The translations under genes and the position numbers were made by a program. DNA of 64,000 bases, taken from contig NZ_JAGHRC010000001.1 of NCBI RefSeq assembly GCF_017743975.1, forward strand, positions 62,001-126,000. Reading direction: 5' to 3'. Below, one piece after another: positions 1 to 64,000 of the stretch. Position 1 is the stretch's first letter. Each line of letters opens with the position of its first letter. The DNA comes from Ruegeria sp. R14_0 (GTDB taxonomy: Bacteria > Pseudomonadota > Alphaproteobacteria > Rhodobacterales > Rhodobacteraceae). The notes under the pieces are model-generated. The model searched no databases. It saw only the letters and a list, made by a program, of their open reading frames with translations, and was not told the origin of the DNA.

Positions 1-608
1 AGACCGCCGGACATATCCAACTGGCGCTCTTTGGGATGTTTTTGTGCGTCCAGCCGTGCCTGGGCAAAATAGCCGGTGCGATCCAGCATCGCGTGTTCAG
101 AGGCAACCGCGTTCGGGAAAGCGTCGAGATCGTCGGCATATAGGTCGACCACATGGGTCAGCATCGCGTCCCGTCGCTCTTCGGTGTGGAACGCCAGCAT
201 TTCGCCAACTGTGCGCGTCTCGCAGAACGGGAAAAACAGGTACTCCGCGTTGTAGCAGTAGTACATCCAAAGACCCGGGGCCGCGTCGATGATTCGGTTG
301 ATCGCTTCAAAAACGACGGTGCGGGGGACGCAACTGAGCTGTACACGGTGGATGCGGTCAGAAAGCTCGGGGTTCAGTCCAAAGGCCTGCGGCATGAATA
401 CGATCAGCGATTTGAAGCCAAGGTTCAGATGATGTCGGATCGTGCTGTCAATTTCGACCTCATCCTCGACAAATACCAGTGCAACGGGCCCTTTGGCCAA
501 CGCCGCCTTGCCTGTTTGCAGGAAACTGTCGAGGGAATCGTATTGCATTGCCTGTCCGCTGCTGCCTTGCTGGAGTTTCGGGCCAAAATCGGGTAATCGC
601 GTCGCCAT
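1..608 (-). CDS. Glycosyltransferase family 2-like protein, N-terminal part (cut by the left edge)
   Basis: From the ATG whose A is complementary to base 608, the minus strand stays open for about 202 codons and runs off the window, so only the N-terminal part is seen. It begins [11 protein letters not shown]. Around residues 42-72 there is a hydrophobic strand ending in VEDEVE, then a helix with HHLNLGF and a second strand SLIVFMP. This is the layout of the compact bacterial family 2 (PF13704-like) glycosyltransferases, where an acidic/Asn pair after the first strand starts the nucleotide-sugar fold. Further on come [15 protein letters not shown] and a long helical stretch. It is transcribed divergently from miaB with about 60 nt between the starts. 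I see no good Shine-Dalgarno. The family call is from fold-like pattern only; the donor and acceptor cannot be told. Confidence 0.5.
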
Positions 609-668
609 TGCAAGCGGCGTTCGTTGGGTATAGACGACGCCGGTCCCGCGAATGCAAAGGCCGTTTTC

Positions 669-1988
669 ATGTCAGAACCCAAAAAGCTGTACATCAAGAC
701 CTATGGTTGCCAGATGAACGTCTACGACAGTGAGCGTATGGCGGAAACTTTGGGCGGGCAGGGCTATGTGGAAACAAAAACGCCCGATGACGCGGATATG
801 ATCCTGCTTAACACCTGCCACATTCGGGAAAAAGCGGCCGAGAAAATCTATTCCGAGCTTGGACGTTTCAAGGGGCTAAAAAGCGAAAAACCCGACCTTA
901 AGATCGGCGTCGCGGGTTGTGTGGCCCAGGCCGAAGGCGAAGAGATCATGCGTCGTCAGCCGATGGTGGATCTGGTTGTCGGTCCGCAAAGTTATCACCG
1001 CCTGCCTGAGATGGAGGCGAAGACCCGCACCGGGGCCAAGGCGCTGGACACGGATTTCCCTGAAGAGGACAAGTTCGAAAAGCTCAAAGGCCGTCCCAAG
1101 GCCAAGCGTGGTCCGACCGCGTTTTTGACCGTGCAGGAAGGTTGCGACAAGTTCTGTGCGTTCTGCGTGGTGCCCTACACGCGCGGGGCCGAGGTCAGCC
1201 GTCCCGCCGATCGTATTCTGCGCGAAGCGCAGGATCTGGTCGAACGCGGCGTGCGCGAGATCACTCTGCTAGGGCAGAACGTCAACGCCTATCACGGGGC
1301 TGGGCCAAACGGTGACATGACCTTGGCCGGTCTGATCTGGGAATTGAATAAGGTCGACGGGCTGGAACGCATCCGCTTTACCACGTCACATCCCAACGAT
1401 ATGGCCGATGATTTGATCGAGGCGCACGGGACCTGCGAAAAGCTGATGCCGTACCTGCACCTGCCGGTTCAGTCTGGCTCGGACCGTATTCTCAAGCGAA
1501 TGAACCGCAGCCACACCGCCGAAAGCTATCTGCGCCTGATCGAACGTATCCGCGCCGCGCGGCCGGATATCGTGATGTCCGGCGACTTTATTGTGGGCTT
1601 CCCGGAAGAGACCGAAGAGGATTTTCAGGCCACCATGGATTTGGTGGAAGAGGTCAAATACGGGTATGCATATTCGTTCAAATACTCGACCCGGCCCGGA
1701 ACACCGGCTGCCGAGCGGTCTCAAGTTGATCCTGAGGTGGCGGATGACCGCCTGCAGCGCCTTCAAGCCCTGATCACCCGCCATCAGCGCGAGATTCAGG
1801 ACGCCATGGTTGGGCGAAACGTGAAAGTTCTGTTCGAAAAAGCGGGCCGCTTGCCGGGGCAGATGGTCGGAAAATCCGAGTATCTTCATTCGGTTCACGT
1901 GTCCGACGCCGATGTGACCATTGGGGAGCTCAGAGACGTACAGATCACCTCGTCCGGTGCCAATTCACTTGGCGGTGCGTTGTTGTAG
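669..1988 (+). CDS. miaB: tRNA-2-methylthio-N6-dimethylallyladenosine synthase MiaB
   Basis: Methylthiolates i6A37 in tRNAs that read UNN codons, using two iron-sulfur clusters and SAM. At 439 residues it is full length. The N-terminal methylthiotransferase domain carries Cys14 (YGCQMN), Cys50 (NTCHIR) and Cys84 (AGCVAQ), which bind the auxiliary cluster. The radical-SAM CxxxCxxC is at residues 159, 163 and 166 (GCDKFCAFC). A TRAM RNA-binding domain occupies about the last 65 residues. I prefer the ATG at 669 to the in-frame ATG at 624: an AAGG lies 8 nt before it, and the conserved protein starts [13 protein letters not shown]. It stands alone, with PhoH and YbeY downstream, which are common miaB neighbours in proteobacteria. 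Confidence 0.97.
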
Positions 1989-2171
1989 CCCTGGATTTAT
2001 CCGGTGTTTGGAAACCATTGTGATCTGTTAATTCCAAATTAACCCTTGATTTATCACTTGGAACTATGTTCCGAGAAAAATCAGCTTTTCTGGGGGCCTA
2101 GGGTTTTGGGCCTCTCGGGAACCATATCTGTTCGGGCCGGATGTTCGGTGCGGGCAATGGAAAGGGTACGA

Positions 2172-2936
2172 GTGAAGACTTTGGAACGTGTTAGTGGACT
2201 GCTGTTGAAATCCGCTCTGTCGGTTGTAGTTGCCTTTGCGGTTCTTCCCGGAACGACAGTGGCAGGGAATCTAGACCAGGGGCTTTCTGATCCACCTGTC
2301 GTCGACCCCAAGCGGTTCGGAAGCGACGTCAGTGCTTTTTATCTTGGTACAACAGGTCTTTATGCCATTGGCGGAAATGAACGGTTTGGCCTGAACACGC
2401 CAAACGGAACCTCTGAGGTCGGCGAGCTGGATCTGAGTGGTACGCTGGGCGGTCTGCGTGCGGGCTGGCGCGGTGTTTTGCCGGCCAAAGGTGGTCGTGA
2501 CTATGTCTACGGATTTGAGGTTGGATACGAATTCGGCTCGCTCGACGACACGGCCACGGGCCAGGTGGACGGCAATGCGGTCAGCGGCGGGTCCAAAGTT
2601 TCGAACGTGTTCTCGATTCGCCTGCGCAACGGTTTGACCAACCGCAGTGGCACTGTTCTGTATTATGTTTCAGCCGGATACGTGAACGGTGACATCGAAA
2701 CCACAAGTCAGCAGGCCACCCGGTCGGCCATCCAATCCTTCGAGGACAGTGGACGTCGCAGTGGCTTTTCCGCCAGCATCGGGGCCGAGCATAACCTGAC
2801 CGAACACTGGTCGATTACAGGCGAATACGAATACGTTCAGTTCAGCGCCGAGGATGTCCGCTTCGACAACGGAACCTCGACCAGATCCACGCCGAAATAT
2901 CACGGTTTGAAGATCGGTCTGAATTACCGTTTCTGA
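2172..2936 (+). CDS. Outer-membrane beta-barrel protein (OmpA/Omp25-like porin fold)
   Basis: Predicted surface barrel of about 254 residues. The N-terminus from VKTLERVSG is a typical signal peptide: a basic start, a hydrophobic core near SALSVVVAFAVLP and an Ala-Gly cleavage region around residue 30. The mature part alternates polar and aromatic residues in strand-like blocks and ends in YHGLKIGLNYRF, whose last Phe matches the C-terminal signature recognised by the BAM machinery. I favour the GTG at 2172 because a GAAAGGG lies 5 nt upstream; an ATG at 2157 is the alternative, and starts further up would bury the signal peptide. It is monocistronic between miaB and phoH. A GC-rich hairpin follows the stop but lacks a T tract. 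The exact role (porin, adhesin or structural) cannot be told. Confidence 0.75.
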   Translation: MKTLERVSGLLLKSALSVVVAFAVLPGTTVAGNLDQGLSDPPVVDPKRFGSDVSAFYLGTTGLYAIGGNERFGLNTPNGTSEVGELDLSGTLGGLRAGWRGVLPAKGGRDYVYGFEVGYEFGSLDDTATGQVDGNAVSGGSKVSNVFSIRLRNGLTNRSGTVLYYVSAGYVNGDIETTSQQATRSAIQSFEDSGRRSGFSASIGAEHNLTEHWSITGEYEYVQFSAEDVRFDNGTSTRSTPKYHGLKIGLNYRF

Positions 2937-3081
2937 TTCTCCGGCCGAGCGTTGGCATGACGTTCGGCCACCACGTGTGGGTGGATTTGCCATCCGGTCC
3001 GGAAAAAATGAATCTGTGGCTTGCGCCCACCAAGATTTCTTGTCTACGCTCGGGGTGAAACGCCAAGATCAGGAGAGCGGA

Positions 3082-4104
3082 TTGGCCATCGGTGCCCTAA
3101 CCCCACCGCAAGATGAAATGCCGCAGCGCGAAGCGTTTGTTGAGTTTCCAGACAACCGATTGTTAATAGACCTTTGCGGCGAATATGACCGCAATCTGAC
3201 GGATATTGAGCACAAGCTATCCGTGCAGATTGTGCGCCGCGGGAATCAGCTGGTAGTCATGGGCGACGAGGACGCTCAGAAACAGGCGATTGAGGTTTTG
3301 CAAGCCCTGTATACCCGTCTGGAAGGCGGGCGCGATGTCGAAGCGGCCGATGTGGATCGCGAGTTGCGTATGGGCGGGTCCGAGACCGATACAGGCTCCC
3401 GCGACGGCGACCAGCTTGAGATGTTCAAGGGCGGCACCGTCGAAATCAAAACGCGCAAAAAGCTGGTCGAGCCGCGCACAGACGCGCAGAAGGCCTATGT
3501 GCAATCCCTGTTCAATAATGAGCTGGCTTTTGGAATCGGCCCGGCCGGTACGGGTAAGACCTATCTGGCCGTGGCCGTTGGTGTCTCGATGTTCATCGGG
3601 GGGCACGTGGACCGGATCATCCTCAGCCGTCCTGCTGTCGAGGCCGGTGAAAAGCTGGGGTATCTGCCCGGTGACATGAAGGACAAAGTCGATCCTTACA
3701 TGCAGCCGCTCTATGACGCGCTGAACGATTTTCTGCCGGGCAAGCAACTGGCGAAGCTGATCGAGGAAAAGCGAATCGAAATCGCTCCGCTGGCCTTTAT
3801 GCGCGGGCGTACTCTGGCAAATGCGTTTGTGGTGCTGGATGAGGCGCAGAACGCGACGACCATGCAGATGAAGATGTTCCTGACGCGTCTGGGTGAAGGC
3901 AGCCGGATGGTGATCACCGGTGACCGCTCGCAAGTTGACCTGCCGCGTGGTGTACAGTCGGGTCTGGCCGATGCTGAAAGGTTGCTGAAGACCATCCCGA
4001 ACATCAGCTTCAACTATTTCACCTCCAAGGACGTGGTGCGTCACCCGCTTGTGGCTGCCATTATCGAGGCGTATGAGGCCGACTCGGGGCGCGAGACTGC
4101 ATAG
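3082..4104 (+). CDS. phoH: PhoH family ATPase (PhoH-like RNA-associated P-loop protein)
   Basis: P-loop ATPase of the PhoH family, thought to act with YbeY in RNA metabolism. A Walker A motif GPAGTGKTY lies near residue 153 and a Walker B VVLDEAQN near residue 253. The N-terminal third has a KH-like fold (DNRLLIDLCGEYDRNL), as in the PhoH/PhoL type. I chose the TTG at 3082: an AGGAG sits 6 nt upstream and it gives 340 residues, normal for the family. An earlier in-frame ATG at 2977 would add an unconserved 35-residue tail. The gene starts a tightly packed run phoH-ybeY-corC-lnt in one direction, with 33 nt to ybeY, which suggests a single transcript. Confidence 0.93.
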   Translation: MAIGALTPPQDEMPQREAFVEFPDNRLLIDLCGEYDRNLTDIEHKLSVQIVRRGNQLVVMGDEDAQKQAIEVLQALYTRLEGGRDVEAADVDRELRMGGSETDTGSRDGDQLEMFKGGTVEIKTRKKLVEPRTDAQKAYVQSLFNNELAFGIGPAGTGKTYLAVAVGVSMFIGGHVDRIILSRPAVEAGEKLGYLPGDMKDKVDPYMQPLYDALNDFLPGKQLAKLIEEKRIEIAPLAFMRGRTLANAFVVLDEAQNATTMQMKMFLTRLGEGSRMVITGDRSQVDLPRGVQSGLADAERLLKTIPNISFNYFTSKDVVRHPLVAAIIEAYEADSGRETA

Positions 4105-4137
4105 CCATCTCCGCCGCAAGGCTTTGGATATGGTGCG

Positions 4138-4632
4138 ATGAACCTTGAAGTGACAATCGAAGATGAGCGCTGGCAGGACCTGGAACCGCTGGCCGCACGC
4201 GCAATCAATGCCGTGTTGGACTATGTCGGTCTGCAAAGTGAGTTGTGCGAAGTCAGTGTGCTTGGGTGCGACGACGCGCGAATCGCCGATCTGAACGCCG
4301 AGTTTCGCGAAAAGCCCACGCCGACCAATGTGCTCAGCTGGCCAGCCGAGGATCTGGCTGCTGAAAAAGCCGGCGATACTCCGGATCTACCAAGCCCTGA
4401 CTTTACCGGAGAGATCGCGCTGGGCGATATCGCGATCTCTTATGACACTTGTATACGCGAGGCGGCGGAAGCGGGAAAATCCATGGATGATCACGTCGCA
4501 CATCTGATTATTCACGGAACGTTGCACTTGCTGGGTTATGATCACATCCGTGACCCCGACGCCACTTTGATGGAGGGGGTCGAGGTCGAGATACTTGGCA
4601 AACTGGGTATCGATGACCCATATAGTATGTAA
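4138..4632 (+). CDS. ybeY: Endoribonuclease / rRNA maturation factor YbeY
   Basis: Metal-dependent RNase family protein needed for 16S rRNA 3'-end maturation and ribosome quality control. Its 164 residues are full length. The zinc-binding signature H-x3-H-x5-H is present as [15 protein letters not shown] near residues 122-136, and the family motif NVLSWP lies around residue 63. It sits 33 nt after phoH and 36 nt before the CorC-like gene; this gene order is conserved across proteobacteria and supports the call. Nothing unusual was seen. Confidence 0.96.
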
Positions 4633-4668
4633 TAGGGGCCGCATTGGCCGATCATTTGGAACAGGATT

Positions 4669-5556
4669 ATGGGCGATACAGACGGCAGTTCTATGGCGGC
4701 GCAAAGCGCGCAACCCAAGGACAGCGGTGAAAATGCCAGCGAAAAAGCGGGCTTCTTTTCTCGAATAGTGGACGCGTTCTCGCCTCAGAGCGAGGAACAG
4801 GTTCACGAGGCCAACGGACACGAGGTCGACAAGGTGCAGCCCAGGGGCATGATAAACCTGCGGCGCATGCGGGTTGAGGATGTCGCCATCCCGACAGCAG
4901 AAATCGTCTCGGTACCCTCTACGATCAGCAAAGATGAACTGGCGCAGGTGTTCCGCGAAAGCGGTCTGTCCCGGATACCGGTGTACGAGGGAACACTGGA
5001 TACACCCTTGGGGTTCGTCCACCTCAAGGATTTTGCACTGACACATGGTTTTAACGGCACCGGATCGGATTTTGATTTGGTCTCGATGCTGCGGACGTTG
5101 CTGTTTGTACCACCTTCGATGCCGATTGGCGTTTTGCTGACGAAAATGCAGACCGAACGCCGCCACATGGCGCTGGTGATTGACGAATACGGTGGCGTTG
5201 ACGGGCTGGTCTCGATCGAGGACCTGATTGAACAGGTGGTCGGCGAGATTGCGGATGAACATGATGCAGACGAAAGCCAATTGTGGGTTCAGGAAAAGCC
5301 CGGTTGTTACATCGTGCAGGCCCGTGTGCCGTTGGAAGAGTTCGAGGCCGAGATTGGCCAATCTCTGACCAGCCATGAAGATGTGGACGAAGAAGAGATC
5401 GACACATTGGGCGGTCTTGTCTTCATGCTGTCCGGCCGCGTTCCAGCCCGAGGTGAGGTTGTCCTGCATCCCGAAGGCCCAGAGTTCGAGGTGATCGACG
5501 CCGATCCGCGCCGCATCAAGCGTCTGCGTGTCATGCTGCCGGATCGCGTTGGATGA
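4669..5556 (+). CDS. HlyC/CorC-family CBS-domain protein
   Basis: Cytosolic member of the hemolysin-C/CorC family, 295 residues. A charged N-terminal region is followed by a pair of CBS domains (about residues 65-190, with GVDGLVSIEDLIEQVVGEI at the end of the second) and a C-terminal CorC/HlyC transporter-associated domain (from about residue 205, with LGGLVFMLSGRVP). It lacks the DUF21 membrane domain of full CorB-type transporters, so it is the soluble type. E. coli CorC/YbeX, found in the same ybeY-lnt context, has been tied to Co2+/Mg2+ efflux and more recently to ribosome maintenance. Its stop overlaps the lnt start (ATGA), showing translational coupling. The exact role remains uncertain. 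Confidence 0.88.
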   Translation: MGDTDGSSMAAQSAQPKDSGENASEKAGFFSRIVDAFSPQSEEQVHEANGHEVDKVQPRGMINLRRMRVEDVAIPTAEIVSVPSTISKDELAQVFRESGLSRIPVYEGTLDTPLGFVHLKDFALTHGFNGTGSDFDLVSMLRTLLFVPPSMPIGVLLTKMQTERRHMALVIDEYGGVDGLVSIEDLIEQVVGEIADEHDADESQLWVQEKPGCYIVQARVPLEEFEAEIGQSLTSHEDVDEEEIDTLGGLVFMLSGRVPARGEVVLHPEGPEFEVIDADPRRIKRLRVMLPDRVG

Positions 5557-7049
5557 ACCCTGCACGGGGCTGGCCAATTTGGTTGCGATTACTATCTGCG
5601 GCAGCGCTGGGCGCGGTTGCAGCGTTTGGCCTTGCCCCATTTGGGTTTTGGCCCGCAAGCGTTGCCGCTCTGATCCTGCTGTCTCCGCTGTTTCTGACGA
5701 CCGAGACGCGGGGGCGGGCAGCTTGGCTTGGCTGGGCTTTTGCGACCGGATACTTCGCCCACGCGCTCAGCTGGATTGTCGAGCCGTTTTTTGTTGATGT
5801 ACAACGCCATGGCTGGATGGCCCCGTTTGCGCTGACTTTCATGGCAGGCGGGCTTGCGTTGTTTTGGGCGGTGGCGTTTTGGATCGCACGGCGACCCAAC
5901 GGGCGGCCTGTAACACAAGCGGTTTTTCTGGCGATCTCAATCTCACTGCTGGAATTTGCACGCGGATATGTCCTGACGGGATTTCCCTGGGCTGGCATAG
6001 CGCAGCTTTGGGTCGATACGCCGGTCGCGCAACTTTTGTCGTTGTTCGGGCCATACGGTCTAGGCGCTGTGACCCTGCTGGCGACTTTGCCATTGGGCGC
6101 AGCGCTTTCTGAACGTAGCGGATTTGTCCTGCCGCTGGCCCTGACGGTCGGGGCGACCGCCGTTTCGCTGGCATATGCCGCGTCACGTCCGGTTGTCACT
6201 GACACCGACCATGTTGTTCGGCTTGTTCAGCCGAACGCGCCACAGCATCAGAAATGGGACCCGGATTATGCTCCGCTGTTCTTTGCCCGTCAGCTGGAAT
6301 TCACGGCGGCGACCCCACGGCCTGATCTGATCGTCTGGCCTGAAACCTCTGTTCCGGCGTGGTTGGGCAGCGCGCAGCCCTATCTGGATGCCGTGGCCGA
6401 AGCGGCCCAAGGCACACCAGTTTTCCTTGGCATCCAAAGGGGTGACGGGCCACGGATCTACAACTCTATGATCTACCTCGATGAAACCGGCCAGATGCAG
6501 CAGCTGTACGACAAGCATCACCTTGCCCCGTTCGGAGAATATGTTCCATTTGGCGATGTGATGGCTCAGTTCGGTATCTACGGAATGGCCGCGACCACTG
6601 GCAATGGCTTTAGCGCCGGACCGGGCGCGGCCCTGCTGGATGCGGGGAAACTGGGCATGGCGCTGCCGCTGATCTGTTATGAAGCGGTATTCACACAGGA
6701 TGTCCTGTCGGCCCCCGGCCGGGCTGATTTCCTGCTGCAGATCACCAATGATGCGTGGTTCGGTACCCGCTCGGGGCCGTATCAGCACCTCGCGCAAGCG
6801 CAGATGCGCGCGATTGAGCAAGGCCTGCCCATGATGCGGTCGGCCAATACGGGGGTATCGGCGATGATCGACCCGCTGGGCCGGATTACCGATGCCTTGC
6901 CGTTGGGGCAGGCGGGCTTTGTCGACGCCAATTTACCCGCGCCTCTGGCTTTGACCGTCTACGCGCGGATTGGGGATTTCCCTGTTTTTGTTCTGCTTGT
7001 CGCCATGTTTTTGCTGCTTTGGCGCAACGTTTCACAGCGGCAACACTAG
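5553..7049 (+). CDS. lnt: Apolipoprotein N-acyltransferase
   Basis: Inner-membrane enzyme that adds the third acyl chain to the N-terminal Cys of bacterial lipoproteins. It has 498 residues: a multi-spanning N-terminal membrane part (to about residue 200), a periplasmic nitrilase domain and a final membrane helix (FPVFVLLVAMFLLLW). The catalytic triad is visible: Glu264 in VWPETSVP, Lys321 in YDKHHLAPFGEYVPF and Cys375 in LICYEAVF, equivalent to E. coli Glu267, Lys335 and Cys387. The start overlaps the preceding stop in ATGA. It ends the phoH-ybeY-corC-lnt run; the metK promoter lies just downstream. Confidence 0.96.
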   Translation: MNPARGWPIWLRLLSAAALGAVAAFGLAPFGFWPASVAALILLSPLFLTTETRGRAAWLGWAFATGYFAHALSWIVEPFFVDVQRHGWMAPFALTFMAGGLALFWAVAFWIARRPNGRPVTQAVFLAISISLLEFARGYVLTGFPWAGIAQLWVDTPVAQLLSLFGPYGLGAVTLLATLPLGAALSERSGFVLPLALTVGATAVSLAYAASRPVVTDTDHVVRLVQPNAPQHQKWDPDYAPLFFARQLEFTAATPRPDLIVWPETSVPAWLGSAQPYLDAVAEAAQGTPVFLGIQRGDGPRIYNSMIYLDETGQMQQLYDKHHLAPFGEYVPFGDVMAQFGIYGMAATTGNGFSAGPGAALLDAGKLGMALPLICYEAVFTQDVLSAPGRADFLLQITNDAWFGTRSGPYQHLAQAQMRAIEQGLPMMRSANTGVSAMIDPLGRITDALPLGQAGFVDANLPAPLALTVYARIGDFPVFVLLVAMFLLLWRNVSQRQH

Positions 7050-7056
7050 TTTCGGA

Positions 7057-7085
7057 TTGACGCTGTGTTTCAGGCTGCGTATCCG
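7057..7085 (+). promoter_or_regulatory. Predicted sigma-70 type promoter of metK
   Basis: A TTGACG at 7057-7062 and a TATCCG at 7080-7085 are separated by exactly 17 nt. The expected transcription start, about 7 nt after the -10 hexamer, falls near 7092, only a few bases before the riboswitch aptamer begins at 7097. This fit with an aptamer that needs little 5' leader raises confidence, although the -10 hexamer itself is a weak match. Confidence 0.5.
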
Positions 7086-7096
7086 GTGGCATGCCC

Positions 7097-7140
7097 GTCA
7101 CAACGGCTTCCTGACGTGATGGGAGAAACTTAATGGAGCA
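7097..7140 (+). ncRNA. SAM/SAH riboswitch controlling metK translation
   Basis: A short leader aptamer of the SAM/SAH class, known from Rhodobacterales metK leaders. Stem P1 forms between GUCAC (7097-7101) and GUGAU (7116-7120). The loop holds the conserved AACGGCUUCCUGACG, and after a short linker comes AUGGAGCA (7133-7140). The GCUUCC of the loop (7106-7111) pairs with GGAGC (7135-7139) as a pseudoknot. That GGAG is also the Shine-Dalgarno of metK, 7 nt before its ATG. Ligand binding stabilises the pseudoknot and hides the ribosome site, so high SAM (or SAH) should lower MetK synthesis. I recognise the conserved sequence closely; the linker of about 12 nt is variable in the class. Confidence 0.93.
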
Positions 7141-7145
7141 CATTT

Positions 7146-8327
7146 ATGTCCCGACAGAACTACACTTTTACTTCGGAATCCGTTTCCGAAGGACACCCGG
7201 ATAAGGTTTGTGACCGCATTTCCGACGCCGTACTTGACGCATTTCTGAATGAAGAACCCGAAGCGCGCGTGGCGTGCGAAACCTTTGCAACGACCAATCG
7301 TGTCGTCATAGGTGGCGAAGTAGGTCTGTCTGATCAGGACAAGCTGCACGACTACATGGGCCGCATCGAAGAGATCGCCCGCGCTTGTGTAAAAGATATC
7401 GGTTACGAGCAGGACAAGTTCCACCACGAAACCGTCGAGGTGACGAATCTGCTGCATGAGCAGTCCGCCCATATCGCACAAGGCGTGGATGCGGCCGCTG
7501 ACAAGGACGAAGGTGCCGGTGACCAGGGCATCATGTTCGGCTACGCGACAACGGAAACGCCTGCTTTGATGCCGGCTCCGATCCAGTATTCACACGCGAT
7601 TCTGCGCCGCCTCGCCGAAGTGCGCAAAAATGGTAACGAACCCGCACTTGGCCCGGACGCCAAGTCGCAACTGTCTGTCGTCTACCGCGATGGTAAGCCC
7701 GTCGGTGTCAGTTCGATCGTTCTGTCGACGCAGCACCTGGACGAAGCCCTGAGCTCGGCCGATATTCGTGCGATTGTTGAGCCCTACATCCGGGAAACTC
7801 TGCCTGAAGGCTGGTTGACCAATGAAACGGAATGGCACGTGAACCCAACGGGTAAGTTTGTGATCGGCGGCCCTGACGGCGACGCTGGCCTGACCGGGCG
7901 GAAGATCATTGTCGACACCTATGGTGGCGCCGCGCCGCACGGTGGCGGAGCGTTTTCGGGCAAAGACCCGACCAAGGTGGACCGGTCTGCTGCCTATGCC
8001 GCCCGTTACCTGGCCAAGAACGTCGTCGCCGCAGGTATGGCAGAACGCTGCACCATCCAGCTGAGCTATGCAATTGGCGTGTCCAAACCGTTGTCGATCT
8101 ATGCAGACGCACACGGAACCGGCGAAATCTCGAACGCTGCAATCGAGAATGCCGTTGGTCAGGTGATGGACCTGACCCCGCGCGGCATTCGCGAACACTT
8201 GCAGCTGAACAAGCCAATCTATCAGCGTACCGCAGCCTATGGCCACTTTGGTCGCGACCCGGAAGCTGATGGCGGGTTCAGCTGGGAGCGTACCGATCTG
8301 GCAGATGCGCTGAAAGCAGCCGTCTGA
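7146..8327 (+). CDS. metK: S-adenosylmethionine synthetase
   Basis: Makes SAM from methionine and ATP, supplying MiaB, TrmB and other methyltransferases. At 393 residues it is full length. Family motifs are present: [16 protein letters not shown] near residue 17 (ATP/metal binding), [12 protein letters not shown] near residue 120 and [19 protein letters not shown] near residue 262. It begins [13 protein letters not shown]. Translation is governed by the leader riboswitch whose pseudoknot includes its ribosome-binding site. A strong intrinsic terminator follows, so the gene forms its own transcription unit. Confidence 0.98.
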
Positions 8328-8339
8328 CACGAACTTACA

Positions 8340-8368
8340 AAGCGCGCCGGGTCCGGCGCGCTTTTTTG
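8340..8368 (+). terminator. Intrinsic terminator of metK
   Basis: A perfect 10-bp GC-rich inverted repeat, AGCGCGCCGG / CCGGCGCGCT, with a very short loop is followed by TTTTTT. It starts about 13 nt after the metK stop codon. Confidence 0.9.
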
Positions 8369-8429
8369 TTGGCCAACGATCCCTGCGCCCCTCTTGAACC
8401 GACGGCTGCCGCACAGTATGGGCACGGCC

Positions 8430-9140
8430 ATGAGCACCCAGACACCACAACGGCCCCGCAGAAACTTCTATGGTCGCTTTAAGGGTAAAACCCTGAAGCA
8501 GAGTCAGAAGACGTACCTGGACGAAGACCTCGATGCCCTGTCTCCGGGTGCTGTTGATTGGGAGACAAACCCAGAACGCCATCCGCTGAATCTGGATGAG
8601 CTGTTCGGCGGCAAGGACGTCTGGCTAGAGGTCGGTTTTGGCGGGGGTGAGCATCTGGTGCATCAGGCCTCCAGCAATCCAGATATCGGGATCATCGGGG
8701 CCGAGCCTTACATCAACGGCGTCGCCATGCTGCTGGGCAAGATTCGCAAAGCCGGGGTCGAAAACTTGGCGGTGCACCCCGGCGATGCCCGCGATTTATT
8801 TGACGTTCTTCCCGAGGCCAGCATCTCGCGCGCCTTTCTTCTGTATCCCGACCCATGGCCCAAAACGCGGCACCATCGCCGCCGGTTTGTGACGCCCGAA
8901 CACTTGGAACCCTTGGCCCGAGCGCTGAAGCCGGGATCGATTTTCCGCGTTGCAACGGACATCCCCGATTATGTGCGTCAGACGCTGGAAGAGGTTCCCC
9001 GTGCGGGTTTTGAATGGCTGGCCGAGCGCCCCCAAGACTGGCGCGAGCCTTGGGATGACTGGATCTCTACCCGTTACGAGCAGAAGGCGCTGCGCGAAGG
9101 CCGAACACCGCATTACCTGACCTTCCGCCGCAAAGGCTGA
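8430..9140 (+). CDS. trmB: tRNA (guanine-N7)-methyltransferase
   Basis: SAM-dependent enzyme that forms m7G46 in the variable loop of tRNAs. About 236 residues from the ATG at 8430; an ATG at 8418 and one at 8394 are also in frame but add unconserved residues. Visible motifs are the SAM-binding [21 protein letters not shown], and [13 protein letters not shown], the hallmark of TrmB in which the acidic residue and basic cluster bind tRNA. It lies alone between the metK terminator and aroA. Confidence 0.95.
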
Positions 9141-9208
9141 TTGCCGCTGGACCAACCGGCCCCAATTCGCTAATCCGCCTTGGACTGATAGCGAAAACAG
9201 GAGCCCCT

Positions 9209-10555
9209 ATGTCCGGACACGGCACGCCTATCCCGATGACCTCGCATCCCTGCGGCCCGCTGACCGGCACGGCTGAGGTGCCCGGCGACAAGTCGATTTC
9301 GCACCGGTCTTTGATCCTGGGCGCGATGGCCGTGGGTGAAACCCGGATTTCGGGCCTGTTGGAAGGCGAAGACGTTCTGGACACCGCCAAGGCCATGCGC
9401 GCCTTCGGGGCCGAGGTCACGGATCACGGCGGCGGTGAATGGACCGTACACGGTGTGGGTGTCGGTGGGTTCGCAGAACCCGATCAGGTGATTGACTGTG
9501 GCAACTCGGGCACTGGTGTGCGGTTGATCATGGGCGCGATGGCGACGTCTCCGATTACAGCGACTTTCACGGGTGATGCCAGCCTGAACAAACGCCCGAT
9601 GGCGCGCGTGACCGATCCGTTGGCACTGTTTGGCACGCAATCGGTGGGCCGCTCTGGTGGTCGTTTGCCGATGACCATTGTCGGCGCAGCCGATCCGACA
9701 CCGGTCCGCTATGAAGTTCCGGTGCCTTCTGCACAGGTGAAATCGGCCGTGCTCTTGGCCGGCCTCAACGCACCGGGCAAAACCGTGGTGATCGAGAAAG
9801 AAGCCACCCGCGACCATTCCGAACGAATGCTGGCGGGTTTTGGTGCTGAGATCACTGTCGAGGATACGGATGATGGCCGCGTTATTACCCTGACCGGACG
9901 CCCCGAGCTGAAACCACAGGTCATTGCCGTTCCGCGCGATCCGTCCAGTGCGGCTTTCCCGGTCTGTGCGGCGCTGGTCACACCCGGATCGGACGTTCTG
10001 GTGCCGGGGATCGGCCTCAACCCAACCCGCGCCGGGTTGTTCACAACGCTGCGCGAGATGGGTGCGGACCTGACTTATGAGAACGAGCGCGAAGAAGGCG
10101 GTGAGCCTGTTGCCGACCTGCGCGCCAAGTACTCGCCCAACATGAAGGGTATCAACGTACCGTCGGAACGCGCGGCGTCGATGATTGACGAATATCCGGT
10201 TCTGTCCGTTGTTGCGGCCAATGCCACTGGCACCACGATGATGGGCGGCGTCAAGGAGCTGCGCGTCAAGGAAAGCGACCGGATCGATGCTATGGCGCGC
10301 GGTCTGCGTGCCAACGGTGTGACCGTGGATGAGGGCGACGAATGGTGGTCGGTCGAAGGGCTGGGCATCGGTAACGTCCCCGGTGGCGGCACCTGCGAGA
10401 GCTTTCTGGATCACCGTATCGCCATGTCTTTCATGGTGATGGGGATGGGTGCAAAATCCCCGGTTTCCGTGGACGACGGCGGTCCGATCGCTACGTCCTT
10501 TCCGATCTTTGAGCCGCTGATGGCATCGCTGGGCGCCAAGGTCGAGCGTACATGA
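9209..10555 (+). CDS. aroA: 3-phosphoshikimate 1-carboxyvinyltransferase (EPSP synthase)
   Basis: Sixth step of the shikimate pathway: joins phosphoenolpyruvate to shikimate 3-phosphate. It has 448 residues and starts with an AGGAG 8 nt ahead of the ATG. The substrate-binding [16 protein letters not shown] lies near residue 27, [14 protein letters not shown] near residue 100 and LRVKESDRI near residue 350. The region after GNSGT reads [13 protein letters not shown], with Ala at the position often linked to the class II, glyphosate-tolerant enzymes of alphaproteobacteria; that assignment is from memory of the family. The stop overlaps the cmk start (ATGA). Confidence 0.96.
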
Positions 10556-11169
10556 GCTTTACGGTCGCCATTGATGGCCCCGCCGCTGCAGGCAAGGGCA
10601 CGATCTCGAAAGCGGTCGCTACCAAATTCGGGTTCGCCCATTTGGATACGGGCCTGCTGTACCGGGCTGTCGGGCGCCGAACGCTACAAGGTATGGAACC
10701 CATCGCGGGGGCGCAGGCACTTACGGCAGAAGAGTTGGAGCAGGGCGATCTTCGTACAGCCGAGATTGCTCAGGCGGCCTCAAAAGTCGCTGTTATCCCC
10801 GAGGTCCGGGCCGCTTTGGTCGATTTCCAGCGGGCCTTTGCCCGCCGAACCGGGGGCGCAGTGCTGGATGGTCGCGACATCGGTACGGTAATTTGCCCCG
10901 AGGCCGAGGTGAAGTTGTTTGTCACCGCCAGCCCCGAGGTTCGGGCCGAAAGGCGTTTCCTTGAGCTGAAAGCCAAGGGTAGTGATGTCACCCGCGATCA
11001 GGTGCTGTCGGATGTCAAAGAGCGCGACGCACGCGACGCGGATCGCAGCACGGCCCCTATGAAACCGGCAGCGGATGCCGTTTTGCTGGATACATCGGAC
11101 CTGAGCATCGAAGACGCTTTGGCAAAAGCGGTTGAGATCATCGAAAAATCACGGCCCGCAAAGCCTTAG
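10552..11169 (+). CDS. cmk: Cytidylate kinase
   Basis: Phosphorylates CMP and dCMP. 205 residues, with the P-loop [17 protein letters not shown] at the N-terminus, [11 protein letters not shown] near residue 28, [12 protein letters not shown] near residue 104 and [13 protein letters not shown] near residue 162. It is translationally coupled to aroA by ATGA. In many alphaproteobacteria cmk is followed directly by rpsA and ihfB; here about 5 kb of other genes lie between. A GC-rich hairpin (GGCCCGC / GCGGGCC) spans its stop codon, but no T tract follows. Confidence 0.96.
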
Positions 11170-11193
11170 TTTCGCGGGCCTTCGAGTGCCAGC

Positions 11194-11321
11194 TTAGTGC
11201 TCACTGATCGCAATGCCCTTGATCTTTGCCCACTGGTCGTCAGCCGTTTTGGACGTGCTGTCATGGGTGGCGGAGCCTACTGCAAGGTTGCAATGAGTGT
11301 GCTCAGAACAAAAGATTTCAT
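11194..11321 (-). pseudogene. Possible frameshifted small secreted-protein gene
   Basis: On the minus strand an ATG at 11321 opens MKSFVLSTLIATLQ and then hits TAG. Skipping to the next frame at that point continues as VGSATHDSTSKTADDQWAKI and on to KGIAISEH and a TAA at 11194-11196. The spliced product reads like a signal peptide (MKSFVLSTLIATLAVGSA) with a 25-residue polar tail, and the 128-nt length is exactly one base short of 43 codons. This fits loss of one G in a real small gene, or a sequencing error. I know no family for it and the ribosome site is poor, so it could be chance. Confidence 0.35.
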
Positions 11322-11400
11322 GGCGTGTTTTCTGTCCGGTTTAGTAGCCGGCCAGCAGGTTTGCCCGCCGCTGACACAAAGCTAAGATCAAGGTTCTGAA

Positions 11401-11442
11401 CGAGCGATCGCGGGAAGCCCAAAGTGTCTTGCAGATCGCTCG
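11401..11442. repeat. 9-bp perfect inverted repeat in a 370-bp gene-free stretch
   Basis: CGAGCGATC (11401-11409) and GATCGCTCG (11434-11442) are perfect inverted copies around a 24-nt loop. They lie in the gene-poor stretch 11170-11540 between cmk and a periplasmic unknown. Apart from this and the broken minus-strand gene at 11194-11321, I see nothing convincing in that stretch. It may be a hairpin or a protein-binding site. Confidence 0.4.
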
Positions 11443-11540
11443 AAGCTGCGAGCAACTTGGCCTTGCTGTTCACCAAGCTGTGTTTGGTCAGGTCTGCGGT
11501 GGGTCCCTATTGTTGATCCATAGCCTGCAGGAGCGATGCC

Positions 11541-12065
11541 ATGATCAGACTAGCCCTATTGATGATTTTTCTTGCCGTCAGCGCGATGGCGCAAGAGGCG
11601 GCAGAACCAGAACCGCCAATGACATATGAGCGGTTGGGAAAGATCATCTTTGCGCTTGATCCCGAAGCTCAGCCTTTTGGACCGGGGTTCGAACTGAAGG
11701 TAGGCGATGTAACCGTGCTGGTCGTAACCGATACCAACGCTGACCGAATGCGTGCGATGGTTGCAATCCGAAATGCCGAGGGTCTGTCGCCCGACGACCT
11801 GCAGCGCATGATGCAGGCGAATTTCGACAGTACGCTGGATGCACGTTACGCGCTTGCCAATGGCACATTGTGGGCGGCGTTCATTCACCCGCTGTCGCGA
11901 TTGAACAAAGAGCAGTTGATCTCGGGGCTGGCTCAGACGGTGAATATCGCCAACACCTATGGCACGCTCTACACCGGCGGCGCGGCGGAATTCGGTGGAG
12001 GCGACAGTCAGGACCTTCAACGTGCGTTGATCGAAGAGCTTTTGAAGAAAGGCGAAGAGATCTGA
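11541..12065 (+). CDS. Periplasmic protein of unknown function (signal peptide, YbjN/CesT-like fold possible)
   Basis: 174 residues starting MIRLALLMIFLAVSAMAQEA, a clean signal peptide probably cut after AMA. The mature protein has an alternating strand/helix pattern (FELKVGDVTVLVVTD, then MRAMVAIRNAEGLSPDDLQ, then a C-terminal helix LQRALIEELLKKGEEI). This resembles the YbjN / type III chaperone-like fold, in which small alpha/beta domains dimerise, but I cannot confirm membership, and an exported protein would not be a classical secretion chaperone. An AGGAG lies about 9 nt before the ATG. It is the first intact gene of the segment separating cmk from rpsA and is co-directional with the halogenase gene 176 nt downstream. 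Confidence 0.6.
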   Translation: MIRLALLMIFLAVSAMAQEAAEPEPPMTYERLGKIIFALDPEAQPFGPGFELKVGDVTVLVVTDTNADRMRAMVAIRNAEGLSPDDLQRMMQANFDSTLDARYALANGTLWAAFIHPLSRLNKEQLISGLAQTVNIANTYGTLYTGGAAEFGGGDSQDLQRALIEELLKKGEEI

Positions 12066-12241
12066 TTGCCGCCGTTAGGCGCGCTTTTCCTGATCGCACA
12101 AAAGTTGCCCCTTTATAGGCCCTAGCTGGATGCTGGAAAGCTGATATAGTCGCTGACACGCCAAGAGGGAAAGCTGAACAGACCCCAAAGAAAAAGGGGC
12201 AGGCAGCTACAAAATTCCCCGAGCCAACAGGGACCGAAATT

Positions 12242-13927
12242 ATGAATAATCGTCTGAGCAAGATCACCATCGTCGGTGGTGGAACGGCGGGTTGGATGAC
12301 CGCGCTGATCCTCGAAATGGTGTTGTCACGTACGTCCGCGCCCAAGGATCGCCCGCGCATCTGCCTGATCGAAAGCCCCAACATCTCGACCGTAGGGGTT
12401 GGTGAAGCCACAGTTCCACGCATGCCGGTTACGTTACGCCAGGCGGGGATTTCCGAGCGCGACTTTTTCCGGGAAACCAATGCGTCATTCAAACTGGGTG
12501 TGAAGTTCTGCAATTGGAACAAGGACGCCAAGGGCGACCGCATTGATTATGTAAACCCGTTTGCTCACGGCCAGTTGTTGGAAGGGTTGGAAAGCGCCGA
12601 GTACTTCCTGCGGTTCGGTAATGGGGACCGGGATTTCACGCAGTCTATATCGCCCCATGACGATCTGGCCCGCCTGTGTAAGGGCGCACGCCAGTTGGGT
12701 CAGCCCGAGTTCGAGCAGCGGTTTGGCTATGCCTATCATCTGGATGCAGTGAAGTTCGCTGGCATGCTGACCAAGGTCTGTACCAAGCGTGGCGTCGAGC
12801 ATATTCAGGACGAGGTACAATCTGTCGAGTTGGATGAGCAGGGTAACGTCAGTCACCTGATGCTGGAGCGCAAAGGCCGCCATGATGTCGAGATGGTCGT
12901 GGATTGCACCGGCTTCCGCGGGCTGATCATCAATCAGGCGCTGGGCGAGCCGTTCATGGATTACTCGGACTATCTGCCCAACGACCGCGCCATGGCGTTG
13001 CAGATCGAACACCCGGACCCAGAGAAGATCGAAAGCGTCACACGCTCGACCGCCCTTGGGGCTGGTTGGACGTGGCGGGTGCCGCTCTATAACCGGGTAG
13101 GCACGGGTTACGTGTATTCATCGGCGCATAGGACGGATGATCAGGCTGCGGATGAATACCTCGAATGGCTAGGCGACAGTGGCAAAGGCCTGACGCCGAG
13201 GGTGATCCCGATGCGGGTAGGACGCGTGCGCCATGCCTGGGTCAAGAACTGCGTTGCCATAGGGTTGTCCGGCGGTTTCATTGAGCCGCTTGAAAGTACC
13301 GCGATCCACATGATCGACCACGCGGTGCGCTGGTTCGCCGAGCATCTGCCGACCAAAGACATCGAGCCTGCCTTGCGGGCCAGATACAACCGGCAGATGG
13401 ACAAGCTTTATGATGAGGTTCTGGACTTTATCTGTCTGCACTATCGGCTGGGTAACCGCACCGACGACCAATACTGGATCGATGCCCGCACTGAGATGAA
13501 GATACCGGACCGGCTGGCCGAGAACCTTGAGCTGTGGCAGCACCGCTTGCCGATGGAACACGATATCGAGTTCGCAACGCTGTTCAATTTCCGTGTCTAC
13601 CAGACGGTGCTGCTGGGCAAACAGGTCTACGACACGGGCTACGGCGAGGGCATCCGCGACCGTTTGCGGCCCCTTAAAAAGCCGATCTGGTTCCAGTGGT
13701 GGAAAGGCGCCAAGATAGACCTTGCGCAGATCCTCAAATCCATGCCGGATCACAAAACGCTGTTGCGAGATATTCGGGGAGAGTTGGAGCGGCCAGCATT
13801 TGGCAAGACTCAGGTCGCACAGCCGACGGTGGCAATGCCGGGCACCGCTCCGGCACCTGTGATGGTCCAGAACATGCCCAACTTTGCCGAAATCCAAAGC
13901 GGTTCCAAGGATTTGCAGTTGTTTTAA
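12242..13927 (+). CDS. Flavin-dependent tryptophan-halogenase family protein
   Basis: FAD-binding protein of the tryptophan halogenase family (PF04820), 561 residues. The N-terminal dinucleotide motif is IVGGGTAGWMTAL. Lys84 in FKLGVKF corresponds to the catalytic lysine that carries the chloramine-like intermediate (Lys79 in PrnA). Trp276 and Trp278 in GWTWRVPL give the WxWx(I/V)P signature that separates halogenases from monooxygenases. FIEPLESTAIHMI holds the conserved glutamate near the substrate. Family enzymes use FADH2, O2 and halide to chlorinate or brominate indoles or other substrates; the substrate here is unknown. No flavin reductase, peptide synthetase or other biosynthetic gene is adjacent, only a convergent sulfatase and the upstream periplasmic unknown. 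The C-terminal 60 residues are Pro/Ala-rich and likely disordered. Confidence 0.88.
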   Translation: MNNRLSKITIVGGGTAGWMTALILEMVLSRTSAPKDRPRICLIESPNISTVGVGEATVPRMPVTLRQAGISERDFFRETNASFKLGVKFCNWNKDAKGDRIDYVNPFAHGQLLEGLESAEYFLRFGNGDRDFTQSISPHDDLARLCKGARQLGQPEFEQRFGYAYHLDAVKFAGMLTKVCTKRGVEHIQDEVQSVELDEQGNVSHLMLERKGRHDVEMVVDCTGFRGLIINQALGEPFMDYSDYLPNDRAMALQIEHPDPEKIESVTRSTALGAGWTWRVPLYNRVGTGYVYSSAHRTDDQAADEYLEWLGDSGKGLTPRVIPMRVGRVRHAWVKNCVAIGLSGGFIEPLESTAIHMIDHAVRWFAEHLPTKDIEPALRARYNRQMDKLYDEVLDFICLHYRLGNRTDDQYWIDARTEMKIPDRLAENLELWQHRLPMEHDIEFATLFNFRVYQTVLLGKQVYDTGYGEGIRDRLRPLKKPIWFQWWKGAKIDLAQILKSMPDHKTLLRDIRGELERPAFGKTQVAQPTVAMPGTAPAPVMVQNMPNFAEIQSGSKDLQLF

Positions 13928-13985
13928 GAACTGTGGGGGCTCTGCGTTGGTGGGGCCGTCACGCAACCAAAGCGCAGAATCTGAG

Positions 13986-15461
13986 CTACAGCGCTGGTCC
14001 TTCACTTAACTTTTCCTGCTCGGACGGCGTAGGCGTGTGATTGAACACAAATGCCGTTCGACAGGCTTCTTCTCCGCCCAACTCCTCGATCTTCTTGCGC
14101 TGATCGGCAAAGGCGCGGGAGTTGACTTCTTCGGGGTCGCAGATTTCACGCAGCCGTCTTTCTCCTTCGATCAATGCCGACTGAACGTGCGGGTCATTCG
14201 CCCGGTCCACCGCGCGATTGATTTGCTCATGCGGGTCGGTTGACAGGTCGAACAGTTGCGGCGGCTGGCCCACATAGTAGACGTATTTCCAATTGCCCCA
14301 TCGCACCATAAAGCTGCCGGTTTTAGAGCCGCCATCATGGTATTCGCTAAACCCTGTTCGATTTGGATCGTTCGGCGCATTGGCAAGATCAATCAGAGAC
14401 TGGCCAGGCTGCCCGGTATTGCCATCGTCATCAGGCACGCCGCAAACATCCCGCGCCGTCGCCGCGATGTCGGTTAGGTTTGTGCACGTTGCGACCCGGT
14501 GCCCGGCAGGAATGCCCGGACCGGCGATGATCATGGGAACACCTGCACTGGCCTCATACATGACCTGCTTGGTCCAGAACCCCTGATCGCCCATCATGTC
14601 GCCGTGGTCCGAGACATAGACGACAACGGTATTCTCGGCCTGTCCGCTGTCTTTCAAAGCCTTCACTATGCGCCCCACACAATCGTCCATCAGTGATGTC
14701 AGACCATAATATGCGGCCTTGGCCTTTCGCATTTTCTGTTCGTCGAAGTAGTCGTCATAGTTGAAGAAACCTGCGATATTGCGCAGCTCTTCATGATCGG
14801 GCAACCCTTGGCCGTACCCGACCGGCAGATCCATCAGAGCAGGATCGTAGAGGTCATACCATTCCTTGGGGCAGGTCAGTGGGTAGTGCGGGCTGACCAG
14901 TGAAACGAACGCCGCCCAGGGTTGGTTTTTACGCGCAGGATCGGTCAGCCAGGTCTCGGATGCCGCGGTAATATCCAGATCGTAATCGGTATAGGTGCTG
15001 GGCCCGACACCTACATCCCCGGCCAGCTCGGACGCCGAATCGTAGGCCGGAGGGTTTTCTCGCAATAGGCCCACGGCCCAGCCAACACCGCCGACCACAT
15101 GCATCGGCAGGACTTCCTGAGAGAAACCGTTGTCGTCTTTAGCGGACCGAAAGTGCAGTTTTCCAATGGAAACCACTTCGCGTCCAGCATCGCGCAATTG
15201 CCGCATCCAACTGCGCGGATGCCCATTGTACGGCGTCGCGCTGTCCCAGTTTCCCGTTTTGTGAACCCACTCACCGGTCGCCAGTGCAGCACGTGTGGGC
15301 ACACACATGGGTGAAGGCGTGTAGGCGGATTGAAACAGCGTGCCACGTTCCGCCAATGCATCCAGGTGGGGCGTCTTGACGATGGGATGACCAGCGCATC
15401 CCATCGCGTCTTTGCGGTGTTCGTCGGATATGATGACGAGAAAGTTCAGGTGCTGGCTCAT
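13986..15461 (-). CDS. Sulfatase family hydrolase (formylglycine-dependent, Cys type)
   Basis: Alkaline-phosphatase-superfamily sulfatase of 491 residues starting MSQHLNFLVIISDEHRKD, with an AGGA just upstream. The maturation motif CxPxR is present as PMCVPTRAALATG near residue 55, the Cys being converted to formylglycine by a maturase that is not encoded here. Metal ligands appear in ISDEH near residue 12 and in YVSDHGDMMGDQG, typical of arylsulfatases, choline-sulfatases and phosphonate monoesterases. There is no signal peptide, so it is probably cytoplasmic, as for choline-O-sulfatase-like members. The gene is convergent to the halogenase gene (58 nt between stops) and monocistronic. The substrate cannot be assigned. 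Confidence 0.85.
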   Translation of the reverse strand: MSQHLNFLVIISDEHRKDAMGCAGHPIVKTPHLDALAERGTLFQSAYTPSPMCVPTRAALATGEWVHKTGNWDSATPYNGHPRSWMRQLRDAGREVVSIGKLHFRSAKDDNGFSQEVLPMHVVGGVGWAVGLLRENPPAYDSASELAGDVGVGPSTYTDYDLDITAASETWLTDPARKNQPWAAFVSLVSPHYPLTCPKEWYDLYDPALMDLPVGYGQGLPDHEELRNIAGFFNYDDYFDEQKMRKAKAAYYGLTSLMDDCVGRIVKALKDSGQAENTVVVYVSDHGDMMGDQGFWTKQVMYEASAGVPMIIAGPGIPAGHRVATCTNLTDIAATARDVCGVPDDDGNTGQPGQSLIDLANAPNDPNRTGFSEYHDGGSKTGSFMVRWGNWKYVYYVGQPPQLFDLSTDPHEQINRAVDRANDPHVQSALIEGERRLREICDPEEVNSRAFADQRKKIEELGGEEACRTAFVFNHTPTPSEQEKLSEGPAL

Positions 15462-15677
15462 AGGGTCCTCCGGCTTTGCGTAAGCCTCGCTGTCTGGGAA
15501 GGGATTGCTGTTCGAAACGCGACATTCGCCAAAAAACTGACCGATATCGCGCAGGAGTTCGGGTTGCGTGCCTAATTTCGACAATGTAATAATATAGCAA
15601 AATTTCCGAGCGACCATGACGACCCATATCCACACCGAACAAGGCAGGTTCATGCGCCAAAATGACCGGAGCGCGCG

Positions 15678-15947
15678 ATGACCAACCGCACAAAGAACCG
15701 AAACCTGCGCACCCAGATCAAGCGCCGTCGGCGTGCGGGATCGCCGATGCAGGCATACGACGCACTGCCCGCCGAGTTGCGGCGCTGGTTGGCTTCGGCG
15801 TGTCTGCCGTGGAGCCCGGCCTCGGCCCTGCGGATTTGGGATAAGGTGGGGGGCGCGCGTGATCCCGACACGGCCTATTCCCGCCTAAACGCGATTGAGC
15901 AGTCGATGCTGCAACGCGATGCACATGTTTGGGAGACGGCGCGCTAA
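15678..15947 (+). CDS. DUF6525-like small basic protein
   Basis: 89 residues, with a strongly basic N-terminus (KNRNLRTQIKRRRRAG) followed by PMQAYDALPAELRRWLASA, LPWSPASALRIWDK and a short acidic helix. This pattern is the small roseobacter family I recall as DUF6525, whose function is unknown. The basic head could bind nucleic acid, but that is only inference. It is divergent from the sulfatase gene (216 nt between starts) and followed by an intrinsic terminator. Confidence 0.7.
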   Translation: MTNRTKNRNLRTQIKRRRRAGSPMQAYDALPAELRRWLASACLPWSPASALRIWDKVGGARDPDTAYSRLNAIEQSMLQRDAHVWETAR

Positions 15948-16065
15948 CCCCAAAGACCGCCGAACCCCTGTGTTTCAGGGCTTTCCACTTGCACCTGCTG
16001 GGGAATCCGCATATACGCGCGCTGTCGATACAAGGGCGGTCAACGTCCGGATGACGTTTCTGAGC

Positions 16066-16098
16066 AGGGCCGGGTTACCTCGGCCCTTTGTGTTTGTT
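16066..16098 (+). terminator. Intrinsic terminator after the DUF6525-like gene
   Basis: AGGGCCG (16066-16072) pairs with CGGCCCT (16081-16087) across an 8-nt loop and is followed by a T-rich run TTTGTGTTTGTTTG. It isolates rpsA transcription from the upstream gene. Confidence 0.7.
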
Positions 16099-16202
16099 TG
16101 CTCAGGGGCGCACCGGGTCACGCCTGAAGACATCATGAAACAAGACCGGCGGAGACAACCGCTCGGCCAGCAAAAACGTTATGTAAAGGAAAACAACGCC
16201 AC

Positions 16203-17879
16203 ATGGCTAACGCATCCATGGAGGAATTCGAAGCCCTCCTGAATGAAAGCTTCGAAATGGACACGCCCGAAGAGGGTTCTGTTGTCAAAGGCAAGGTTCT
16301 GGCGATCGAAGCCGGCCAAGCCATCATCGACGTCGGCTACAAAATGGAAGGCCGCGTTGATCTGAAAGAATTCGCAAATCCCGGCGAAGCCCCTGAAATC
16401 GCTGTAGGCGACGAGGTCGAAGTATACCTGCGCGCCGCAGAAAACGCCCGTGGCGAAGCCGTCATCTCGCGTGAGATGGCCCGCCGTGAAGAGGCATGGG
16501 ACCGTCTGGAAAAAGCATATGCCGACGACCAGCGCGTCGAAGGTGCAATCTTTGGTCGCGTCAAAGGTGGCTTCACCGTCGATCTGGGTGGCGCAGTTGC
16601 GTTCCTGCCCGGCTCGCAGGTTGACGTTCGCCCCGTGCGCGACGCTGGCCCGCTGATGGGTCTGAAGCAGCCGTTCCAGATCCTGAAAATGGACCGCCGC
16701 CGTGGCAACATCGTTGTATCGCGTCGCGCAATTCTGGAAGAATCGCGTGCCGAACAGCGTGCCGAAGTTATCGGCAACCTGTCCGAAGGTCAGACCGTCG
16801 AGGGTGTTGTCAAGAACATCACCGAATACGGTGCATTCGTTGACCTGGGCGGCGTTGACGGCCTGCTGCACGTCACCGACATGGCATGGCGTCGTGTGAA
16901 CCACCCATCCGAGATCCTGACGATCGGCGAAACCATCAAGGTTCAGGTCATCAAGATCAACAAAGAAACCCACCGCATCAGTCTGGGCATGAAGCAGTTG
17001 CAGGAAGATCCGTGGGATCTTGTTGCTGCCAAGTACCCGCTGGGCTCGGTCCATCAGGGTCGCGTCACCAACATCACCGACTACGGCGCGTTCGTCGAGC
17101 TGGAAGCCGGTGTCGAAGGTCTGGTGCACGTGTCCGAGATGTCCTGGACCAAGAAAAACGTCCACCCCGGCAAGATCGTTTCGACCAGCCAGGAAGTCGA
17201 CGTCATGGTTCTGGAAATCGACGGCGCCAAGCGTCGCGTGTCTCTGGGCCTGAAGCAGACTCAGCGCAACCCATGGGAAGTGTTTGCAGAAACCCACCCC
17301 GAGGGCACCGAGGTCGAAGGCGAAGTCAAGAACATCACCGAATTCGGTCTGTTCATTGGCCTCGAAGGCGACATCGACGGCATGGTTCACCTGTCCGACT
17401 TGTCCTGGGACGAGCGTGGCGAAGATGCGATCCAGAACTACCGCAAAGGCGACATGGTTTCGGCCGTTGTCTCGGAAGTTGACGTGGAAAAAGAGCGTAT
17501 CTCGCTGTCGATCAAAGCCCTGGGCGGTGACAAGTTCGCCGAAGCAGTGGGCGGCGTGAAGCGTGGCTCGGTCATCACTGTCGAAGTCACCGCGATCGAA
17601 GATGGCGGCATCGAGGTCGAGTACGAAGGCATGAAGTCGTTCATCCGTCGTTCCGACCTGTCGCGTGACCGTGCCGAACAGCGCCCCGAGCGTTTCTCGG
17701 TCGGTGACAAGGTCGACGTCCGCGTCACCAACGTCGACAGCAAAACCCGCCGTCTGGGTCTGTCGATCAAGGCACGCGAGATCGCCGAAGAGAAAGAGGC
17801 CGTGGAACAGTACGGTTCGTCGGACTCGGGCGCATCGCTGGGCGATATCTTGGGTGCAGCGCTGAAATCGGGCGACTAA
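16203..17879 (+). CDS. rpsA: 30S ribosomal protein S1
   Basis: RNA-binding ribosomal protein that helps mRNA dock on the 30S subunit. 558 residues with six S1 OB-fold repeats; strong family signatures include VKNITEYGAFVDLGGVDGLLHVTDMAW (second copy of the ITxYGAFV motif at about residue 285) and LSWDERGEDA. The start MANASMEEFEALLNESF follows an AAGGA. The codon use is strongly biased, as expected for high expression. A good terminator follows. In related genomes it follows cmk directly; here an accessory segment intervenes and rpsA has its own leader and an upstream terminator. Confidence 0.98.
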   Translation: MANASMEEFEALLNESFEMDTPEEGSVVKGKVLAIEAGQAIIDVGYKMEGRVDLKEFANPGEAPEIAVGDEVEVYLRAAENARGEAVISREMARREEAWDRLEKAYADDQRVEGAIFGRVKGGFTVDLGGAVAFLPGSQVDVRPVRDAGPLMGLKQPFQILKMDRRRGNIVVSRRAILEESRAEQRAEVIGNLSEGQTVEGVVKNITEYGAFVDLGGVDGLLHVTDMAWRRVNHPSEILTIGETIKVQVIKINKETHRISLGMKQLQEDPWDLVAAKYPLGSVHQGRVTNITDYGAFVELEAGVEGLVHVSEMSWTKKNVHPGKIVSTSQEVDVMVLEIDGAKRRVSLGLKQTQRNPWEVFAETHPEGTEVEGEVKNITEFGLFIGLEGDIDGMVHLSDLSWDERGEDAIQNYRKGDMVSAVVSEVDVEKERISLSIKALGGDKFAEAVGGVKRGSVITVEVTAIEDGGIEVEYEGMKSFIRRSDLSRDRAEQRPERFSVGDKVDVRVTNVDSKTRRLGLSIKAREIAEEKEAVEQYGSSDSGASLGDILGAALKSGD

Positions 17880-17907
17880 GTCCGAGGCGCATCCTAAAGA
17901 CGAATTT

Positions 17908-17939
17908 CGGCCTCGCACGCATGTGCGGGGCCGTTTTTG
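17908..17939 (+). terminator. Intrinsic terminator of rpsA
   Basis: CGGCCTCGCAC (17908-17918) pairs with GTGCGGGGCCG (17923-17933) with one G-U wobble and the tetraloop GCAT, followed by TTTTTGTT. It lies 28 nt after the rpsA stop. Confidence 0.93.
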
Positions 17940-17944
17940 TTGCG

Positions 17945-17957
17945 AATCAACACCTTC
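17945..17957 (+). promoter_or_regulatory. IHF-like binding site upstream of ihfB
   Basis: AATCAACACCTTC matches the IHF consensus WATCAANNNNTTR at 12 of 13 positions (only the last base differs) and is followed by an A/T-rich stretch. It lies about 195 nt before the ihfB start, in a 270-nt intergenic region that also holds a possible -10 hexamer TATACT at 18096. Autoregulation by IHF is known in E. coli; here it is only suggested by the sequence. Confidence 0.3.
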
Positions 17958-18150
17958 CAAAATTTGGGTTTGTTCCGGGAGTCGCTTATGCTTTTGGAGC
18001 AGAATCCGCCGGATCAAGCAAAAAATCGCCCGACTTCGCAGCAAAATGAAGGCATTGCGCCTCGAGTAAACGTTCCCCCGATCACGGTTTTTTCCTATAC
18101 TGCCCAGAACACTAGACATGGTTAACCGGTCGCCTGGGAGGGTAACGCAT

Positions 18151-18435
18151 ATGATCCGTTCAGAACTGATTCAGAAAATTGCCGATGAAAACCCGCATCT
18201 CTATCAGCGTGACGTCGAACGGATCGTAAATACCGTGTTCGAAGAAGTGACGGATGCCATGGCCCGCGGTGACCGGGTTGAGTTGCGCGGTTTTGGCGCG
18301 TTCTCGGTCAAACAGCGGGATGCGCGCGTTGGTCGCAACCCCAGAACCGGCGAAACCGTACAGGTCGAAGAAAAATGTGTACCATTCTTCAAGACTGGCA
18401 AGTTGCTAAGGGATCGATTGAACGGTAAAGCCTGA
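18151..18435 (+). CDS. ihfB: Integration host factor subunit beta
   Basis: DNA-bending nucleoid protein; pairs with IhfA. 94 residues from the ATG at 18151, with GGGAGGG 8 nt upstream; an ATG at 18118 would add 11 unconserved residues. The family core is seen: [17 protein letters not shown], the beta-arm region [20 protein letters not shown] containing the conserved Pro that intercalates DNA, and the C-terminal [15 protein letters not shown]. It follows rpsA, as usual in alphaproteobacteria, and is closely followed by lapA (4 nt), trpF and others, suggesting cotranscription. Confidence 0.97.
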
Positions 18436-18439
18436 CACT

Positions 18440-18793
18440 ATGATGCGCTACCTTCGATATGCTTTTCTGGCGATCCTCGGGATCGTCCTTGTGTCCGTCT
18501 CGCTGGCCAATCGCCAGATGGTCGAACTCAAGCTGATGCCGGATGCTTTGGCTGAATTGCTGGGCTTCAACCTTTCGACTAATCTGCCGTTGTTCATTGT
18601 CGTTCTGGGCGGTGTCGTGGCCGGTTTGATCATCGGATTCCTGTGGGAATGGCTGCGCGAGCATAAGCATCGCCGCGATGCCTCTGTCAAAACCGGCGAG
18701 GTGCGCAAGCTTGAGCGTGAGGTCAAGAAGCTCAAAAAGAAGCAGAACGAAGGTAAGGACGACGTGCTGGCTCTGCTGGACGAAGCCAGCTAA
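18440..18793 (+). CDS. LapA-domain membrane protein (lipopolysaccharide assembly protein A family)
   Basis: 117 residues with two transmembrane helices, about 5-24 and 47-69 (LPLFIVVLGGVVAGLIIGFLW), then a charged cytosolic coiled coil (KTGEVRKLEREVKKLKKKQ). This is the LapA/DUF1049 layout; E. coli LapA works with LapB in tuning LPS synthesis through LpxC turnover. No lapB-like gene is adjacent. It starts 4 nt after ihfB and ends 9 nt before trpF, so it is probably cotranscribed with both. Confidence 0.85.
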   Translation: MMRYLRYAFLAILGIVLVSVSLANRQMVELKLMPDALAELLGFNLSTNLPLFIVVLGGVVAGLIIGFLWEWLREHKHRRDASVKTGEVRKLEREVKKLKKKQNEGKDDVLALLDEAS

Positions 18794-18802
18794 AGCACTC
18801 CA

Positions 18803-19444
18803 ATGTCAGACATCGCTGTAAAAATCTGCGGGTTGACTGCGCCCGATCATGTGCGCGCTGCGGCCGAGGCCGGGGCGCGGTATGTTGGGTTCGTGTTCTT
18901 TCCGAAATCACCCCGCCATCTTGAACTGGACAAGGCCGCTGAACTGGCCCAACTGGTCCCTGCTGGGGTGGCCAAGGTGGCACTGACGGTTAATGCATCG
19001 GATGAGGATCTGGACCGCATCGTGGCCGAGGTACCCTTGGACATGCTTCAATTGCACGGCAAGGAAACGCCCGAGCGGGTGTCCGAGGTTCGTGGCAAGT
19101 TCGGTCTGCCGGTTATGAAGGCGATTGGCGTTGCCGAGGAAGAAGACCTCAGCGCAATTGATCTATATTCCGAAGTGGCCGATCAGCTGTTGATCGACGC
19201 CAAACCACCGCGGACATCCGAGCTGCCGGGCGGCAATGGGCTGGCCTTTGATTGGAGGCTTCTGGCTGGTCGTAAGTACTGGCAAAAACCATGGATGCTG
19301 GCCGGGGGGCTGACGCCTGAAAACGTTGCCGAGGCGATCCGCATGACCGGTGCGAGGCAGGTTGATGTGTCTTCAGGCGTGGAAAGCGCGCCGGGGATTA
19401 AAGATCCTATGAAGATTTCTGAATTTATCCAAGCGGCCTGTTGA
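18803..19444 (+). CDS. trpF: Phosphoribosylanthranilate isomerase
   Basis: Third step of tryptophan synthesis, an Amadori rearrangement on a TIM barrel. 213 residues, with KICGLT (catalytic Cys) at residues 7-12, [10 protein letters not shown] near residue 30, the catalytic Asp in LLIDAK near residue 131, [10 protein letters not shown] near residue 168 and the phosphate-binding DVSSGVE near residue 190. It lies in a run ihfB-lapA-trpF-unknown-trpB; trpA is 8 kb away on the other strand. Confidence 0.96.
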
Positions 19445-19490
19445 TCTATCCAAAGCTTTCCCCCGTATATAACCGTGGGGAGGATAGGAG

Positions 19491-19826
19491 ATGCTCGCAG
19501 CGATTGGCGGAGTTTCCCTAAAAAACTGGTTCTACGCGCCGGAGTTTGTCTGGCGTGCTGGACGGGCGTTGCAGCAGGCGCAAGGCGATCCGCTGTGCCT
19601 TCACGCCCAGTTGTTTACGCATGAGGGGCGTTACTTTTCACTCAGCGTCTGGCAGAACGCCGAGGCGATGCTGACCTTTGCGCACTCTGGTGCGCATCGG
19701 CGTGCGATGGCGGTCGCGGCGAAGTTGTCGATCAGCCATGAGTTCCACCATTTTCCGTGTATTGCCGTGCCGACCGAGGAACAGGCATTGCGGATTTGGA
19801 AGCAACGGTATCACGCTGCGAATTGA
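19491..19826 (+). CDS. Small protein of unknown function between trpF and trpB
   Basis: 111 residues with no signal peptide. The sequence has several aromatic strands (YFSLSVWQNAEAMLTFAHSGAHRRAM) and a His/Phe-rich segment (SHEFHHFPCIAVP). The pattern strand - SVWQNAEAM - helix - GAHRRAM resembles dimeric alpha/beta-barrel proteins such as DUF3291 or spheroidene-monooxygenase-like folds, where a Trp and a His lie near the ligand pocket. I cannot place it firmly. The ribosome site is excellent (GGAGGATAGGAG before the ATG), so it is surely translated. It sits between two tryptophan genes in the same direction, but a role in that pathway is unproven. Confidence 0.65.
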   Translation: MLAAIGGVSLKNWFYAPEFVWRAGRALQQAQGDPLCLHAQLFTHEGRYFSLSVWQNAEAMLTFAHSGAHRRAMAVAAKLSISHEFHHFPCIAVPTEEQALRIWKQRYHAAN

Positions 19827-19894
19827 TGCGTTTTGCCCATGGCAAATCCTGCCGCCACCTCCTATGAACAACGGGTACGACGAGGGAGACACCC

Positions 19895-21142
19895 ATGGCC
19901 AACGATCTTTTCAATTCCTTCATGTCCGGCCCTGACGAGCAGGGGCGTTTCGGCATCTTTGGTGGGCGCTTTGTCAGCGAAACGCTGATGCCGCTGATCC
20001 TGTCGCTGGAAGAGGAATACAACAAAGCCAAGGATGATCCGACCTTTTGGGCCGAGATGGATGATCTGTGGGCCAACTATGTGGGTCGCCCCTCGCCGCT
20101 GTATTATGCAGAACGCCTGACCGAGCATTTGGGCGGTGCGAAGATTTACCTCAAGCGGGACGAACTGAACCACACCGGCGCGCACAAGATCAACAACGTG
20201 CTGGGCCAGATCATTCTGGCGCGCCGCATGGGCAAGACCCGGATCATCGCAGAAACCGGGGCAGGGCAGCATGGCGTAGCCACTGCCACCGTCTGCGCCA
20301 AGTTCGGCCTGAAATGCATCGTCTACATGGGCGCGCATGACGTCCAGCGTCAGGCGCCAAACGTATTCCGTATGCGTCTGCTGGGTGCCGAAGTTATCCC
20401 GGTAACCTCAGGCCGTGGCACTTTGAAAGACGCGATGAACGACGCGCTGCGCGACTGGGTGACAAATGTGCGCGACACGTTTTACTGCATTGGCACCGTG
20501 GCCGGTCCGCACCCGTACCCGGCGATGGTGCGCGACTTCCAGTCGATCATCGGCAAGGAAGCCAAAGAGCAGATGATGAAGGCCGAGGGCCGCTTGCCCG
20601 ACACGATCATCGCCGCCATCGGTGGTGGCTCGAACGCGATGGGCCTGTTCTATCCGTTCCTCGACGACAAAGATGTCAACATCATCGGCGTTGAGGCCGG
20701 TGGCAAGGGCGTGAACGAAAAGATGGAGCATTGTGCCTCGCTGACCGGTGGTCGTCCGGGCGTGCTGCACGGAAACCGTACTTACCTGCTGCAGGATGAT
20801 GACGGTCAGATCCTTGAAGGGTATTCGATTTCGGCCGGTCTGGATTATCCCGGTATCGGCCCCGAGCATTCGTGGCTGAACGACATTGGCCGCGCGAATT
20901 ATGTCTCGATCACCGATAAAGAGGCGCTGGAAGCCTTCCAACTGTGCTGCGCGACCGAGGGTATCATCCCGGCGCTGGAGCCCAGCCACGCGCTGGCGCA
21001 TGTGATGAAAATCGCGCCTGACCTGCCGAAGGATCACCTGATTTGCATGAACATGTGTGGTCGCGGCGACAAGGACGTTCAGACCGTGGCGAAGTATCTG
21101 AACTTCGACATGTCCGATACCGAGGGCCGCACCGCCGACTAA
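19895..21142 (+). CDS. trpB: Tryptophan synthase beta chain
   Basis: PLP enzyme that condenses indole with serine. 415 residues; Lys98 in HTGAHKINN carries the [20 protein letters not shown] follows near residue 122, and the phosphate-binding [10 protein letters not shown] lies near residue 243. It begins [20 protein letters not shown] after a GGGAGA ribosome site. It ends at a GC-rich hairpin. Its partner trpA lies on the opposite strand at about 29 kb rather than next to it, so the two subunits are made from separate transcripts. Confidence 0.98.
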
Positions 21143-21149
21143 GGCCTGG

Positions 21150-21170
21150 CCCGGGGCTTTGCGCCCCGGG
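21150..21170 (+). terminator. Hairpin after trpB, weak terminator
   Basis: CCCGGGGC pairs perfectly with GCCCCGGG across a TTTGC loop, followed by TATTTC, which is a poor T tract. The GGGGC-loop-GCCCCGGGTATTT layout recalls the larger palindromic element after lldD (27506-27626), so it may be a degenerate member of the same family. Confidence 0.5.
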
Positions 21171-21193
21171 TATTTCATGCCAACCTGCGTGGC

Positions 21194-21817
21194 ATGCAGA
21201 ACGTCTCCGGTTCAGAAAAGCTCGACCAGAAATACGATGCCGCTGCTCCCGGCTGGGCGGACAAAATGCGCCTGTTGGGCTATTTCGACGCGTATTTGGG
21301 ATTCCTTTCGATCGGGTCGCCACGGGATCTGGGACAGAACGCGCTGGACGCAGGGTGCGGCACCGGTGCCTTTGCCGAAGCCCGCGCGGTAATACAACCG
21401 CAGGGTCAAGTCACCTTGTTGGAACCGTCCGGGAAAATGCTTGCACAGGCAGAGCACGCTTTGGCCAGGAAGGGCGTTACCGCAACTGCGGTGCAATCGC
21501 GCCTCGAGGAGTTTCGACCGGCCCAGCTGAAAGACTGTATTCTGGCGGCCCATGTCCTTGAACATTGCGAAAACCCGACCGAGGCATTGCGGCACCTGCG
21601 GGCGTTGGCCGCGCCCGCGGCAAGGCTATGGTTGGTCGTCAGCAAACCGCATTGGTGCAACGCGATTATCTGGTTTCAATGGCGCCACCGGTCCTACAGG
21701 CCGCGGCAGGTGGCCGAGATGCTGGGCAACGCGGGATGGGAACTAGAGGCGGAGCACAGTTTCCCAACCGGTCCGCCTTCGCGCACATCGCGCGGCTATC
21801 TCGCGCGCGCTGTGTGA
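21194..21817 (+). CDS. Class I SAM-dependent methyltransferase
   Basis: 207 residues. The SAM-binding motif I is LDAGCGTGAFAEA near residue 52, followed by VTLLEPSGKML (acidic residue for the ribose) near residue 74 and the post-motif LAAHVLEHCENP near residue 117, all typical of methyltransferase type 11/12 domains. The C-terminus has basic and aromatic residues (WFQWRHRSYRPRQVAEML) that resemble the tail of ubiquinone-biosynthesis-like methyltransferases. The substrate cannot be told. It is 24 nt downstream of the trpB hairpin and convergent with the next gene. Confidence 0.85.
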   Translation: MQNVSGSEKLDQKYDAAAPGWADKMRLLGYFDAYLGFLSIGSPRDLGQNALDAGCGTGAFAEARAVIQPQGQVTLLEPSGKMLAQAEHALARKGVTATAVQSRLEEFRPAQLKDCILAAHVLEHCENPTEALRHLRALAAPAARLWLVVSKPHWCNAIIWFQWRHRSYRPRQVAEMLGNAGWELEAEHSFPTGPPSRTSRGYLARAV

Positions 21818-21841
21818 TCATCGATCTGACCTTGGGATCAA

Positions 21842-22162
21842 TCAGCTCTGGTGCAGAACGGTTTCGAACCCCTCGAACTGAGGTGGTCCCATCAGGGCAT
21901 ACTGGGTCTTGCTGTTGCCCGCATTCTTGTGCACATCACGGAACTGTTCCGATTTGGTCCAGGCTTCGAAATCGCTGCGACTGTCCCAGATGACGTGACT
22001 GGAATAAAGACGATAGTCCTCGCCTTCGGGGCCTTTCAGCAAACGGAACTCTTGAAAGCCCGGCAGTTCCTTTAGACGGCTTTCGCGGTCTTTCCATACG
22101 GTTTCGAAATCGGCTTCACTGCCCAGACGGACCTTAAAGCGGTTCATGGCGATAAAGCTCAT
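21842..22162 (-). CDS. Antibiotic-biosynthesis-monooxygenase-domain protein, heme-degrading (IsdG/HmoA-like)
   Basis: 106 residues forming one ferredoxin-like ABM domain. The start reads FIAMNRFKVRLGSEADFE, followed by the PGFQEFRLLKG strand and DFEAWTKSEQFRDVH. An Asn (NRF), a Trp (EAW) and a His (DVHK) occupy the places of the catalytic Asn-Trp-His triad of IsdG-type heme monooxygenases, so a role in heme degradation or handling is likely; other ABM proteins act on quinones, so this is not certain. A GAGGTAGG lies just before the ATG. It is monocistronic, convergent with the methyltransferase gene. No heme-uptake gene is nearby. Confidence 0.75.
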   Translation of the reverse strand: MSFIAMNRFKVRLGSEADFETVWKDRESRLKELPGFQEFRLLKGPEGEDYRLYSSHVIWDSRSDFEAWTKSEQFRDVHKNAGNSKTQYALMGPPQFEGFETVLHQS

Positions 22163-22247
22163 AGCCTACCTCGTTTGTTGACGGTTGCACGCTTGCTAAA
22201 CTGAGTGTTGGCTGGCGGGTTTCTTTGATGCGTTTTTGACGAAAAGG

Positions 22248-22625
22248 TCAATCAGGTTCAGCGGCATTTGCCCGCAGAATACCAATCGGCACGATGTCCA
22301 GCGCTTGCTGATGCGTAGCTTCAAGATACACCTTGGGCGCGCAGCCCTCGTCATGGGCCTGCAGAAAGCGCCCCGCGCACAGACACCATTGGTCGCCGGG
22401 TTTGAGGCCGGGAAAGTTGAACTCGGGGCGCGGGGTGCTCAGATCATTTCCGACATATTTTGAATAGGCCAGAAACTCTGCCGTCATCACCGCGCAGACC
22501 GTGTGGCTGCCCTGATCTTCGGCGCAGGTGTTGCAGGCCCCATCCCTGAAGAACCCGGTCAACGGATCACGGGAACAGGGGGCAAGCACGCCTCCCAGCA
22601 CGTTGACGCTATCCAGTTTTTGCAT
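22248..22625 (-). CDS. DUF2237 family protein
   Basis: 125 residues of a small cysteine-containing family of unknown function. It begins MQKLDSVNVLGGVLAPCSRD; recognisable blocks are LTGFFRDGACNTCAEDQGSH (CNT and Asp-Gln-Gly-Ser-His), FLAYSKYVGNDLSTP and GDQWCLCAGRF, with paired cysteines that may bind a metal or form disulfides. It follows the serine hydrolase gene by 9 nt with its GAGGTG ribosome site overlapping that gene's end, so the two are translated from one message. No function can be assigned. Confidence 0.85.
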   Translation of the reverse strand: MQKLDSVNVLGGVLAPCSRDPLTGFFRDGACNTCAEDQGSHTVCAVMTAEFLAYSKYVGNDLSTPRPEFNFPGLKPGDQWCLCAGRFLQAHDEGCAPKVYLEATHQQALDIVPIGILRANAAEPD

Positions 22626-22634
22626 GGCCGCACC

Positions 22635-23798
22635 TCACAGGCTTTGGGCGATCTTTCGGAACATCTCTATGTTAGCTTCGTTGACGCCTTTGTCACGAAA
22701 ACTGCGATCTGCACCCGTAGACACGATCAGAACGCCGCGTGGCTGATCAAAATAGATGTATTGTCCATAAACACCACGGGCCAGAAACTCGCCCTCATGT
22801 GCGCCGACGGGAATCCACCACTGGTAGCCATAGCCAATCTTTCCGGTTTCAGTCGGGGCGCTGGGAAAGACCGACTCTGCGATCCATTCTGCAGGGACGA
22901 TCTGCTTGCCGTCATGCACGCCATTTTGCAGAATCATCTGCCCGAACCGGGCAAAGTCGCGCGTCGTAAAGTTCAGCCCGCCCAGAACGAAAGCCACACC
23001 AGCGCCGTCGGTGACATAGTAACCATCGCGCTCAAGACCCAAGGGTTGGATGACTTTTTCGGTCAACAGTTCGGCTATGGGCCGACCCGTAGCACCCCGG
23101 ATCACCATCCCGATGACATGGGTGTCGATCGAGACATATTGCCAAGTGTCGCCCGGTGCTGTGAATGTCTCGTTCAGAGAGGCGGCGAAGTCATCCAACT
23201 CTCCGCCCAAGGCAACGACACGGCCCATGCGGTTAATGTCTGAGTTATAGTCCAGATAGTCTTCGTTGAACGTGACCCCGCTGGCCATGTTCAGCACATT
23301 GCGGATTGTCGCGCCGTCATAGGCGGTGCCCTGCAGTTTAGGGGCGTATTTGGTCACCGGGTCATCCAGCGAGTCGATGGCGCCCTCGGCCATCAGGATC
23401 CCGAACAGGGCGGAAAGATAGCTTTTGGCAACCGACCAGGAAATCCGGCGATCATCCGGAGAGGTTCCCAGATAGTATTCTTCGAACCGGATCTGTCCCT
23501 CCTGCATCACCAGCAAAGAGGTTACGGCGCGGTCTTCAATCCAGCTATCCGTACCTTCGGGCAGATCAAAACCAGAGCCATAGGTCAGCTCATAGGTGGG
23601 TCCATCGCCGCGGGGCAGGCTGACTGTTTTGAAGGCCTGGTCCATATGCGAAAAGTTTTGAACGATCTTTTCCTCGGAAAACAAAGAGTTCACGGCCATA
23701 AGGCGTTGAATCTCTTCGCGCTTCCAAAAGCCCACAACAACCGCTGCCAGCACCAGCATCAAAACGATGCGCAGCACCCATTTCATCAGGGTTCGCAT
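22635..23798 (-). CDS. Serine hydrolase of the beta-lactamase class C family
   Basis: 387 residues. A transmembrane anchor or uncleaved signal occupies about residues 5-25 (MKWVLRIVLMLVLAAVV), placing the enzyme in the periplasm. The SxxK nucleophile motif is SWSVAKSYLSAL near residue 140, a Tyr-x-Ser/Asn like element follows around YVSIDTHV, and the C-terminal GYGYQWWIP is the usual family ending before the KTG-like strand. Family members include esterases, amidases and peptidases; the substrate is unknown. The start has a GGGAGGTG ribosome site. It is followed by DUF2237 in the same operon. Confidence 0.87.
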   Translation of the reverse strand: MRTLMKWVLRIVLMLVLAAVVVGFWKREEIQRLMAVNSLFSEEKIVQNFSHMDQAFKTVSLPRGDGPTYELTYGSGFDLPEGTDSWIEDRAVTSLLVMQEGQIRFEEYYLGTSPDDRRISWSVAKSYLSALFGILMAEGAIDSLDDPVTKYAPKLQGTAYDGATIRNVLNMASGVTFNEDYLDYNSDINRMGRVVALGGELDDFAASLNETFTAPGDTWQYVSIDTHVIGMVIRGATGRPIAELLTEKVIQPLGLERDGYYVTDGAGVAFVLGGLNFTTRDFARFGQMILQNGVHDGKQIVPAEWIAESVFPSAPTETGKIGYGYQWWIPVGAHEGEFLARGVYGQYIYFDQPRGVLIVSTGADRSFRDKGVNEANIEMFRKIAQSL

Positions 23799-23880
23799 GT
23801 GTCACCTCCCGTTTGACTGCCGCATTGGAACGCGGCGGGCCTGTGTTCGCAATTAGGACGTGGCGGCAACTGCAGCGGGT

Positions 23881-24561
23881 CTATTTGAACTTGTCCAGCA
23901 GTTTTTGCATTGCTGTCCTGCTATCGGCTTCGGGGGCCGGCGCAGGTTCGGCGGCCGCTTTCTTGGGCGCGGCGGGGGATTTGGACGACCGCGGCGGTGC
24001 TGTGCGCAGCGCGACCGCGTTCATAAACTTACCGCCGTCTCCATCGGCCAGATACCCGGCACCGTCGGACACACCCCGCAGCACGTCATCCAGCCGGTCC
24101 GCATCCGCCTTTGCAAAGTCACTCAGCACGTAAGGCGAGACCATTTCCTTGCGACCCGGGTGCCCGATCCCCAGCCGGACCCTGTCATAGGCCGGGCTGA
24201 TATGTTCATGGATCGACCTTAGCCCGTTGTGCCCGGCATGTCCGCCGCCCGCTTTGACGCGAACCTTCCCCGGGGCAAGATCCAGTTCGTCATGAAACAC
24301 GGTCACGTCGGTCGAATCGAGCTTGTAGAACCGCATGGCTTCGCCCACGGACTGACCCGAGCGGTTCATGAATGTTTGCGGCTTGACCAAAAGTACCTTT
24401 TCCGAGCCCAGCCGACCTTCGGAAATCTCTGCCTGAAATTTGGATTTCCATGGTCCGAACCCGTGGTCAGCGGCGATCCGATCCAGTGCCATAAACCCGA
24501 TATTGTGCCGGTTCCGGGCGTATTTCTGACCCGGATTCCCCAGTCCGACAAAAAGTTTCAT
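23881..24561 (-). CDS. pth: Peptidyl-tRNA hydrolase
   Basis: Recycles tRNA from drop-off peptidyl-tRNA. 226 residues; the core of about 190 residues is canonical: [19 protein letters not shown] with the catalytic His near residue 20, [13 protein letters not shown] near residue 60, [13 protein letters not shown] near residue 90 and [13 protein letters not shown] near residue 106. The last 35 residues form an Ala/Pro-rich tail ([15 protein letters not shown]) that ends in a short helix, an extension usual in alphaproteobacteria. It is preceded by a GGAG. In many relatives pth follows rplY; here a DUF3604 gene separates them. Confidence 0.97.
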
Positions 24562-24651
24562 GGCTCTGCTCCGCGCGTCCTTATTCGCTTTGCTCCCTCA
24601 TGCCCCGAAACGACGCAGAAATCCAGACGGGGCAGAGGCAGAAGGTCGCTC

Positions 24652-26571
24652 TCAGCCCTCGGGTGTGTACCAGATGGGCGACGTATAGGCGCGTTCAGTG
24701 GTGGTCATCGGTACGTCAGCGTCCATCTGGACATTGAAACGCTTGGCTTCATAGGCCGTCCAGCGAGGCGTTGGGATTTCGATGACGCGGACATAGTAGA
24801 ATGCCCGTTGTGACGGATCGAACTCGGGATCCTGCCAATAGGTGATCAGTTCCGGTGCGCCTATCGTGTTGGTCCAAGTGGCGTTTTCCACGTCCACCGT
24901 GTTCCCGACCGCAGGCAACTTGCCGTCCGCTCCGGGTGCGCGTTCTCCGCCCCACGCGACGTCAAAGACTTTCTCTCCGCGCGTGCCGTCTGCGTTCAAC
25001 CACCCTTTGATGACCTGAACGCGGTCGAGGTTGCCACTGTAGGGGTCTTTTAGCGCTGCAATCAGGAAGTTCGGTGCCCCATCACCGGTTCTGGCTGGCA
25101 GGTCAGAACCCATGGGAACGCCTTTTGCGTATCCAAGATCAGCAGGCAGGCGGGACAGCGCATCCTCTTCCGCGAAATCCCAGCCGCCGAAGAACCGCAC
25201 CAGAATCCGGGACCCGGTGGTGCCGTAGACCTCGCGCCGCTCAAGCGCGTCGAAAATCGCCTCGCGTGTGTTTTCCATCGCCCAGACTGCCGCATAGCCG
25301 CCCGAGGCCTGTTTCCAGCCATAGATCGAAAACTCGGGGTCGGGGGCCTCAATCACCAAATGCTCCCAGCGGTTCGGTTCCGGCTCCACCCCGGAGTGCT
25401 TGCCAAAGAAGTTTTCCTCTTCTACCGCAGCCATCCCTGTATGGGCATCGGTGGAGCCAATCTGGCCAACCTTGTATGGGTTGATGCCCAGCTGTTCTTC
25501 CAGCATCAAACCGGTTTTGTAGGCCTCACGGGAATACTCGTATTGTAGCATGTCCTGCGTTTTGGCTTCGGTTCCGTTCAGGTTAGACGCGTCCCATGTG
25601 TCGAAATCGGCGAACTCATCGTCCGGGCTGAGGAACGGGTGCGCCTCGCTGTCGCCTTTGATCTGGGTGGTTTCGATGACCGGCTCGAACCGGGCACGCA
25701 GGCGTGCGTTCTCTTCGGTCAGCGGCGTTCCGTCAAAGTTCGAGACCGAGAACAAACGGCCGTTAGACAGGTTACCGTTATGTGGAATGGCCAGCACGTC
25801 CCCACCTGTCCGATCTTCGTACTCAGCCAGATGCGCCCAGAGATCTTCGGGGTTCTTGCTGTCGAACTGTGAAAACGGAAGCACCTGATTGGCCCTCGCG
25901 GCCCCGTCGCGGAAAATCACGTTGCGGTGGATGTTGTCGCCGCCCTCAGATGTCCACTCATACCCGATCAGAGCTGTAAAAACGCCAGGCTCGTTGTACC
26001 GATCCGCTAGCGTAGTGTAGTCCTGCCAGGCATCTTTAACGGCTTTTGGGTTGTCGATTGGGGGCTCGTCCCCGGACAGCGATGCGACGATTTCCATAGC
26101 GGTGGCAAAGACTGTATCTGTGTCATTGCTGGTCAGAGCGTCGTACCAGGACTTTCCCTGAGGCGTGGACAGGATGTTCTGATCACCACCCAAAAGCTGC
26201 GGCATCAAACCGTACATTTCGGCATGGTCCGAAATCACCAGCCAATCTAGCGGTCGCGCCAGTTTTGCCTGCAAACCGTGCGTCGTCGTAACTTCGTGCC
26301 CCCGCGCGAACCGAAAGGCGTCTTCCTGACTTAGGCGTGTCATCGTTCCTGCATCCACAGAAACGTCCGTATGCAGATGGGTGTCCCCCCACAATGGCCG
26401 CGTCGGGAAGTTTCGCCCCGCGTAGGGAGAGAAATGATCCGAGGTGAACCTGTCAGCGACCTCATCCTTGCTGGGCAGCGTGTCCTGGACCTGAGCGGTG
26501 GAGGTCGTGGCGCAAGTAAAACAGCCAATGACAGAAAGCAAAACGGGCAGGGAATAAACTTGAGATGTCAT
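24652..26571 (-). CDS. Secreted DUF3604 protein (PHP-like metal-dependent hydrolase fold)
   Basis: 639 residues from the ATG at 26571. The N-terminus MTSQVYSLPVLLSVIGCFT is a signal peptide, possibly lipoprotein-like with a Cys near residue 17. The mature protein opens with LWGDTHLHTDVSVDAGTM (HxH metal motif near residue 62) and continues with DWLVISDHAEMYG, YEWTSEG, and AIPHNGNL, the His/Asp pattern of DUF3604, which is related to PHP-domain phosphoesterases. GSTDAHTGMAA is a further conserved block near residue 380. The function of this family is not established; a periplasmic phosphoesterase or hydrolase is the natural guess. It lies between rplY and pth on the same strand and has a strong palindrome upstream. 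Confidence 0.82.
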   Translation of the reverse strand: MTSQVYSLPVLLSVIGCFTCATTSTAQVQDTLPSKDEVADRFTSDHFSPYAGRNFPTRPLWGDTHLHTDVSVDAGTMTRLSQEDAFRFARGHEVTTTHGLQAKLARPLDWLVISDHAEMYGLMPQLLGGDQNILSTPQGKSWYDALTSNDTDTVFATAMEIVASLSGDEPPIDNPKAVKDAWQDYTTLADRYNEPGVFTALIGYEWTSEGGDNIHRNVIFRDGAARANQVLPFSQFDSKNPEDLWAHLAEYEDRTGGDVLAIPHNGNLSNGRLFSVSNFDGTPLTEENARLRARFEPVIETTQIKGDSEAHPFLSPDDEFADFDTWDASNLNGTEAKTQDMLQYEYSREAYKTGLMLEEQLGINPYKVGQIGSTDAHTGMAAVEEENFFGKHSGVEPEPNRWEHLVIEAPDPEFSIYGWKQASGGYAAVWAMENTREAIFDALERREVYGTTGSRILVRFFGGWDFAEEDALSRLPADLGYAKGVPMGSDLPARTGDGAPNFLIAALKDPYSGNLDRVQVIKGWLNADGTRGEKVFDVAWGGERAPGADGKLPAVGNTVDVENATWTNTIGAPELITYWQDPEFDPSQRAFYYVRVIEIPTPRWTAYEAKRFNVQMDADVPMTTTERAYTSPIWYTPEG

Positions 26572-26656
26572 GATCGGAGGCTCCACAGAAATATTCGATG
26601 GGCGGAGGGTTCAAAGATCGAACCGCTGATGCAGAGCCTAACATGGATGGCAGTCA

Positions 26657-26676
26657 AATGCGAAAATTCGCATTTT
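26657..26676. promoter_or_regulatory. 20-bp palindrome upstream of the DUF3604 gene
   Basis: AAATGCGAA, an AA centre and TTCGCATTT make a 9-bp perfect inverted repeat. On the DUF3604 strand it ends directly at a TTGACT (a possible -35), about 90 nt before the start codon. The symmetric, A/T-flanked form suits an operator for a dimeric regulator of the Lrp/AsnC or GntR type. Because a T run follows it on the plus strand, a weak terminator hairpin is the alternative reading. Confidence 0.4.
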
Positions 26677-26679
26677 TCA

Positions 26680-26706
26680 ATAAAAACGGGGCCCCAGAGG
26701 ACCCCG
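26680..26706 (-). terminator. Intrinsic terminator of rplY
   Basis: On the minus strand CGGGGTCC pairs with GGGGCCCCG around a TCTG loop (8 bp with one G-U) and is followed by TTTTTATTG. It starts about 30 nt after the rplY stop, so rplY and the DUF3604 gene are separately transcribed. Confidence 0.9.
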
Positions 26707-26735
26707 CTTCGCGTTCAGAACAGTAAGGACTGAAC

Positions 26736-27389
26736 TTATTCTTCAGCTTCCTGACCAACGACTTCTACTTCGTCAGCGGCCACTTCTTCGCCTTCTTCCT
26801 CATCGTCGTCGGTCGACAGGCCTGTCGGTGCCGAGATGTTGGCGATCACGAAGTCACGGTCGATGGTCGGCTTGGTGCCTGCGGGCAGGTCAACCGAGGA
26901 AATGGTGACAACGTCGTTGATGTTCAGGCCGGCCACATCAACGGTGATCTTCTCAGGAATGTCGCCTGCGGTACACATCAGTTCGACTTCCGGGCGAACA
27001 ACGGTTAGAACGCCACCCTTTTTAATGCCGGGTGCTTCTTCTTCGTTGATGAACTCAACGGGAATGAACAGCGCGATCTTGGTGGTCCGACGCAGGCGCA
27101 TCAGGTCCAGGTGGGTGGGCAGGTCTTTGACAACGTCACGCTGAACGTCACGGCAGATGACGCGAACGTCTTCGTGGCCTTCAACCTTCAGGTTCCACAG
27201 GGTCGACTTGAACCGGCCTGCTTTCAGGCGCTTGAACAGGACGTTGAACGGGATGTTGATCGGCAGCGGCTCTTTATCGCCACCAAAAACTATGCCCGGA
27301 ACCATGCCGTCGCGGCGTGCTTGACGAGCGGCGCCCTTGCCTGTCCCCGTCCGTTCCAGAGCTACGAGATCAGGAATCTCACCAGCCAT
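26736..27389 (-). CDS. rplY: 50S ribosomal protein L25/general stress protein Ctc
   Basis: Binds 5S rRNA. 217 residues from the ATG at 27389, the two-domain CTC type: the N-terminal L25 domain contains [19 protein letters not shown], and the C-terminal beta domain has [18 protein letters not shown] and [16 protein letters not shown] very acidic tail of about 25 residues ([14 protein letters not shown]) ends the protein, as in many alphaproteobacteria. An in-frame ATG at 27569 would add 60 unconserved residues and is rejected. It has its own terminator. Confidence 0.96.
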
Positions 27390-27505
27390 GATATATCTCC
27401 AAATGTTAGGGCGGGCATCCTCCAAGGCTGTATGCCCGCGTGAAGCCGCGTCCTTAGCTTGATTCATCCGGTTTGGAAAGGGGTTTTTGGCGGTCTTGTT
27501 CTTTT

Positions 27506-27626
27506 GCGAGGCTCTGCCTCGCGCTCCGGGATATTTTGGGCCAGATGAAGTACGGATCCCCTGCTTCATCTGGCTAAAAATATCCTGGGGGAACTGCAGC
27601 TTGCTGCGGTGGGGGCAGAGCCCCCG
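27506..27626. repeat. Composite palindromic intergenic element downstream of lldD
   Basis: The 268-nt gap between rplY and lldD holds a nested inverted structure. The core arms 27526-27550 and 27566-27590 match at 22 of 25 positions when one is inverted (core GGATATTTT...CCAGATGAAG) around a 15-nt centre. Outside each arm is a short GC hairpin with related sequence: GCGAGGC-tct-GCCTCGC (27506-27522) and GGGGGC-aga-GCCCCC (27611-27625). Both halves, read outward to inward, thus show a CTCTGCC hairpin, a spacer, GGATATTTT and CCAGATGAAG. I recall this core as a repeated intergenic sequence of roseobacter chromosomes. It may act as a bidirectional terminator or 3'-end barrier after lldD. Confidence 0.75.
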
Positions 27627-27657
27627 TTACAGGGCTTTCACTGGTGAAATCGTCAGG

Positions 27658-28824
27658 TCAGCCCTGCCAGCGACCTCCGAAATCCTCGGGGATCAGCAGG
27701 TTGTGACGGCCCAGACCATTCACATTTCTCTCTCCGCACAGGGCCATTGTTGTGTCCAGTTCTTTTTGAATGACGTCCAGCGCGGTGGTCACGCCTTTCT
27801 GACCCATCGCGCCCAGCCCATAAACGAAAGCGCGCCCGATATATGTTCCCTTGGCCCCCAGCGCCAACGCTTTCAGAACGTCCTGACCCGAGCGGATTCC
27901 GCTGTCCAAGTGCACTTCGACGTTATCTCCGACCGCGTCCATGATCTCGGGCAGAACGCGGATCGAACTGAGCGCGCCGTCCAGTTGGCGCCCGCCGTGG
28001 TTGGACACGACAATGGCATCCGCACCCAGTTTGGCCGCCATCTTGGCATCCTCGGCGTCCAGGATGCCTTTGAGGATCACCTTTCCGCCCCATTGCTCCA
28101 TAAGCTTTTCAACCTTGTTCCAGTCAAGGCTGGGATCGAACTGTTCAGCAGTCCAAGCGCCAAGCGAAGAGGCGTCAGAGACACCTTCGGCATGGCCCAC
28201 GATATTGCCGAATTCGCGCCGGTGTGCGCCCAGCATCTCGATCCCCCAGGCCCATTTGGTCATCAGGTTCGCGATTGTCTTGGCTGTCAGTTTCGGCGGG
28301 GCCGACAAACCGTTTTTCAGGTCCTTGTGGCGTTGTCCCAGGATTTGCAGGTCCAAGGTGATGACCAATGCCGAGCACTTGGCATCCTTGGCGCGCTGGA
28401 TCAGACGGCTGACGTAGTCCTGGTCCTTCATGGTATAGAGCTGAAACCAGAAGGGTTTGGAGGTGTATCCGGCGACATCCTCGATCGAGTTGATGGACAT
28501 GGTCGACAAGGTGAACGGCACGCCGAACGCTTCGGCCGCTCTGGCGGCCTTCATCTCACCGTCCGCGTGCTGCATGCCGGTCAGACCAACAGGGGCCAGG
28601 GCCACGGGCATGGCGACATCCTCGCCAATCATCTGCGACGCGGTCGAGCGTCCGTCCATGTCCACCGCGACCCGCTGGCGCAGCCTGATCTGTTCGAAAT
28701 CCGAGCTGTTTTCGCGGAAGGTCTGTTCGGTCCAACTGCCGCTTTCGGTGTAGTCGAAGAACATGCGTGGCACGCGTCGTTCGTAGATGCGTTTCAGGTC
28801 GTCGATATTGGTGATAACGGGCAT
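27658..28824 (-). CDS. lldD: FMN-dependent alpha-hydroxy-acid dehydrogenase, probably L-lactate dehydrogenase
   Basis: 388 residues from the ATG at 28824 (MPVITNIDDLKRIYERRVPRM); an upstream ATG at 28911 lacks support. The FMN/substrate barrel is complete: DYTESGSWTEQTFREN near residue 23, PVALAPVGLTGMQHADGE near residue 78, ALVITLDLQILGQRHKD near residue 165, and the catalytic VSNHGGRQLDGALSS with the active-site His near residue 275. FDYTESGSW and the length fit the LldD/glycolate-oxidase branch; L-lactate is the likely but not proven substrate. It would pass electrons to the quinone pool at the inner membrane. A palindrome lies just upstream of its start. Confidence 0.88.
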   Translation of the reverse strand: MPVITNIDDLKRIYERRVPRMFFDYTESGSWTEQTFRENSSDFEQIRLRQRVAVDMDGRSTASQMIGEDVAMPVALAPVGLTGMQHADGEMKAARAAEAFGVPFTLSTMSINSIEDVAGYTSKPFWFQLYTMKDQDYVSRLIQRAKDAKCSALVITLDLQILGQRHKDLKNGLSAPPKLTAKTIANLMTKWAWGIEMLGAHRREFGNIVGHAEGVSDASSLGAWTAEQFDPSLDWNKVEKLMEQWGGKVILKGILDAEDAKMAAKLGADAIVVSNHGGRQLDGALSSIRVLPEIMDAVGDNVEVHLDSGIRSGQDVLKALALGAKGTYIGRAFVYGLGAMGQKGVTTALDVIQKELDTTMALCGERNVNGLGRHNLLIPEDFGGRWQG

Positions 28825-28843
28825 ATGCTTCGGCCTTCCCAGG

Positions 28844-28866
28844 ATTGGTTCTATTTGCTTACCAAT
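28844..28866. promoter_or_regulatory. Candidate operator of lldD
   Basis: ATTGGT and ACCAAT form a perfect 6-bp inverted repeat spaced by 11 nt, 20 to 42 nt before the lldD start codon, where a bound repressor would block transcription or its start. TTGGT/ACCAA half-sites are typical of FadR-type GntR regulators such as LldR, although their usual spacing is shorter, so the assignment is tentative. Confidence 0.35.
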
Positions 28867-28923
28867 CAATTGAGGGGCTCGCAACGCTGCGAAATCGCAA
28901 TTCAATCCCATATGGGAAAGGAC

Positions 28924-28958
28924 AACAAAAAACGCAGCCGGAGGGCACCGACTGCGTT
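28924..28958 (-). terminator. Intrinsic terminator of trpA
   Basis: Read on the minus strand, AACGCAGTCGG pairs with CCGGCTGCGTT (one bulge) and runs into TTTTTTGTTG. It lies about 20 nt past the trpA stop. Confidence 0.9.
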
Positions 28959-28978
28959 CAGATCAAAGCGAAGCTGGA

Positions 28979-29770
28979 TCAGGCCGAATGCGCGCCGTCC
29001 GCCAGGGATTTCACGAAATCCAGAACTTCAACCGTGGGCTTGCCAGCTGCGATCTGGCTGACGATGGCCGAACCGACCACGGCACCATCGGCGACAGAAG
29101 CAATGGCTTGCGATTTTTCCGGCGTGTTGATCCCGAAGCCGACGATGACGGGCAAGTCGGTCGCGGATTTGATCCGGGCTACCTCGGGACCGACATTGGT
29201 TGCCTGCGCTTCGGCAGCACCGGTGATGCCGGTGATCGAGACGTAGTACACAAAGCCCGATGTGTTCTGCAAAACACGGGGCAGGCGTTTGTCATCGGTG
29301 GTCGGCGTGGCCAGGCGAATGAAATTCAATCCGGCAGCTTGCGCTGGAAGGCACAGTTCTTCGTCTTCTTCCGGCGGCAGGTCGACAACAATCAGCCCGT
29401 CGATGCCTGCCTCTTTTGCATCGATGAGGAACTTTTCGACGCCGCGGCTGTAGATCGGGTTGTAATACCCCATCAGCACAATTGGAGTGGTGTTGTCGGT
29501 TTCGCGAAACGCACGGGCCAGATCCAGCGTCCGCTGCAATGTCATGCCGCCATCCAGCGCACGTTGACCAGCCGCTTGGATCGTCGGGCCGTCCGCCATC
29601 GGATCGGTGAAAGGCAGGCCCAGCTCGATCACATCGACACCTGCGCCGGGCAGTCCCTTCACGATTTCAAGCGAGGTTTCGAAATCCGGGTCTCCGGCCA
29701 TGATATAGGCGACGAACGCCTTCTTTCCCTGTTCCTTCAGAGCGGCGAACTTGGCGTCGATACGGGTCAT
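28979..29770 (-). CDS. trpA: Tryptophan synthase alpha chain
   Basis: Cleaves indole-3-glycerol phosphate to indole, which is channelled to TrpB. 263 residues from the ATG at 29770, with AAGGA about 7 nt upstream. The two catalytic acids are in [17 protein letters not shown] (Glu near 50, Asp near 61), and the phosphate-binding loop is seen in PVIVGFGI and GAVVGSAIV. Unlike the common trpFBA order it stands alone on the minus strand, with its own terminator, about 8 kb from trpB. Confidence 0.97.
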
Positions 29771-29849
29771 AGGCAGTCCTTGCAATCAGGTTCAGGCCTG
29801 ATGTGCAGAAAGTTGGCGCGGAAATCAATCCCGGTTCGGCGCAGGGCTA

Positions 29850-30335
29850 TCAGAACGCAAGGTGATACCTGAGCAACGCAGAGTTAACGCCGGGGTTTTC
29901 CTCTTGCGTGCTGGCATTGGATTTATGCGTGATCGCCAGCGAGATTTTGTTGCCATTGTTCAGTGTGTATCCAACGCCGATCAGGCTGCGGATTTGGAAG
30001 CTGCCGCCCAAATCGTTCAGCTCTTCGGATTCCGAGAAATACCCGGGCATCACGCTTCCTTCCACGAACCAGCGATCGGCAAAACTGTAGATGCCGATCA
30101 GACCTGCACCCACGTGAACGTCACCAGATTCGTCTACGGTCAACGCGCCGCCCCATGTCGCGGACAGGCGTGTTGCCTCATAGAAAGGGCGGTGTTGGTA
30201 TTCGACTGCAAAGACAGCCTGGTCTTTTGAGTTGCTGTCGGAAAAGTCCGCATATCCAGCTCCGAATACAACGGATTGTGCCTGCGCGGTTGTCGCCGCG
30301 AAAAGGACCCCAAGGGCAAGGATGAAAGATCTCAT
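29850..30335 (-). CDS. pagL: Lipid A 3-O-deacylase PagL-like outer-membrane protein
   Basis: 161 residues with a signal peptide (MRSFILALGVLFAATTAQAQ) and an 8-stranded barrel pattern ending in RYHLAF, an outer-membrane terminal Phe. The catalytic His-x-Ser of PagL appears in LAITHKSNAS near residue 137, and an acidic residue follows in EENPGVNS, matching the His-Ser-Glu triad. PagL removes the 3-linked acyl chain of lipid A and lowers endotoxin signalling and outer-membrane permeability. Sequence identity in this family is low, so the call rests on size, barrel pattern and active-site motif. It is monocistronic, divergent from ychF. Confidence 0.72.
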   Translation of the reverse strand: MRSFILALGVLFAATTAQAQSVVFGAGYADFSDSNSKDQAVFAVEYQHRPFYEATRLSATWGGALTVDESGDVHVGAGLIGIYSFADRWFVEGSVMPGYFSESEELNDLGGSFQIRSLIGVGYTLNNGNKISLAITHKSNASTQEENPGVNSALLRYHLAF

Positions 30336-30536
30336 GGCAGTGTTTCACTAATTGATTACTTCTAAATCGCTAATTGGTGATTCTAGTGGTCACGTTTCAA
30401 TGTGCGCAAGCGCACAAATCTGTGACAGTAAAACGGTGTTGTCAAAACGCCTCTGGGTTCCCAAGGCGCGCCTTGGCTTGCGCATTGGCCCCGACCTGCA
30501 TAGAAGCTGCGCTCGAATGGTATGCAGGAGGCCGTT

Positions 30537-31634
30537 ATGGGCTTTAAAATGGGAATCGTGGGTCTGCCGAATGTGGGCAAGTCGACCCTTTTCAATGCGC
30601 TGACCAAAACCGCAGCTGCGCAGGCGGCGAATTTCCCGTTCTGCACGATTGAACCCAATGTGGGCGATGTGGCCGTGCCGGACGACCGGCTGGATAAACT
30701 GGCGGCCATCGCGAGTTCCAAGCAGATTATCCCGACGCGTATGACTTTCGTTGATATCGCTGGTCTGGTGAAGGGGGCCTCGAAAGGCGAAGGGCTGGGC
30801 AACCAGTTTCTGGCCAATATCCGTGAGACCGACGCTATCGCCCACGTGCTGCGCTGTTTCGAAGACGGGGACGTGACCCATGTGGACGGCCGCGTGGACC
30901 CTGTAGCCGATGCCGACACCATCGAGACCGAGCTGATGTTGGCCGATCTGGAAAGCATCGAAAAGCGCCGCGCCAATCTGGTGCGCAAGCTGAAAGGCAA
31001 TGACAAAGAGGCGCAACAGCAGGACCGCCTACTGGCCGAAGCGCAAGAGATGCTGGAAAACGGCAAACCCGCGCGTCTGGTCGAAGTGTCCGATGAAGAT
31101 GCCAAAGCCTGGAAGATGCTGCAGTTGCTGACCACCAAGCCGGTGCTTTATGTCTGCAACGTGTCCGAGGAAGAAGCCGCCGAAGGCAACGAATACTCTG
31201 CAAAGGTTGCCGAAATGGCCGCCGCACAGGGCAATTCCCACGTCATCATCAGCGCCAAGATCGAGGAAGAGATCAGCCTGCTGGAAGAGGACGAGGCTGA
31301 GATGTTCTTGACCGAGATGGGTCTCGAAGAGCCCGGTCTCGACCGTCTTATCCGCGCTGGTTACGACCTGCTGAAACTGGAAACCTATTTCACCGTCGGC
31401 CCGAAAGAGGCCCGCGCTTGGACGATCCGTACCGGAACCGCCGCGCCACAGGCCGCCGGCGTGATCCATGGTGACTTCGAAAAGGGCTTCATTCGTGCCG
31501 AAACCATCGCCTATGACGACTATATCGCCGCCAATGGCGAGCAGGGTGCGAAAGAGGCGGGCAAGATGCGGGCTGAGGGTAAGGGCTACATCGTCAAGGA
31601 TGGCGATGTGATGCACTTCTTGTTCAATACCTGA
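30537..31634 (+). CDS. ychF: Redox-regulated ATPase YchF (Obg-like)
   Basis: Obg-family P-loop protein that prefers ATP and binds ribosomes. 365 residues from the ATG at 30537, with AGGAGG 7 nt upstream. Motifs are [14 protein letters not shown] (G1), [12 protein letters not shown] (switch I), [21 protein letters not shown] (G3) and CNVSEEEA in place of the usual NKxD (G4), which explains ATP use. The C-terminal TGS-domain region ([42 protein letters not shown]) is complete. Monocistronic. Confidence 0.97.
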
Positions 31635-31763
31635 CGCCAAAAGCGTCCCAGAGGTTCCATACCTGCGTTTGGCGAAGTCTGGACAGATGCGCCTCGGCCT
31701 ATATGTCTTGGGGGTGGCAGCTATACGACGCGGCTGCCCTAAAGCCTGTTGGAGACTTGCATT

Positions 31764-32243
31764 ATGACAGATGCCCACGAGGCCACGTCCCCGATCCCCT
31801 GGTCTGCGCGGCTTGGGTTGCTCTTGCTGGTGATGGGCGGGGGCATCCTGATCGGCACGCTGACAGCGCCCGGAGCGTGGTACGCCGCGCTCACCAAGCC
31901 TGTTTTCAATCCTCCGAACTGGATTTTCGGGCCGGTTTGGACTGTTTTGTACATTCTGATCGCCATGGTTGGCTGGCGACTATACGCATGGGATCGCGGT
32001 ACCGTGCGGATGAAGCTTTGGTGGGCGCAGTTGGGCCTGAATTTCATTTGGTCTCCGGTCTTTTTTGTCCTCCATCTGCCGTGGGTCGCTTTCGGCATCA
32101 TTGCGATGCTTTTTGTCGTGATAGTGGCCTTGGTTGCAGGCCTTTGGGGTCGGGACCGGGTATCGGCGCTTGCGTTGGTGCCGTACTTGGGCTGGGTCAC
32201 CTTTGCCGCAGCGCTCAATCTTGCGATTGCGGTTCTTAACTGA
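31764..32243 (+). CDS. tspO: TspO/MBR family membrane protein
   Basis: Five-helix outer-membrane or inner-membrane tryptophan-rich sensory protein, the bacterial homologue of the mitochondrial translocator protein that binds porphyrins and was first described as a repressor of photosynthesis genes in Rhodobacter. 159 residues from the ATG at 31764 (GGAG 10 nt upstream). The signature FNPPNWIFGPVWTVLYILI lies near residue 48 and the second conserved block QLGLNFIWSPVFFVLHLPW near residue 92. It stands alone; no photosynthesis or tetrapyrrole genes are in the window. Confidence 0.92.
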   Translation: MTDAHEATSPIPWSARLGLLLLVMGGGILIGTLTAPGAWYAALTKPVFNPPNWIFGPVWTVLYILIAMVGWRLYAWDRGTVRMKLWWAQLGLNFIWSPVFFVLHLPWVAFGIIAMLFVVIVALVAGLWGRDRVSALALVPYLGWVTFAAALNLAIAVLN

Positions 32244-32330
32244 ATTCCTTGTCAGAGCAAAAGCACCTCTTTTTGCGTTAGGATTATGCGGATAGGGTTC
32301 GGGTCGGACATGCACCAAGGACAGTGACGC

Positions 32331-33212
32331 TTGATCGAAATCCGCGACCTTCAATTGCTCAACGCCCTGGCGCGGCATCAGCACTTTGCCAAGGCGGCTG
32401 AAGAATGCGGGATTTCTCAGCCTGCATTCTCAATGCGCATTCGTAACCTCGAGGATCGGTTGGGCGTTTCCATCGTTCGGCGTGCCAACCGGTTCCAGGG
32501 CCTGACCGAAGAAGGCGAAATGATCGTCCAGCGCGCGCGGCGTATTCTGGATGACGCGAAGGCGCTTGAGCAGCAGGTACTTGCCTCAAAAGGTGAGATC
32601 ACGGGCACATTGATTTTGGGGGTAATCCCCACCGCGATTGCGTTCACCGGGCGTTTGACCAAACGTTTGCGCGATGCGCATCCCCGCATTGTCACACGGA
32701 TCGAAACCATGTCCGCGACGGCAATCCAGCATCGCCTGGACGAGGGCAGTCTGGATGCAGGTATCACCTATGGCGACAGCATCGGGACCGATCTGCGCCA
32801 GGTTCAGTCGCTTTACGAAGAGACCTACGTGCTGCTGGTCCCGTCTCATATGACCGATGAGACTGGCCCGATCCCCTGGGCGCGCGTGGCCGAATTTCCG
32901 CTCAGCCTTTTGGAGCCGCAGATGCAGAACCGTCGTATTCTGGATCGCATTTTCGCCGAACAGGGTCTGCACCCGGATGTCGTGGCCGAGACCAGCGGCT
33001 TTACCGCCTCGATGGTCATGGCGCGAGAGGGCTTAGCGGCCACCGTAGTGCCCAGGGTGTTGGTTCGTGCGCTGGGCGATTTGAAGGGAACCAAAGTACT
33101 GCCTCTGGTCGATCCGGTTGTCAGCAAACCGATTTGTCTGGCGACCCTGACAAGGGACCCGGAATTGCCCACGGTCGCGGCTTTGCGTGCCGTGGTGACG
33201 TCTTTACGGTGA
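32331..33212 (+). CDS. LysR-family transcriptional regulator, likely controlling the downstream formate dehydrogenase
   Basis: 293 residues starting at a TTG with AAGGA 9 nt upstream. The N-terminal winged helix (IEIRDLQLLNALARHQHFAKAAEECGISQPAFSMRIRNLEDRLG) is followed by the LysR co-inducer domain from about residue 90 (GTLILGVIPTAIAFTGRLTKRL). It lies 85 nt upstream of the formate dehydrogenase genes in the same direction, and that gap holds a LysR-type box, so it is probably their activator, comparable to FdsR of other formate dehydrogenase operons. The inducer is not known from sequence. Confidence 0.85.
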   Translation: MIEIRDLQLLNALARHQHFAKAAEECGISQPAFSMRIRNLEDRLGVSIVRRANRFQGLTEEGEMIVQRARRILDDAKALEQQVLASKGEITGTLILGVIPTAIAFTGRLTKRLRDAHPRIVTRIETMSATAIQHRLDEGSLDAGITYGDSIGTDLRQVQSLYEETYVLLVPSHMTDETGPIPWARVAEFPLSLLEPQMQNRRILDRIFAEQGLHPDVVAETSGFTASMVMAREGLAATVVPRVLVRALGDLKGTKVLPLVDPVVSKPICLATLTRDPELPTVAALRAVVTSLR

Positions 33213-33238
33213 TAAACTGTCGTTATCGTGCGATTGCG

Positions 33239-33257
33239 ATATGCGATTTGACGATAT
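33239..33257. promoter_or_regulatory. Candidate LysR box (ATAT-N11-ATAT) before the formate dehydrogenase genes
   Basis: Two self-palindromic ATAT half-sites are spaced by 11 nt, the T-N11-A geometry of LysR regulators. The site is about 41 nt before the beta-subunit start. A second imperfect dyad (TATCG...CGATA) overlaps its left side. A lysR gene lies immediately upstream. Confidence 0.4.
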
Positions 33258-33297
33258 GCTATTCTGATGAGACACGGAGCCTCAATCGGAGGGCATC

Positions 33298-35001
33298 ATG
33301 GCACCATTAGATACCAAGCCATCAGGCGCACCAAAGGGCGTCTGGAAGTCAGGTAAAGGCAAAGGGCGGCATACGCCCAAAGGCCGTCAGTTCACGGATG
33401 AGGCGCAGGCTGAAATCGCACGCCTGCTGGGCGATCGCCCACGCCGCCGCGACCTGCTGATCGAATTTTTGCACCTGATTCAGGACGCTCACGGCCATAT
33501 CAGTGCCGACCACATCGCCGCCTTGGCGGTTGAGATGCGGATCGGTCAGGCCGAGATTTACGAAACCGCGACCTTTTATGCCCATTTCGACGTTGTGAAA
33601 GAGGACGAGGCGCCTCCGCCCGCGCTGACGATCCGTGTCTGCGACTCCCTGTCCTGCGAAATGGCCGGTGCCCAGCAGTTGCAGAAGGCGTTGGAAGATG
33701 GGCTGGACCCGGCTGAAGTCCGCGTTGTCCGCGCCCCTTGCATGGGCCGATGTGATACTGCTCCGGTGCTTGAAATCGGTCACAACCACATCGACCACGC
33801 GACCCCCGAAAAGGTGCAGGCCGCGATTGCTGCCGGTGATACCCACGCTCATCTGCCCGACTACGAAACCTTTGCCGCCTATGAGGCAAACGGCGGCTAC
33901 GCCAAGCTGAAAGAGCTGCGCGACGGTGGCGACTGGGAAAAGGTGCAGGAAGACGTCCTGTCCTCGGGCTTGCGCGGTCTGGGTGGCGCTGGCTTCCCGT
34001 CGGGCAAGAAATGGGGCTTTGTGCGCATGAACGAAGGCCCACGGTATCTGGCTGTCAACGGCGATGAGGGCGAGCCTGGTACGTTCAAGGACCGCTACTA
34101 TCTGGAACGCACGCCGCATGTTTTCCTTGAGGGCATGCTGATCGCCGCTTGGGCGGTCGAGGCCGAAACCTGCTTCATCTACATGCGTGACGAATATCCG
34201 GCGGTGCTAGAAGTCCTGCGCCGCGAGATTGCCGCGCTGGAAGAAGCGGGGATTGTCGAGCAGGGTTATATCGACCTGCGCCGGGGTGCTGGTGCCTATA
34301 TCTGCGGTGAAGAATCCGCGATGATCGAGTCGATTGAGGGCAAGAAAGGCTTGCCGCGCCACCGTCCTCCGTTCGTGGCGCAAGTTGGGGTCTTTAACCG
34401 TCCGACCTTGGTGCACAATGTCGAGACGCTCTATTGGGTCACCAAAGTGTGCCGTGAGGGGCCGGAATGCCTCAACAGCACTGAAAAAAACGGTCGCAAG
34501 GGCCTACGCAGCTATTCGGTCTCGGGCCGTGTGGCGAAGCCGGGAGTTTACCTGCTGCCTGCAGGCTCGACCATTCTGGACGTGATCGAGGCTGCCGGAG
34601 GCATGGTCGAAGGGCAGACCTTCAAGGCCTATCAGCCCGGTGGCCCATCCTCGGGCCTACTGCCTGCATCGATGGATGACATCCCGCTGGATTTCGACAC
34701 GTTGCAACCGCATGGCACGTTCATCGGATCCGCCGCCGTGGTGGTCCTGTCCGACCAGGACACCGCCCGCGATGCAGCGCTGAACATGCTGCGCTTCTTC
34801 GAGGATGAAAGCTGCGGTCAGTGCACCCCCTGCCGGGCGGGCTGCGAAAAGGCGGTCAAGCTGATGCAGGCGGACAAGTGGGATCAGGACCTGCTGGAGG
34901 ACCTGTGTCAGGTCATGGGCGACGCCTCGATCTGCGGTCTGGGGCAGGCGGCCCCGAACCCGATCCGCCTGGTCATGAAACATTTCGCTGACGAAATCTG
35001 A
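33298..35001 (+). CDS. fdh1B: NAD-dependent formate dehydrogenase beta subunit (fused NuoE/NuoF-like, FDH1 type)
   Basis: 567 residues joining two modules. Residues about 1-155 are a thioredoxin-fold NuoE/FdsG domain with four Cys for a [2Fe-2S] cluster (VCDSLSC and PCMGRC). The rest is a NuoF/FdsB diaphorase: FMN/NADH-binding GLRGLGGAGFPSGKKWGF, NGDEGEPGTFKDRY, and C-terminal SCGQCTPCRAGCEKA plus a later Cys for a [4Fe-4S] cluster. It accepts electrons from the alpha subunit and reduces NAD+. The fusion and size match the beta subunit of the two-subunit W-containing FDH1 of Methylorubrum extorquens rather than the separate FdsG/FdsB of Rhodobacter capsulatus. It has a GGAGGG ribosome site and is 13 nt before the alpha gene. 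Confidence 0.93.
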   Translation: MAPLDTKPSGAPKGVWKSGKGKGRHTPKGRQFTDEAQAEIARLLGDRPRRRDLLIEFLHLIQDAHGHISADHIAALAVEMRIGQAEIYETATFYAHFDVVKEDEAPPPALTIRVCDSLSCEMAGAQQLQKALEDGLDPAEVRVVRAPCMGRCDTAPVLEIGHNHIDHATPEKVQAAIAAGDTHAHLPDYETFAAYEANGGYAKLKELRDGGDWEKVQEDVLSSGLRGLGGAGFPSGKKWGFVRMNEGPRYLAVNGDEGEPGTFKDRYYLERTPHVFLEGMLIAAWAVEAETCFIYMRDEYPAVLEVLRREIAALEEAGIVEQGYIDLRRGAGAYICGEESAMIESIEGKKGLPRHRPPFVAQVGVFNRPTLVHNVETLYWVTKVCREGPECLNSTEKNGRKGLRSYSVSGRVAKPGVYLLPAGSTILDVIEAAGGMVEGQTFKAYQPGGPSSGLLPASMDDIPLDFDTLQPHGTFIGSAAVVVLSDQDTARDAALNMLRFFEDESCGQCTPCRAGCEKAVKLMQADKWDQDLLEDLCQVMGDASICGLGQAAPNPIRLVMKHFADEI

Positions 35002-35014
35002 GGGAGACAGAGCC

Positions 35015-37798
35015 ATGCTTGATGCAAGCCCAACCAAGACCGTCACCTTCAACCTGAACGGCGAAGATGTCACCGTGCCCGAAGGCTGGACCATCTGGGA
35101 AGCCGCCAAGGGCCAGGGGTTCACGATCCCGCACCTGTGCCACAAGCCGCAACCTGGTTACAAACCGGACGGCAACTGCCGCGCCTGTATGGTTGAAGTG
35201 GAAGGCGAGCGCACTCTGGTCGCCTCGTGCATCCGTCCTGCTGCTGAGGGGATGGTCGTGAAGACCGACACCGACCGTGCCGAGAAATCGCGTGCGATGG
35301 TCATGGAACTGCTGGTGGCCGACCAGCCCGAGCAGCCGCATGATGCCTCCAGCCATTTCTGGGACATGGCCAAACTGAACGATGTCAGCGACAGCCGTTT
35401 CCCGGCGAAAGAGGCTGAGAAGATTCCGCTGTTGGATGACAGCCACGTTGCAATGCGGGTTAATCTGGATGCCTGCATCAACTGCAACCTTTGCGTTCGC
35501 GCGTGCCGTGACGTGCAGGTGAATGACGTGATCGGCATGGCTGGTCGTGGCCACACCGCGCAGGTGGTATTCGACCAGAACGACCCGATGGGTGATTCAA
35601 CCTGTGTGGCCTGTGGCGAATGCGTTCAGGCCTGCCCGACCGGCGCCCTGATGCCCGCCACCGTGCTGGATGATCAGCAAAAGGGCGATAGCAAGGACTA
35701 TGATTCTGAGACCGAAAGCGTCTGCCCGTTCTGCGGTGTGGGATGCAAAGTCTCGCTGAAGGTCAAGGACGGCAAGGTCAAGTATGTTGAGGGGATCAAC
35801 GGCCCCGCTAACGAAGGCCGTCTGTGTGTCAAAGGTCGCTTTGGCTTTGACTATATCCACCATCCGCATCGCCTGACCAAGCCGCTGATCCGGCGCGAGG
35901 ATGCGCCTGCCAAAGGCCTGAACGTTGATCCCGCGGACCTGTCGACCCATTTCCGTGAAGCGACATGGGAAGAGGCGATGGATCTGGCCGCAACCAAGCT
36001 GAAAGCCCTGCGCGAAGAAGACCCGCGCAGCGTTGCAGGCTTTGGCTCGGCCAAATGCACCAACGAAGAAGCCTATCTGTTCCAGAAGTTCATCCGTCAG
36101 GGCTTCAAGCACAACAATGTCGACCACTGCACCCGTCTGTGTCACGCGTCGTCGGTGGCGGCTCTGATCGAGAACGTGGGTTCGGGCGCTGTAACGGCGA
36201 CCTTCAACGAGATCGAAAACGCCGATGTGGCGATCATCATCGGGGCCAACCCGATTGAAAACCATCCCGTCGCAGCGACCTATTTCAAGCAGTTCACAAA
36301 GCGCGGCGGCAAGCTGATCGTGATGGACCCGCGCGGCGTCGGTATGCGCAAGTTCGCCGATGAGATGCTGCAGTTCCGTCCGGGGGCTGATGTCTCGATG
36401 CTCAACGCGATCATGAACGTGATCGTGGAAGAGGAGCTCTATGACAGCCAGTACATCCACCGGTGGACCGAGAACTGGGAAGCCGAGAAAGAGCATCTGC
36501 GCCAGTTCACGCCCGAGGCGATGGCCCCGATCTGTGGCATCGAACCAGATCAGCTGCGCCGTGTGGCCCGCACCTTTGCGCAGGCCAAGGCCGGTCTGAT
36601 CTTCTGGGGTATGGGTGTCAGCCAGCATATCCACGGCACCGACAACTCGCGCTGCCTGATCAGCCTGGCACTGATGACGGGCAACGTTGGAAAGCCCGGC
36701 GCGGGTCTGCACCCGCTGCGTGGTCAGAACAACGTGCAGGGTGCCTCGGATGCGGGTCTGATCCCGATGTTCCTGCCGGATTACAAGACGGTCACGGATG
36801 ACAACATCCGCGCTCAGTTCACGGATGTCTGGGGTTCGGACGATTTCTCGAACGAGAAGGGCCTGACCGTTACCGAGATCATCGATCAGATCTATGCGCG
36901 CAACATCAAAGGTATGTACATTCTGGGCGAAAACCCGGCTATGTCGGACCCGGATGTGAATCACGCGCGCGAAGCCTTGGCCAAGCTGGATCTGATGATC
37001 GTACAGGACATTTTCCTGACCGAAACGGCGAACTATGCGGATATCATCCTGCCTGCCTCGGCGCTCTACGAAAAGAACGGCACGGTGTCGAACACCAACC
37101 GTCAGGTTCAGCGGGTTCGTCCGGCGGTGGCACCTCCGGGTGAGGCGCGCGAGGATTGGGCGATCACGGTCGAATTGGCGCAGCGTATCGGTCTGAACTG
37201 GGATTACACCGATGTTTCGCAAGTCTTTGCCGAGATGAAGCTGACCATGGAATCGCTGAATAACATCACCTGGGAACGGCTTGAGACCGAGTCGATCACC
37301 TATCCGTCGCTCAGCGAAACCGATCCCGGCCAGTCCATCGTGTTCGGCGATGGCTTCCCGCGCACGGATGGCAAGGCCCGGTTCACCCCGGCCAGCATCA
37401 TCCCGCCGGACGAAGCACCGGATGAAGAATACCCGATGATCGCAACCACGGGTCGTCAGCTGGAACACTGGCACACCGGGTCGATGACCCGTCGTGCCAA
37501 GGTGCTGGATGCGGTTGAGCCTGAGGCGAACTGTTCGATGAACCCGCGCAAGCTTAAGCTGATGGGTATCGAGCCGGGTGAGATGATCCGTCTGACCACC
37601 CGTCGTGGTTCGATCGAGATCATGGTTCGCGCGGACCGGGCCATTGCCGAAGACATGGTGTTCATCCCCTTCGCTTATGTCGAGGCGGCGGCGAACATCC
37701 TGACCAATTCGGCCATCGATCCCTACGGTAAAATCCCCGAGTTCAAATTCTCGGCGATCCGGGTGGAAAAGATCGAAGACGCCATCGTGGCAGAATAA
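35015..37798 (+). CDS. fdh1A: NAD-dependent formate dehydrogenase alpha subunit (molybdopterin, FDH1 type)
   Basis: 927 residues. The N-terminus is NuoG-like: a plant-type [2Fe-2S] domain (HLCHKPQPGYKPDGNCRACM plus Cys), then two ferredoxin-type [4Fe-4S] motifs (CINCNLCVRAC and CVACGECVQAC). The catalytic part begins with CPFCGVGCKVSLKV plus GRLCVKGRFG, a further [4Fe-4S] site, and carries the Mo/W ligand Cys376 in DHCTRLCHASSVAAL; it is Cys, not selenocysteine. The stretch after the first cluster (SSHFW...SRFPA) has no Cys, so the His-ligated cluster of other FdsA proteins seems absent, as I recall for Methylorubrum FDH1. Oxidises formate to CO2. No fdsC, fdsD or fdhD is adjacent. A terminator follows. 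Confidence 0.93.
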   Translation: MLDASPTKTVTFNLNGEDVTVPEGWTIWEAAKGQGFTIPHLCHKPQPGYKPDGNCRACMVEVEGERTLVASCIRPAAEGMVVKTDTDRAEKSRAMVMELLVADQPEQPHDASSHFWDMAKLNDVSDSRFPAKEAEKIPLLDDSHVAMRVNLDACINCNLCVRACRDVQVNDVIGMAGRGHTAQVVFDQNDPMGDSTCVACGECVQACPTGALMPATVLDDQQKGDSKDYDSETESVCPFCGVGCKVSLKVKDGKVKYVEGINGPANEGRLCVKGRFGFDYIHHPHRLTKPLIRREDAPAKGLNVDPADLSTHFREATWEEAMDLAATKLKALREEDPRSVAGFGSAKCTNEEAYLFQKFIRQGFKHNNVDHCTRLCHASSVAALIENVGSGAVTATFNEIENADVAIIIGANPIENHPVAATYFKQFTKRGGKLIVMDPRGVGMRKFADEMLQFRPGADVSMLNAIMNVIVEEELYDSQYIHRWTENWEAEKEHLRQFTPEAMAPICGIEPDQLRRVARTFAQAKAGLIFWGMGVSQHIHGTDNSRCLISLALMTGNVGKPGAGLHPLRGQNNVQGASDAGLIPMFLPDYKTVTDDNIRAQFTDVWGSDDFSNEKGLTVTEIIDQIYARNIKGMYILGENPAMSDPDVNHAREALAKLDLMIVQDIFLTETANYADIILPASALYEKNGTVSNTNRQVQRVRPAVAPPGEAREDWAITVELAQRIGLNWDYTDVSQVFAEMKLTMESLNNITWERLETESITYPSLSETDPGQSIVFGDGFPRTDGKARFTPASIIPPDEAPDEEYPMIATTGRQLEHWHTGSMTRRAKVLDAVEPEANCSMNPRKLKLMGIEPGEMIRLTTRRGSIEIMVRADRAIAEDMVFIPFAYVEAAANILTNSAIDPYGKIPEFKFSAIRVEKIEDAIVAE

Positions 37799-37818
37799 AT
37801 ATACTGACGATATGCAAG

Positions 37819-37846
37819 AAAGGCGGCCTCTGTGGCCGCCTTTTTC
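37819..37846 (+). terminator. Intrinsic terminator of the formate dehydrogenase operon
   Basis: AAAGGCGGCC (37819-37828) pairs perfectly with GGCCGCCTTT (37834-37843) over a 5-nt loop and runs into TTTTTC. Confidence 0.93.
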
Positions 37847-37905
37847 TTTGCTTGACAGACGCTTACCTGCGGCCAACCCTGTCACGGGTCCTGAAGGAGG
37901 TGCAC

Positions 37906-38712
37906 ATGGCTCGCCGTTTTGTCGATTTGTCCGTTCCGCTGGAAACCGGGATTGTGTCCGATCCGCCGATCATGCTGCCCGAAATCGAATACCTGACCCA
38001 TGACCAGACGGCCGAGCAGGTCATGTCCTTCTTTCCGGGCCTCAAGAAAGACGATTTGCCGGGCGGCGAGGGCTGGGCGATCGAGCGTCTGCAAATCGCC
38101 ACCCACAACGGCACGCATCTGGACGCCCCCTACCACCACCATTCGACGATGAACAACGGTGAGCGGGCGATTACTATCGACGAGGTGCCGCTGGAATGGT
38201 GCATGAACCCCGGCGTGAAACTGGATTTTCGCCACTTCGACGATGGCTATGTCGCGACCGCCGCAGATGTTGAGGCAGAGTTGAAACGAATTGGGCACGA
38301 GCTGCGCCCGTTGGATATTGTGGTGGTGAATACCTCGGCCGGAACGCAATACGGGCAGCCTGACTACCTGATGAAAGGGTGCGGCATGGGGCGCGAGGCG
38401 ACCTTATATCTGACCGAACGCGGCGTGCGCGTGACCGGAACCGATGCCTGGAGTTGGGACGCACCGTTTCCCTTGACCGCGCAGGAATATGCTGAAACGC
38501 AGGACGCATCGATAATCTGGGAAGGGCATCGGGCCTCGATGCAGGTCGGGTATTGTCACATGGAAAAGCTCACCAACCTTGAAACCCTTCCTCCGACGGG
38601 ATTCGAGATTTCCTGTTTCCCGTTCAAGATCAAAGGGGCCTCAGCCGGGTTTGTCCGCGCCGTCGCGATCTTTGAAAGTCAACAAGGAGACCCCGATGGA
38701 AATGACGCCTGA
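37906..38712 (+). CDS. Cyclase-family metal-dependent hydrolase
   Basis: 268 residues from the ATG at 37906, with the strong ribosome site AAGGAGGTGCAC. The family motif HxGTHxDxPxH is clear as THNGTHLDAPYHHH near residue 65, the metal site of PF04199 enzymes (kynurenine formamidase, isatin hydrolase and polyketide-like cyclases). SVPLETGI near residue 8 and GTDAWSWDAPFP near residue 180 complete the pattern. The substrate is unknown; kynurenine formamidase is possible but family length and context do not prove it. Its stop is inside the following thioesterase gene (17-nt overlap), so the two are translationally coupled and probably act in one pathway. Confidence 0.82.
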   Translation: MARRFVDLSVPLETGIVSDPPIMLPEIEYLTHDQTAEQVMSFFPGLKKDDLPGGEGWAIERLQIATHNGTHLDAPYHHHSTMNNGERAITIDEVPLEWCMNPGVKLDFRHFDDGYVATAADVEAELKRIGHELRPLDIVVVNTSAGTQYGQPDYLMKGCGMGREATLYLTERGVRVTGTDAWSWDAPFPLTAQEYAETQDASIIWEGHRASMQVGYCHMEKLTNLETLPPTGFEISCFPFKIKGASAGFVRAVAIFESQQGDPDGNDA

Positions 38713-39217
38713 AACACGCGCTGGCCATGACGGGCCTTATGATGCACCGGTCGAGTTTCGCGGGTTCACGGCCCGGCCCGAATGGATCGACTACAACGGC
38801 CATATGAACGTTGGTTACTACGGCGTGGCTTTTGACAACGCGCTTGAACTTTTGATGGTCGACCACCTTGGCCTGGGTGAGGCGCAGGTCAACGCGATGG
38901 GGCAGGGGCCTTACATCCTGCAATCCCACATGAATTTTCTGCGCGAAGTGTTGGAAGGTGAAGCATTCAGCATCCGGTTTCGCCTATTGGATGCCGATCA
39001 CAAACGCGGTCATTATTTTGCGCAGATGATTTCAGAAAAGGATGGCGTCGTCTGCGCCACCCAAGAAGCGCTTTTCATGAATGTCAGCCACACAACAGGG
39101 CGGTCGGTTCCCTATCCGGACTGGGCGGTCACCCGGCTACAGAAGATGGTTCAGGACCACGCCGCGCTGGAGCCAGCCACGGAAGTTGGACAGCAGATCG
39201 GCATTCGAAAGAAATAG
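38696..39217 (+). CDS. Acyl-CoA thioesterase, hotdog fold
   Basis: 173 residues from the ATG at 38696 (AGGAG upstream), overlapping the cyclase gene by 17 nt. The 4HBT-type core is WIDYNGHMNVGYYGVAFDNA, with the Tyr-Asn-Gly-His-Met-Asn pattern around the active Asp/Asn, followed by FLREVLEGEAFSIRFRLLDAD and FAQMISEKDGVVCATQEALFM. Such proteins cleave short acyl-CoA esters; roseobacters have one in carnitine/betainyl-CoA metabolism, but none of those genes is nearby. The cyclase gene overlapping it implies a common substrate chain. Convergent with tamB. Confidence 0.8.
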   Translation: MEMTPETRAGHDGPYDAPVEFRGFTARPEWIDYNGHMNVGYYGVAFDNALELLMVDHLGLGEAQVNAMGQGPYILQSHMNFLREVLEGEAFSIRFRLLDADHKRGHYFAQMISEKDGVVCATQEALFMNVSHTTGRSVPYPDWAVTRLQKMVQDHAALEPATEVGQQIGIRKK

Positions 39218-39222
39218 CCTGC

Positions 39223-42200
39223 TTAGTAGTCGCGGGAAAAGAATATCCCGACCCCGGTTTCACCCCGACCGTCCACCGTGCCTTTGACGGTGAAATTGTC
39301 GGTCACGTCCAGGTTCAGGTTTACCTCGGTGTCGCCTTCGGTGTTGACGGTAAAGTCGGTGTAGAGGTTGTCGCTAAGGTAGGCCCCGGCCCCGAACCGG
39401 CCCGCGCCGCCTTCGGACACGCCGATATCCACCGTGTCGACCCCTGTTGAGTCGCGCAGGCCTTTTGTGGCGTCGCCGCCTGCACCGCTTAGCTGGGCCA
39501 GTGAGGCCGCCATTTGGGCAATCACAAACGGCGACAATTCCGAGAAGCGGTTGCCGAACAGCAGCATCGCCAGGGCCTCTTCGGCGGGGCGTTCCGGATC
39601 CGAGAATACGTTGACCTCGGGCGCGTCCAATGGTCCTGCGATTTCGATGGTGGCCGACCCGTCGGATGTGCTGGTCGTGGATTCGAACTCGATATACGGG
39701 GTCAGGTCGCCCTGAAGTGTCACCAAACCCTTGGTCAGGGCCAGCCTGCGGCCCAGAATGTCGAAGTTGCCCCGGATCAATTCGATCTGGCCAGACGGGA
39801 TGACCGAGGCCGTGGTGCCGCCGATATTGATACGGCCACCCAGTTCCGCATTCACCCCCCGCCCGCGCACGAACACGGCCTTGGGGGCCAGAAGACTGAT
39901 GTCCAGCGCGATGCGCGAGTTGCTTTTTTGCCCGCCCTCTTTTTCAACGAGGCCCGCGTGTTCACGGGTCAGGAAACCAGCGCTGGTTTCGTTCACGTGC
40001 TGGATCTCGGGGATAGGCGCGGCCCCCAATGCACCGGTTGCGGCTGCAAGGTTGATGTTAGTTTCGTCAAACGTGATCTGACCGGCAATCGAGCTATTCC
40101 CCGCAAGTGCGCCGGTCATTGCAACTTCGCCGTTCAGCGTCGTTTCAAAAAGCAGCTTATCCGTCAGCACCAAACTGTTGAGCGCGGCGACTATGTTCGC
40201 ATTGAATGGCGGCGCAAGGTCAACCGGACCTCTGACCGTAAAGTTGCCGCCGGCACGGGGACCGCCACTGAGCGATATCGTGGCGCGGCTTTGGGCCAGC
40301 TCGACCGAGCCGCTGATGCCCGTAATCGTTTGTCCAACATCCGGCAGGGCCATGGACGTGCCAGAAGTCGTGATCGAGCCTGACAGAGACTCCAGCGCAG
40401 GTTTGCCGGACAGTTTCAGGTCATAGCGGGCAGTGCCATCAATTTTGTTGGGGGTAATGAACAGATTGGCGATACCCAGATTGACGCCACCGGTCGCGGA
40501 CAAGTCCGCTTCGCCGCTGCCTTCATCGAAGGTACCCGTGATGTTGCTGTTGATCTCTGCAGGGCCTTCGGCTTGTGTGTCGATCGTCCAGACACCCTTG
40601 TTGCGCTTGGCCGTGCCCGTAGCGGCGATGGTGCCGGGGAATTCGGGCGCGAACCGTTCGATCCGGTTGAACTTGGCATCAAAGTCCAGATCGGCCGAGC
40701 CATCGCTGTCAACTGTGCCCTCAAGCTTGGCGTAAGAGCTGTCGGGGCCGTTCAGGTTCACAGTGCCCTCCAACCCGGAAGAGGTCGGGGCCACATTACC
40801 GGCTAGTGTCAGCGGGCCAGAGAGGGTGTTCAGAACGCGCGCAACATCATCCAGCCGGACCGAGTAATCCAGCCCGCCCGATTGACGGTCCAGCTTGCCC
40901 GACGCGGTCGCGGTAATGGCTGTTCCGTTCAGGCGGAAGGTGCGAATGTCGATGACCTGCGCCTCGTTTGCGGCATCGACGTCCAGGGTTGTGCGGCCTT
41001 GGATCAGCTTGTCGACAATCTCGATGCCTGTCTGGATGTTGTTGGCATCCAGATCGCCTTGAACGTCGAATTCCCTGCTGGACAGCGTGCCGTTACCCTG
41101 CACGTTGGCCGAGATCGACCCGGCCAGATCACGCCCGGCCAAGCCGGAAAACAGGGACAGGTTCGGCACGTTCAGTTGCGCTTGCCCATCGGCGGACAGG
41201 TCGCCGGTCGGGTCGTCCACCACGGCCTGCACCTGGGCAGTCAGCGCGCGGCCATTGACCGCGGCATTACGAATGTCGATGCGGTCCGCGGTTCTGGCCC
41301 CGTCCCATTCGATCTGGGTGCGCCCCGTCAAAAGGGGGTCGATATCGGCCAGTCCGGTCTTGATGTTCTGGCCAATCACACTGGCCGTGCCGTCAAACTC
41401 CAGCGTTTGTACCCTGCCTTTGCCTTTTGCGGTGGCCTGAACCGATCCGCTCAGCTCGCGTTTCGCCAGGCCCGAAAAGACGGACAAATCCGACGCGCTG
41501 ACCCGAGCTTGGCCGTCGATGGTCAGATTGCCGTCCGGCGTGGTCACGACACCACTGGCGACGGCCTTGGCGGCTTCGCTATCCAGATCAAACTCGCGGA
41601 TGGTGATGCCGTCTGTGCCTCGGCTACCGTCCAGTGTGATCGTGGTCTCTCCGGTGATCACAGGGTCGATATCGTCGCGGCCCGTGGACAGATCGCGACC
41701 TTCTACGATGACTTTACCGTCAAAGCTCTGTTCCAGGGGCGAACCCTTGCCGGTTACACTGGCCGAGACCTGTCCGGTAAGTTCCAGCTTGGCCAGATCC
41801 GAAAAGCGCGACAGATCGGTCGCGTCCAGTTTGGCTGTTCCGTCGACTGTCAGGCCGCTGTTCAATCCGGCGATCAAAGCATCCAATGCCAGTGTGTAAT
41901 CCGAACCCACAAGCTCGAATCCAGACAGGTTAAGCGACTGGTCGCTGCTGTATTCGAACTGGCCGTCCAGGGTGATGCGCTGACCCAACGCGGTCGTCAG
42001 CGCCTGATCCGCCATGTCTATGCCATTGGCTGCAACCTGAACGTCGCCATCAACCGTCAGAACCTCGCCTTGGTCCAATGTGCCCTGCGCGGTGATCCTT
42101 GCGTCGTCCAGATTGGCCTGCGGGGACTGAAAATCATTTGCAGTCAGGCTCAGATCCCAAAGGTTGCCGTTCTGGCGATCGAACAGAGCGGACAGTTGCG

Positions 42201-43302
42201 CCGACTGGATCGAGGTATCTCCGCCCGCGACCGGCAGGACGACTGCCTCGCCATCCGGTGGCGTAATGCGCCCCTGCAGGGCCGCCAGTTGCAGCGTACC
42301 CCCTTCTGCCAGCTGAAGCTCACCCTTCAGGTCCAGTGCTTGTGTCGTCAGCTCGAGGTCCGAGATATCCAGTGCGCCTTCGGGTTTGGTTTGGCCATCG
42401 ACGAAGAGCCGCGATTTGGGGCCAAAGAACGGATCGATCTCAGGGCCCAGAAACGGGGTCAGATCACCGTTCAAATCTGTCGTAAAGGCGATGCCATCCG
42501 CCGCCCCGCCTTCGGCAGCCTGCAGCCGCACCTGACCTGTGACGCGCATCTGGTTGTCGCTGCTGAGCCCGATATCGGCTGTAAAGTCCGTCAATGGCCC
42601 CGCGCCCTGGGCCGTCAGGCCAATTGGGGGACTGTCGGGAATGCTCAGCGCGCTGGAAATCAGCCCGCCCGAAGCCTCGTTGACCTGCAAATCCAGATTG
42701 ATCTCGCGCGAGGTGTTCTGAAACCCGGCGGTCAGCTTGATTTCATCGCCCGCACGATCCAATCGGATGATGTCCAGATTGGTGTCCAACGCACCATCGG
42801 CCAGCGACAGGTTGCCCGTCACGCTGAGGTCGGCGGCGACGCCAATCAACGGCTCGCCCAACGACAGTTCATCCACCCGGATTTCACCGATTTCGATAGA
42901 GACCGGCAGTTCGGGCAACTGAAACGGTTGTGTTTCGACGGATGCAGGCGGCTCTTCCTTGGTGGTTGTGCCCGGGGCGCGGGCGATGTCGATTTCCTGT
43001 GCCGTCAGCGCGTTGACCGAGAACCGACCCCGGATCAATGCCAATCGGTTCCAATCCAGCTCGGCATCCTTGATGGTCAACCATACGCCTTCATCGTCGG
43101 CCACGGTGATCTCGGCGATGGTCGCGCGGGCGCTCAGGGCACCTTGCAGACCGGTCACGGTGACATTCTGGTCATCCCCTGACAGCGTATCCTGCAGAAA
43201 GCGTTCCAGCATGCTGCCGCCCTCTTCCTGCGCAGCAAGCGGCAGGGGGGTCGTCACAACCAGACCCGAAATCAAGAAAGGATATGCGCGACGTCCAATC
43301 AA
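39223..43302 (-). CDS. tamB: Translocation and assembly module subunit TamB
   Basis: 1359 residues. An N-terminal signal/anchor (PFLISGLVVTTPLPLAAQEE) is followed by a long repetitive beta-helical stretch (about residues 60-1000) and the conserved C-terminal TamB/DUF490 domain: SRATISLSGGPRAGGNFTVRG, FVRGRGVNAELGGRINIGG and ERPAEEALAMLLFGNRFSELSP. It spans the periplasm and, with the Omp85-family TamA, helps insert outer-membrane proteins and move phospholipids. It overlaps tamA by 4 nt at its start, so the two are translationally coupled. Confidence 0.95.
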   Translation of the reverse strand: MIGRRAYPFLISGLVVTTPLPLAAQEEGGSMLERFLQDTLSGDDQNVTVTGLQGALSARATIAEITVADDEGVWLTIKDAELDWNRLALIRGRFSVNALTAQEIDIARAPGTTTKEEPPASVETQPFQLPELPVSIEIGEIRVDELSLGEPLIGVAADLSVTGNLSLADGALDTNLDIIRLDRAGDEIKLTAGFQNTSREINLDLQVNEASGGLISSALSIPDSPPIGLTAQGAGPLTDFTADIGLSSDNQMRVTGQVRLQAAEGGAADGIAFTTDLNGDLTPFLGPEIDPFFGPKSRLFVDGQTKPEGALDISDLELTTQALDLKGELQLAEGGTLQLAALQGRITPPDGEAVVLPVAGGDTSIQSAQLSALFDRQNGNLWDLSLTANDFQSPQANLDDARITAQGTLDQGEVLTVDGDVQVAANGIDMADQALTTALGQRITLDGQFEYSSDQSLNLSGFELVGSDYTLALDALIAGLNSGLTVDGTAKLDATDLSRFSDLAKLELTGQVSASVTGKGSPLEQSFDGKVIVEGRDLSTGRDDIDPVITGETTITLDGSRGTDGITIREFDLDSEAAKAVASGVVTTPDGNLTIDGQARVSASDLSVFSGLAKRELSGSVQATAKGKGRVQTLEFDGTASVIGQNIKTGLADIDPLLTGRTQIEWDGARTADRIDIRNAAVNGRALTAQVQAVVDDPTGDLSADGQAQLNVPNLSLFSGLAGRDLAGSISANVQGNGTLSSREFDVQGDLDANNIQTGIEIVDKLIQGRTTLDVDAANEAQVIDIRTFRLNGTAITATASGKLDRQSGGLDYSVRLDDVARVLNTLSGPLTLAGNVAPTSSGLEGTVNLNGPDSSYAKLEGTVDSDGSADLDFDAKFNRIERFAPEFPGTIAATGTAKRNKGVWTIDTQAEGPAEINSNITGTFDEGSGEADLSATGGVNLGIANLFITPNKIDGTARYDLKLSGKPALESLSGSITTSGTSMALPDVGQTITGISGSVELAQSRATISLSGGPRAGGNFTVRGPVDLAPPFNANIVAALNSLVLTDKLLFETTLNGEVAMTGALAGNSSIAGQITFDETNINLAAATGALGAAPIPEIQHVNETSAGFLTREHAGLVEKEGGQKSNSRIALDISLLAPKAVFVRGRGVNAELGGRINIGGTTASVIPSGQIELIRGNFDILGRRLALTKGLVTLQGDLTPYIEFESTTSTSDGSATIEIAGPLDAPEVNVFSDPERPAEEALAMLLFGNRFSELSPFVIAQMAASLAQLSGAGGDATKGLRDSTGVDTVDIGVSEGGAGRFGAGAYLSDNLYTDFTVNTEGDTEVNLNLDVTDNFTVKGTVDGRGETGVGIFFSRDY

Positions 43303-45104
43303 AATGCCTGCCCGATCCCGATATAGAACTGCAACCCGTTGCCCGTATCGCCCTGAACTGGGACGGCAAGGTCAAGTCGAAGTGGGCCAAATCCACCCAG
43401 ATCGTACCGGACCCCAAGCCCGGCACCCGAATGGTATTCTGCCCCGCTGCCGATGAACGAGGACGTGTCGACCGTACCGTAGTCGTAAAATCCGACCAGC
43501 GATATGGCCTCGGTGATTTTGCCTCGAACCTCGGCGGACAGTCCAAGGAACGATTTACCGCCTGCTACGCCAGTGCCAACCGGAATCCCAAGGCTTTCAT
43601 AAGGCTGACCACGCACGGTACCAGCACCGCCTGAGAAAAACAGAAAGTCCGGGGTCACACCGTCGGGCGAGGGGCCAAGAACCGACCCAAGCTGGACGCG
43701 GCCAGCCAGAACCAGCCTGTCGCTTGATCCAACGCGCGTATACCCGCGCCCATCGAAAAACAGTCGGATACCGCTTTCGGTTTCGGATATTCCCGCAAAG
43801 GGCGTGACCTGCGAGTCGAGGTAAAATCCGCGCGTGGCACTGACCTTGCTGTCCCGTCGATCCCATTCTGACCGGAACGGCAGGACGAAATAGCGGAACC
43901 GGCGGTCGTCACCATAGGCGTCATCGGCGCTGGACCATTGGAAACCGGCCGAAGCTTCTGCGTACAGGCGGTCAGAGAACGTCCTTCGGGCACCATAGCC
44001 CAGCGAGGCCACGGTCACGTTGTAGTTCTCGGTGTTTCGCCGCTCTAACAAGGCGTTCCAGAAGGTGTTGTCGTCAGGCCCCAGCCGATCGGGTTGATCC
44101 AGTCGCAGGCCAATCCGCCCGTCGATATCCTCGGCACCGCCGATGTTGCGGATGGCAGCCTCGAACCGCAGGCGCTCGGCGCGGCGGAACACGTTGCGGT
44201 GGGTCCATGTTGCGGTCAGGTCGATCCCATCGCGCGATGCAAGTTCAAGCCCGAAGGTCAGTTGGCGTTTGGGAAGGTCTTCAAACGTAGCATCGAAATC
44301 AAGCGTGCCATCCGGGTTGGGCGTTTCACGCTCTTCAAGGGCGACAACGTTAAACGTGCCGGTCCGACGCAATCGGGTGCCAACTTTCTGGATTTTCTCT
44401 GGTGAATAAACCTCGCCCTCAGGAAATCCGGCGATTTTCTCAATCGATCTGTGGCGTACATCCGTATCACCCTGAATGATCATCTTGCCAAACCGAAGAC
44501 GAGGGCCGGGGGCCAGGTCTATTTGGGCATCCAGCTTGTCTTGTGCGTGGCGGGCGATGACCTTTTGGCTGCCGACTTCGGCTTTGGCGTGTCCGGCGTT
44601 GCGCCAGCCCTGCACGCCCGCGGATGCGGCCTGCTGAATGGCGCCGGTCGTGGCCACTTTCCCAACCGCGAACTCTTCGGGCAACTCTGTCTCAGGTGTG
44701 ACCGGCTGAACGATTGCCTCGCCAAAGGTGAATTTAGGGCCGGTCTGAACCGTGATCACCGCGCGGTTGATCTGGGCTGGTACGCTGAGCGAACTGATCT
44801 CGGCGGCCTCTGTCCCGTCCAGCTTGATGCTGACGACAGGGCCAAAGTAGCCCTCATCATAGAGGATCTGCACTATTGTTCGGTAATCCGACAGCGCGGC
44901 TGACAGGATTTCCAGCGGGGTATCCAAACCCCGGGATTCAGCAGTTGCAACAGATGAGTTTTCCTCGAGCCGTTCCACAACCTCTTTCGAGCCGCCCGGA
45001 ACCGTCAACGTGGTTTCCAGCGCAGCCAAAGCGGTTGGCAAGGCCATTGCAAACGCGCCGAGAAGGCAAGTCTTGAATAAGGCGCGTGGCCTGCTCCCCG
45101 GCAT
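43299..45104 (-). CDS. tamA: Autotransporter assembly complex protein TamA
   Basis: 601-residue Omp85-family protein: signal peptide (RALFKTCLLGAFAMALPTALA), POTRA-like domains (about residues 30-240, GPRLRFGKMIIQGDT), then a 16-stranded surface-antigen barrel. LFFSGGAGTVRGQPYESLGIP is the conserved VRGY-like motif in L6 (about residue 480) and the protein ends in FYIGIGQAF, with the terminal Phe for BAM. It forms the outer-membrane half of the TAM complex. It is the first gene of the tamA-tamB pair. The ribosome site is weak. Confidence 0.95.
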   Translation of the reverse strand: MPGSRPRALFKTCLLGAFAMALPTALAALETTLTVPGGSKEVVERLEENSSVATAESRGLDTPLEILSAALSDYRTIVQILYDEGYFGPVVSIKLDGTEAAEISSLSVPAQINRAVITVQTGPKFTFGEAIVQPVTPETELPEEFAVGKVATTGAIQQAASAGVQGWRNAGHAKAEVGSQKVIARHAQDKLDAQIDLAPGPRLRFGKMIIQGDTDVRHRSIEKIAGFPEGEVYSPEKIQKVGTRLRRTGTFNVVALEERETPNPDGTLDFDATFEDLPKRQLTFGLELASRDGIDLTATWTHRNVFRRAERLRFEAAIRNIGGAEDIDGRIGLRLDQPDRLGPDDNTFWNALLERRNTENYNVTVASLGYGARRTFSDRLYAEASAGFQWSSADDAYGDDRRFRYFVLPFRSEWDRRDSKVSATRGFYLDSQVTPFAGISETESGIRLFFDGRGYTRVGSSDRLVLAGRVQLGSVLGPSPDGVTPDFLFFSGGAGTVRGQPYESLGIPVGTGVAGGKSFLGLSAEVRGKITEAISLVGFYDYGTVDTSSFIGSGAEYHSGAGLGVRYDLGGFGPLRLDLAVPVQGDTGNGLQFYIGIGQAF

Positions 45105-45262
45105 GTGATAGCTCCAACTGCCCCAAGTCGAAATCTCTTTGACCGTCTTATGAAAACCGACGGCTGCTAATATTCATGTTAGAGCATTAGAGATGGTGCA
45201 GGAAAAGAGATTATCTTGCGCCGGGCGAATTTTGCAGCGTGTGTGGTGGATCGGTCTCGGGA

Positions 45263-46486
45263 TCAGGATCCGGCGTTGCGGAACCAGCGAATGATGGCTT
45301 CGCGGTCTTCGGGTTCCATGTAGGTGACATTCGCGGGCGGCATTGCATGGCTGACGCCTGCCTGCAGATAGATTTGCTGGGCATTTCGGGCGATATCGCC
45401 CTCGGTTTCCAGCAGCACACCCTTGGGTGCCCACAGGATGCCCTCCCAGACGGGTTCGCGGGCGTGGCACATGGAGCAGCGACCCAGAACGACGTCATGC
45501 GCCTCTTCGAACCCATCGGCGGCGGCGAACTTCTGTTCGTAAGGCGTCAGCGGCTGTGCCTCGGCCTCTTCCAGCGGTTTGTACATGGGGGCGGTCGACA
45601 GCCACATGATCGCGATGAACAACAGCGCTGTCACAAGCCAGGTCCAGGTCGGATCACCCGCCCGCGCGTGGCGCGTGTTGAAATAGTGCCGGATGGTCAC
45701 GCCCATCAGGAAGACCAGCGCTGCGATGATCCAGTTGTATTCGGTGGCAAATGCCAACGGATAGTGGTTCGACAGCATCAGGAACACGACCGGTAATGTC
45801 AGGTAGTTGTTGTGGGTCGAGCGCAGCTTTGCGATCTTGCCGTATTTCGGATCAGGCGTGCGGCCGTTTTTCAGATCATCCACCACAATCCGCTGGTTCG
45901 GCATGATGATGAAGAACACGTTGGCGGTCATGATCGTCGCGGTGAAGGCGCCCAGATGCAGCATCATCGCCCGACCCGTGAAGATCTGGTTGTACCCCCA
46001 ACCCATCGCCACCAGCAGCACAAACAGCAGCACCATCAGCAGGGTGGGGCGCTCGCCAAGCCCTGATTTGCACAGGAAATCGTAGATCAGCCAGCCGATG
46101 GTCAACGAGGCCGCCGAGATCAGAATACCTTGCCACAGTGCCAGATCGGCCTTTTGTGCATCAATCAGATACAGCTCTCCACCAACCCAATACACGATCA
46201 TCAACAGGGCCGCCCCACTGAGCCATGTCGCATAGCTTTCCCATTTGAACCAGGTCAGGTGGTCCGGCATGCGTTCCGGCGCGACAAGGTATTTCTGGAT
46301 GTGGTAGAAGCCACCGCCATGCACCTGCCATTCCTCGCCATCCGCCGGGCCGGGGATGTCGCGATTCAGGCCAAGGTCCAGCGCGATAAAGTAAAAGGAT
46401 GATCCGATCCATGCGATGGCGGTGATGACGTGCAGCCAGCGCACGGCAAAAGCCATCCAGTCCCAGAACACGGCGAAGTCGTACAT
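45263..46486 (-). CDS. puuD: Urate oxidase/hydroxylase PuuD, membrane type with C-terminal cytochrome c
   Basis: Membrane-bound urate dehydrogenase that makes 5-hydroxyisourate without releasing peroxide. 407 residues: the N-terminal Urate_ox_N (DUF989) membrane domain contains WLHVITAIAWIGSSFYFIAL, several further helices (FLMGVTIRHYFNTRHA region), and the C-terminus has the heme motif CSMCHAREP near residue 347 of a cytochrome c domain (GAPPNVTYMEPEDREAIIRWF pattern). A GGAGAG precedes the start. It is divergent from a LysR gene with an operator-like dyad between them, and it heads the urate-degradation gene set. Confidence 0.93.
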   Translation of the reverse strand: MYDFAVFWDWMAFAVRWLHVITAIAWIGSSFYFIALDLGLNRDIPGPADGEEWQVHGGGFYHIQKYLVAPERMPDHLTWFKWESYATWLSGAALLMIVYWVGGELYLIDAQKADLALWQGILISAASLTIGWLIYDFLCKSGLGERPTLLMVLLFVLLVAMGWGYNQIFTGRAMMLHLGAFTATIMTANVFFIIMPNQRIVVDDLKNGRTPDPKYGKIAKLRSTHNNYLTLPVVFLMLSNHYPLAFATEYNWIIAALVFLMGVTIRHYFNTRHARAGDPTWTWLVTALLFIAIMWLSTAPMYKPLEEAEAQPLTPYEQKFAAADGFEEAHDVVLGRCSMCHAREPVWEGILWAPKGVLLETEGDIARNAQQIYLQAGVSHAMPPANVTYMEPEDREAIIRWFRNAGS

Positions 46487-46548
46487 GCGAAAGCTCTCCG
46501 GTTGCTTGCCGCCACACTAGGCAACGGGCACTTTCTTCGGTATTCCCG

Positions 46549-46567
46549 GATATTGTCAAACTGTATC
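46549..46567. promoter_or_regulatory. LysR box GATA-N11-TATC between puuD and its divergent LysR gene
   Basis: GATA (46549-46552) and TATC (46564-46567) form an inverted pair with 11 nt between, the typical T-N11-A LysR geometry. It is 62 nt upstream of puuD and 16 nt upstream of the lysR start, where binding could activate puuD and repress the regulator itself. Confidence 0.55.
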
Positions 46568-46582
46568 AAAAAAAACGAAAAG

Positions 46583-47506
46583 ATGTCCTATCTCGACAAT
46601 ATCCGCACCTTTGTCCGTGTCTATGATCTGGGCAGCATGTCCGCCGCCGGGCGAGACCTACGTATTTCGCCCGCAGTGACGTCGGCGCGCATTTCCCAGT
46701 TGGAAGATCATTTGGGCGTGCGTCTGTTTCAAAGGACGACCCGAAACCTCAGCCCCACCGAGCAAGGGCGGGCGTTTTACCCAGGTGCAGTGGCCGTTCT
46801 GGATGCCGTGGATGACGCCGAAGCGCAGGTCGTCCATTTGACAGAAGCCCCGCGCGGATCGCTGTTTGTTGCGGCTCCGCTGGGTGTGGGGCGCAGAGTT
46901 TTAGCGCCGCATGTGCCTGATTTCCTGTCGGAATACCCCGAAATCGACGTGCGCCTGCGACTGACAGACAGATCGGTCGACCTGACGACCGAAGGTCTGG
47001 ATCTGGCCTTTTTCATCGGCCAACCCGAAGACAGCACCTTGCGCATTCGCAAAATCGCCGACTGCCAGCGCGTGCTTTGCGCCTCACCGGCCTATGTCGA
47101 ACGCAGGGGTATGCCAGCAACGGGTGCGGACTTGATATCGCAACGGCACGAATGCTTGAATCTGAGGTTTCCCGGCGCGACCGAGTTTCAATGGCAGTTG
47201 GCGACGCCGGATGGCCCGAAGAGGTTCCCGGTGTCCGGTCGCTTTGAATGCGACGACGGCGATGTACTGACGGACTGGGCGCTATCCGGGCAGGGGATCG
47301 CGATGAAGCCGGTGTTTGAAGTGGCCGAGCATCTCAGCTCAGGGCGTCTGGTTCCCGTGGCGGTCGAAACGCCGCCGGTGTCCGTGCAAATGGCCTGCCT
47401 CTACACGCACCGACGCCACCAGGACCCCAAAGCGCGGCTGTTCATGGATTTCATGATTGAACGGATCAGCAAAGTGGTGCGTGGTTCAGAAGTCTCAACG
47501 AACTAA
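46583..47506 (+). CDS. LysR-family transcriptional regulator divergent from puuD
   Basis: 307 residues from the ATG at 46583; in-frame ATG at 46430 would read through the puuD start region and is rejected. The winged helix YLDNIRTFVRVYDLGSMSAAGRDLRISPAVTSARISQLEDHLG is typical of the AaeR/DmlR-like group, followed by the effector domain from about residue 92 (GSLFVAAPLGVGRRVLAPHVPDF). Its position opposite puuD with a T-N11-A dyad between suggests control of urate catabolism. The inducer (urate or a related purine) is inferred from context only. Confidence 0.87.
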   Translation: MSYLDNIRTFVRVYDLGSMSAAGRDLRISPAVTSARISQLEDHLGVRLFQRTTRNLSPTEQGRAFYPGAVAVLDAVDDAEAQVVHLTEAPRGSLFVAAPLGVGRRVLAPHVPDFLSEYPEIDVRLRLTDRSVDLTTEGLDLAFFIGQPEDSTLRIRKIADCQRVLCASPAYVERRGMPATGADLISQRHECLNLRFPGATEFQWQLATPDGPKRFPVSGRFECDDGDVLTDWALSGQGIAMKPVFEVAEHLSSGRLVPVAVETPPVSVQMACLYTHRRHQDPKARLFMDFMIERISKVVRGSEVSTN

Positions 47507-47523
47507 AGCTCCCGCCGTTGTTT

Positions 47524-47579
47524 GCGCCCTGCGGGCGCTACACAACGTTGGGCTGGGCACCGCGGCAAAGCCGCGGTGC
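47524..47579. repeat. Cluster of strong hairpins between a lysR gene and uraH
   Basis: GCGCCC-tgc-GGGCGC (47524-47538) is followed by the perfect 10-bp hairpin GCACCGCGGC-aaa-GCCGCGGTGC (47557-47579). They open the 200-nt gap between two convergent genes. No T tract follows, so they look like repetitive palindromic or RNA-protective elements rather than classic terminators. Confidence 0.6.
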
Positions 47580-47646
47580 GTCAGCGGGGTTTCAGGCGAA
47601 ACGAAATAGTCGCGCGACCGCGCTACACCCGATAGGAGTGGCGCTT

Positions 47647-47697
47647 GGCCCAACCGGAGGAGCCCCGTCAGGGGCGAAGGACGGGCGGGAGCCCTGA
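47647..47697 (-). repeat. Structured 3'-end repeat, copy A (after uraH)
   Basis: Read on the uraH strand, 10 nt after its stop: GGGCTCCCGCCCGTCC, a hairpin GCCCC-tgac-GGGGC, then GGTTGGGCC. The copy after allA at 50128 has the same framework and the same orientation relative to its upstream gene, but a hairpin of different sequence. Confidence 0.6.
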
Positions 47698-47706
47698 CAG
47701 CTTGGT

Positions 47707-48063
47707 TCAGCTGCCCCGATAGGTCGAATACCCATAGGGCGATAGCAGCAGCGGCACATGGTAGTGCGCGTCCGTTTCGGACATGCCAAAGCGGATGGGC
47801 ACCTGATCCAAAAACAGCGGGTCTTCGTCAACTTGCCCGGTTGCGCGCAGGTAGTCTCCGGCGAAGAAAACCAGCTCGTAAGTGCCGGTTTTAAAAGAGT
47901 CTTGCGGCAGGATCGGGCTGTTGGTGCGACCGTCCGCATTGGTTTCCGTCTCGGCGATCTTGCGATGAGAATTCCCGGACACGCGGTAGAGGTAAATTTT
48001 CAACCCTTCAGCCGGGCAGCCGCGCGCTGTGTCCAGAACATGGGTTGTCAGATAGCCAGCCAC
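47707..48063 (-). CDS. uraH: 5-hydroxyisourate hydrolase
   Basis: Transthyretin-related enzyme that hydrolyses the PuuD product 5-hydroxyisourate to OHCU. 118 residues from a GTG with AGGAG 7 nt upstream, starting VAGYLTTHVLDTARGCPA; upstream in-frame Met codons would add 74 unconserved residues. Active-site His (LTTHVLD), Arg and the C-terminal YSTYRGS signature are present. It is divergent from the PuuE gene. A structured repeat follows its stop. The C-terminal YRGS separates the enzyme from true transthyretins. Confidence 0.95.
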   Translation of the reverse strand: MAGYLTTHVLDTARGCPAEGLKIYLYRVSGNSHRKIAETETNADGRTNSPILPQDSFKTGTYELVFFAGDYLRATGQVDEDPLFLDQVPIRFGMSETDAHYHVPLLLSPYGYSTYRGS

Positions 48064-48224
48064 GGGTGTCTCCTTTGATTTGTCTTTTGCTTTGTCGCAG
48101 TCTGGCGCAAAGTCCGAAACAGTTGAAATGCCGAAAGAACCGGAAACAGCGTTCGGATTGATTTGATAATCATTGACGCGCTTCTGGGCTAAAGCTGTCC
48201 TGAAGTTCAAGAATGGAAGAAGCC

Positions 48225-49643
48225 ATGCAGCCCCCTCGTTATCCTCGTGACATGATCGGCTACGGTGCCAACCCGCCTGACGCAAAATGGCCTGGTGGTG
48301 CCAAGCTGGCTGTTCAAATTGTGCTGAACTACGAAGAGGGTGGCGAGAATTGCGTGTTGCACGGCGATGCCGCGTCTGAAGCGTTCCTGTCCGAAATCGT
48401 GGGTGCCGCGCAATGGCCCGGTCAGCGTCACTGGAACATGGAATCGATCTATGAATACGGAGCGCGTGCGGGATTCTGGCGATTGCACCGGTTGATGCAC
48501 GACCTTCCGATTACGGTGTATGGCGTTGCAACCGCCTTGGCCCGTTCGCCCGATCAGGTCGCCGCGATGAAATCGGCAGGTTGGGAGATTGCCAGCCACG
48601 GGCTGAAATGGGTCGAGCACAAGGATATGCCCGAGGACGAAGAGCGTGCGCAGATCGCTGAGGCAATCCACCTGCATACCGAGGTCGTCGGTGAGCGCCC
48701 TCGCGGCTGGTATACGGGTCGGTGTTCAGAAAACACTGTACGGCTGGTGGCCGAAGAGGGTGGCTTTGCCTATGTCGCCGACACGTATGCGGATGATCTG
48801 CCGTATTGGATGCAAACGGATGGTTGCGATCAGTTGATCGTGCCTTACACGCTGGACTGCAATGATATGCGGTTTGCCACACCGCAGGGGTTCAACTCGG
48901 GCGATCAGTTTTTCTCTTACCTCAAAGACAGTTTCGATGCGCTGTATGCCGAAGGAGAGACGGGCGCGCCCAAGATGCTATCGATCGGTTTGCACTGCCG
49001 CCTGATTGGGCGACCGGGCCGGGTGATGGCCTTGAAACGGTTCCTGGACTATGCGCGCGGCTTTTCCGATGTCTGGTTTGCGACGCGGTTGCAGATTGCC
49101 CAACACTGGGCCGAAACGCATCCACCTGTGCGGCATCCGAAACCGTCGCAGATGGCGCGGGATGAGTTTGTGGCGACCTTTGGTGGCATCTTTGAGCACT
49201 CGGCCTGGATCGCCGAGAGGGCCTATGATCTGGAGTTGGGGCCCGCACATAACACGGCGGGTGGAATGCATAACGCTCTGACCCGCATGTTCCGGTCGGC
49301 TTCTGAAGAGGAGCGGCTAGGCGTGTTGACCGCGCACCCGGATCTGGCTGGAAAGCTGGCGCAGGCGAAACGGTTGACGCAGGAAAGCACGTCCGAACAG
49401 GCGTCGGCTGGGTTGGATGCGCTGACGGATGAAGAGCGGGCGGCGTTCACCGATTTGAACCGGAAATATACCGAGAAGTTCGGCTTTCCGTTCATCATTG
49501 CTGTGCGCGATCACGACAAGGCGTCGATTCTGCAGGCGTTTCAGCGCCGGATTGAACAGGACCGCGACACCGAATTTGCCGAGGCCTGCCGTCAGGTTGA
49601 ACGGATTGCCGCGTTCCGATTGCAGGACATTTTGCCCTCATGA
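48225..49643 (+). CDS. puuE: Bifunctional allantoinase PuuE / OHCU decarboxylase
   Basis: 472 residues from the ATG at 48225 (GGAAGAA upstream). Residues about 1-305 are a metal-independent PuuE allantoinase of the polysaccharide-deacetylase fold: YPRDMIGYGANPPD, NYEEGGENCVLHGD, MESIYEYGARAGFWRLHRL and GWEIASHGLKWVEH. Residues about 310-472 are OHCU decarboxylase: FVATFGGIFEHSAWIAERA, catalytic His in LTAHPDLAGKLA, EQASAGLD and FIIAVRDHDK. It thus makes S-allantoin from OHCU and opens it to allantoate; the fusion joins two consecutive steps. Translationally coupled to allA (ATGA overlap). Confidence 0.94.
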   Translation: MQPPRYPRDMIGYGANPPDAKWPGGAKLAVQIVLNYEEGGENCVLHGDAASEAFLSEIVGAAQWPGQRHWNMESIYEYGARAGFWRLHRLMHDLPITVYGVATALARSPDQVAAMKSAGWEIASHGLKWVEHKDMPEDEERAQIAEAIHLHTEVVGERPRGWYTGRCSENTVRLVAEEGGFAYVADTYADDLPYWMQTDGCDQLIVPYTLDCNDMRFATPQGFNSGDQFFSYLKDSFDALYAEGETGAPKMLSIGLHCRLIGRPGRVMALKRFLDYARGFSDVWFATRLQIAQHWAETHPPVRHPKPSQMARDEFVATFGGIFEHSAWIAERAYDLELGPAHNTAGGMHNALTRMFRSASEEERLGVLTAHPDLAGKLAQAKRLTQESTSEQASAGLDALTDEERAAFTDLNRKYTEKFGFPFIIAVRDHDKASILQAFQRRIEQDRDTEFAEACRQVERIAAFRLQDILPS

Positions 49644-50128
49644 GCGCCTGTATCACGACCGCGCCCCTGACGGCTGAGGCATTCTCTCCGTTCGGGGATG
49701 TACTGGAGGTCACAGGCGACCCCGACAAGATCATCAATCAGGGGCAATGTGGCCGGTATCACGATCTGGCACGTCTGGATTTCGTGGACGGGCGCGCAGG
49801 GATAAGCTTGTTCAACGCCAATCCAAGGGCGCTGCCCTATGTATTGGATATGGTCGAACGACATCCAGAGGGCAGTCAGGCGTTCATCCCGATGACGTAT
49901 CAGCCTTTTCTGGTCATTGTGGCTGCGGATGAGGGCGGTAGACCGGGGCAGCCGAAGGCGTTTGTCACTAAGCCCGGACAGGGCGTGAACTATTTTCGGG
50001 GCACCTGGCACGGCGTGCTGACGCCGTTGCATGGGCCGGGCTTGTTTGCCGTGATCGACCGGATCGGAGAGGGCAGCAATCTCGAGGAATACTGGTTCGA
50101 AACCCCGTTTGAGGTTGCGGAAGGCTAG
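49640..50128 (+). CDS. allA: Ureidoglycolate lyase
   Basis: Splits S-ureidoglycolate into glyoxylate and urea. 162 residues; begins MSACITTAPLTAEAFSPFG and shows the family blocks VTGDPDKIINQGQCGRYHDL, ERHPEGSQAFIPM and the C-terminal NYFRGTWHGVL. The start overlaps the puuE stop (ATGA). It produces glyoxylate, which the GhrA-type reductase at 53.0-54.0 kb could use. A structured repeat starts right at its stop codon. Confidence 0.95.
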   Translation: MSACITTAPLTAEAFSPFGDVLEVTGDPDKIINQGQCGRYHDLARLDFVDGRAGISLFNANPRALPYVLDMVERHPEGSQAFIPMTYQPFLVIVAADEGGRPGQPKAFVTKPGQGVNYFRGTWHGVLTPLHGPGLFAVIDRIGEGSNLEEYWFETPFEVAEG

Positions 50129-50184
50129 GGCGCTCCCGCCCGGTCCCGGCGCATCAAAGATGCTTGTGACCCGTTGGGCCGGGC
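50128..50184 (+). repeat. Structured 3'-end repeat, copy B (after allA)
   Basis: It starts on the last base of the allA stop: GGGCGCTCCCGCCCGGTCC, a hairpin GCATC-aaa-GATGC, then CCGTTGGGCCGGGC. It matches the frame of copy A after uraH, with a different but equally paired hairpin. Confidence 0.6.
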
Positions 50185-50222
50185 AGCGCGCAGGCAAGCC
50201 CGCACGCAGCGCCTTCGAAACT

Positions 50223-51209
50223 TCAGTGCCGGGTCATCAGGCGGGCAACGTCCAGCATGCGGGCCGAAAAGCCCCATTCATTGTCATACCAGCCAAACAC
50301 CCGGACTTGATGGTCCTCGACCATGCGCGTTTCTGGGCCAGCGATCACAAGCGATTCAGGCCGGGTTCGCAGGTCGGTCGAGACCAGCGGCTGATCGGTC
50401 CAGCCCAGAATGGGCGATGCTTGAGCAGCTGCCCGCAGTTCCGCCTGAAATGATTGGGCTGACATACCGCGCTCTAACGTTGCCACCAGGTCGATGGCAG
50501 ACACGCTGGCGGTTGGAACCCGCACCGCCGCGCCGGTAATGCGGCCGGCCAGATGGGGCATCACTTCATCAATCAGATGCGTCGCGCTGGAGGTGGTCGG
50601 CACCATCGACAGCGCCCCGGCCCGGGATCGGGCCAGATCACCGCGGGGCGCGTCGACCATCGGTTGACTGTTTGTGTAGCAGTGGATCGTCGTCATATGC
50701 GCTGAGGCGATGCCGCCGATCTGGTCCAGCACTTTGACCAGAGGCGCAAGCCCGTTCGTTGTGCATGAGGCATTGGACACGATGCGCGCGTTGCCCAGTT
50801 GATCTTCGTTGGCACCCAGAACAACGGTGATTTCCGTCGCGGGCGAGGGGCCAGAGATCAGCACTTTGCCGGCCCCGGCGGTCAACCCTTGGCTGGCCAC
50901 ATCCGAGGTGCGTGCGACGCCTGTACAATCCATTAGAACGTCGACACCCGACAGATCGACATGCGCCAGATTGGGGCTGTGCGTCATCGGAAACGAACGC
51001 CCATCGACCACAAGCGCGGCGTCGCCCTGATCTACAGTGCCGGGGTAGGGGCCAAACGTGCTGTCGTATTTGAACAGATAGGCGCAGGTCTCAAGCGGGG
51101 CGATGTCGTTGATCAGTACCAGCTCGATATCTGTATCCTGCGGCAAAGCCAGCAGCTGCCGCAGGATCGTGCGGCCGATGCGGCCGAATCCGTTGATTGC
51201 AAGTTTCAT
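50223..51209 (-). CDS. Type I glyceraldehyde-3-phosphate dehydrogenase paralogue
   Basis: 328 residues from the ATG at 51209 (MKLAINGFGRIGRTILRQLL, the NAD-binding start). The catalytic Cys is in SNASCTTNGLAP, where the usual second Cys of SCTTNC is Gly; the catalytic His lies in TTIHCYTNSQ. C-terminal VFGWYDNEWGFSARM is intact. GAPDH, GapB-like or erythrose-4-phosphate dehydrogenase activity are all possible; the sequence does not decide. No other glycolytic or Calvin gene is near, so it is probably an additional paralogue. The ribosome site is poor, giving some doubt about expression level. Confidence 0.85.
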   Translation of the reverse strand: MKLAINGFGRIGRTILRQLLALPQDTDIELVLINDIAPLETCAYLFKYDSTFGPYPGTVDQGDAALVVDGRSFPMTHSPNLAHVDLSGVDVLMDCTGVARTSDVASQGLTAGAGKVLISGPSPATEITVVLGANEDQLGNARIVSNASCTTNGLAPLVKVLDQIGGIASAHMTTIHCYTNSQPMVDAPRGDLARSRAGALSMVPTTSSATHLIDEVMPHLAGRITGAAVRVPTASVSAIDLVATLERGMSAQSFQAELRAAAQASPILGWTDQPLVSTDLRTRPESLVIAGPETRMVEDHQVRVFGWYDNEWGFSARMLDVARLMTRH

Positions 51210-51263
51210 GCGCAAGCTATGGCAGCGTGCTGCCAATAGCTCAATGCCCGTTGTGACCTGTGG

Positions 51264-51587
51264 TCAGTTGCAGCTGACCTGCGAGAAAAACTGGCCCGAA
51301 ATATTCTGGTACATGCTGCCCACAATGGGACGGCATCCGGTCGCCTGCTGAATGGCAGCGATGGCCTGAAGAGTACGCAGACGTGGTGGCGGGCCAAAGG
51401 GGTTCAGGTTGTTGTTGTCGCGCGTCGCACGGTACACGACCGGAGCGTCCGAGACCTGCGTTACCGCCCAGGTGCGGCTCATCACGAACACCTGTTTGGT
51501 TTCTTCCTTTGCGGCGACAGGCGTTGCATCAAATGCTGTCAAACCAATTCCTGCTGCAAGTGCCAGCATCGTTACGCGCAGTACCAT
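51264..51587 (-). CDS. Secreted protein of unknown function
   Basis: 107 residues with a signal peptide (MVLRVTMLALAAGIGLTAFDATPVAAKEE). The mature part has VVYRATRDNNNLNPFGPPP and ends in YQNISGQFFSQVSCN, with two Cys (TGCRPIV and SCN) that could form a disulfide. I know similar small periplasmic proteins in other Rhodobacteraceae but no function. It lies between the ureidoglycine aminohydrolase and GAPDH genes on the same strand and may be cotranscribed with either. Confidence 0.6.
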   Translation of the reverse strand: MVLRVTMLALAAGIGLTAFDATPVAAKEETKQVFVMSRTWAVTQVSDAPVVYRATRDNNNLNPFGPPPRLRTLQAIAAIQQATGCRPIVGSMYQNISGQFFSQVSCN

Positions 51588-51676
51588 TGAACAATCTCCA
51601 GTGCTAAAAACCGATGTTATTTCACCAGATTCAGGGGCTTCTGTGAAGCCCTGCGTGAAAAAAAGCGTTTAAAAGC

Positions 51677-52510
51677 CTAGCGTTTGGGCAACGTCAGCGG
51701 CATGTGCCGGTTCACATCCTTGTACAGCAGGTACCGAAACCGCCCCGGTCCACCCGCATAACAAGCCTGCGGGCAAAAGGCGCGCAGCCACATATAATCA
51801 CCGGCTTCGACCTCGACCCAATCCTGATTCAGCCGGTAGACCGCTTTGCCTTCCAATACATACAGCCCGTGCTCCATCACGTGAGTTTCGGCAAAGGGAA
51901 TCACGCCTCCGGGTTCAAAATTGACGATGTTGACGTGCATGTCATGGCGCAAATCCTGTGGATCGGCGAACCGCGTCGTGGACCAGCGACCCTCGGTGCC
52001 GGGCATCTCGTTCGGTGTGACGTCGCGCTCGTTGGTTATGATCGGATCGGGTGCGGGCAGGCCGGGGACAGCTTCGTAAGCTTTGCGAACCCAATGAAAG
52101 CGCGCAGTTTTTTCGGCTCGGTTGTGCAGGGTCCAGTCCGACTCCGGCGGGATATAGGCGTATCCGCCGGTATCCAGAACGTGCACCTGACCGTTCAACG
52201 TCAGGGTCACCTCGCCCTCGACCACGAACAGAACGCACTGCGCTTGGGGGGCTGTCTCTGGGCGGTCGCTGCCGCCGCCGGGCTGAACCTCCATGATGTA
52301 TTGCGAAAACGTCTCGGCGAACCCGCTGAGGGGGCGGGACAAGACCCAGAGCCGGGTGTCCTCCCAAAATGGCAGGAAACTGGTGACGATGTCGCGCATC
52401 GTGCCTTTGGGGATCACCGCATAGGCGTCGGTGAACATGGCGCGGTCGGTCAGCAGTTGGTCTTGTCCTGGATGTCCGCCTGTCGGCGCATAGTAGGTCG
52501 GCTGTGCCAT
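51677..52510 (-). CDS. (S)-ureidoglycine aminohydrolase, bicupin
   Basis: Converts S-ureidoglycine to S-ureidoglycolate and ammonia with Mn2+ (AllE/UGHY type). 277 residues in two cupin domains: the first holds VLFVVEGEVTLTLNGQVHVL near residue 92, the second NFEPGGVIPFAETHVMEHGLYVLEG near residue 200 with the His/Glu metal ligands, and DYMWLRAFCPQACYAGG near residue 245. It is the step that feeds AllA, 2 kb away. The gene that makes its substrate (allantoate amidohydrolase) is not in the window. Starts MAQPTYYAPTGGHPGQDQLL. Confidence 0.88.
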   Translation of the reverse strand: MAQPTYYAPTGGHPGQDQLLTDRAMFTDAYAVIPKGTMRDIVTSFLPFWEDTRLWVLSRPLSGFAETFSQYIMEVQPGGGSDRPETAPQAQCVLFVVEGEVTLTLNGQVHVLDTGGYAYIPPESDWTLHNRAEKTARFHWVRKAYEAVPGLPAPDPIITNERDVTPNEMPGTEGRWSTTRFADPQDLRHDMHVNIVNFEPGGVIPFAETHVMEHGLYVLEGKAVYRLNQDWVEVEAGDYMWLRAFCPQACYAGGPGRFRYLLYKDVNRHMPLTLPKR

Positions 52511-52685
52511 TTCATGCCTCTGTTTCGTGTTTGTGGCACTATGCGGGGATTGATCCGGCGCTCCTAGCGGCCGAGTCGCGATAGGTTTGTTCGGTATTAT
52601 TTGAAGGTCAGGCGGCAGGGCTTGGCCGCAGTTCGCCCGCGGTATAGTCTTGGGGCCAAACTTATTTCAGCAAGGCGAGAAGATC

Positions 52686-53042
52686 ATGAAAGCCTGGATT
52701 TCACCCCTGTTTGCCGCCGCCATTCTGGTTGGCGCAGGTTCACTGGCGCAGGCCAAGCCAATTTCGAGAATCATTGCCGAGATGGGCCTGACCCCCGAGG
52801 ACTTCAGTGTCGTGAGCGCGACGACCACCGAAATACTCGCCGGCGGAATTCCCCAGGTCGGGACCGAGCGGAAATGGTCAAACGCAGATACCGGTTCACA
52901 GGGTACAGTGCGCGTGCGCGAGGTTCGCGACAATTGCGTGCATTTTCAGCATTTAATCCAACCCGCAGGGGCCGAGCAATCGCGCGAGGTCAGAACCCGC
53001 AACTGCCGCGATGCAAGCGGCAACTGGGTTCTGGCACCTTGA
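52686..53042 (+). CDS. Secreted protein with an outer-membrane surface-antigen-like domain
   Basis: 118 residues from the ATG at 52686, with a signal peptide MKAWISPLFAAAILVGAGSLAQA. The rest resembles the short surface-antigen domain PF16998: ERKWSNADTGSQGTVRVREV, a Cys in DNCVHFQHL, a Cys in RNCRDASGNW and a Gly-Asn-Trp ending. Related proteins are outer-membrane lipoproteins or structural envelope proteins, but here there is no obvious lipobox, so it may be periplasmic. It is convergent with the ghrA gene and lies alone. Confidence 0.65.
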   Translation: MKAWISPLFAAAILVGAGSLAQAKPISRIIAEMGLTPEDFSVVSATTTEILAGGIPQVGTERKWSNADTGSQGTVRVREVRDNCVHFQHLIQPAGAEQSREVRTRNCRDASGNWVLAP

Positions 53043-53049
53043 TCGATCT

Positions 53050-53985
53050 TCAGTAGCCGCGTGCGCGGTCGACCTCGTGCAGCAGTGGCGCATCAGTGGA
53101 CAAACGGTGGAAATTCTCGCCCACGTCAGCCAAAGCCTCGCCCAGATGCCAGCCCGAGACATGAGGCGTGATCGTGACGCCGGGATGGGTCCATAGCGGG
53201 CTGTCCGAGGGCAGCGGCTCTTTGTTGGTCACGTCCAGAACAGCGTGACCGGGTGTTCCGCGGTCCAAAGCCTCGATCAACGCAGATTCGTCGATCAGAT
53301 CCCCGCGTCCTGCGTTCAGCAATTGGCTGCCGGGTTTCATGGCCGCCAGCATGTCAGCATTGAACAGACCAATGGTTTGTGGGGTGGATGGCAGAATGGC
53401 GCAGACATGGTCGCATTGCCCCAGGACTTCTGGCAGCGCGCCGTCCCCGTGCAGGCAGGTGACGCCTTCGATTTCTTTTGGGGACCGGCTCCAGCCGACG
53501 ACCTGAAATCCGACGGCGCGCAGCATCCGCGCGCTGCGGGCACCGATATGGCCCAAACCCAGCACGCCAACCACGGTGTCAGGTGAGAATCCCGGGGCTT
53601 TGGGCAGCCATTCCGACTTGCGCTGGGCGGCTTCGTGAAACGCCATATTGCGCTGACGATGCAGGATGTAGGCCACGAACCACTCGGCAATACCCTGCGC
53701 CGGTGCATCGGGCTTGAGGCGGGCGATGCGGACGTGATCGGGCAGGTTCGGGTTGCTGACGATTGTTTCGACCCCGGCACCCAGTTTTTGCACCAGTTTC
53801 AGGTTCGGCAACCGTTTCGGGTGGTCATTCCGCAGCCCGACAACCGCAACCATCGTGATCTCGCTTACGTCTCCGATCGTGTCGGGCGTGCGTACATCCG
53901 CTTCGGGGTGCATTTTCCGGATTTTATTGGCGATGTCATCATCACTGATCCAGTCGGTCATCCCGGTTTCGATCAACAGCGCCAT
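53050..53985 (-). CDS. ghrA: D-2-hydroxyacid dehydrogenase, glyoxylate/hydroxypyruvate reductase A type
   Basis: NAD(P)H reductase of 311 residues. The nucleotide-binding motif is VGVLGLGHIGARSARML near residue 140, the catalytic Arg is in LLNAGRGDLIDE near residue 220 and the His/Glu pair in the C-terminal TITPHVSGWHLGEAL. The length and PHVSGWH ending fit the GhrA branch, which reduces glyoxylate and hydroxypyruvate. Because AllA upstream would release glyoxylate, a role in disposing of it is natural, though not shown. Divergent from the acyl-CoA dehydrogenase gene. Confidence 0.85.
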   Translation of the reverse strand: MALLIETGMTDWISDDDIANKIRKMHPEADVRTPDTIGDVSEITMVAVVGLRNDHPKRLPNLKLVQKLGAGVETIVSNPNLPDHVRIARLKPDAPAQGIAEWFVAYILHRQRNMAFHEAAQRKSEWLPKAPGFSPDTVVGVLGLGHIGARSARMLRAVGFQVVGWSRSPKEIEGVTCLHGDGALPEVLGQCDHVCAILPSTPQTIGLFNADMLAAMKPGSQLLNAGRGDLIDESALIEALDRGTPGHAVLDVTNKEPLPSDSPLWTHPGVTITPHVSGWHLGEALADVGENFHRLSTDAPLLHEVDRARGY

Positions 53986-54111
53986 AATTCACCCCCGTAC
54001 TTTCGATTCATTGAGTTGACGTCCCGTCACACAGCTAGACATCACGTCCGCAGCTAAGTCATTCTCTGCTCAAAGGTAAAGCCCGGTCTTTGGGCCTGAG
54101 GAGGGAAATTC

Positions 54112-55347
54112 ATGAACATGTCATTCGGCCTGCGCGAAGAAAACCGCGCTCTGCTACAACGCGTTGCAGATATGATCCGGGACGAGATCATGCCGCTGGA
54201 AGAGGAATATCAGGCCGAAATCGACAAGGGAGATCGCTGGCAATACACCCAGCGTCAGGCAGAGATTCTGGAAGGGTTGAAAGCCAAGGCCAAAGCTGCT
54301 GGTTTGTGGAATTTCTGGCTGACGGACAGCGACAAGGGCTTTGGCCTGAGCACCGTGGAATATGCCTATTTCGCCGAAGAGATGGGCAAGACACCCCTCG
54401 GCGCCGAGGTTTTCAACTGCTCGGCCCCCGACACCGGCAATATGGAAGTGTTCGAGCGGTACGGCTCGGACAAAATGAAAGAACAGTGGCTGAAACCACT
54501 TCTTAATGGTGAAATCCGGTCGGCATACCTGATGACAGAGCCGGATGTGGCATCATCGGATGCCACGAACGTATCGATGTCCTGCGTGCGGGATGGGGAT
54601 GACTATGTTCTGAACGGTGAAAAGTGGTGGTCGTCCGGTGCGGGCGATCCGCGCTGCAAGGTCTATATTGTCATGGTCAAGACGGCAGGTGACGAACAGC
54701 CCAAGCACAAGCGCCAATCGATGATCGTGGTCCCAGCTGATGCACCGGGTATCGAAATTCTGCGCCCCATGCAGGTTTACGGCCATGATGACGCACCGCA
54801 CGGCCACATGCATATCCGCTTTACCAACGTCCGCGTGCCGGCCGACAGCATTCTTTTGGGCGAAGGGCGTGGGTTCGAGATTGCTCAGGGTCGCCTCGGG
54901 CCGGGTCGTATCCATCACTGCATGCGCGCAATTGGTCAGGCGGAATCGGCCCTGGAACAGATGTGTAAACGCGCAATGCAGCGCGAGGCGTTCGGAAAGA
55001 AGCTGGCACAATTGGGTGCGAATTACGATATCATCGCCGAGTGTCGGATGGAGATCGAGATGGCCCGCCTGCTATGCCTGAAAGCCGCCTGGTACATGGA
55101 CCAGGGGGATGCCCGTGCAGCGGCCCCTTGGATAAGTCAGATCAAGGTCGTCGCCCCGCGCGTTGCGTTGAAGGTCATCGATGAGGCCGTACAGATGTTC
55201 GGCGGGCAGGGGGTCAGTCAGGATACTCCGCTGGCCACGGCTTGGACCCATGTGCGGACGTTGCGGTTGGCTGATGGGCCGGACGCGGTGCACCGCCGTC
55301 AGGTGGCCCGGGCCGAGTTGAAGAAACACACTCAGGAAAAAGTCTGA
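54112..55347 (+). CDS. Acyl-CoA dehydrogenase (ACAD10/11-like)
   Basis: 411 residues, FAD-dependent. The N-terminal helical domain (FGLREENRALLQRVADMIRDE) is followed by the FAD/acyl-CoA blocks YLMTEPDVASSDATNV and GEKWWSSGAGDPRCKV, and a C-terminal GGQGVSQDTPLATAWTHVRTLRLADGPDAVH. In this ADGPDxVH subgroup an Asp takes the place of the catalytic Glu of MCAD, as known for ACAD10/11 relatives. The natural substrate is unknown. A GAGGAGGGA precedes the ATG. It is 11 nt before a thioesterase gene, suggesting a small fatty-acyl operon. Confidence 0.9.
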   Translation: MNMSFGLREENRALLQRVADMIRDEIMPLEEEYQAEIDKGDRWQYTQRQAEILEGLKAKAKAAGLWNFWLTDSDKGFGLSTVEYAYFAEEMGKTPLGAEVFNCSAPDTGNMEVFERYGSDKMKEQWLKPLLNGEIRSAYLMTEPDVASSDATNVSMSCVRDGDDYVLNGEKWWSSGAGDPRCKVYIVMVKTAGDEQPKHKRQSMIVVPADAPGIEILRPMQVYGHDDAPHGHMHIRFTNVRVPADSILLGEGRGFEIAQGRLGPGRIHHCMRAIGQAESALEQMCKRAMQREAFGKKLAQLGANYDIIAECRMEIEMARLLCLKAAWYMDQGDARAAAPWISQIKVVAPRVALKVIDEAVQMFGGQGVSQDTPLATAWTHVRTLRLADGPDAVHRRQVARAELKKHTQEKV

Positions 55348-55358
55348 GGGATAGGACC

Positions 55359-56162
55359 GTGTTGAAACCGGACCCAAGCGAACAGACCTATTTCCACATC
55401 CGGGCGGACGGGGCCTTTGTCGGCAATGATCCCGCGCGGGGGCCGTGGTCTGCGGATCACTGTCATGCCGGGCCGGTCAGCGGCTTGATCGTTCGTGCAG
55501 CAGAAACCGAGGTCGGGCCAGAAAAGATGCTGACCCGGCTGACGGTGGACCTGCTGCGGCCGCTTCCGCTTAGCGGACTGCGGGTTGCGGCTGAGACCAC
55601 GCGCCATACCAAGACGCTGGCGACGACACGTGTCACGGTGCACGATCTGGACGATACGTTGTGCGCCACGGCCACGACCATGCATATGGCGCGCCGCGAT
55701 CTGGGGCCGGTGCCAAATGTGACGCTTCCAGCCCCTTCGCTGGAGGACGCGGTGACCGGACCCTTCCCGATTGGCGAGGTGCGCCATGGTTTGCCGGGTT
55801 TTGCGAACCATTCGGATATCCTCTACCCCAAGGGGGGCAATCAGAAGGCCGGGCCAAAGACGGTCTGGATGCGGACACCACCCTTGCTGGAAGGCGAGAT
55901 GCAATCTCCGATCCAGTCGCTGTGCCCGCTTGCAGATTGCGGCAACGGCATCTCGTGGAATGCACCAACGTCCGAGATGGGGTTCATGAACACCGATCTG
56001 ACGGTCCAAATTCACCGTGAGCCGGTATCGGACTGGCTGGCCTCGCAATCTGTGTCGCATTGGCAGCCGTCGGGAATAGGGATGTCGCAATCGGTTCTGT
56101 TTGATACCGAAGGACCGGTCGGAACGGCCCTGCAGACTCTGGTGTTGTTCCCGCCCGCGTGA
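55359..56162 (+). CDS. Acyl-CoA thioesterase family protein (4HBT_3)
   Basis: 267 residues starting at GTG 11 nt after the acyl-CoA dehydrogenase gene. It carries two hotdog domains: the first with GNDPARGPWSADHCHAGPVSGLIVRAAE near residue 20 and LTRLTVDLLRPLPLSGLRV, the second with GNGISWNAPTSEMGFMNTDLTVQIHREP, whose SEMGFMNTDLTV block is typical of the TesB-like/PF13622 thioesterases. It would cleave acyl-CoA made or handled by its upstream partner. Its stop overlaps a GTG that opens the following frame, so the ZevA-like gene may be coupled to it. Confidence 0.83.
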   Translation: MLKPDPSEQTYFHIRADGAFVGNDPARGPWSADHCHAGPVSGLIVRAAETEVGPEKMLTRLTVDLLRPLPLSGLRVAAETTRHTKTLATTRVTVHDLDDTLCATATTMHMARRDLGPVPNVTLPAPSLEDAVTGPFPIGEVRHGLPGFANHSDILYPKGGNQKAGPKTVWMRTPPLLEGEMQSPIQSLCPLADCGNGISWNAPTSEMGFMNTDLTVQIHREPVSDWLASQSVSHWQPSGIGMSQSVLFDTEGPVGTALQTLVLFPPA

Positions 56163-56236
56163 TGCGCTTGGCCGGTTCTTGCGCGGTGGTCCTGAAACGC
56201 ATTGCCGGGCACCCGGCAAACGCCTATCTTTCGCCT

Positions 56237-56884
56237 ATGCGTTGGCTCGTTACCATAATGTCCTGCTGTCTGCCGATCCCGGCGATTGCCCACCCGCATG
56301 TCTTTATAGACACCGGGCTGGAATTTGTTGTGGATGATACCGGGCAACTGACCCACGTCCGCGTAACGTGGGCCTATGACGAGTTGTATTCGCTGTTCCA
56401 GCTTGAGGAAATGAAGCTGGATCAGGATTATGACGGCGTTCTGACGGAAAGCGAAAAGAAGTTCCTGTCAGGTTTCGATGCCGAATGGATCGAAGGGTAT
56501 AATGGCGATCTTGTGGTATTCGCGGACGGCGCGCCGGTGCCGCTTTCCGGCCCAATGGAGGCGCAAGCCACGACCGAAGATGGCCGCATCGTCACCACCC
56601 ATCTGCGCGAAGTCGCCGGGGGCGGAGTGCCTGCCAACGCCGTTACGGCGAAAGCCTTTGATGAGACATACTACACCGCCTACGAGGTGACGCGCCCGGT
56701 GACCGTTTCCGGGCCTGCGATATGCCAGATCAGCAGGATCGACCCGGATATTGATGGGCAGTTGGCGCAGATGCAGGCCTTTTTGCGCACCTTGGATGCC
56801 GACTACGACCTTGAAGAAAATGATATCCCGCTTGTCGGGGAAAGCTTTGCGACCGAGATTTTCGTTTCATGTCCAAATACCTGA
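56237..56884 (+). CDS. zevA: DUF1007 periplasmic protein, ZevA-like
   Basis: 215 residues from the ATG at 56237, chosen because MRWLVTIMSCCLPIPAIAHPHVFI is a clear signal peptide; frames starting at 56159 or 56162 bury it. The DUF1007 body has HPHVFIDTGLEFVVDD and VRVTWAYDELYSLFQLEEMKLDQDYDG near the start, with EF-hand-like acidic residues, and a His/Asp-rich pattern. In Haemophilus the DUF1007 protein ZevA with the permease ZevB takes up zinc; here the next gene is the matching NicO-type permease. Metal specificity (Zn, Ni or Co) cannot be settled from sequence. Confidence 0.82.
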   Translation: MRWLVTIMSCCLPIPAIAHPHVFIDTGLEFVVDDTGQLTHVRVTWAYDELYSLFQLEEMKLDQDYDGVLTESEKKFLSGFDAEWIEGYNGDLVVFADGAPVPLSGPMEAQATTEDGRIVTTHLREVAGGGVPANAVTAKAFDETYYTAYEVTRPVTVSGPAICQISRIDPDIDGQLAQMQAFLRTLDADYDLEENDIPLVGESFATEIFVSCPNT

Positions 56885-57816
56885 TTGTCCCAGTCGCCAT
56901 CGCTATCGGACTGTTGCTGTGGTTTTGGGGCAGCGGCGGGTTTGACCAACTGGCCGCCTGGGCCGCGGGCGAGCAGCGCGAGTTCCAGAACCAGATTGCC
57001 CGATCTCTGCGGGCCGCCCGCGCGGAACAGCCCGAAGCCGTAGCGACGCTGCTTACCGTCTGTTTCGCCTATGGGTTTTTTCATGCCGTTGGTCCAGGCC
57101 ACGGTAAGGTCCTGATCGGTGGCTACGGCTTGGGTCGCAACGTGGCCTTCCTGCGCCTGTCGGCGATCAGCGTGTTGTCCAGTTTGGGGCAGGCGGTGAC
57201 CGCGATCGTGCTGGTTTATGCTGGGGTGCTGGTATTTCAGATGTCCCGCGACAGCCTTGTTGGGACAACCGAACAAGTCATGGCCCCGATCAGCTATGGA
57301 GCGATTGCCGCAATCGGTGTGTGGCTGATCTTTCGCGCTGTGCGCAGTTTTGCGCGTCGATATCGCACCGAAAACGCGCATCAGCACGATCATGACCATC
57401 ACCACGACCACGGCCACCACAATCACGACCATCACCATGATCAAGGAGCCTGCGCGGATTGCGGGCACCGCCACGGCCCCACTGCCGAAGAAGTGGCGCA
57501 GGTCGGAAGTCTGCGCGAGGCTGCGGTTTTGATCGCGGGAATTGCCGCGCGTCCTTGTACGGGTGCCTTGTTTGTTCTGATCCTGACTTGGCAGATGGGG
57601 ATCGCCATGGTGGGCATTGCTGGCGTCTTTGCGATGGCGCTGGGCACTGCAAGCGTTACAACGCTGGTCGGATGGACCTCATTCGGGTTGCGTGGAGGGC
57701 TGCTTGCCTCCGCCTCAGCAACCCGCTTTGCCGGGGTTCTGGCTCCGACGATCGAACTGGTCGCAGGGCTGGTGATTGCAGTTGTGGCCGGGGGGCTGCT
57801 GCTGCGCGCGCTTTAG
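56869..57816 (+). CDS. zevB: NicO/RcnA-family metal permease, ZevB-like
   Basis: 315 residues with six predicted helices: [36 protein letters not shown] (the HxxxxGPGHGK signature near residue 67), [35 protein letters not shown], and two at the C-terminus. Between helices 4 and 5 lies a very His-rich loop of about 30 residues ([20 protein letters not shown] then [14 protein letters not shown]) that surely binds metal ions. It overlaps the ZevA-like gene by 16 nt and so forms an operon with it. Together they form a metal transport pair. Confidence 0.88.
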
Positions 57817-58580
57817 TCGAAAACTGGCGCAGGATAGCCGACACGGGCCAGATACAACCCTTGCGGCGGGCAGACCGGCCCGCAGGCGGCGCGGTCGGTG
57901 GCCTCCAATGCATCCCGCACATCTTCTGGTGACCACGCACCCGCGCCGACGCGTTCGAGTGTCCCGACAAAGCTGCGAACCTGATTGTGCAGAAAAGACC
58001 GCGCGCGGACGTGAAAGTGGATTTCGGGCCCTGAAAACCCCTGAACCTGTTCAACCCGCAGCTCATCCAGAGTTTTGACCGGGCTGGCGGCCTGACAGAT
58101 TGAGGACCGGAAGGTCGTAAAGTCATGCCGTCCGATCAGCATATCCGCGCCTGACTGCATAGCATCGACGTCCAGCTGATGATTGATCTGCCAGACCTGC
58201 CCTGCGTCGTGGGTAGCGGGGGCGCGCCGCATCAGGATGCGGAACAGATACTGCCGTTCCAACGCTGAAAACCGCGCGTGCCAGTCGTCGTCTACCTGTG
58301 CGGCTTTGACAATGGCCACCGGCTGCGGCTTGAGGTGGTAGTTCAGCGCCTCAGACAGGCGAAAGGGATCCCAGTCTTTGTCCAGATCGCAATGAGCCAC
58401 CTGACCCAGCGCATGAACGCCCGCATCCGTCCGCCCGGCTGCGGCGATGGTATGCTCGCCGGGTTGAATGCGCGACAGGGCCTGTTCGATTGTGCCTTGA
58501 ACAGACGGCTGATCTTTCTGCCGCTGCCATCCGGCAAACGGTTCCCCTTGGTATTCGACTTTGAGCGCGTATCTGGGCAT
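57813..58580 (-). CDS. truA: tRNA pseudouridine(38-40) synthase TruA
   Basis: Modifies uridines in the anticodon stem-loop. 255 residues: starts [21 protein letters not shown], catalytic Asp in [15 protein letters not shown] near residue 50, LEVQYLFRI-type block [13 protein letters not shown] and C-terminal [17 protein letters not shown]. The 3' end overlaps the zevB-like gene by 4 nt in convergent orientation, a tight packing. Monocistronic. Confidence 0.96.
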
Positions 58581-58633
58581 GGGCTGCTGGTAGCGCGCCG
58601 CGCATGAGGGGGCAAGGGTGGGAAACCACTGGT

Positions 58634-60103
58634 ATGTCCGACAACCGCTACTTATCTTGGACCAAACGAAAAAAGCGGGGCGACGGTTTGGTCATCTCAT
58701 CTTTGGCAGACAGTCTTGTGCGCGGGGTCGAATCCATCGGCGACAGCGTGTCCGAGACGTTTTTTGAGCCGGTGATCCGTCTTGGCGTCACCGGCTTGGC
58801 GCGCTCGGGAAAGACGGTTTTCATCACCTCGCTGGTGGCGAACCTGTTGGACCGTGGGCGGATGCCGGGCCTCGTGGCGCAACAGGAGGGGCGGATCAAC
58901 GCCGCTTACCTGCAGCCGCAACCGGACGACACGGTTCCCCGTTTCGACTATGAAAACCACCTCGCCGCGCTGACCGGTGCCGATCCCCATTGGCCGGACA
59001 GCACCCGCGCCGTGTCGGAACTGCGCCTGTCGTTTAAGGCGCGCCCCTCAGGTTTGCTGTCCGGGTTGCAGGGGCCGCGAACCATCCATCTGGATATTGT
59101 GGATTATCCGGGCGAATGGCTTTTGGACTTGGCCTTGCTGGATAAGTCTTATGAGCTCTGGTCGAAAGAAACGCTGGAGCGCATTACAAACCGGACCGAG
59201 GCCACGGGTTTTCTGTCTTTGGCGCAAGGTATTGATCCAGCTGAAAAGCATGACGAGCCCAAAGCGCAATCTCTGGCCAAGGCGTTTGCGGCGTATCTGG
59301 GTGCTGCGCGAAATGCAGGTTTTTATGACTGCACGCCGGGGCGTTTCCTCTTGCCAGGTGATCTGGCCGGTTCGCCGGTTCTGACCTTTGCGCCGTTGCC
59401 GGTCGACGGCCACGGTCCGCGGCGCAGCCTGCATCGCGAGATGGAGCGGCGCTTTAAGGCCTATAAGTCCCAGGTCGTGAAACCCTTTTTTCGTGACCAC
59501 TTTGCCCGCATTGACCGGCAGGTGGTGTTGGTCGACGCGCTGGGCGCGATCCACAACGGCCCGCAGGCGGTTGAAGACATGCGGCGTGCGATGGCGGATA
59601 TTCTGGCAGCGTTCCGGCCGGGGCGGAATGCGTGGCTTAGCCAGTTGCTGCTGGGAAAAAGGGTCGAACGCATTCTGTTTGCAGCGACCAAGGCCGACCA
59701 TCTGCATCACACGCAACATCCCCGCCTGACCAATTTCATGGAGGCGCTGACCCGCGAGGCGCGCGACCGCGCCAGCTTTGCCGGGGCCGAAACGGCGGCT
59801 TTGTCGCTGGCCTCGCTGCGGGCCACGACCGAAGAGATCCGCGACCACAACGGCACTGAATTGCCCTGCGTTCGCGGTACGCTTTTGGACAGCGGTAAAC
59901 AGGCGGCCTTCTACCCCGGCGACCTGCCCGAAGACCCATCCCATTTGCTGGGCCCGGCGCGCAACGGGTCCGACAGTTGGCTGGGTGAGGATTATGGGTT
60001 CATGGCCTTTGCCCCCGCGCATCTGACTTTGCGCCCAGGCGACGGCCCGCCGCATATCCGGCTGGACCGGGCAGCCCAGTTTCTGATCGGTGACCGGTTG
60101 TGA
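58634..60103 (+). CDS. ycjX: YcjX-family P-loop NTPase (DUF463)
   Basis: About 489 residues from the ATG at 58634; a TTG at 58688 that gives [13 protein letters not shown] is an alternative start used by many homologues. Walker A is [19 protein letters not shown] near residue 55 and [15 protein letters not shown] near residue 160 gives the switch/Walker B region. YcjX proteins are GTP-binding stress proteins found beside ycjF (TIGR01620) in proteobacteria, and here ycjF is two genes downstream. Their function in the envelope stress response is only partly known. The stop overlaps the next start (GTGA). Confidence 0.88.
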
Positions 60104-60555
60104 CGGTCAATCTCCGTCCCGCCCGCAGCACGGATGCCGGTGCGACCGGCGAAATTCTGCACGGGTTCACCCGCGAACACGATTGGATGCCCGAACTTCA
60201 TACTCGGGCGGAAATCATCGCGTTCTGTGGTCGGATGATCGAGCTTGACTGGATGACTGTGGCCGAAACGGATCTGGGCGTGGTGGGGTTTCTGTCGCTC
60301 AACGGGGATGAAGTGCACTCACTCTATCTTGCGCCCAACGCGAGGGGGCAGGGGGTTGGTCAGCGCTTGCTGGATTATGCCAAATCGCGCCGGTCCGAAT
60401 TGTCCCTGTTTGCCTTTCAGGCCAACTATGGCGCATGCCGGTTTTATGAACGTAATGGCTTCGTCGAAGTGGCGCGCAGCGATGGAGCTGATAACGACGA
60501 GAATCTTCCGGACATCAAATTTGTCTGGACCAGAAAAGGAGCAGCCGATGGCTAA
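60100..60555 (+). CDS. GNAT-family N-acetyltransferase
   Basis: 151 residues from a GTG that overlaps the ycjX stop. The GNAT acetyl-CoA loop is visible as LYLAPNARGQGVGQRLLDYAK near residue 72 (RGxGxG) and the C-terminal FYERNGFVEVARSDG strand is typical. The substrate is unknown. It is squeezed between ycjX and ycjF, overlapping both (its stop overlaps the ycjF start by 8 nt), so all three are translationally coupled and should be made together. Confidence 0.9.
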   Translation: MTVNLRPARSTDAGATGEILHGFTREHDWMPELHTRAEIIAFCGRMIELDWMTVAETDLGVVGFLSLNGDEVHSLYLAPNARGQGVGQRLLDYAKSRRSELSLFAFQANYGACRFYERNGFVEVARSDGADNDENLPDIKFVWTRKGAADG

Positions 60556-61537
60556 GGGCCCGGTTCTGATAGATCTGGACGGGGATGAGCCCGCCGCCGA
60601 TGTGGCACAGGCCCCTCCGGTCCCGGATATCGCAAAGCCACAAGGGCAGGCGATGCAGGGCGCGGCGCGCCTTGCCGCTCGCAAACCCTCGGCCCTGTCG
60701 CGCTGGTTCTGGGGACTGGCGCTGGCGGCAATCGGCGCTGTGGTGTCTGTGGCGGCGTGGGACTTTGTCAATTCGTTGCTGTTGCGCGCACCGATCCTGG
60801 GATGGATCGTAACAGGGCTGTTCGCAGCACTGGTATTGGTTGCATTGATCATCGCAGTGCGAGAGCTGGCCGCCATCGGGCGCCTGTCCCGCGTGGACGG
60901 GATGCGTCACGCGGCAGATACGGCCCTGGCCGAAGAAGATCTGGCTCAGGCCCGCGCGGTCACGACCCGTTTGCTGGCGTTCTACAAAGGGCGCGAAGAG
61001 ACCAAATGGGGTCGCGACCGCCTGTCCGAGCGGATGGGCGAGCAGTTTGATGCCTCGGGGTTGTTAACGCTGGCCGAGGATGAGCTGCTGGCCCCGCTGG
61101 ACGTCGCCGCTAGCGGCGAGGTCGAGGCCGCCGCGCGGCAAGTTGCGACCGTTACGGCCCTTGTGCCTCTGGCATTGGCGGATGTGACGACGGCGCTTGC
61201 GGCGTCTTTGCGTATGATCCGGCGCATCGCCGAAATCTATGGCGGGCGCGCCGGGTTTCTGGGCAGCTGGCGGCTGACACGGGCTGTTTTCGTGCATCTG
61301 GTGGCAACAGGGGCCGTGGCCGTCGGGGACGATCTGTTGGAACCCGTGCTGGGCGGATCGGTCCTGAGCAAACTGTCCCGCCGCTTTGGCGAAGGGCTTG
61401 TGAACGGTGCGCTCAGCGCCCGCGTCGGCGTCGCCGCGATGGAGGTCTGCCGTCCGCTGCCTTTTTCGGACCGGCACAAACCGTCGACCCGGCGCATCAT
61501 CAAGCGGGCCTTGGCCGGGTTGTTTTCGAAAACTTGA
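60548..61537 (+). CDS. ycjF: YcjF-family membrane protein (TIGR01620)
   Basis: 329 residues from the ATG at 60548 (AAAGGAG upstream, inside the GNAT gene). Two transmembrane helices lie near residues 55-75 (FWGLALAAIGAVVSVAAWDF) and 85-107 (GWIVTGLFAALVLVALIIAV), then a long soluble region with family blocks VRELAAIGRLSRVDGMRHAA and FGEGLVNGALSARVGVAAMEVCRPLPF. It belongs with YcjX, found one gene upstream. Molecular role unknown; the pair is commonly linked to stress response. Confidence 0.88.
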   Translation: MAKGPVLIDLDGDEPAADVAQAPPVPDIAKPQGQAMQGAARLAARKPSALSRWFWGLALAAIGAVVSVAAWDFVNSLLLRAPILGWIVTGLFAALVLVALIIAVRELAAIGRLSRVDGMRHAADTALAEEDLAQARAVTTRLLAFYKGREETKWGRDRLSERMGEQFDASGLLTLAEDELLAPLDVAASGEVEAAARQVATVTALVPLALADVTTALAASLRMIRRIAEIYGGRAGFLGSWRLTRAVFVHLVATGAVAVGDDLLEPVLGGSVLSKLSRRFGEGLVNGALSARVGVAAMEVCRPLPFSDRHKPSTRRIIKRALAGLFSKT

Positions 61538-61576
61538 CCTGACGCAAAGTCTTGCGGTCCGGCGGCACGCATAGTG

Positions 61577-62302
61577 ATGCCCGAGCCAGCCATGACCGAT
61601 CACGGACACAGCCAGCAAGAGATTGCCGACCGCATCAACGCCCCTCCCGGGCGTGGGGTGCTGCGGGATGTTGTGTATGGCGGGATCGACGGGTCGGTCA
61701 CCACTTTTGCGATCGTGGCCGGAGTTGCCGGGGCGGGACTTTCCCCATTCATCATCGTCGCGCTGGGGCTTGCCAACGTGCTGGCGGATGGGTTTTCCAT
61801 GGCGGCTGGAAACTACTCTGGCACCAAAGCCGAACTGGACAATATCCGGCGCATTCGCGCGGTCGAGGAACGCCATATCCGTCTGTACCCCAAGGGCGAA
61901 CGGGCCGAGGTGCGCGAGATTCTGTCGCAAAAGGGTCTGGCCGGGCAGGTGCTGGAAGACGCCACAGATGCCATCACCGCCAATCGCGACAACTGGATCA
62001 ACCTGATGATAGAAGGCGAATACGGTCTGGGCAGTGTCGATCCACACCCTATCAAAGCGGCGATGGCGACGTTTCTGGCCTTTCTTGTGGCAGGCATGGT
62101 GCCATTGTTGCCGTTCCTGTTGTCGATGGACCGGGCTTTTGAGACTTCGGCTGTCATGACCATGGCGGTCTTTTTCGCTATTGGAGCGCTCAAAAGCCGC
62201 TGGTCGCTGTCGCCCTGGTGGCGTTCCGGGTTTGAGACCTTTGTGATCGGCGGTGCTGCGGCGCTGATGGCCTATTTCGTCGGCTCATTGTTTCATCCCT
62301 AG
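61577..62302 (+). CDS. VIT1/CCC1-family membrane transporter
   Basis: About 241 residues, the vacuolar iron/manganese transporter fold without the ferritin domain. Five helices are predicted; GGIDGSVTTFAIVAGVAGAGL near residue 33 (first conserved helix with Asp) and ALGLANVLADGFSMAAGNYSGTK near residue 62 (with the metal-binding Asp and Met) are the family signatures, followed by RHIRLYPKGERAEVREIL and the last helices VMTMAVFFAIGALKSRW. It likely moves Fe2+ or Mn2+. Start choice is uncertain (61574, 61577 or 61592). It is 37 nt after ycjF and may share its transcript. Confidence 0.87.
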   Translation: MPEPAMTDHGHSQQEIADRINAPPGRGVLRDVVYGGIDGSVTTFAIVAGVAGAGLSPFIIVALGLANVLADGFSMAAGNYSGTKAELDNIRRIRAVEERHIRLYPKGERAEVREILSQKGLAGQVLEDATDAITANRDNWINLMIEGEYGLGSVDPHPIKAAMATFLAFLVAGMVPLLPFLLSMDRAFETSAVMTMAVFFAIGALKSRWSLSPWWRSGFETFVIGGAAALMAYFVGSLFHP

Positions 62303-62480
62303 GGGTCAGATGCGTTCCGACGCAATGAAGGGTGTCCTTTGGAGGCGCAATCCATTTGCTGATCGCTGCATTTTGCCAAACCCAACTAGATCTTGGACTC
62401 ACGCAACTTCATGACTTTTCGGACTGTTATGCAGATCGGCACCCGGTTAGCCTGACCGAACACCTTTGCGGAGTCTTCAT

Positions 62481-64000
62481 TTGGAATCCCTGTTTGTACT
62501 TGTTGGATTGATTGTTCTCGCCATTCCGGTGGGCATTGTCGTGCTATTGGTAATGCACCTCCGCCTGCGCCGCCGGGTCGAACAATTGGAGCTGCGGGTT
62601 TTGGGCTTGGGCGGCGATACCCCGGTGGAAGAGGTTACACCCGAGGCTCCGACACCGCCCGCAGAAAAACCCTCTCCGTGGCCGTCCGTCAAAGCGCCCG
62701 AGGTTCCAGCGAACAAAGACGCGCCTTCTCTGGCAGTTCCGAAATCTGACCGCCTTTCTGTGTTCGGTGGGTGGCTGCGTGAAAACTGGTTCTATGCGGT
62801 CTCGGCACTGTCATTGGCGCTGGCCGGTATCTTCCTGGTGCAATACGGGGTCGAAAGCGGTGTGCTTTCGCCCGCAATGCGCGTCATTGCAGCCTTGGTT
62901 TTTGGGGCGGCGCTGATTGGTGCAGGAGAGGTGATCCGGCGCAGGTACGGAGACGATGAATCTTCGGCCACCGCCTATTTGCCATCGGTTTTTTCCGGGG
63001 CCGGGCTGGTGGCCCTGTTCGGCGGGTTGTTGGCCGCACGGCAGCTTTACGATCTGATTGGCCCGGAAACGGCGCTTGGCGCGATGATCGCTGTGGCGCT
63101 TATTGGGCTTGTTCTGGGCTGGTTTCATGGGCCTTTGCTGGCCGCAGTCGGTTTAATCGGCGCATTTGCCGCCCCGTTTGTGGTGGGCGGGGCCTCGAAA
63201 GATCCCGGCTGGGTGTATGGTTATTTCTTTGTGATTGCTGTGCTTGGCTTGGGCATCGACACCGTGCGCCGCTGGGCGTGGATATCGGTTTTGACACTTG
63301 TCGGGGCTTACACCGCAAGCCTGTTGCTGGTGCTGTCCGCGCCCCGAACCGAGCCAGCTTATCTGGTCTGTGTAACTGCGCTGGCGTTGATTGCGATCGC
63401 GATTCCGGCGCGCAGGCTTTGGCCGGATCATGGCGGGCGGATGATGACTGAGGTCATCGCAATCAAAAAGGGGGTGCAATGGCCCGAGTTTCCGACCCGC
63501 CTGGCCTTTGCTGCGGTGGCGGTCACCTCGGTCATTTTATCAGTTCACTGGGCAGATTCGGCGGCCGAGTTCTGGTTGGGGGTTGTCCTGTTGTCCGGGC
63601 TGACTGTGGCGATGATCGTCTGGGCCAATCAGGCGCGGGCCTTGCAGGACGCGACCCTGTTGCCCGCTGCCGGTCTGATCTGGTTCGTTTTGGTGCACGG
63701 TTTGGACAATGGGGCTGTCGCACGTGAGTTTGCCGAGACCTATGCCGAGACCGTCGAGGCAGATTTCCCGTGGTCCGTTACTCTGTTGGTGGCTTTGGGT
63801 GCCGTGATCTCGGCGCTTGCGGCCTGGCGATCCTTGCGAGCGACCGACCACTGGGCGCTCTGGGCCGCGGGCGCTGCGATTTTTGCACCGGGTCTTGCCA
63901 TTGCGCTGGACCTCGGGTGGCACCCTGCCGAAGTTATCGGAGCTTACCCGTGGGCTCTACACGCGATTGCCTTGGCGGTGCTGATGGTCGTTCTGGCCGG
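62481..64000 (+). CDS. DUF2339 multi-pass membrane protein (cut by the right edge)
   Basis: The frame opens at TTG 62481 with GGAG 7 nt upstream and stays open for 506 codons to the window end. It begins MESLFVLVGLIVLAIPVGIV (first helix), then a coiled-coil region VMHLRLRRRVEQLELRVLGL and a proline-rich linker. WFYAVSALSLALAGIFLVQY near residue 100 and many further helices follow. This is the layout of DUF2339, large membrane proteins of unknown function found widely in proteobacteria. Only the N-terminal half or so is seen. It follows the VIT1-like gene after 178 nt. Confidence 0.85.
   Translation, partial: MESLFVLVGLIVLAIPVGIVVLLVMHLRLRRRVEQLELRVLGLGGDTPVEEVTPEAPTPPAEKPSPWPSVKAPEVPANKDAPSLAVPKSDRLSVFGGWLRENWFYAVSALSLALAGIFLVQYGVESGVLSPAMRVIAALVFGAALIGAGEVIRRRYGDDESSATAYLPSVFSGAGLVALFGGLLAARQLYDLIGPETALGAMIAVALIGLVLGWFHGPLLAAVGLIGAFAAPFVVGGASKDPGWVYGYFFVIAVLGLGIDTVRRWAWISVLTLVGAYTASLLLVLSAPRTEPAYLVCVTALALIAIAIPARRLWPDHGGRMMTEVIAIKKGVQWPEFPTRLAFAAVAVTSVILSVHWADSAAEFWLGVVLLSGLTVAMIVWANQARALQDATLLPAAGLIWFVLVHGLDNGAVAREFAETYAETVEADFPWSVTLLVALGAVISALAAWRSLRATDHWALWAAGAAIFAPGLAIALDLGWHPAEVIGAYPWALHAIALAVLMVVLA

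Follow-up and report, generated by a model that had tools for sequence, protein, structure and literature searches.

Between lnt and metK of Ruegeria sp. R14_0 lies a short stretch of DNA, which raises the question of whether it carries a regulatory RNA for metK and, if so, of which kind. In the 64-kb stretch analyzed here (64,000 nucleotides, referred to as the window), lnt (TIGR00546) ends at position 7049, and metK, coding for a methionine adenosyltransferase of 393 amino acids, occupies 7146-8327 on the + strand, as do all leader features described below (TIGR01034, 499.8 bits, with a cut-off of 309.4). Promoter and leader fit within the 96 bp from the lnt stop to the metK start (7050-7145). 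An Rfam scan of the whole window yielded a full-length match to RF01727 (SAM-SAH; model positions 1-49 of 49) at 7092-7140 on the + strand, with 59.3 bits (E value of 2.4e-10) compared to a gathering score of 40 bits. This was the sole match, with no second Rfam family reaching its gathering threshold in the window. The covariance-model search proposed in the original prediction was thus positive, and the description of the aptamer as complete and nearly consensus held, with identity to the family consensus at model positions 8-27. The gene named as the target, metK, lies in the same orientation. Judged by its sequence, the element is an ordinary, complete SAM/SAH riboswitch of an already known kind, in the arrangement usual for the family.

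The anatomy of the leader follows this assignment closely. The 5' arm (CCGUCAC, 7095-7101) and the 3' arm (GUGAUGG, 7116-7122) of helix P1 are defined by the RF01727 alignment, the minimum-free-energy (MFE) fold, and pair changes among relatives; 7094-7123 is a possible extra pair, as the MFE fold pairs 7094-7101 with 7116-7123. The predicted pseudoknot loop strand, GCUUCC with one U unpaired (7106-7111), consists of near-invariant bases and was assigned with the help of PMC7367207. It is complementary to GGAGC (7135-7139), the strand with the metK Shine-Dalgarno (SD) sequence, which is placed by sequence, RF01727 alignment, and locus comparison; the predicted overlap of pseudoknot and SD is therefore borne out at the level of complementarity. 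GGAG is separated from the metK ATG by seven bases (7139-7145) and the end of the aptamer model by five, placing the aptamer directly upstream of metK. The linker between P1 and the pseudoknot helix spans 12 nt (7123-7134), a length shared by 44/54 loci of the genus, within a range of 11 to 17 nt among the 135 loci compared below. The length of about 12 nt given earlier was correct, but the coordinates 7121-7132 were two bases off, since 7121-7122 belong to P1 (7095-7101 pairs with 7116-7122). The suggested comparison of this linker with a solved structure proved not to be feasible, because the crystal construct, as described in PMC7367207, omits the linker except for its last bases. From the same published structure, read with an inferred numbering offset, the 3' end of the linker probably lies near the ligand. 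For a 57-nt leader, P1 is the predicted fold, with an equally good fold in just 3 of 200 shuffles. The 72-nt and 92-nt leaders are not unusually stable, given that 21 and 22 of 200 shuffles, respectively, matched them, and the SD region joins weak local hairpins in the predicted folds.

We compared the element over 135 loci, comprising 54 from the genus, the 30 best-scoring from the family, another 16 with high scores, 4 from the class search, 30 that are mainly the weakest (including one in genome G483), and a second copy in G483. This is a nonrandom sample covering part of the 255 matching family genomes, and it leans toward the expected structure, as the same RF01727 model served to find the loci and anchor sequences to position them. 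MetK was detected by tblastn in 135/135 loci and Lnt on the same stretch in 133/135. All seven P1 pairs (model 4-31 to 10-25) keep standard pairing in most loci (121 to 135 of 135, depending on the pair), with nonstandard combinations in 14/135 at pair 4-31, in 10/135 at 6-29, and in fewer at the others. Six of the seven show changes on both sides, so that P1 has compensatory changes among these loci; pair 5-30, for example, is CG in 74, TG in 29, TA in 23, and GC in 5 loci, and pair 7-28 is TA in 61, CG in 44, TG in 24, and GC in 3. The core, by contrast, is nearly unchanged among these loci. Model pair 11-24 is A.C in 135/135 loci and 12-23 is A.G or A.A, whereas 134/135 loci have CG at 13-22; this pattern fits the extended P1 described in PMC10516623, with one Watson-Crick pair and two pairs of other types. 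Each pseudoknot loop base is identical in at least 134/135 loci, and the loop and SD strands are complementary in 134 to 135 of 135, although the parser required GGAG followed by C or T. The only compensatory change, from G-C to A-U at model pair 15-48, occurs in 1/135 loci (L089). Covariation thus says almost nothing for the pseudoknot, since its strands hardly vary. P1 is supported by covariation here, and the proposed pseudoknot rests on published structures of relatives.

A general σ70 consensus scan of 6900-7400 listed no promoter; we assessed the promoter by comparison over relatives. The -35 element TTGACG (7057-7062), read from the sequence, and the -10 element TATCCG (7080-7085), a weak match that has only TAT in common with TATAAT, are separated by 17 nt. 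TTGAC starts 34 to 35 nt before model position 1 in 54/54 genus loci, compared to its occurrence anywhere between -45 and -25 in 2.9% of dinucleotide-shuffled upstream stretches, and column counts place TAT exactly 17 nt after TTGACN in 54/54. These loci share ancestry, so they do not amount to 54 independent observations. In other genera of the family, TTGAC is present within -45 to -25 in 67/80 loci and absent in 13/80 (2.1% in shuffles); its placement is less regular there (-45 to -33), and automatic choice of a -10 element gave mixed hexamers and spacers, so that the -10 element is established for the genus only. The promoter with 17-nt spacing claimed ahead of the aptamer is therefore present at its position, conserved in the genus, and weak in its -10 element. 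It predicts a transcript start at about 7091-7093, a few bases before the aptamer. A terminator-like site at 6971-6984 was discarded; it lies inside lnt, and 0.9 such sites are expected by chance.

Taken with the RF01727 score, the anatomy, the conserved promoter, the covariation in P1, and the metK target observed here, the leader is almost certainly a riboswitch of the SAM/SAH class (RF01727) through which metK translation is repressed by feedback, where ligand binding, pseudoknot formation, and the direction of switching are inferred from published work on relatives. The transcript would begin a few bases ahead of the aptamer. At low ligand levels, it would fold into the P1 stem-loop and leave GGAG free, allowing ribosomes to load and MetK to be made. 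SAM (or SAH) would bind where P1 meets the pseudoknot helix and stabilize the pairing of GCUUCC (7106-7111) with GGAGC (7135-7139), and the pseudoknot would then hide the SD sequence and lower MetK synthesis. Binding, structure, and a translational model have been published for the family (PMC2864571, PMC7367207, PMC10516623), with repression of translation on ligand binding as the model in PMC7367207 and PMC10516623. The off-switch logic of the original prediction agrees with this family model as given in PMC7367207. As the proposed switch acts on translation, it would presumably also act on any RNA that reads through from lnt.

Such read-through RNA could also offer a different way of silencing metK, in which the promoter spacer (UGUGUUUCA, 7064-7072) would pair with the SD region (7134-7142) independently of ligand. 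This pairing does appear in the MFE fold of 7057-7148 (92 nt), and its duplex energy of -10.9 in the window is reached by just 5/100 spacer shuffles. Only 3/54 genus loci do as well, however (at most 5/100 shuffles reaching the observed energy), and the spacer-SD energy averaged over the genus is less favorable than for shuffled spacers (-5.6 versus -6.6). Since both results show that the helix is not conserved across the genus, we rejected sequestration of the SD by the spacer and consider this explanation extremely unlikely. Scarcely better are the prospects of an internal AUG at 7133-7135 (model 42-44) acting as a decoy start in the ligand-adjacent linker, whose 23-codon overlapping frame would compete with metK while the ligand shifts initiation. 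The AUG is found in 53/54 genus loci, in all of these at the identical frame offset to metK and in 47/53 with SD-like purines upstream, and also in 47/81 other loci. However, those purines overlap P1, the frame varies from 8 to 54 codons within the genus (23 in 35/53), and 34/81 loci outside the genus have ACG, TTG, TCG, or other triplets instead. Where the AUG does occur outside the genus, neither its frame relative to metK (offsets 0/1/2 in 10/15/22 of 47 loci) nor the length of the frame (5 to 398 codons) is kept, arguing against a conserved start. Its conservation may instead be explained by its position, which adjoins the ligand in the structure of PMC7367207 under the same inferred numbering. 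We regard the decoy start as very improbable.

That the window might hold a degenerate relic that has lost binding is an idea to which we give practically no weight. Degenerate copies do exist elsewhere (L135 and L162, described below), but the relic reading finds no support within the window, where the copy scores 59.3 bits and matches the consensus at model positions 8-27.

Only one RF01727 copy was found in the source genome. Across wider sets, matches occurred in 54/54 genomes searched from the genus (Ruegeria), in 255/295 family genomes (250 above the cut-off), in 269/292 genomes of the order sample (266 above the cut-off), and in 5/385 of the class sample, where all five, the source genome included, belong to its family. 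Stricter filters applied to searches over more than 40 genomes, so weak copies may have escaped them. Among the control genomes, 0/14 matched RF01727 in the genome search, and none did in the genus, family, order, and class searches. Ruegeria, which we take to be a member of the Rhodobacterales, thus falls within the host group of RF01727. That the class occurs ahead of metK in Rhodobacterales has already been published (PMC7367207, PMC4239095, PMC2864571), and PMC4239095 reports it in 13/15 Rhodobacterales genomes. A pattern scan of viral contigs for the exact aptamer core, which core variants could escape, returned 0 stretches, and carriage by phages was dropped as a candidate on that scan. 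A search of genome contigs for 48 bases of the leader in the window gave 0 matches; the contig set possibly leaves out very near genomes.

We also examined 30 genomes without an RF01727 match, picked from the family and order-sample lists. All 30 contain MetK, and in 27/30 the 190 bases preceding the conserved MetK motif contain no 16-base core (with up to 5 substitutions). Two others, L176 and L177, have chance-like core matches with 5 substitutions. At L162, a plausible degenerate aptamer precedes metK (about 1443-1496); its core has 5 substitutions, it keeps GGCTTCCTG and CGGAGCG, and its noncanonical P1 extension is, by eye, apparently replaced by G-C/G-U pairs. The L162 genome, the one genome representing its genus, has no Rfam match. 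In 13/30 (L180-L190, L168, and L178), metK lies closely behind a gene with a GPFKxxHYRY-type end, and L171 has a similar gene order by eye. This upstream gene was confirmed as ahcY in L180 (TIGR00936), and the other 12 assignments rest on the motif. Eleven of the 13 ahcY-like-metK genomes belong to a single genus (g300), with MetK 56 to 58% identical to that of the window, and other g300 species carry the riboswitch (e.g., G460, G780, and G909). This suggests that the riboswitch-metK unit was replaced by an ahcY-metK operon in these genomes. Among 138 other loci checked, the ahcY-like-metK order was found only in L191, where the riboswitch is kept between the ahcY-like gene and metK. The genome of L191 (G810, also containing L193) carries metK twice; both copies share 85% identity with that of the window, and both have a SAM/SAH aptamer. 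In G483, the second copy (L135, about 3001-3125) is partial; its aptamer scores 39.7 bits, just below the cut-off, and has C instead of G at model position 22, ATT takes the place of the metK ATG, and the match to metK covers only 24 codons.

The closest known system is the SAM/SAH riboswitch RF01727 itself (Weinberg and others 2010; SK209-52 RNA), with which the window element shares the model match, the core sequence, the SD-containing pseudoknot strand, the metK target, and the Rhodobacterales host as described in PMC7367207 and PMC2864571. We found no essential difference. At model position 42, the window has A, whereas the published crystal RNA has U44, if the correspondence taken from the numbering offset holds. 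SAM-II (SAM_alpha, RF00521) is likewise a SAM-sensing leader RNA with a pseudoknot, and in that resembles SAM/SAH. It is a different family, however, and the window element matches only RF01727 at the gathering threshold. The source genome also has a SAM_alpha match of 55 bits (G000:C20:118356-118433, L195), and a metA example of SAM-II is described in PMC9373788. The SAH riboswitch RF01057 senses SAH, as the SAM/SAH class does; a search of the source genome with RF01057 gave no match, and since the control genomes gave none either, this does not establish its absence. We also considered cis93, an antisense small RNA that PMC4809877 describes for a SAM synthase gene (SPOA0011) of R. pomeroyi.

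The general picture of the family is unchanged by this locus, which is nothing novel in kind. Its contribution is a further genome of this bacterial family in which SAM synthesis would be under feedback control by a riboswitch, together with a conserved promoter expected to set the transcript start at the aptamer, which makes the locus a compact natural construct for reporter assays.
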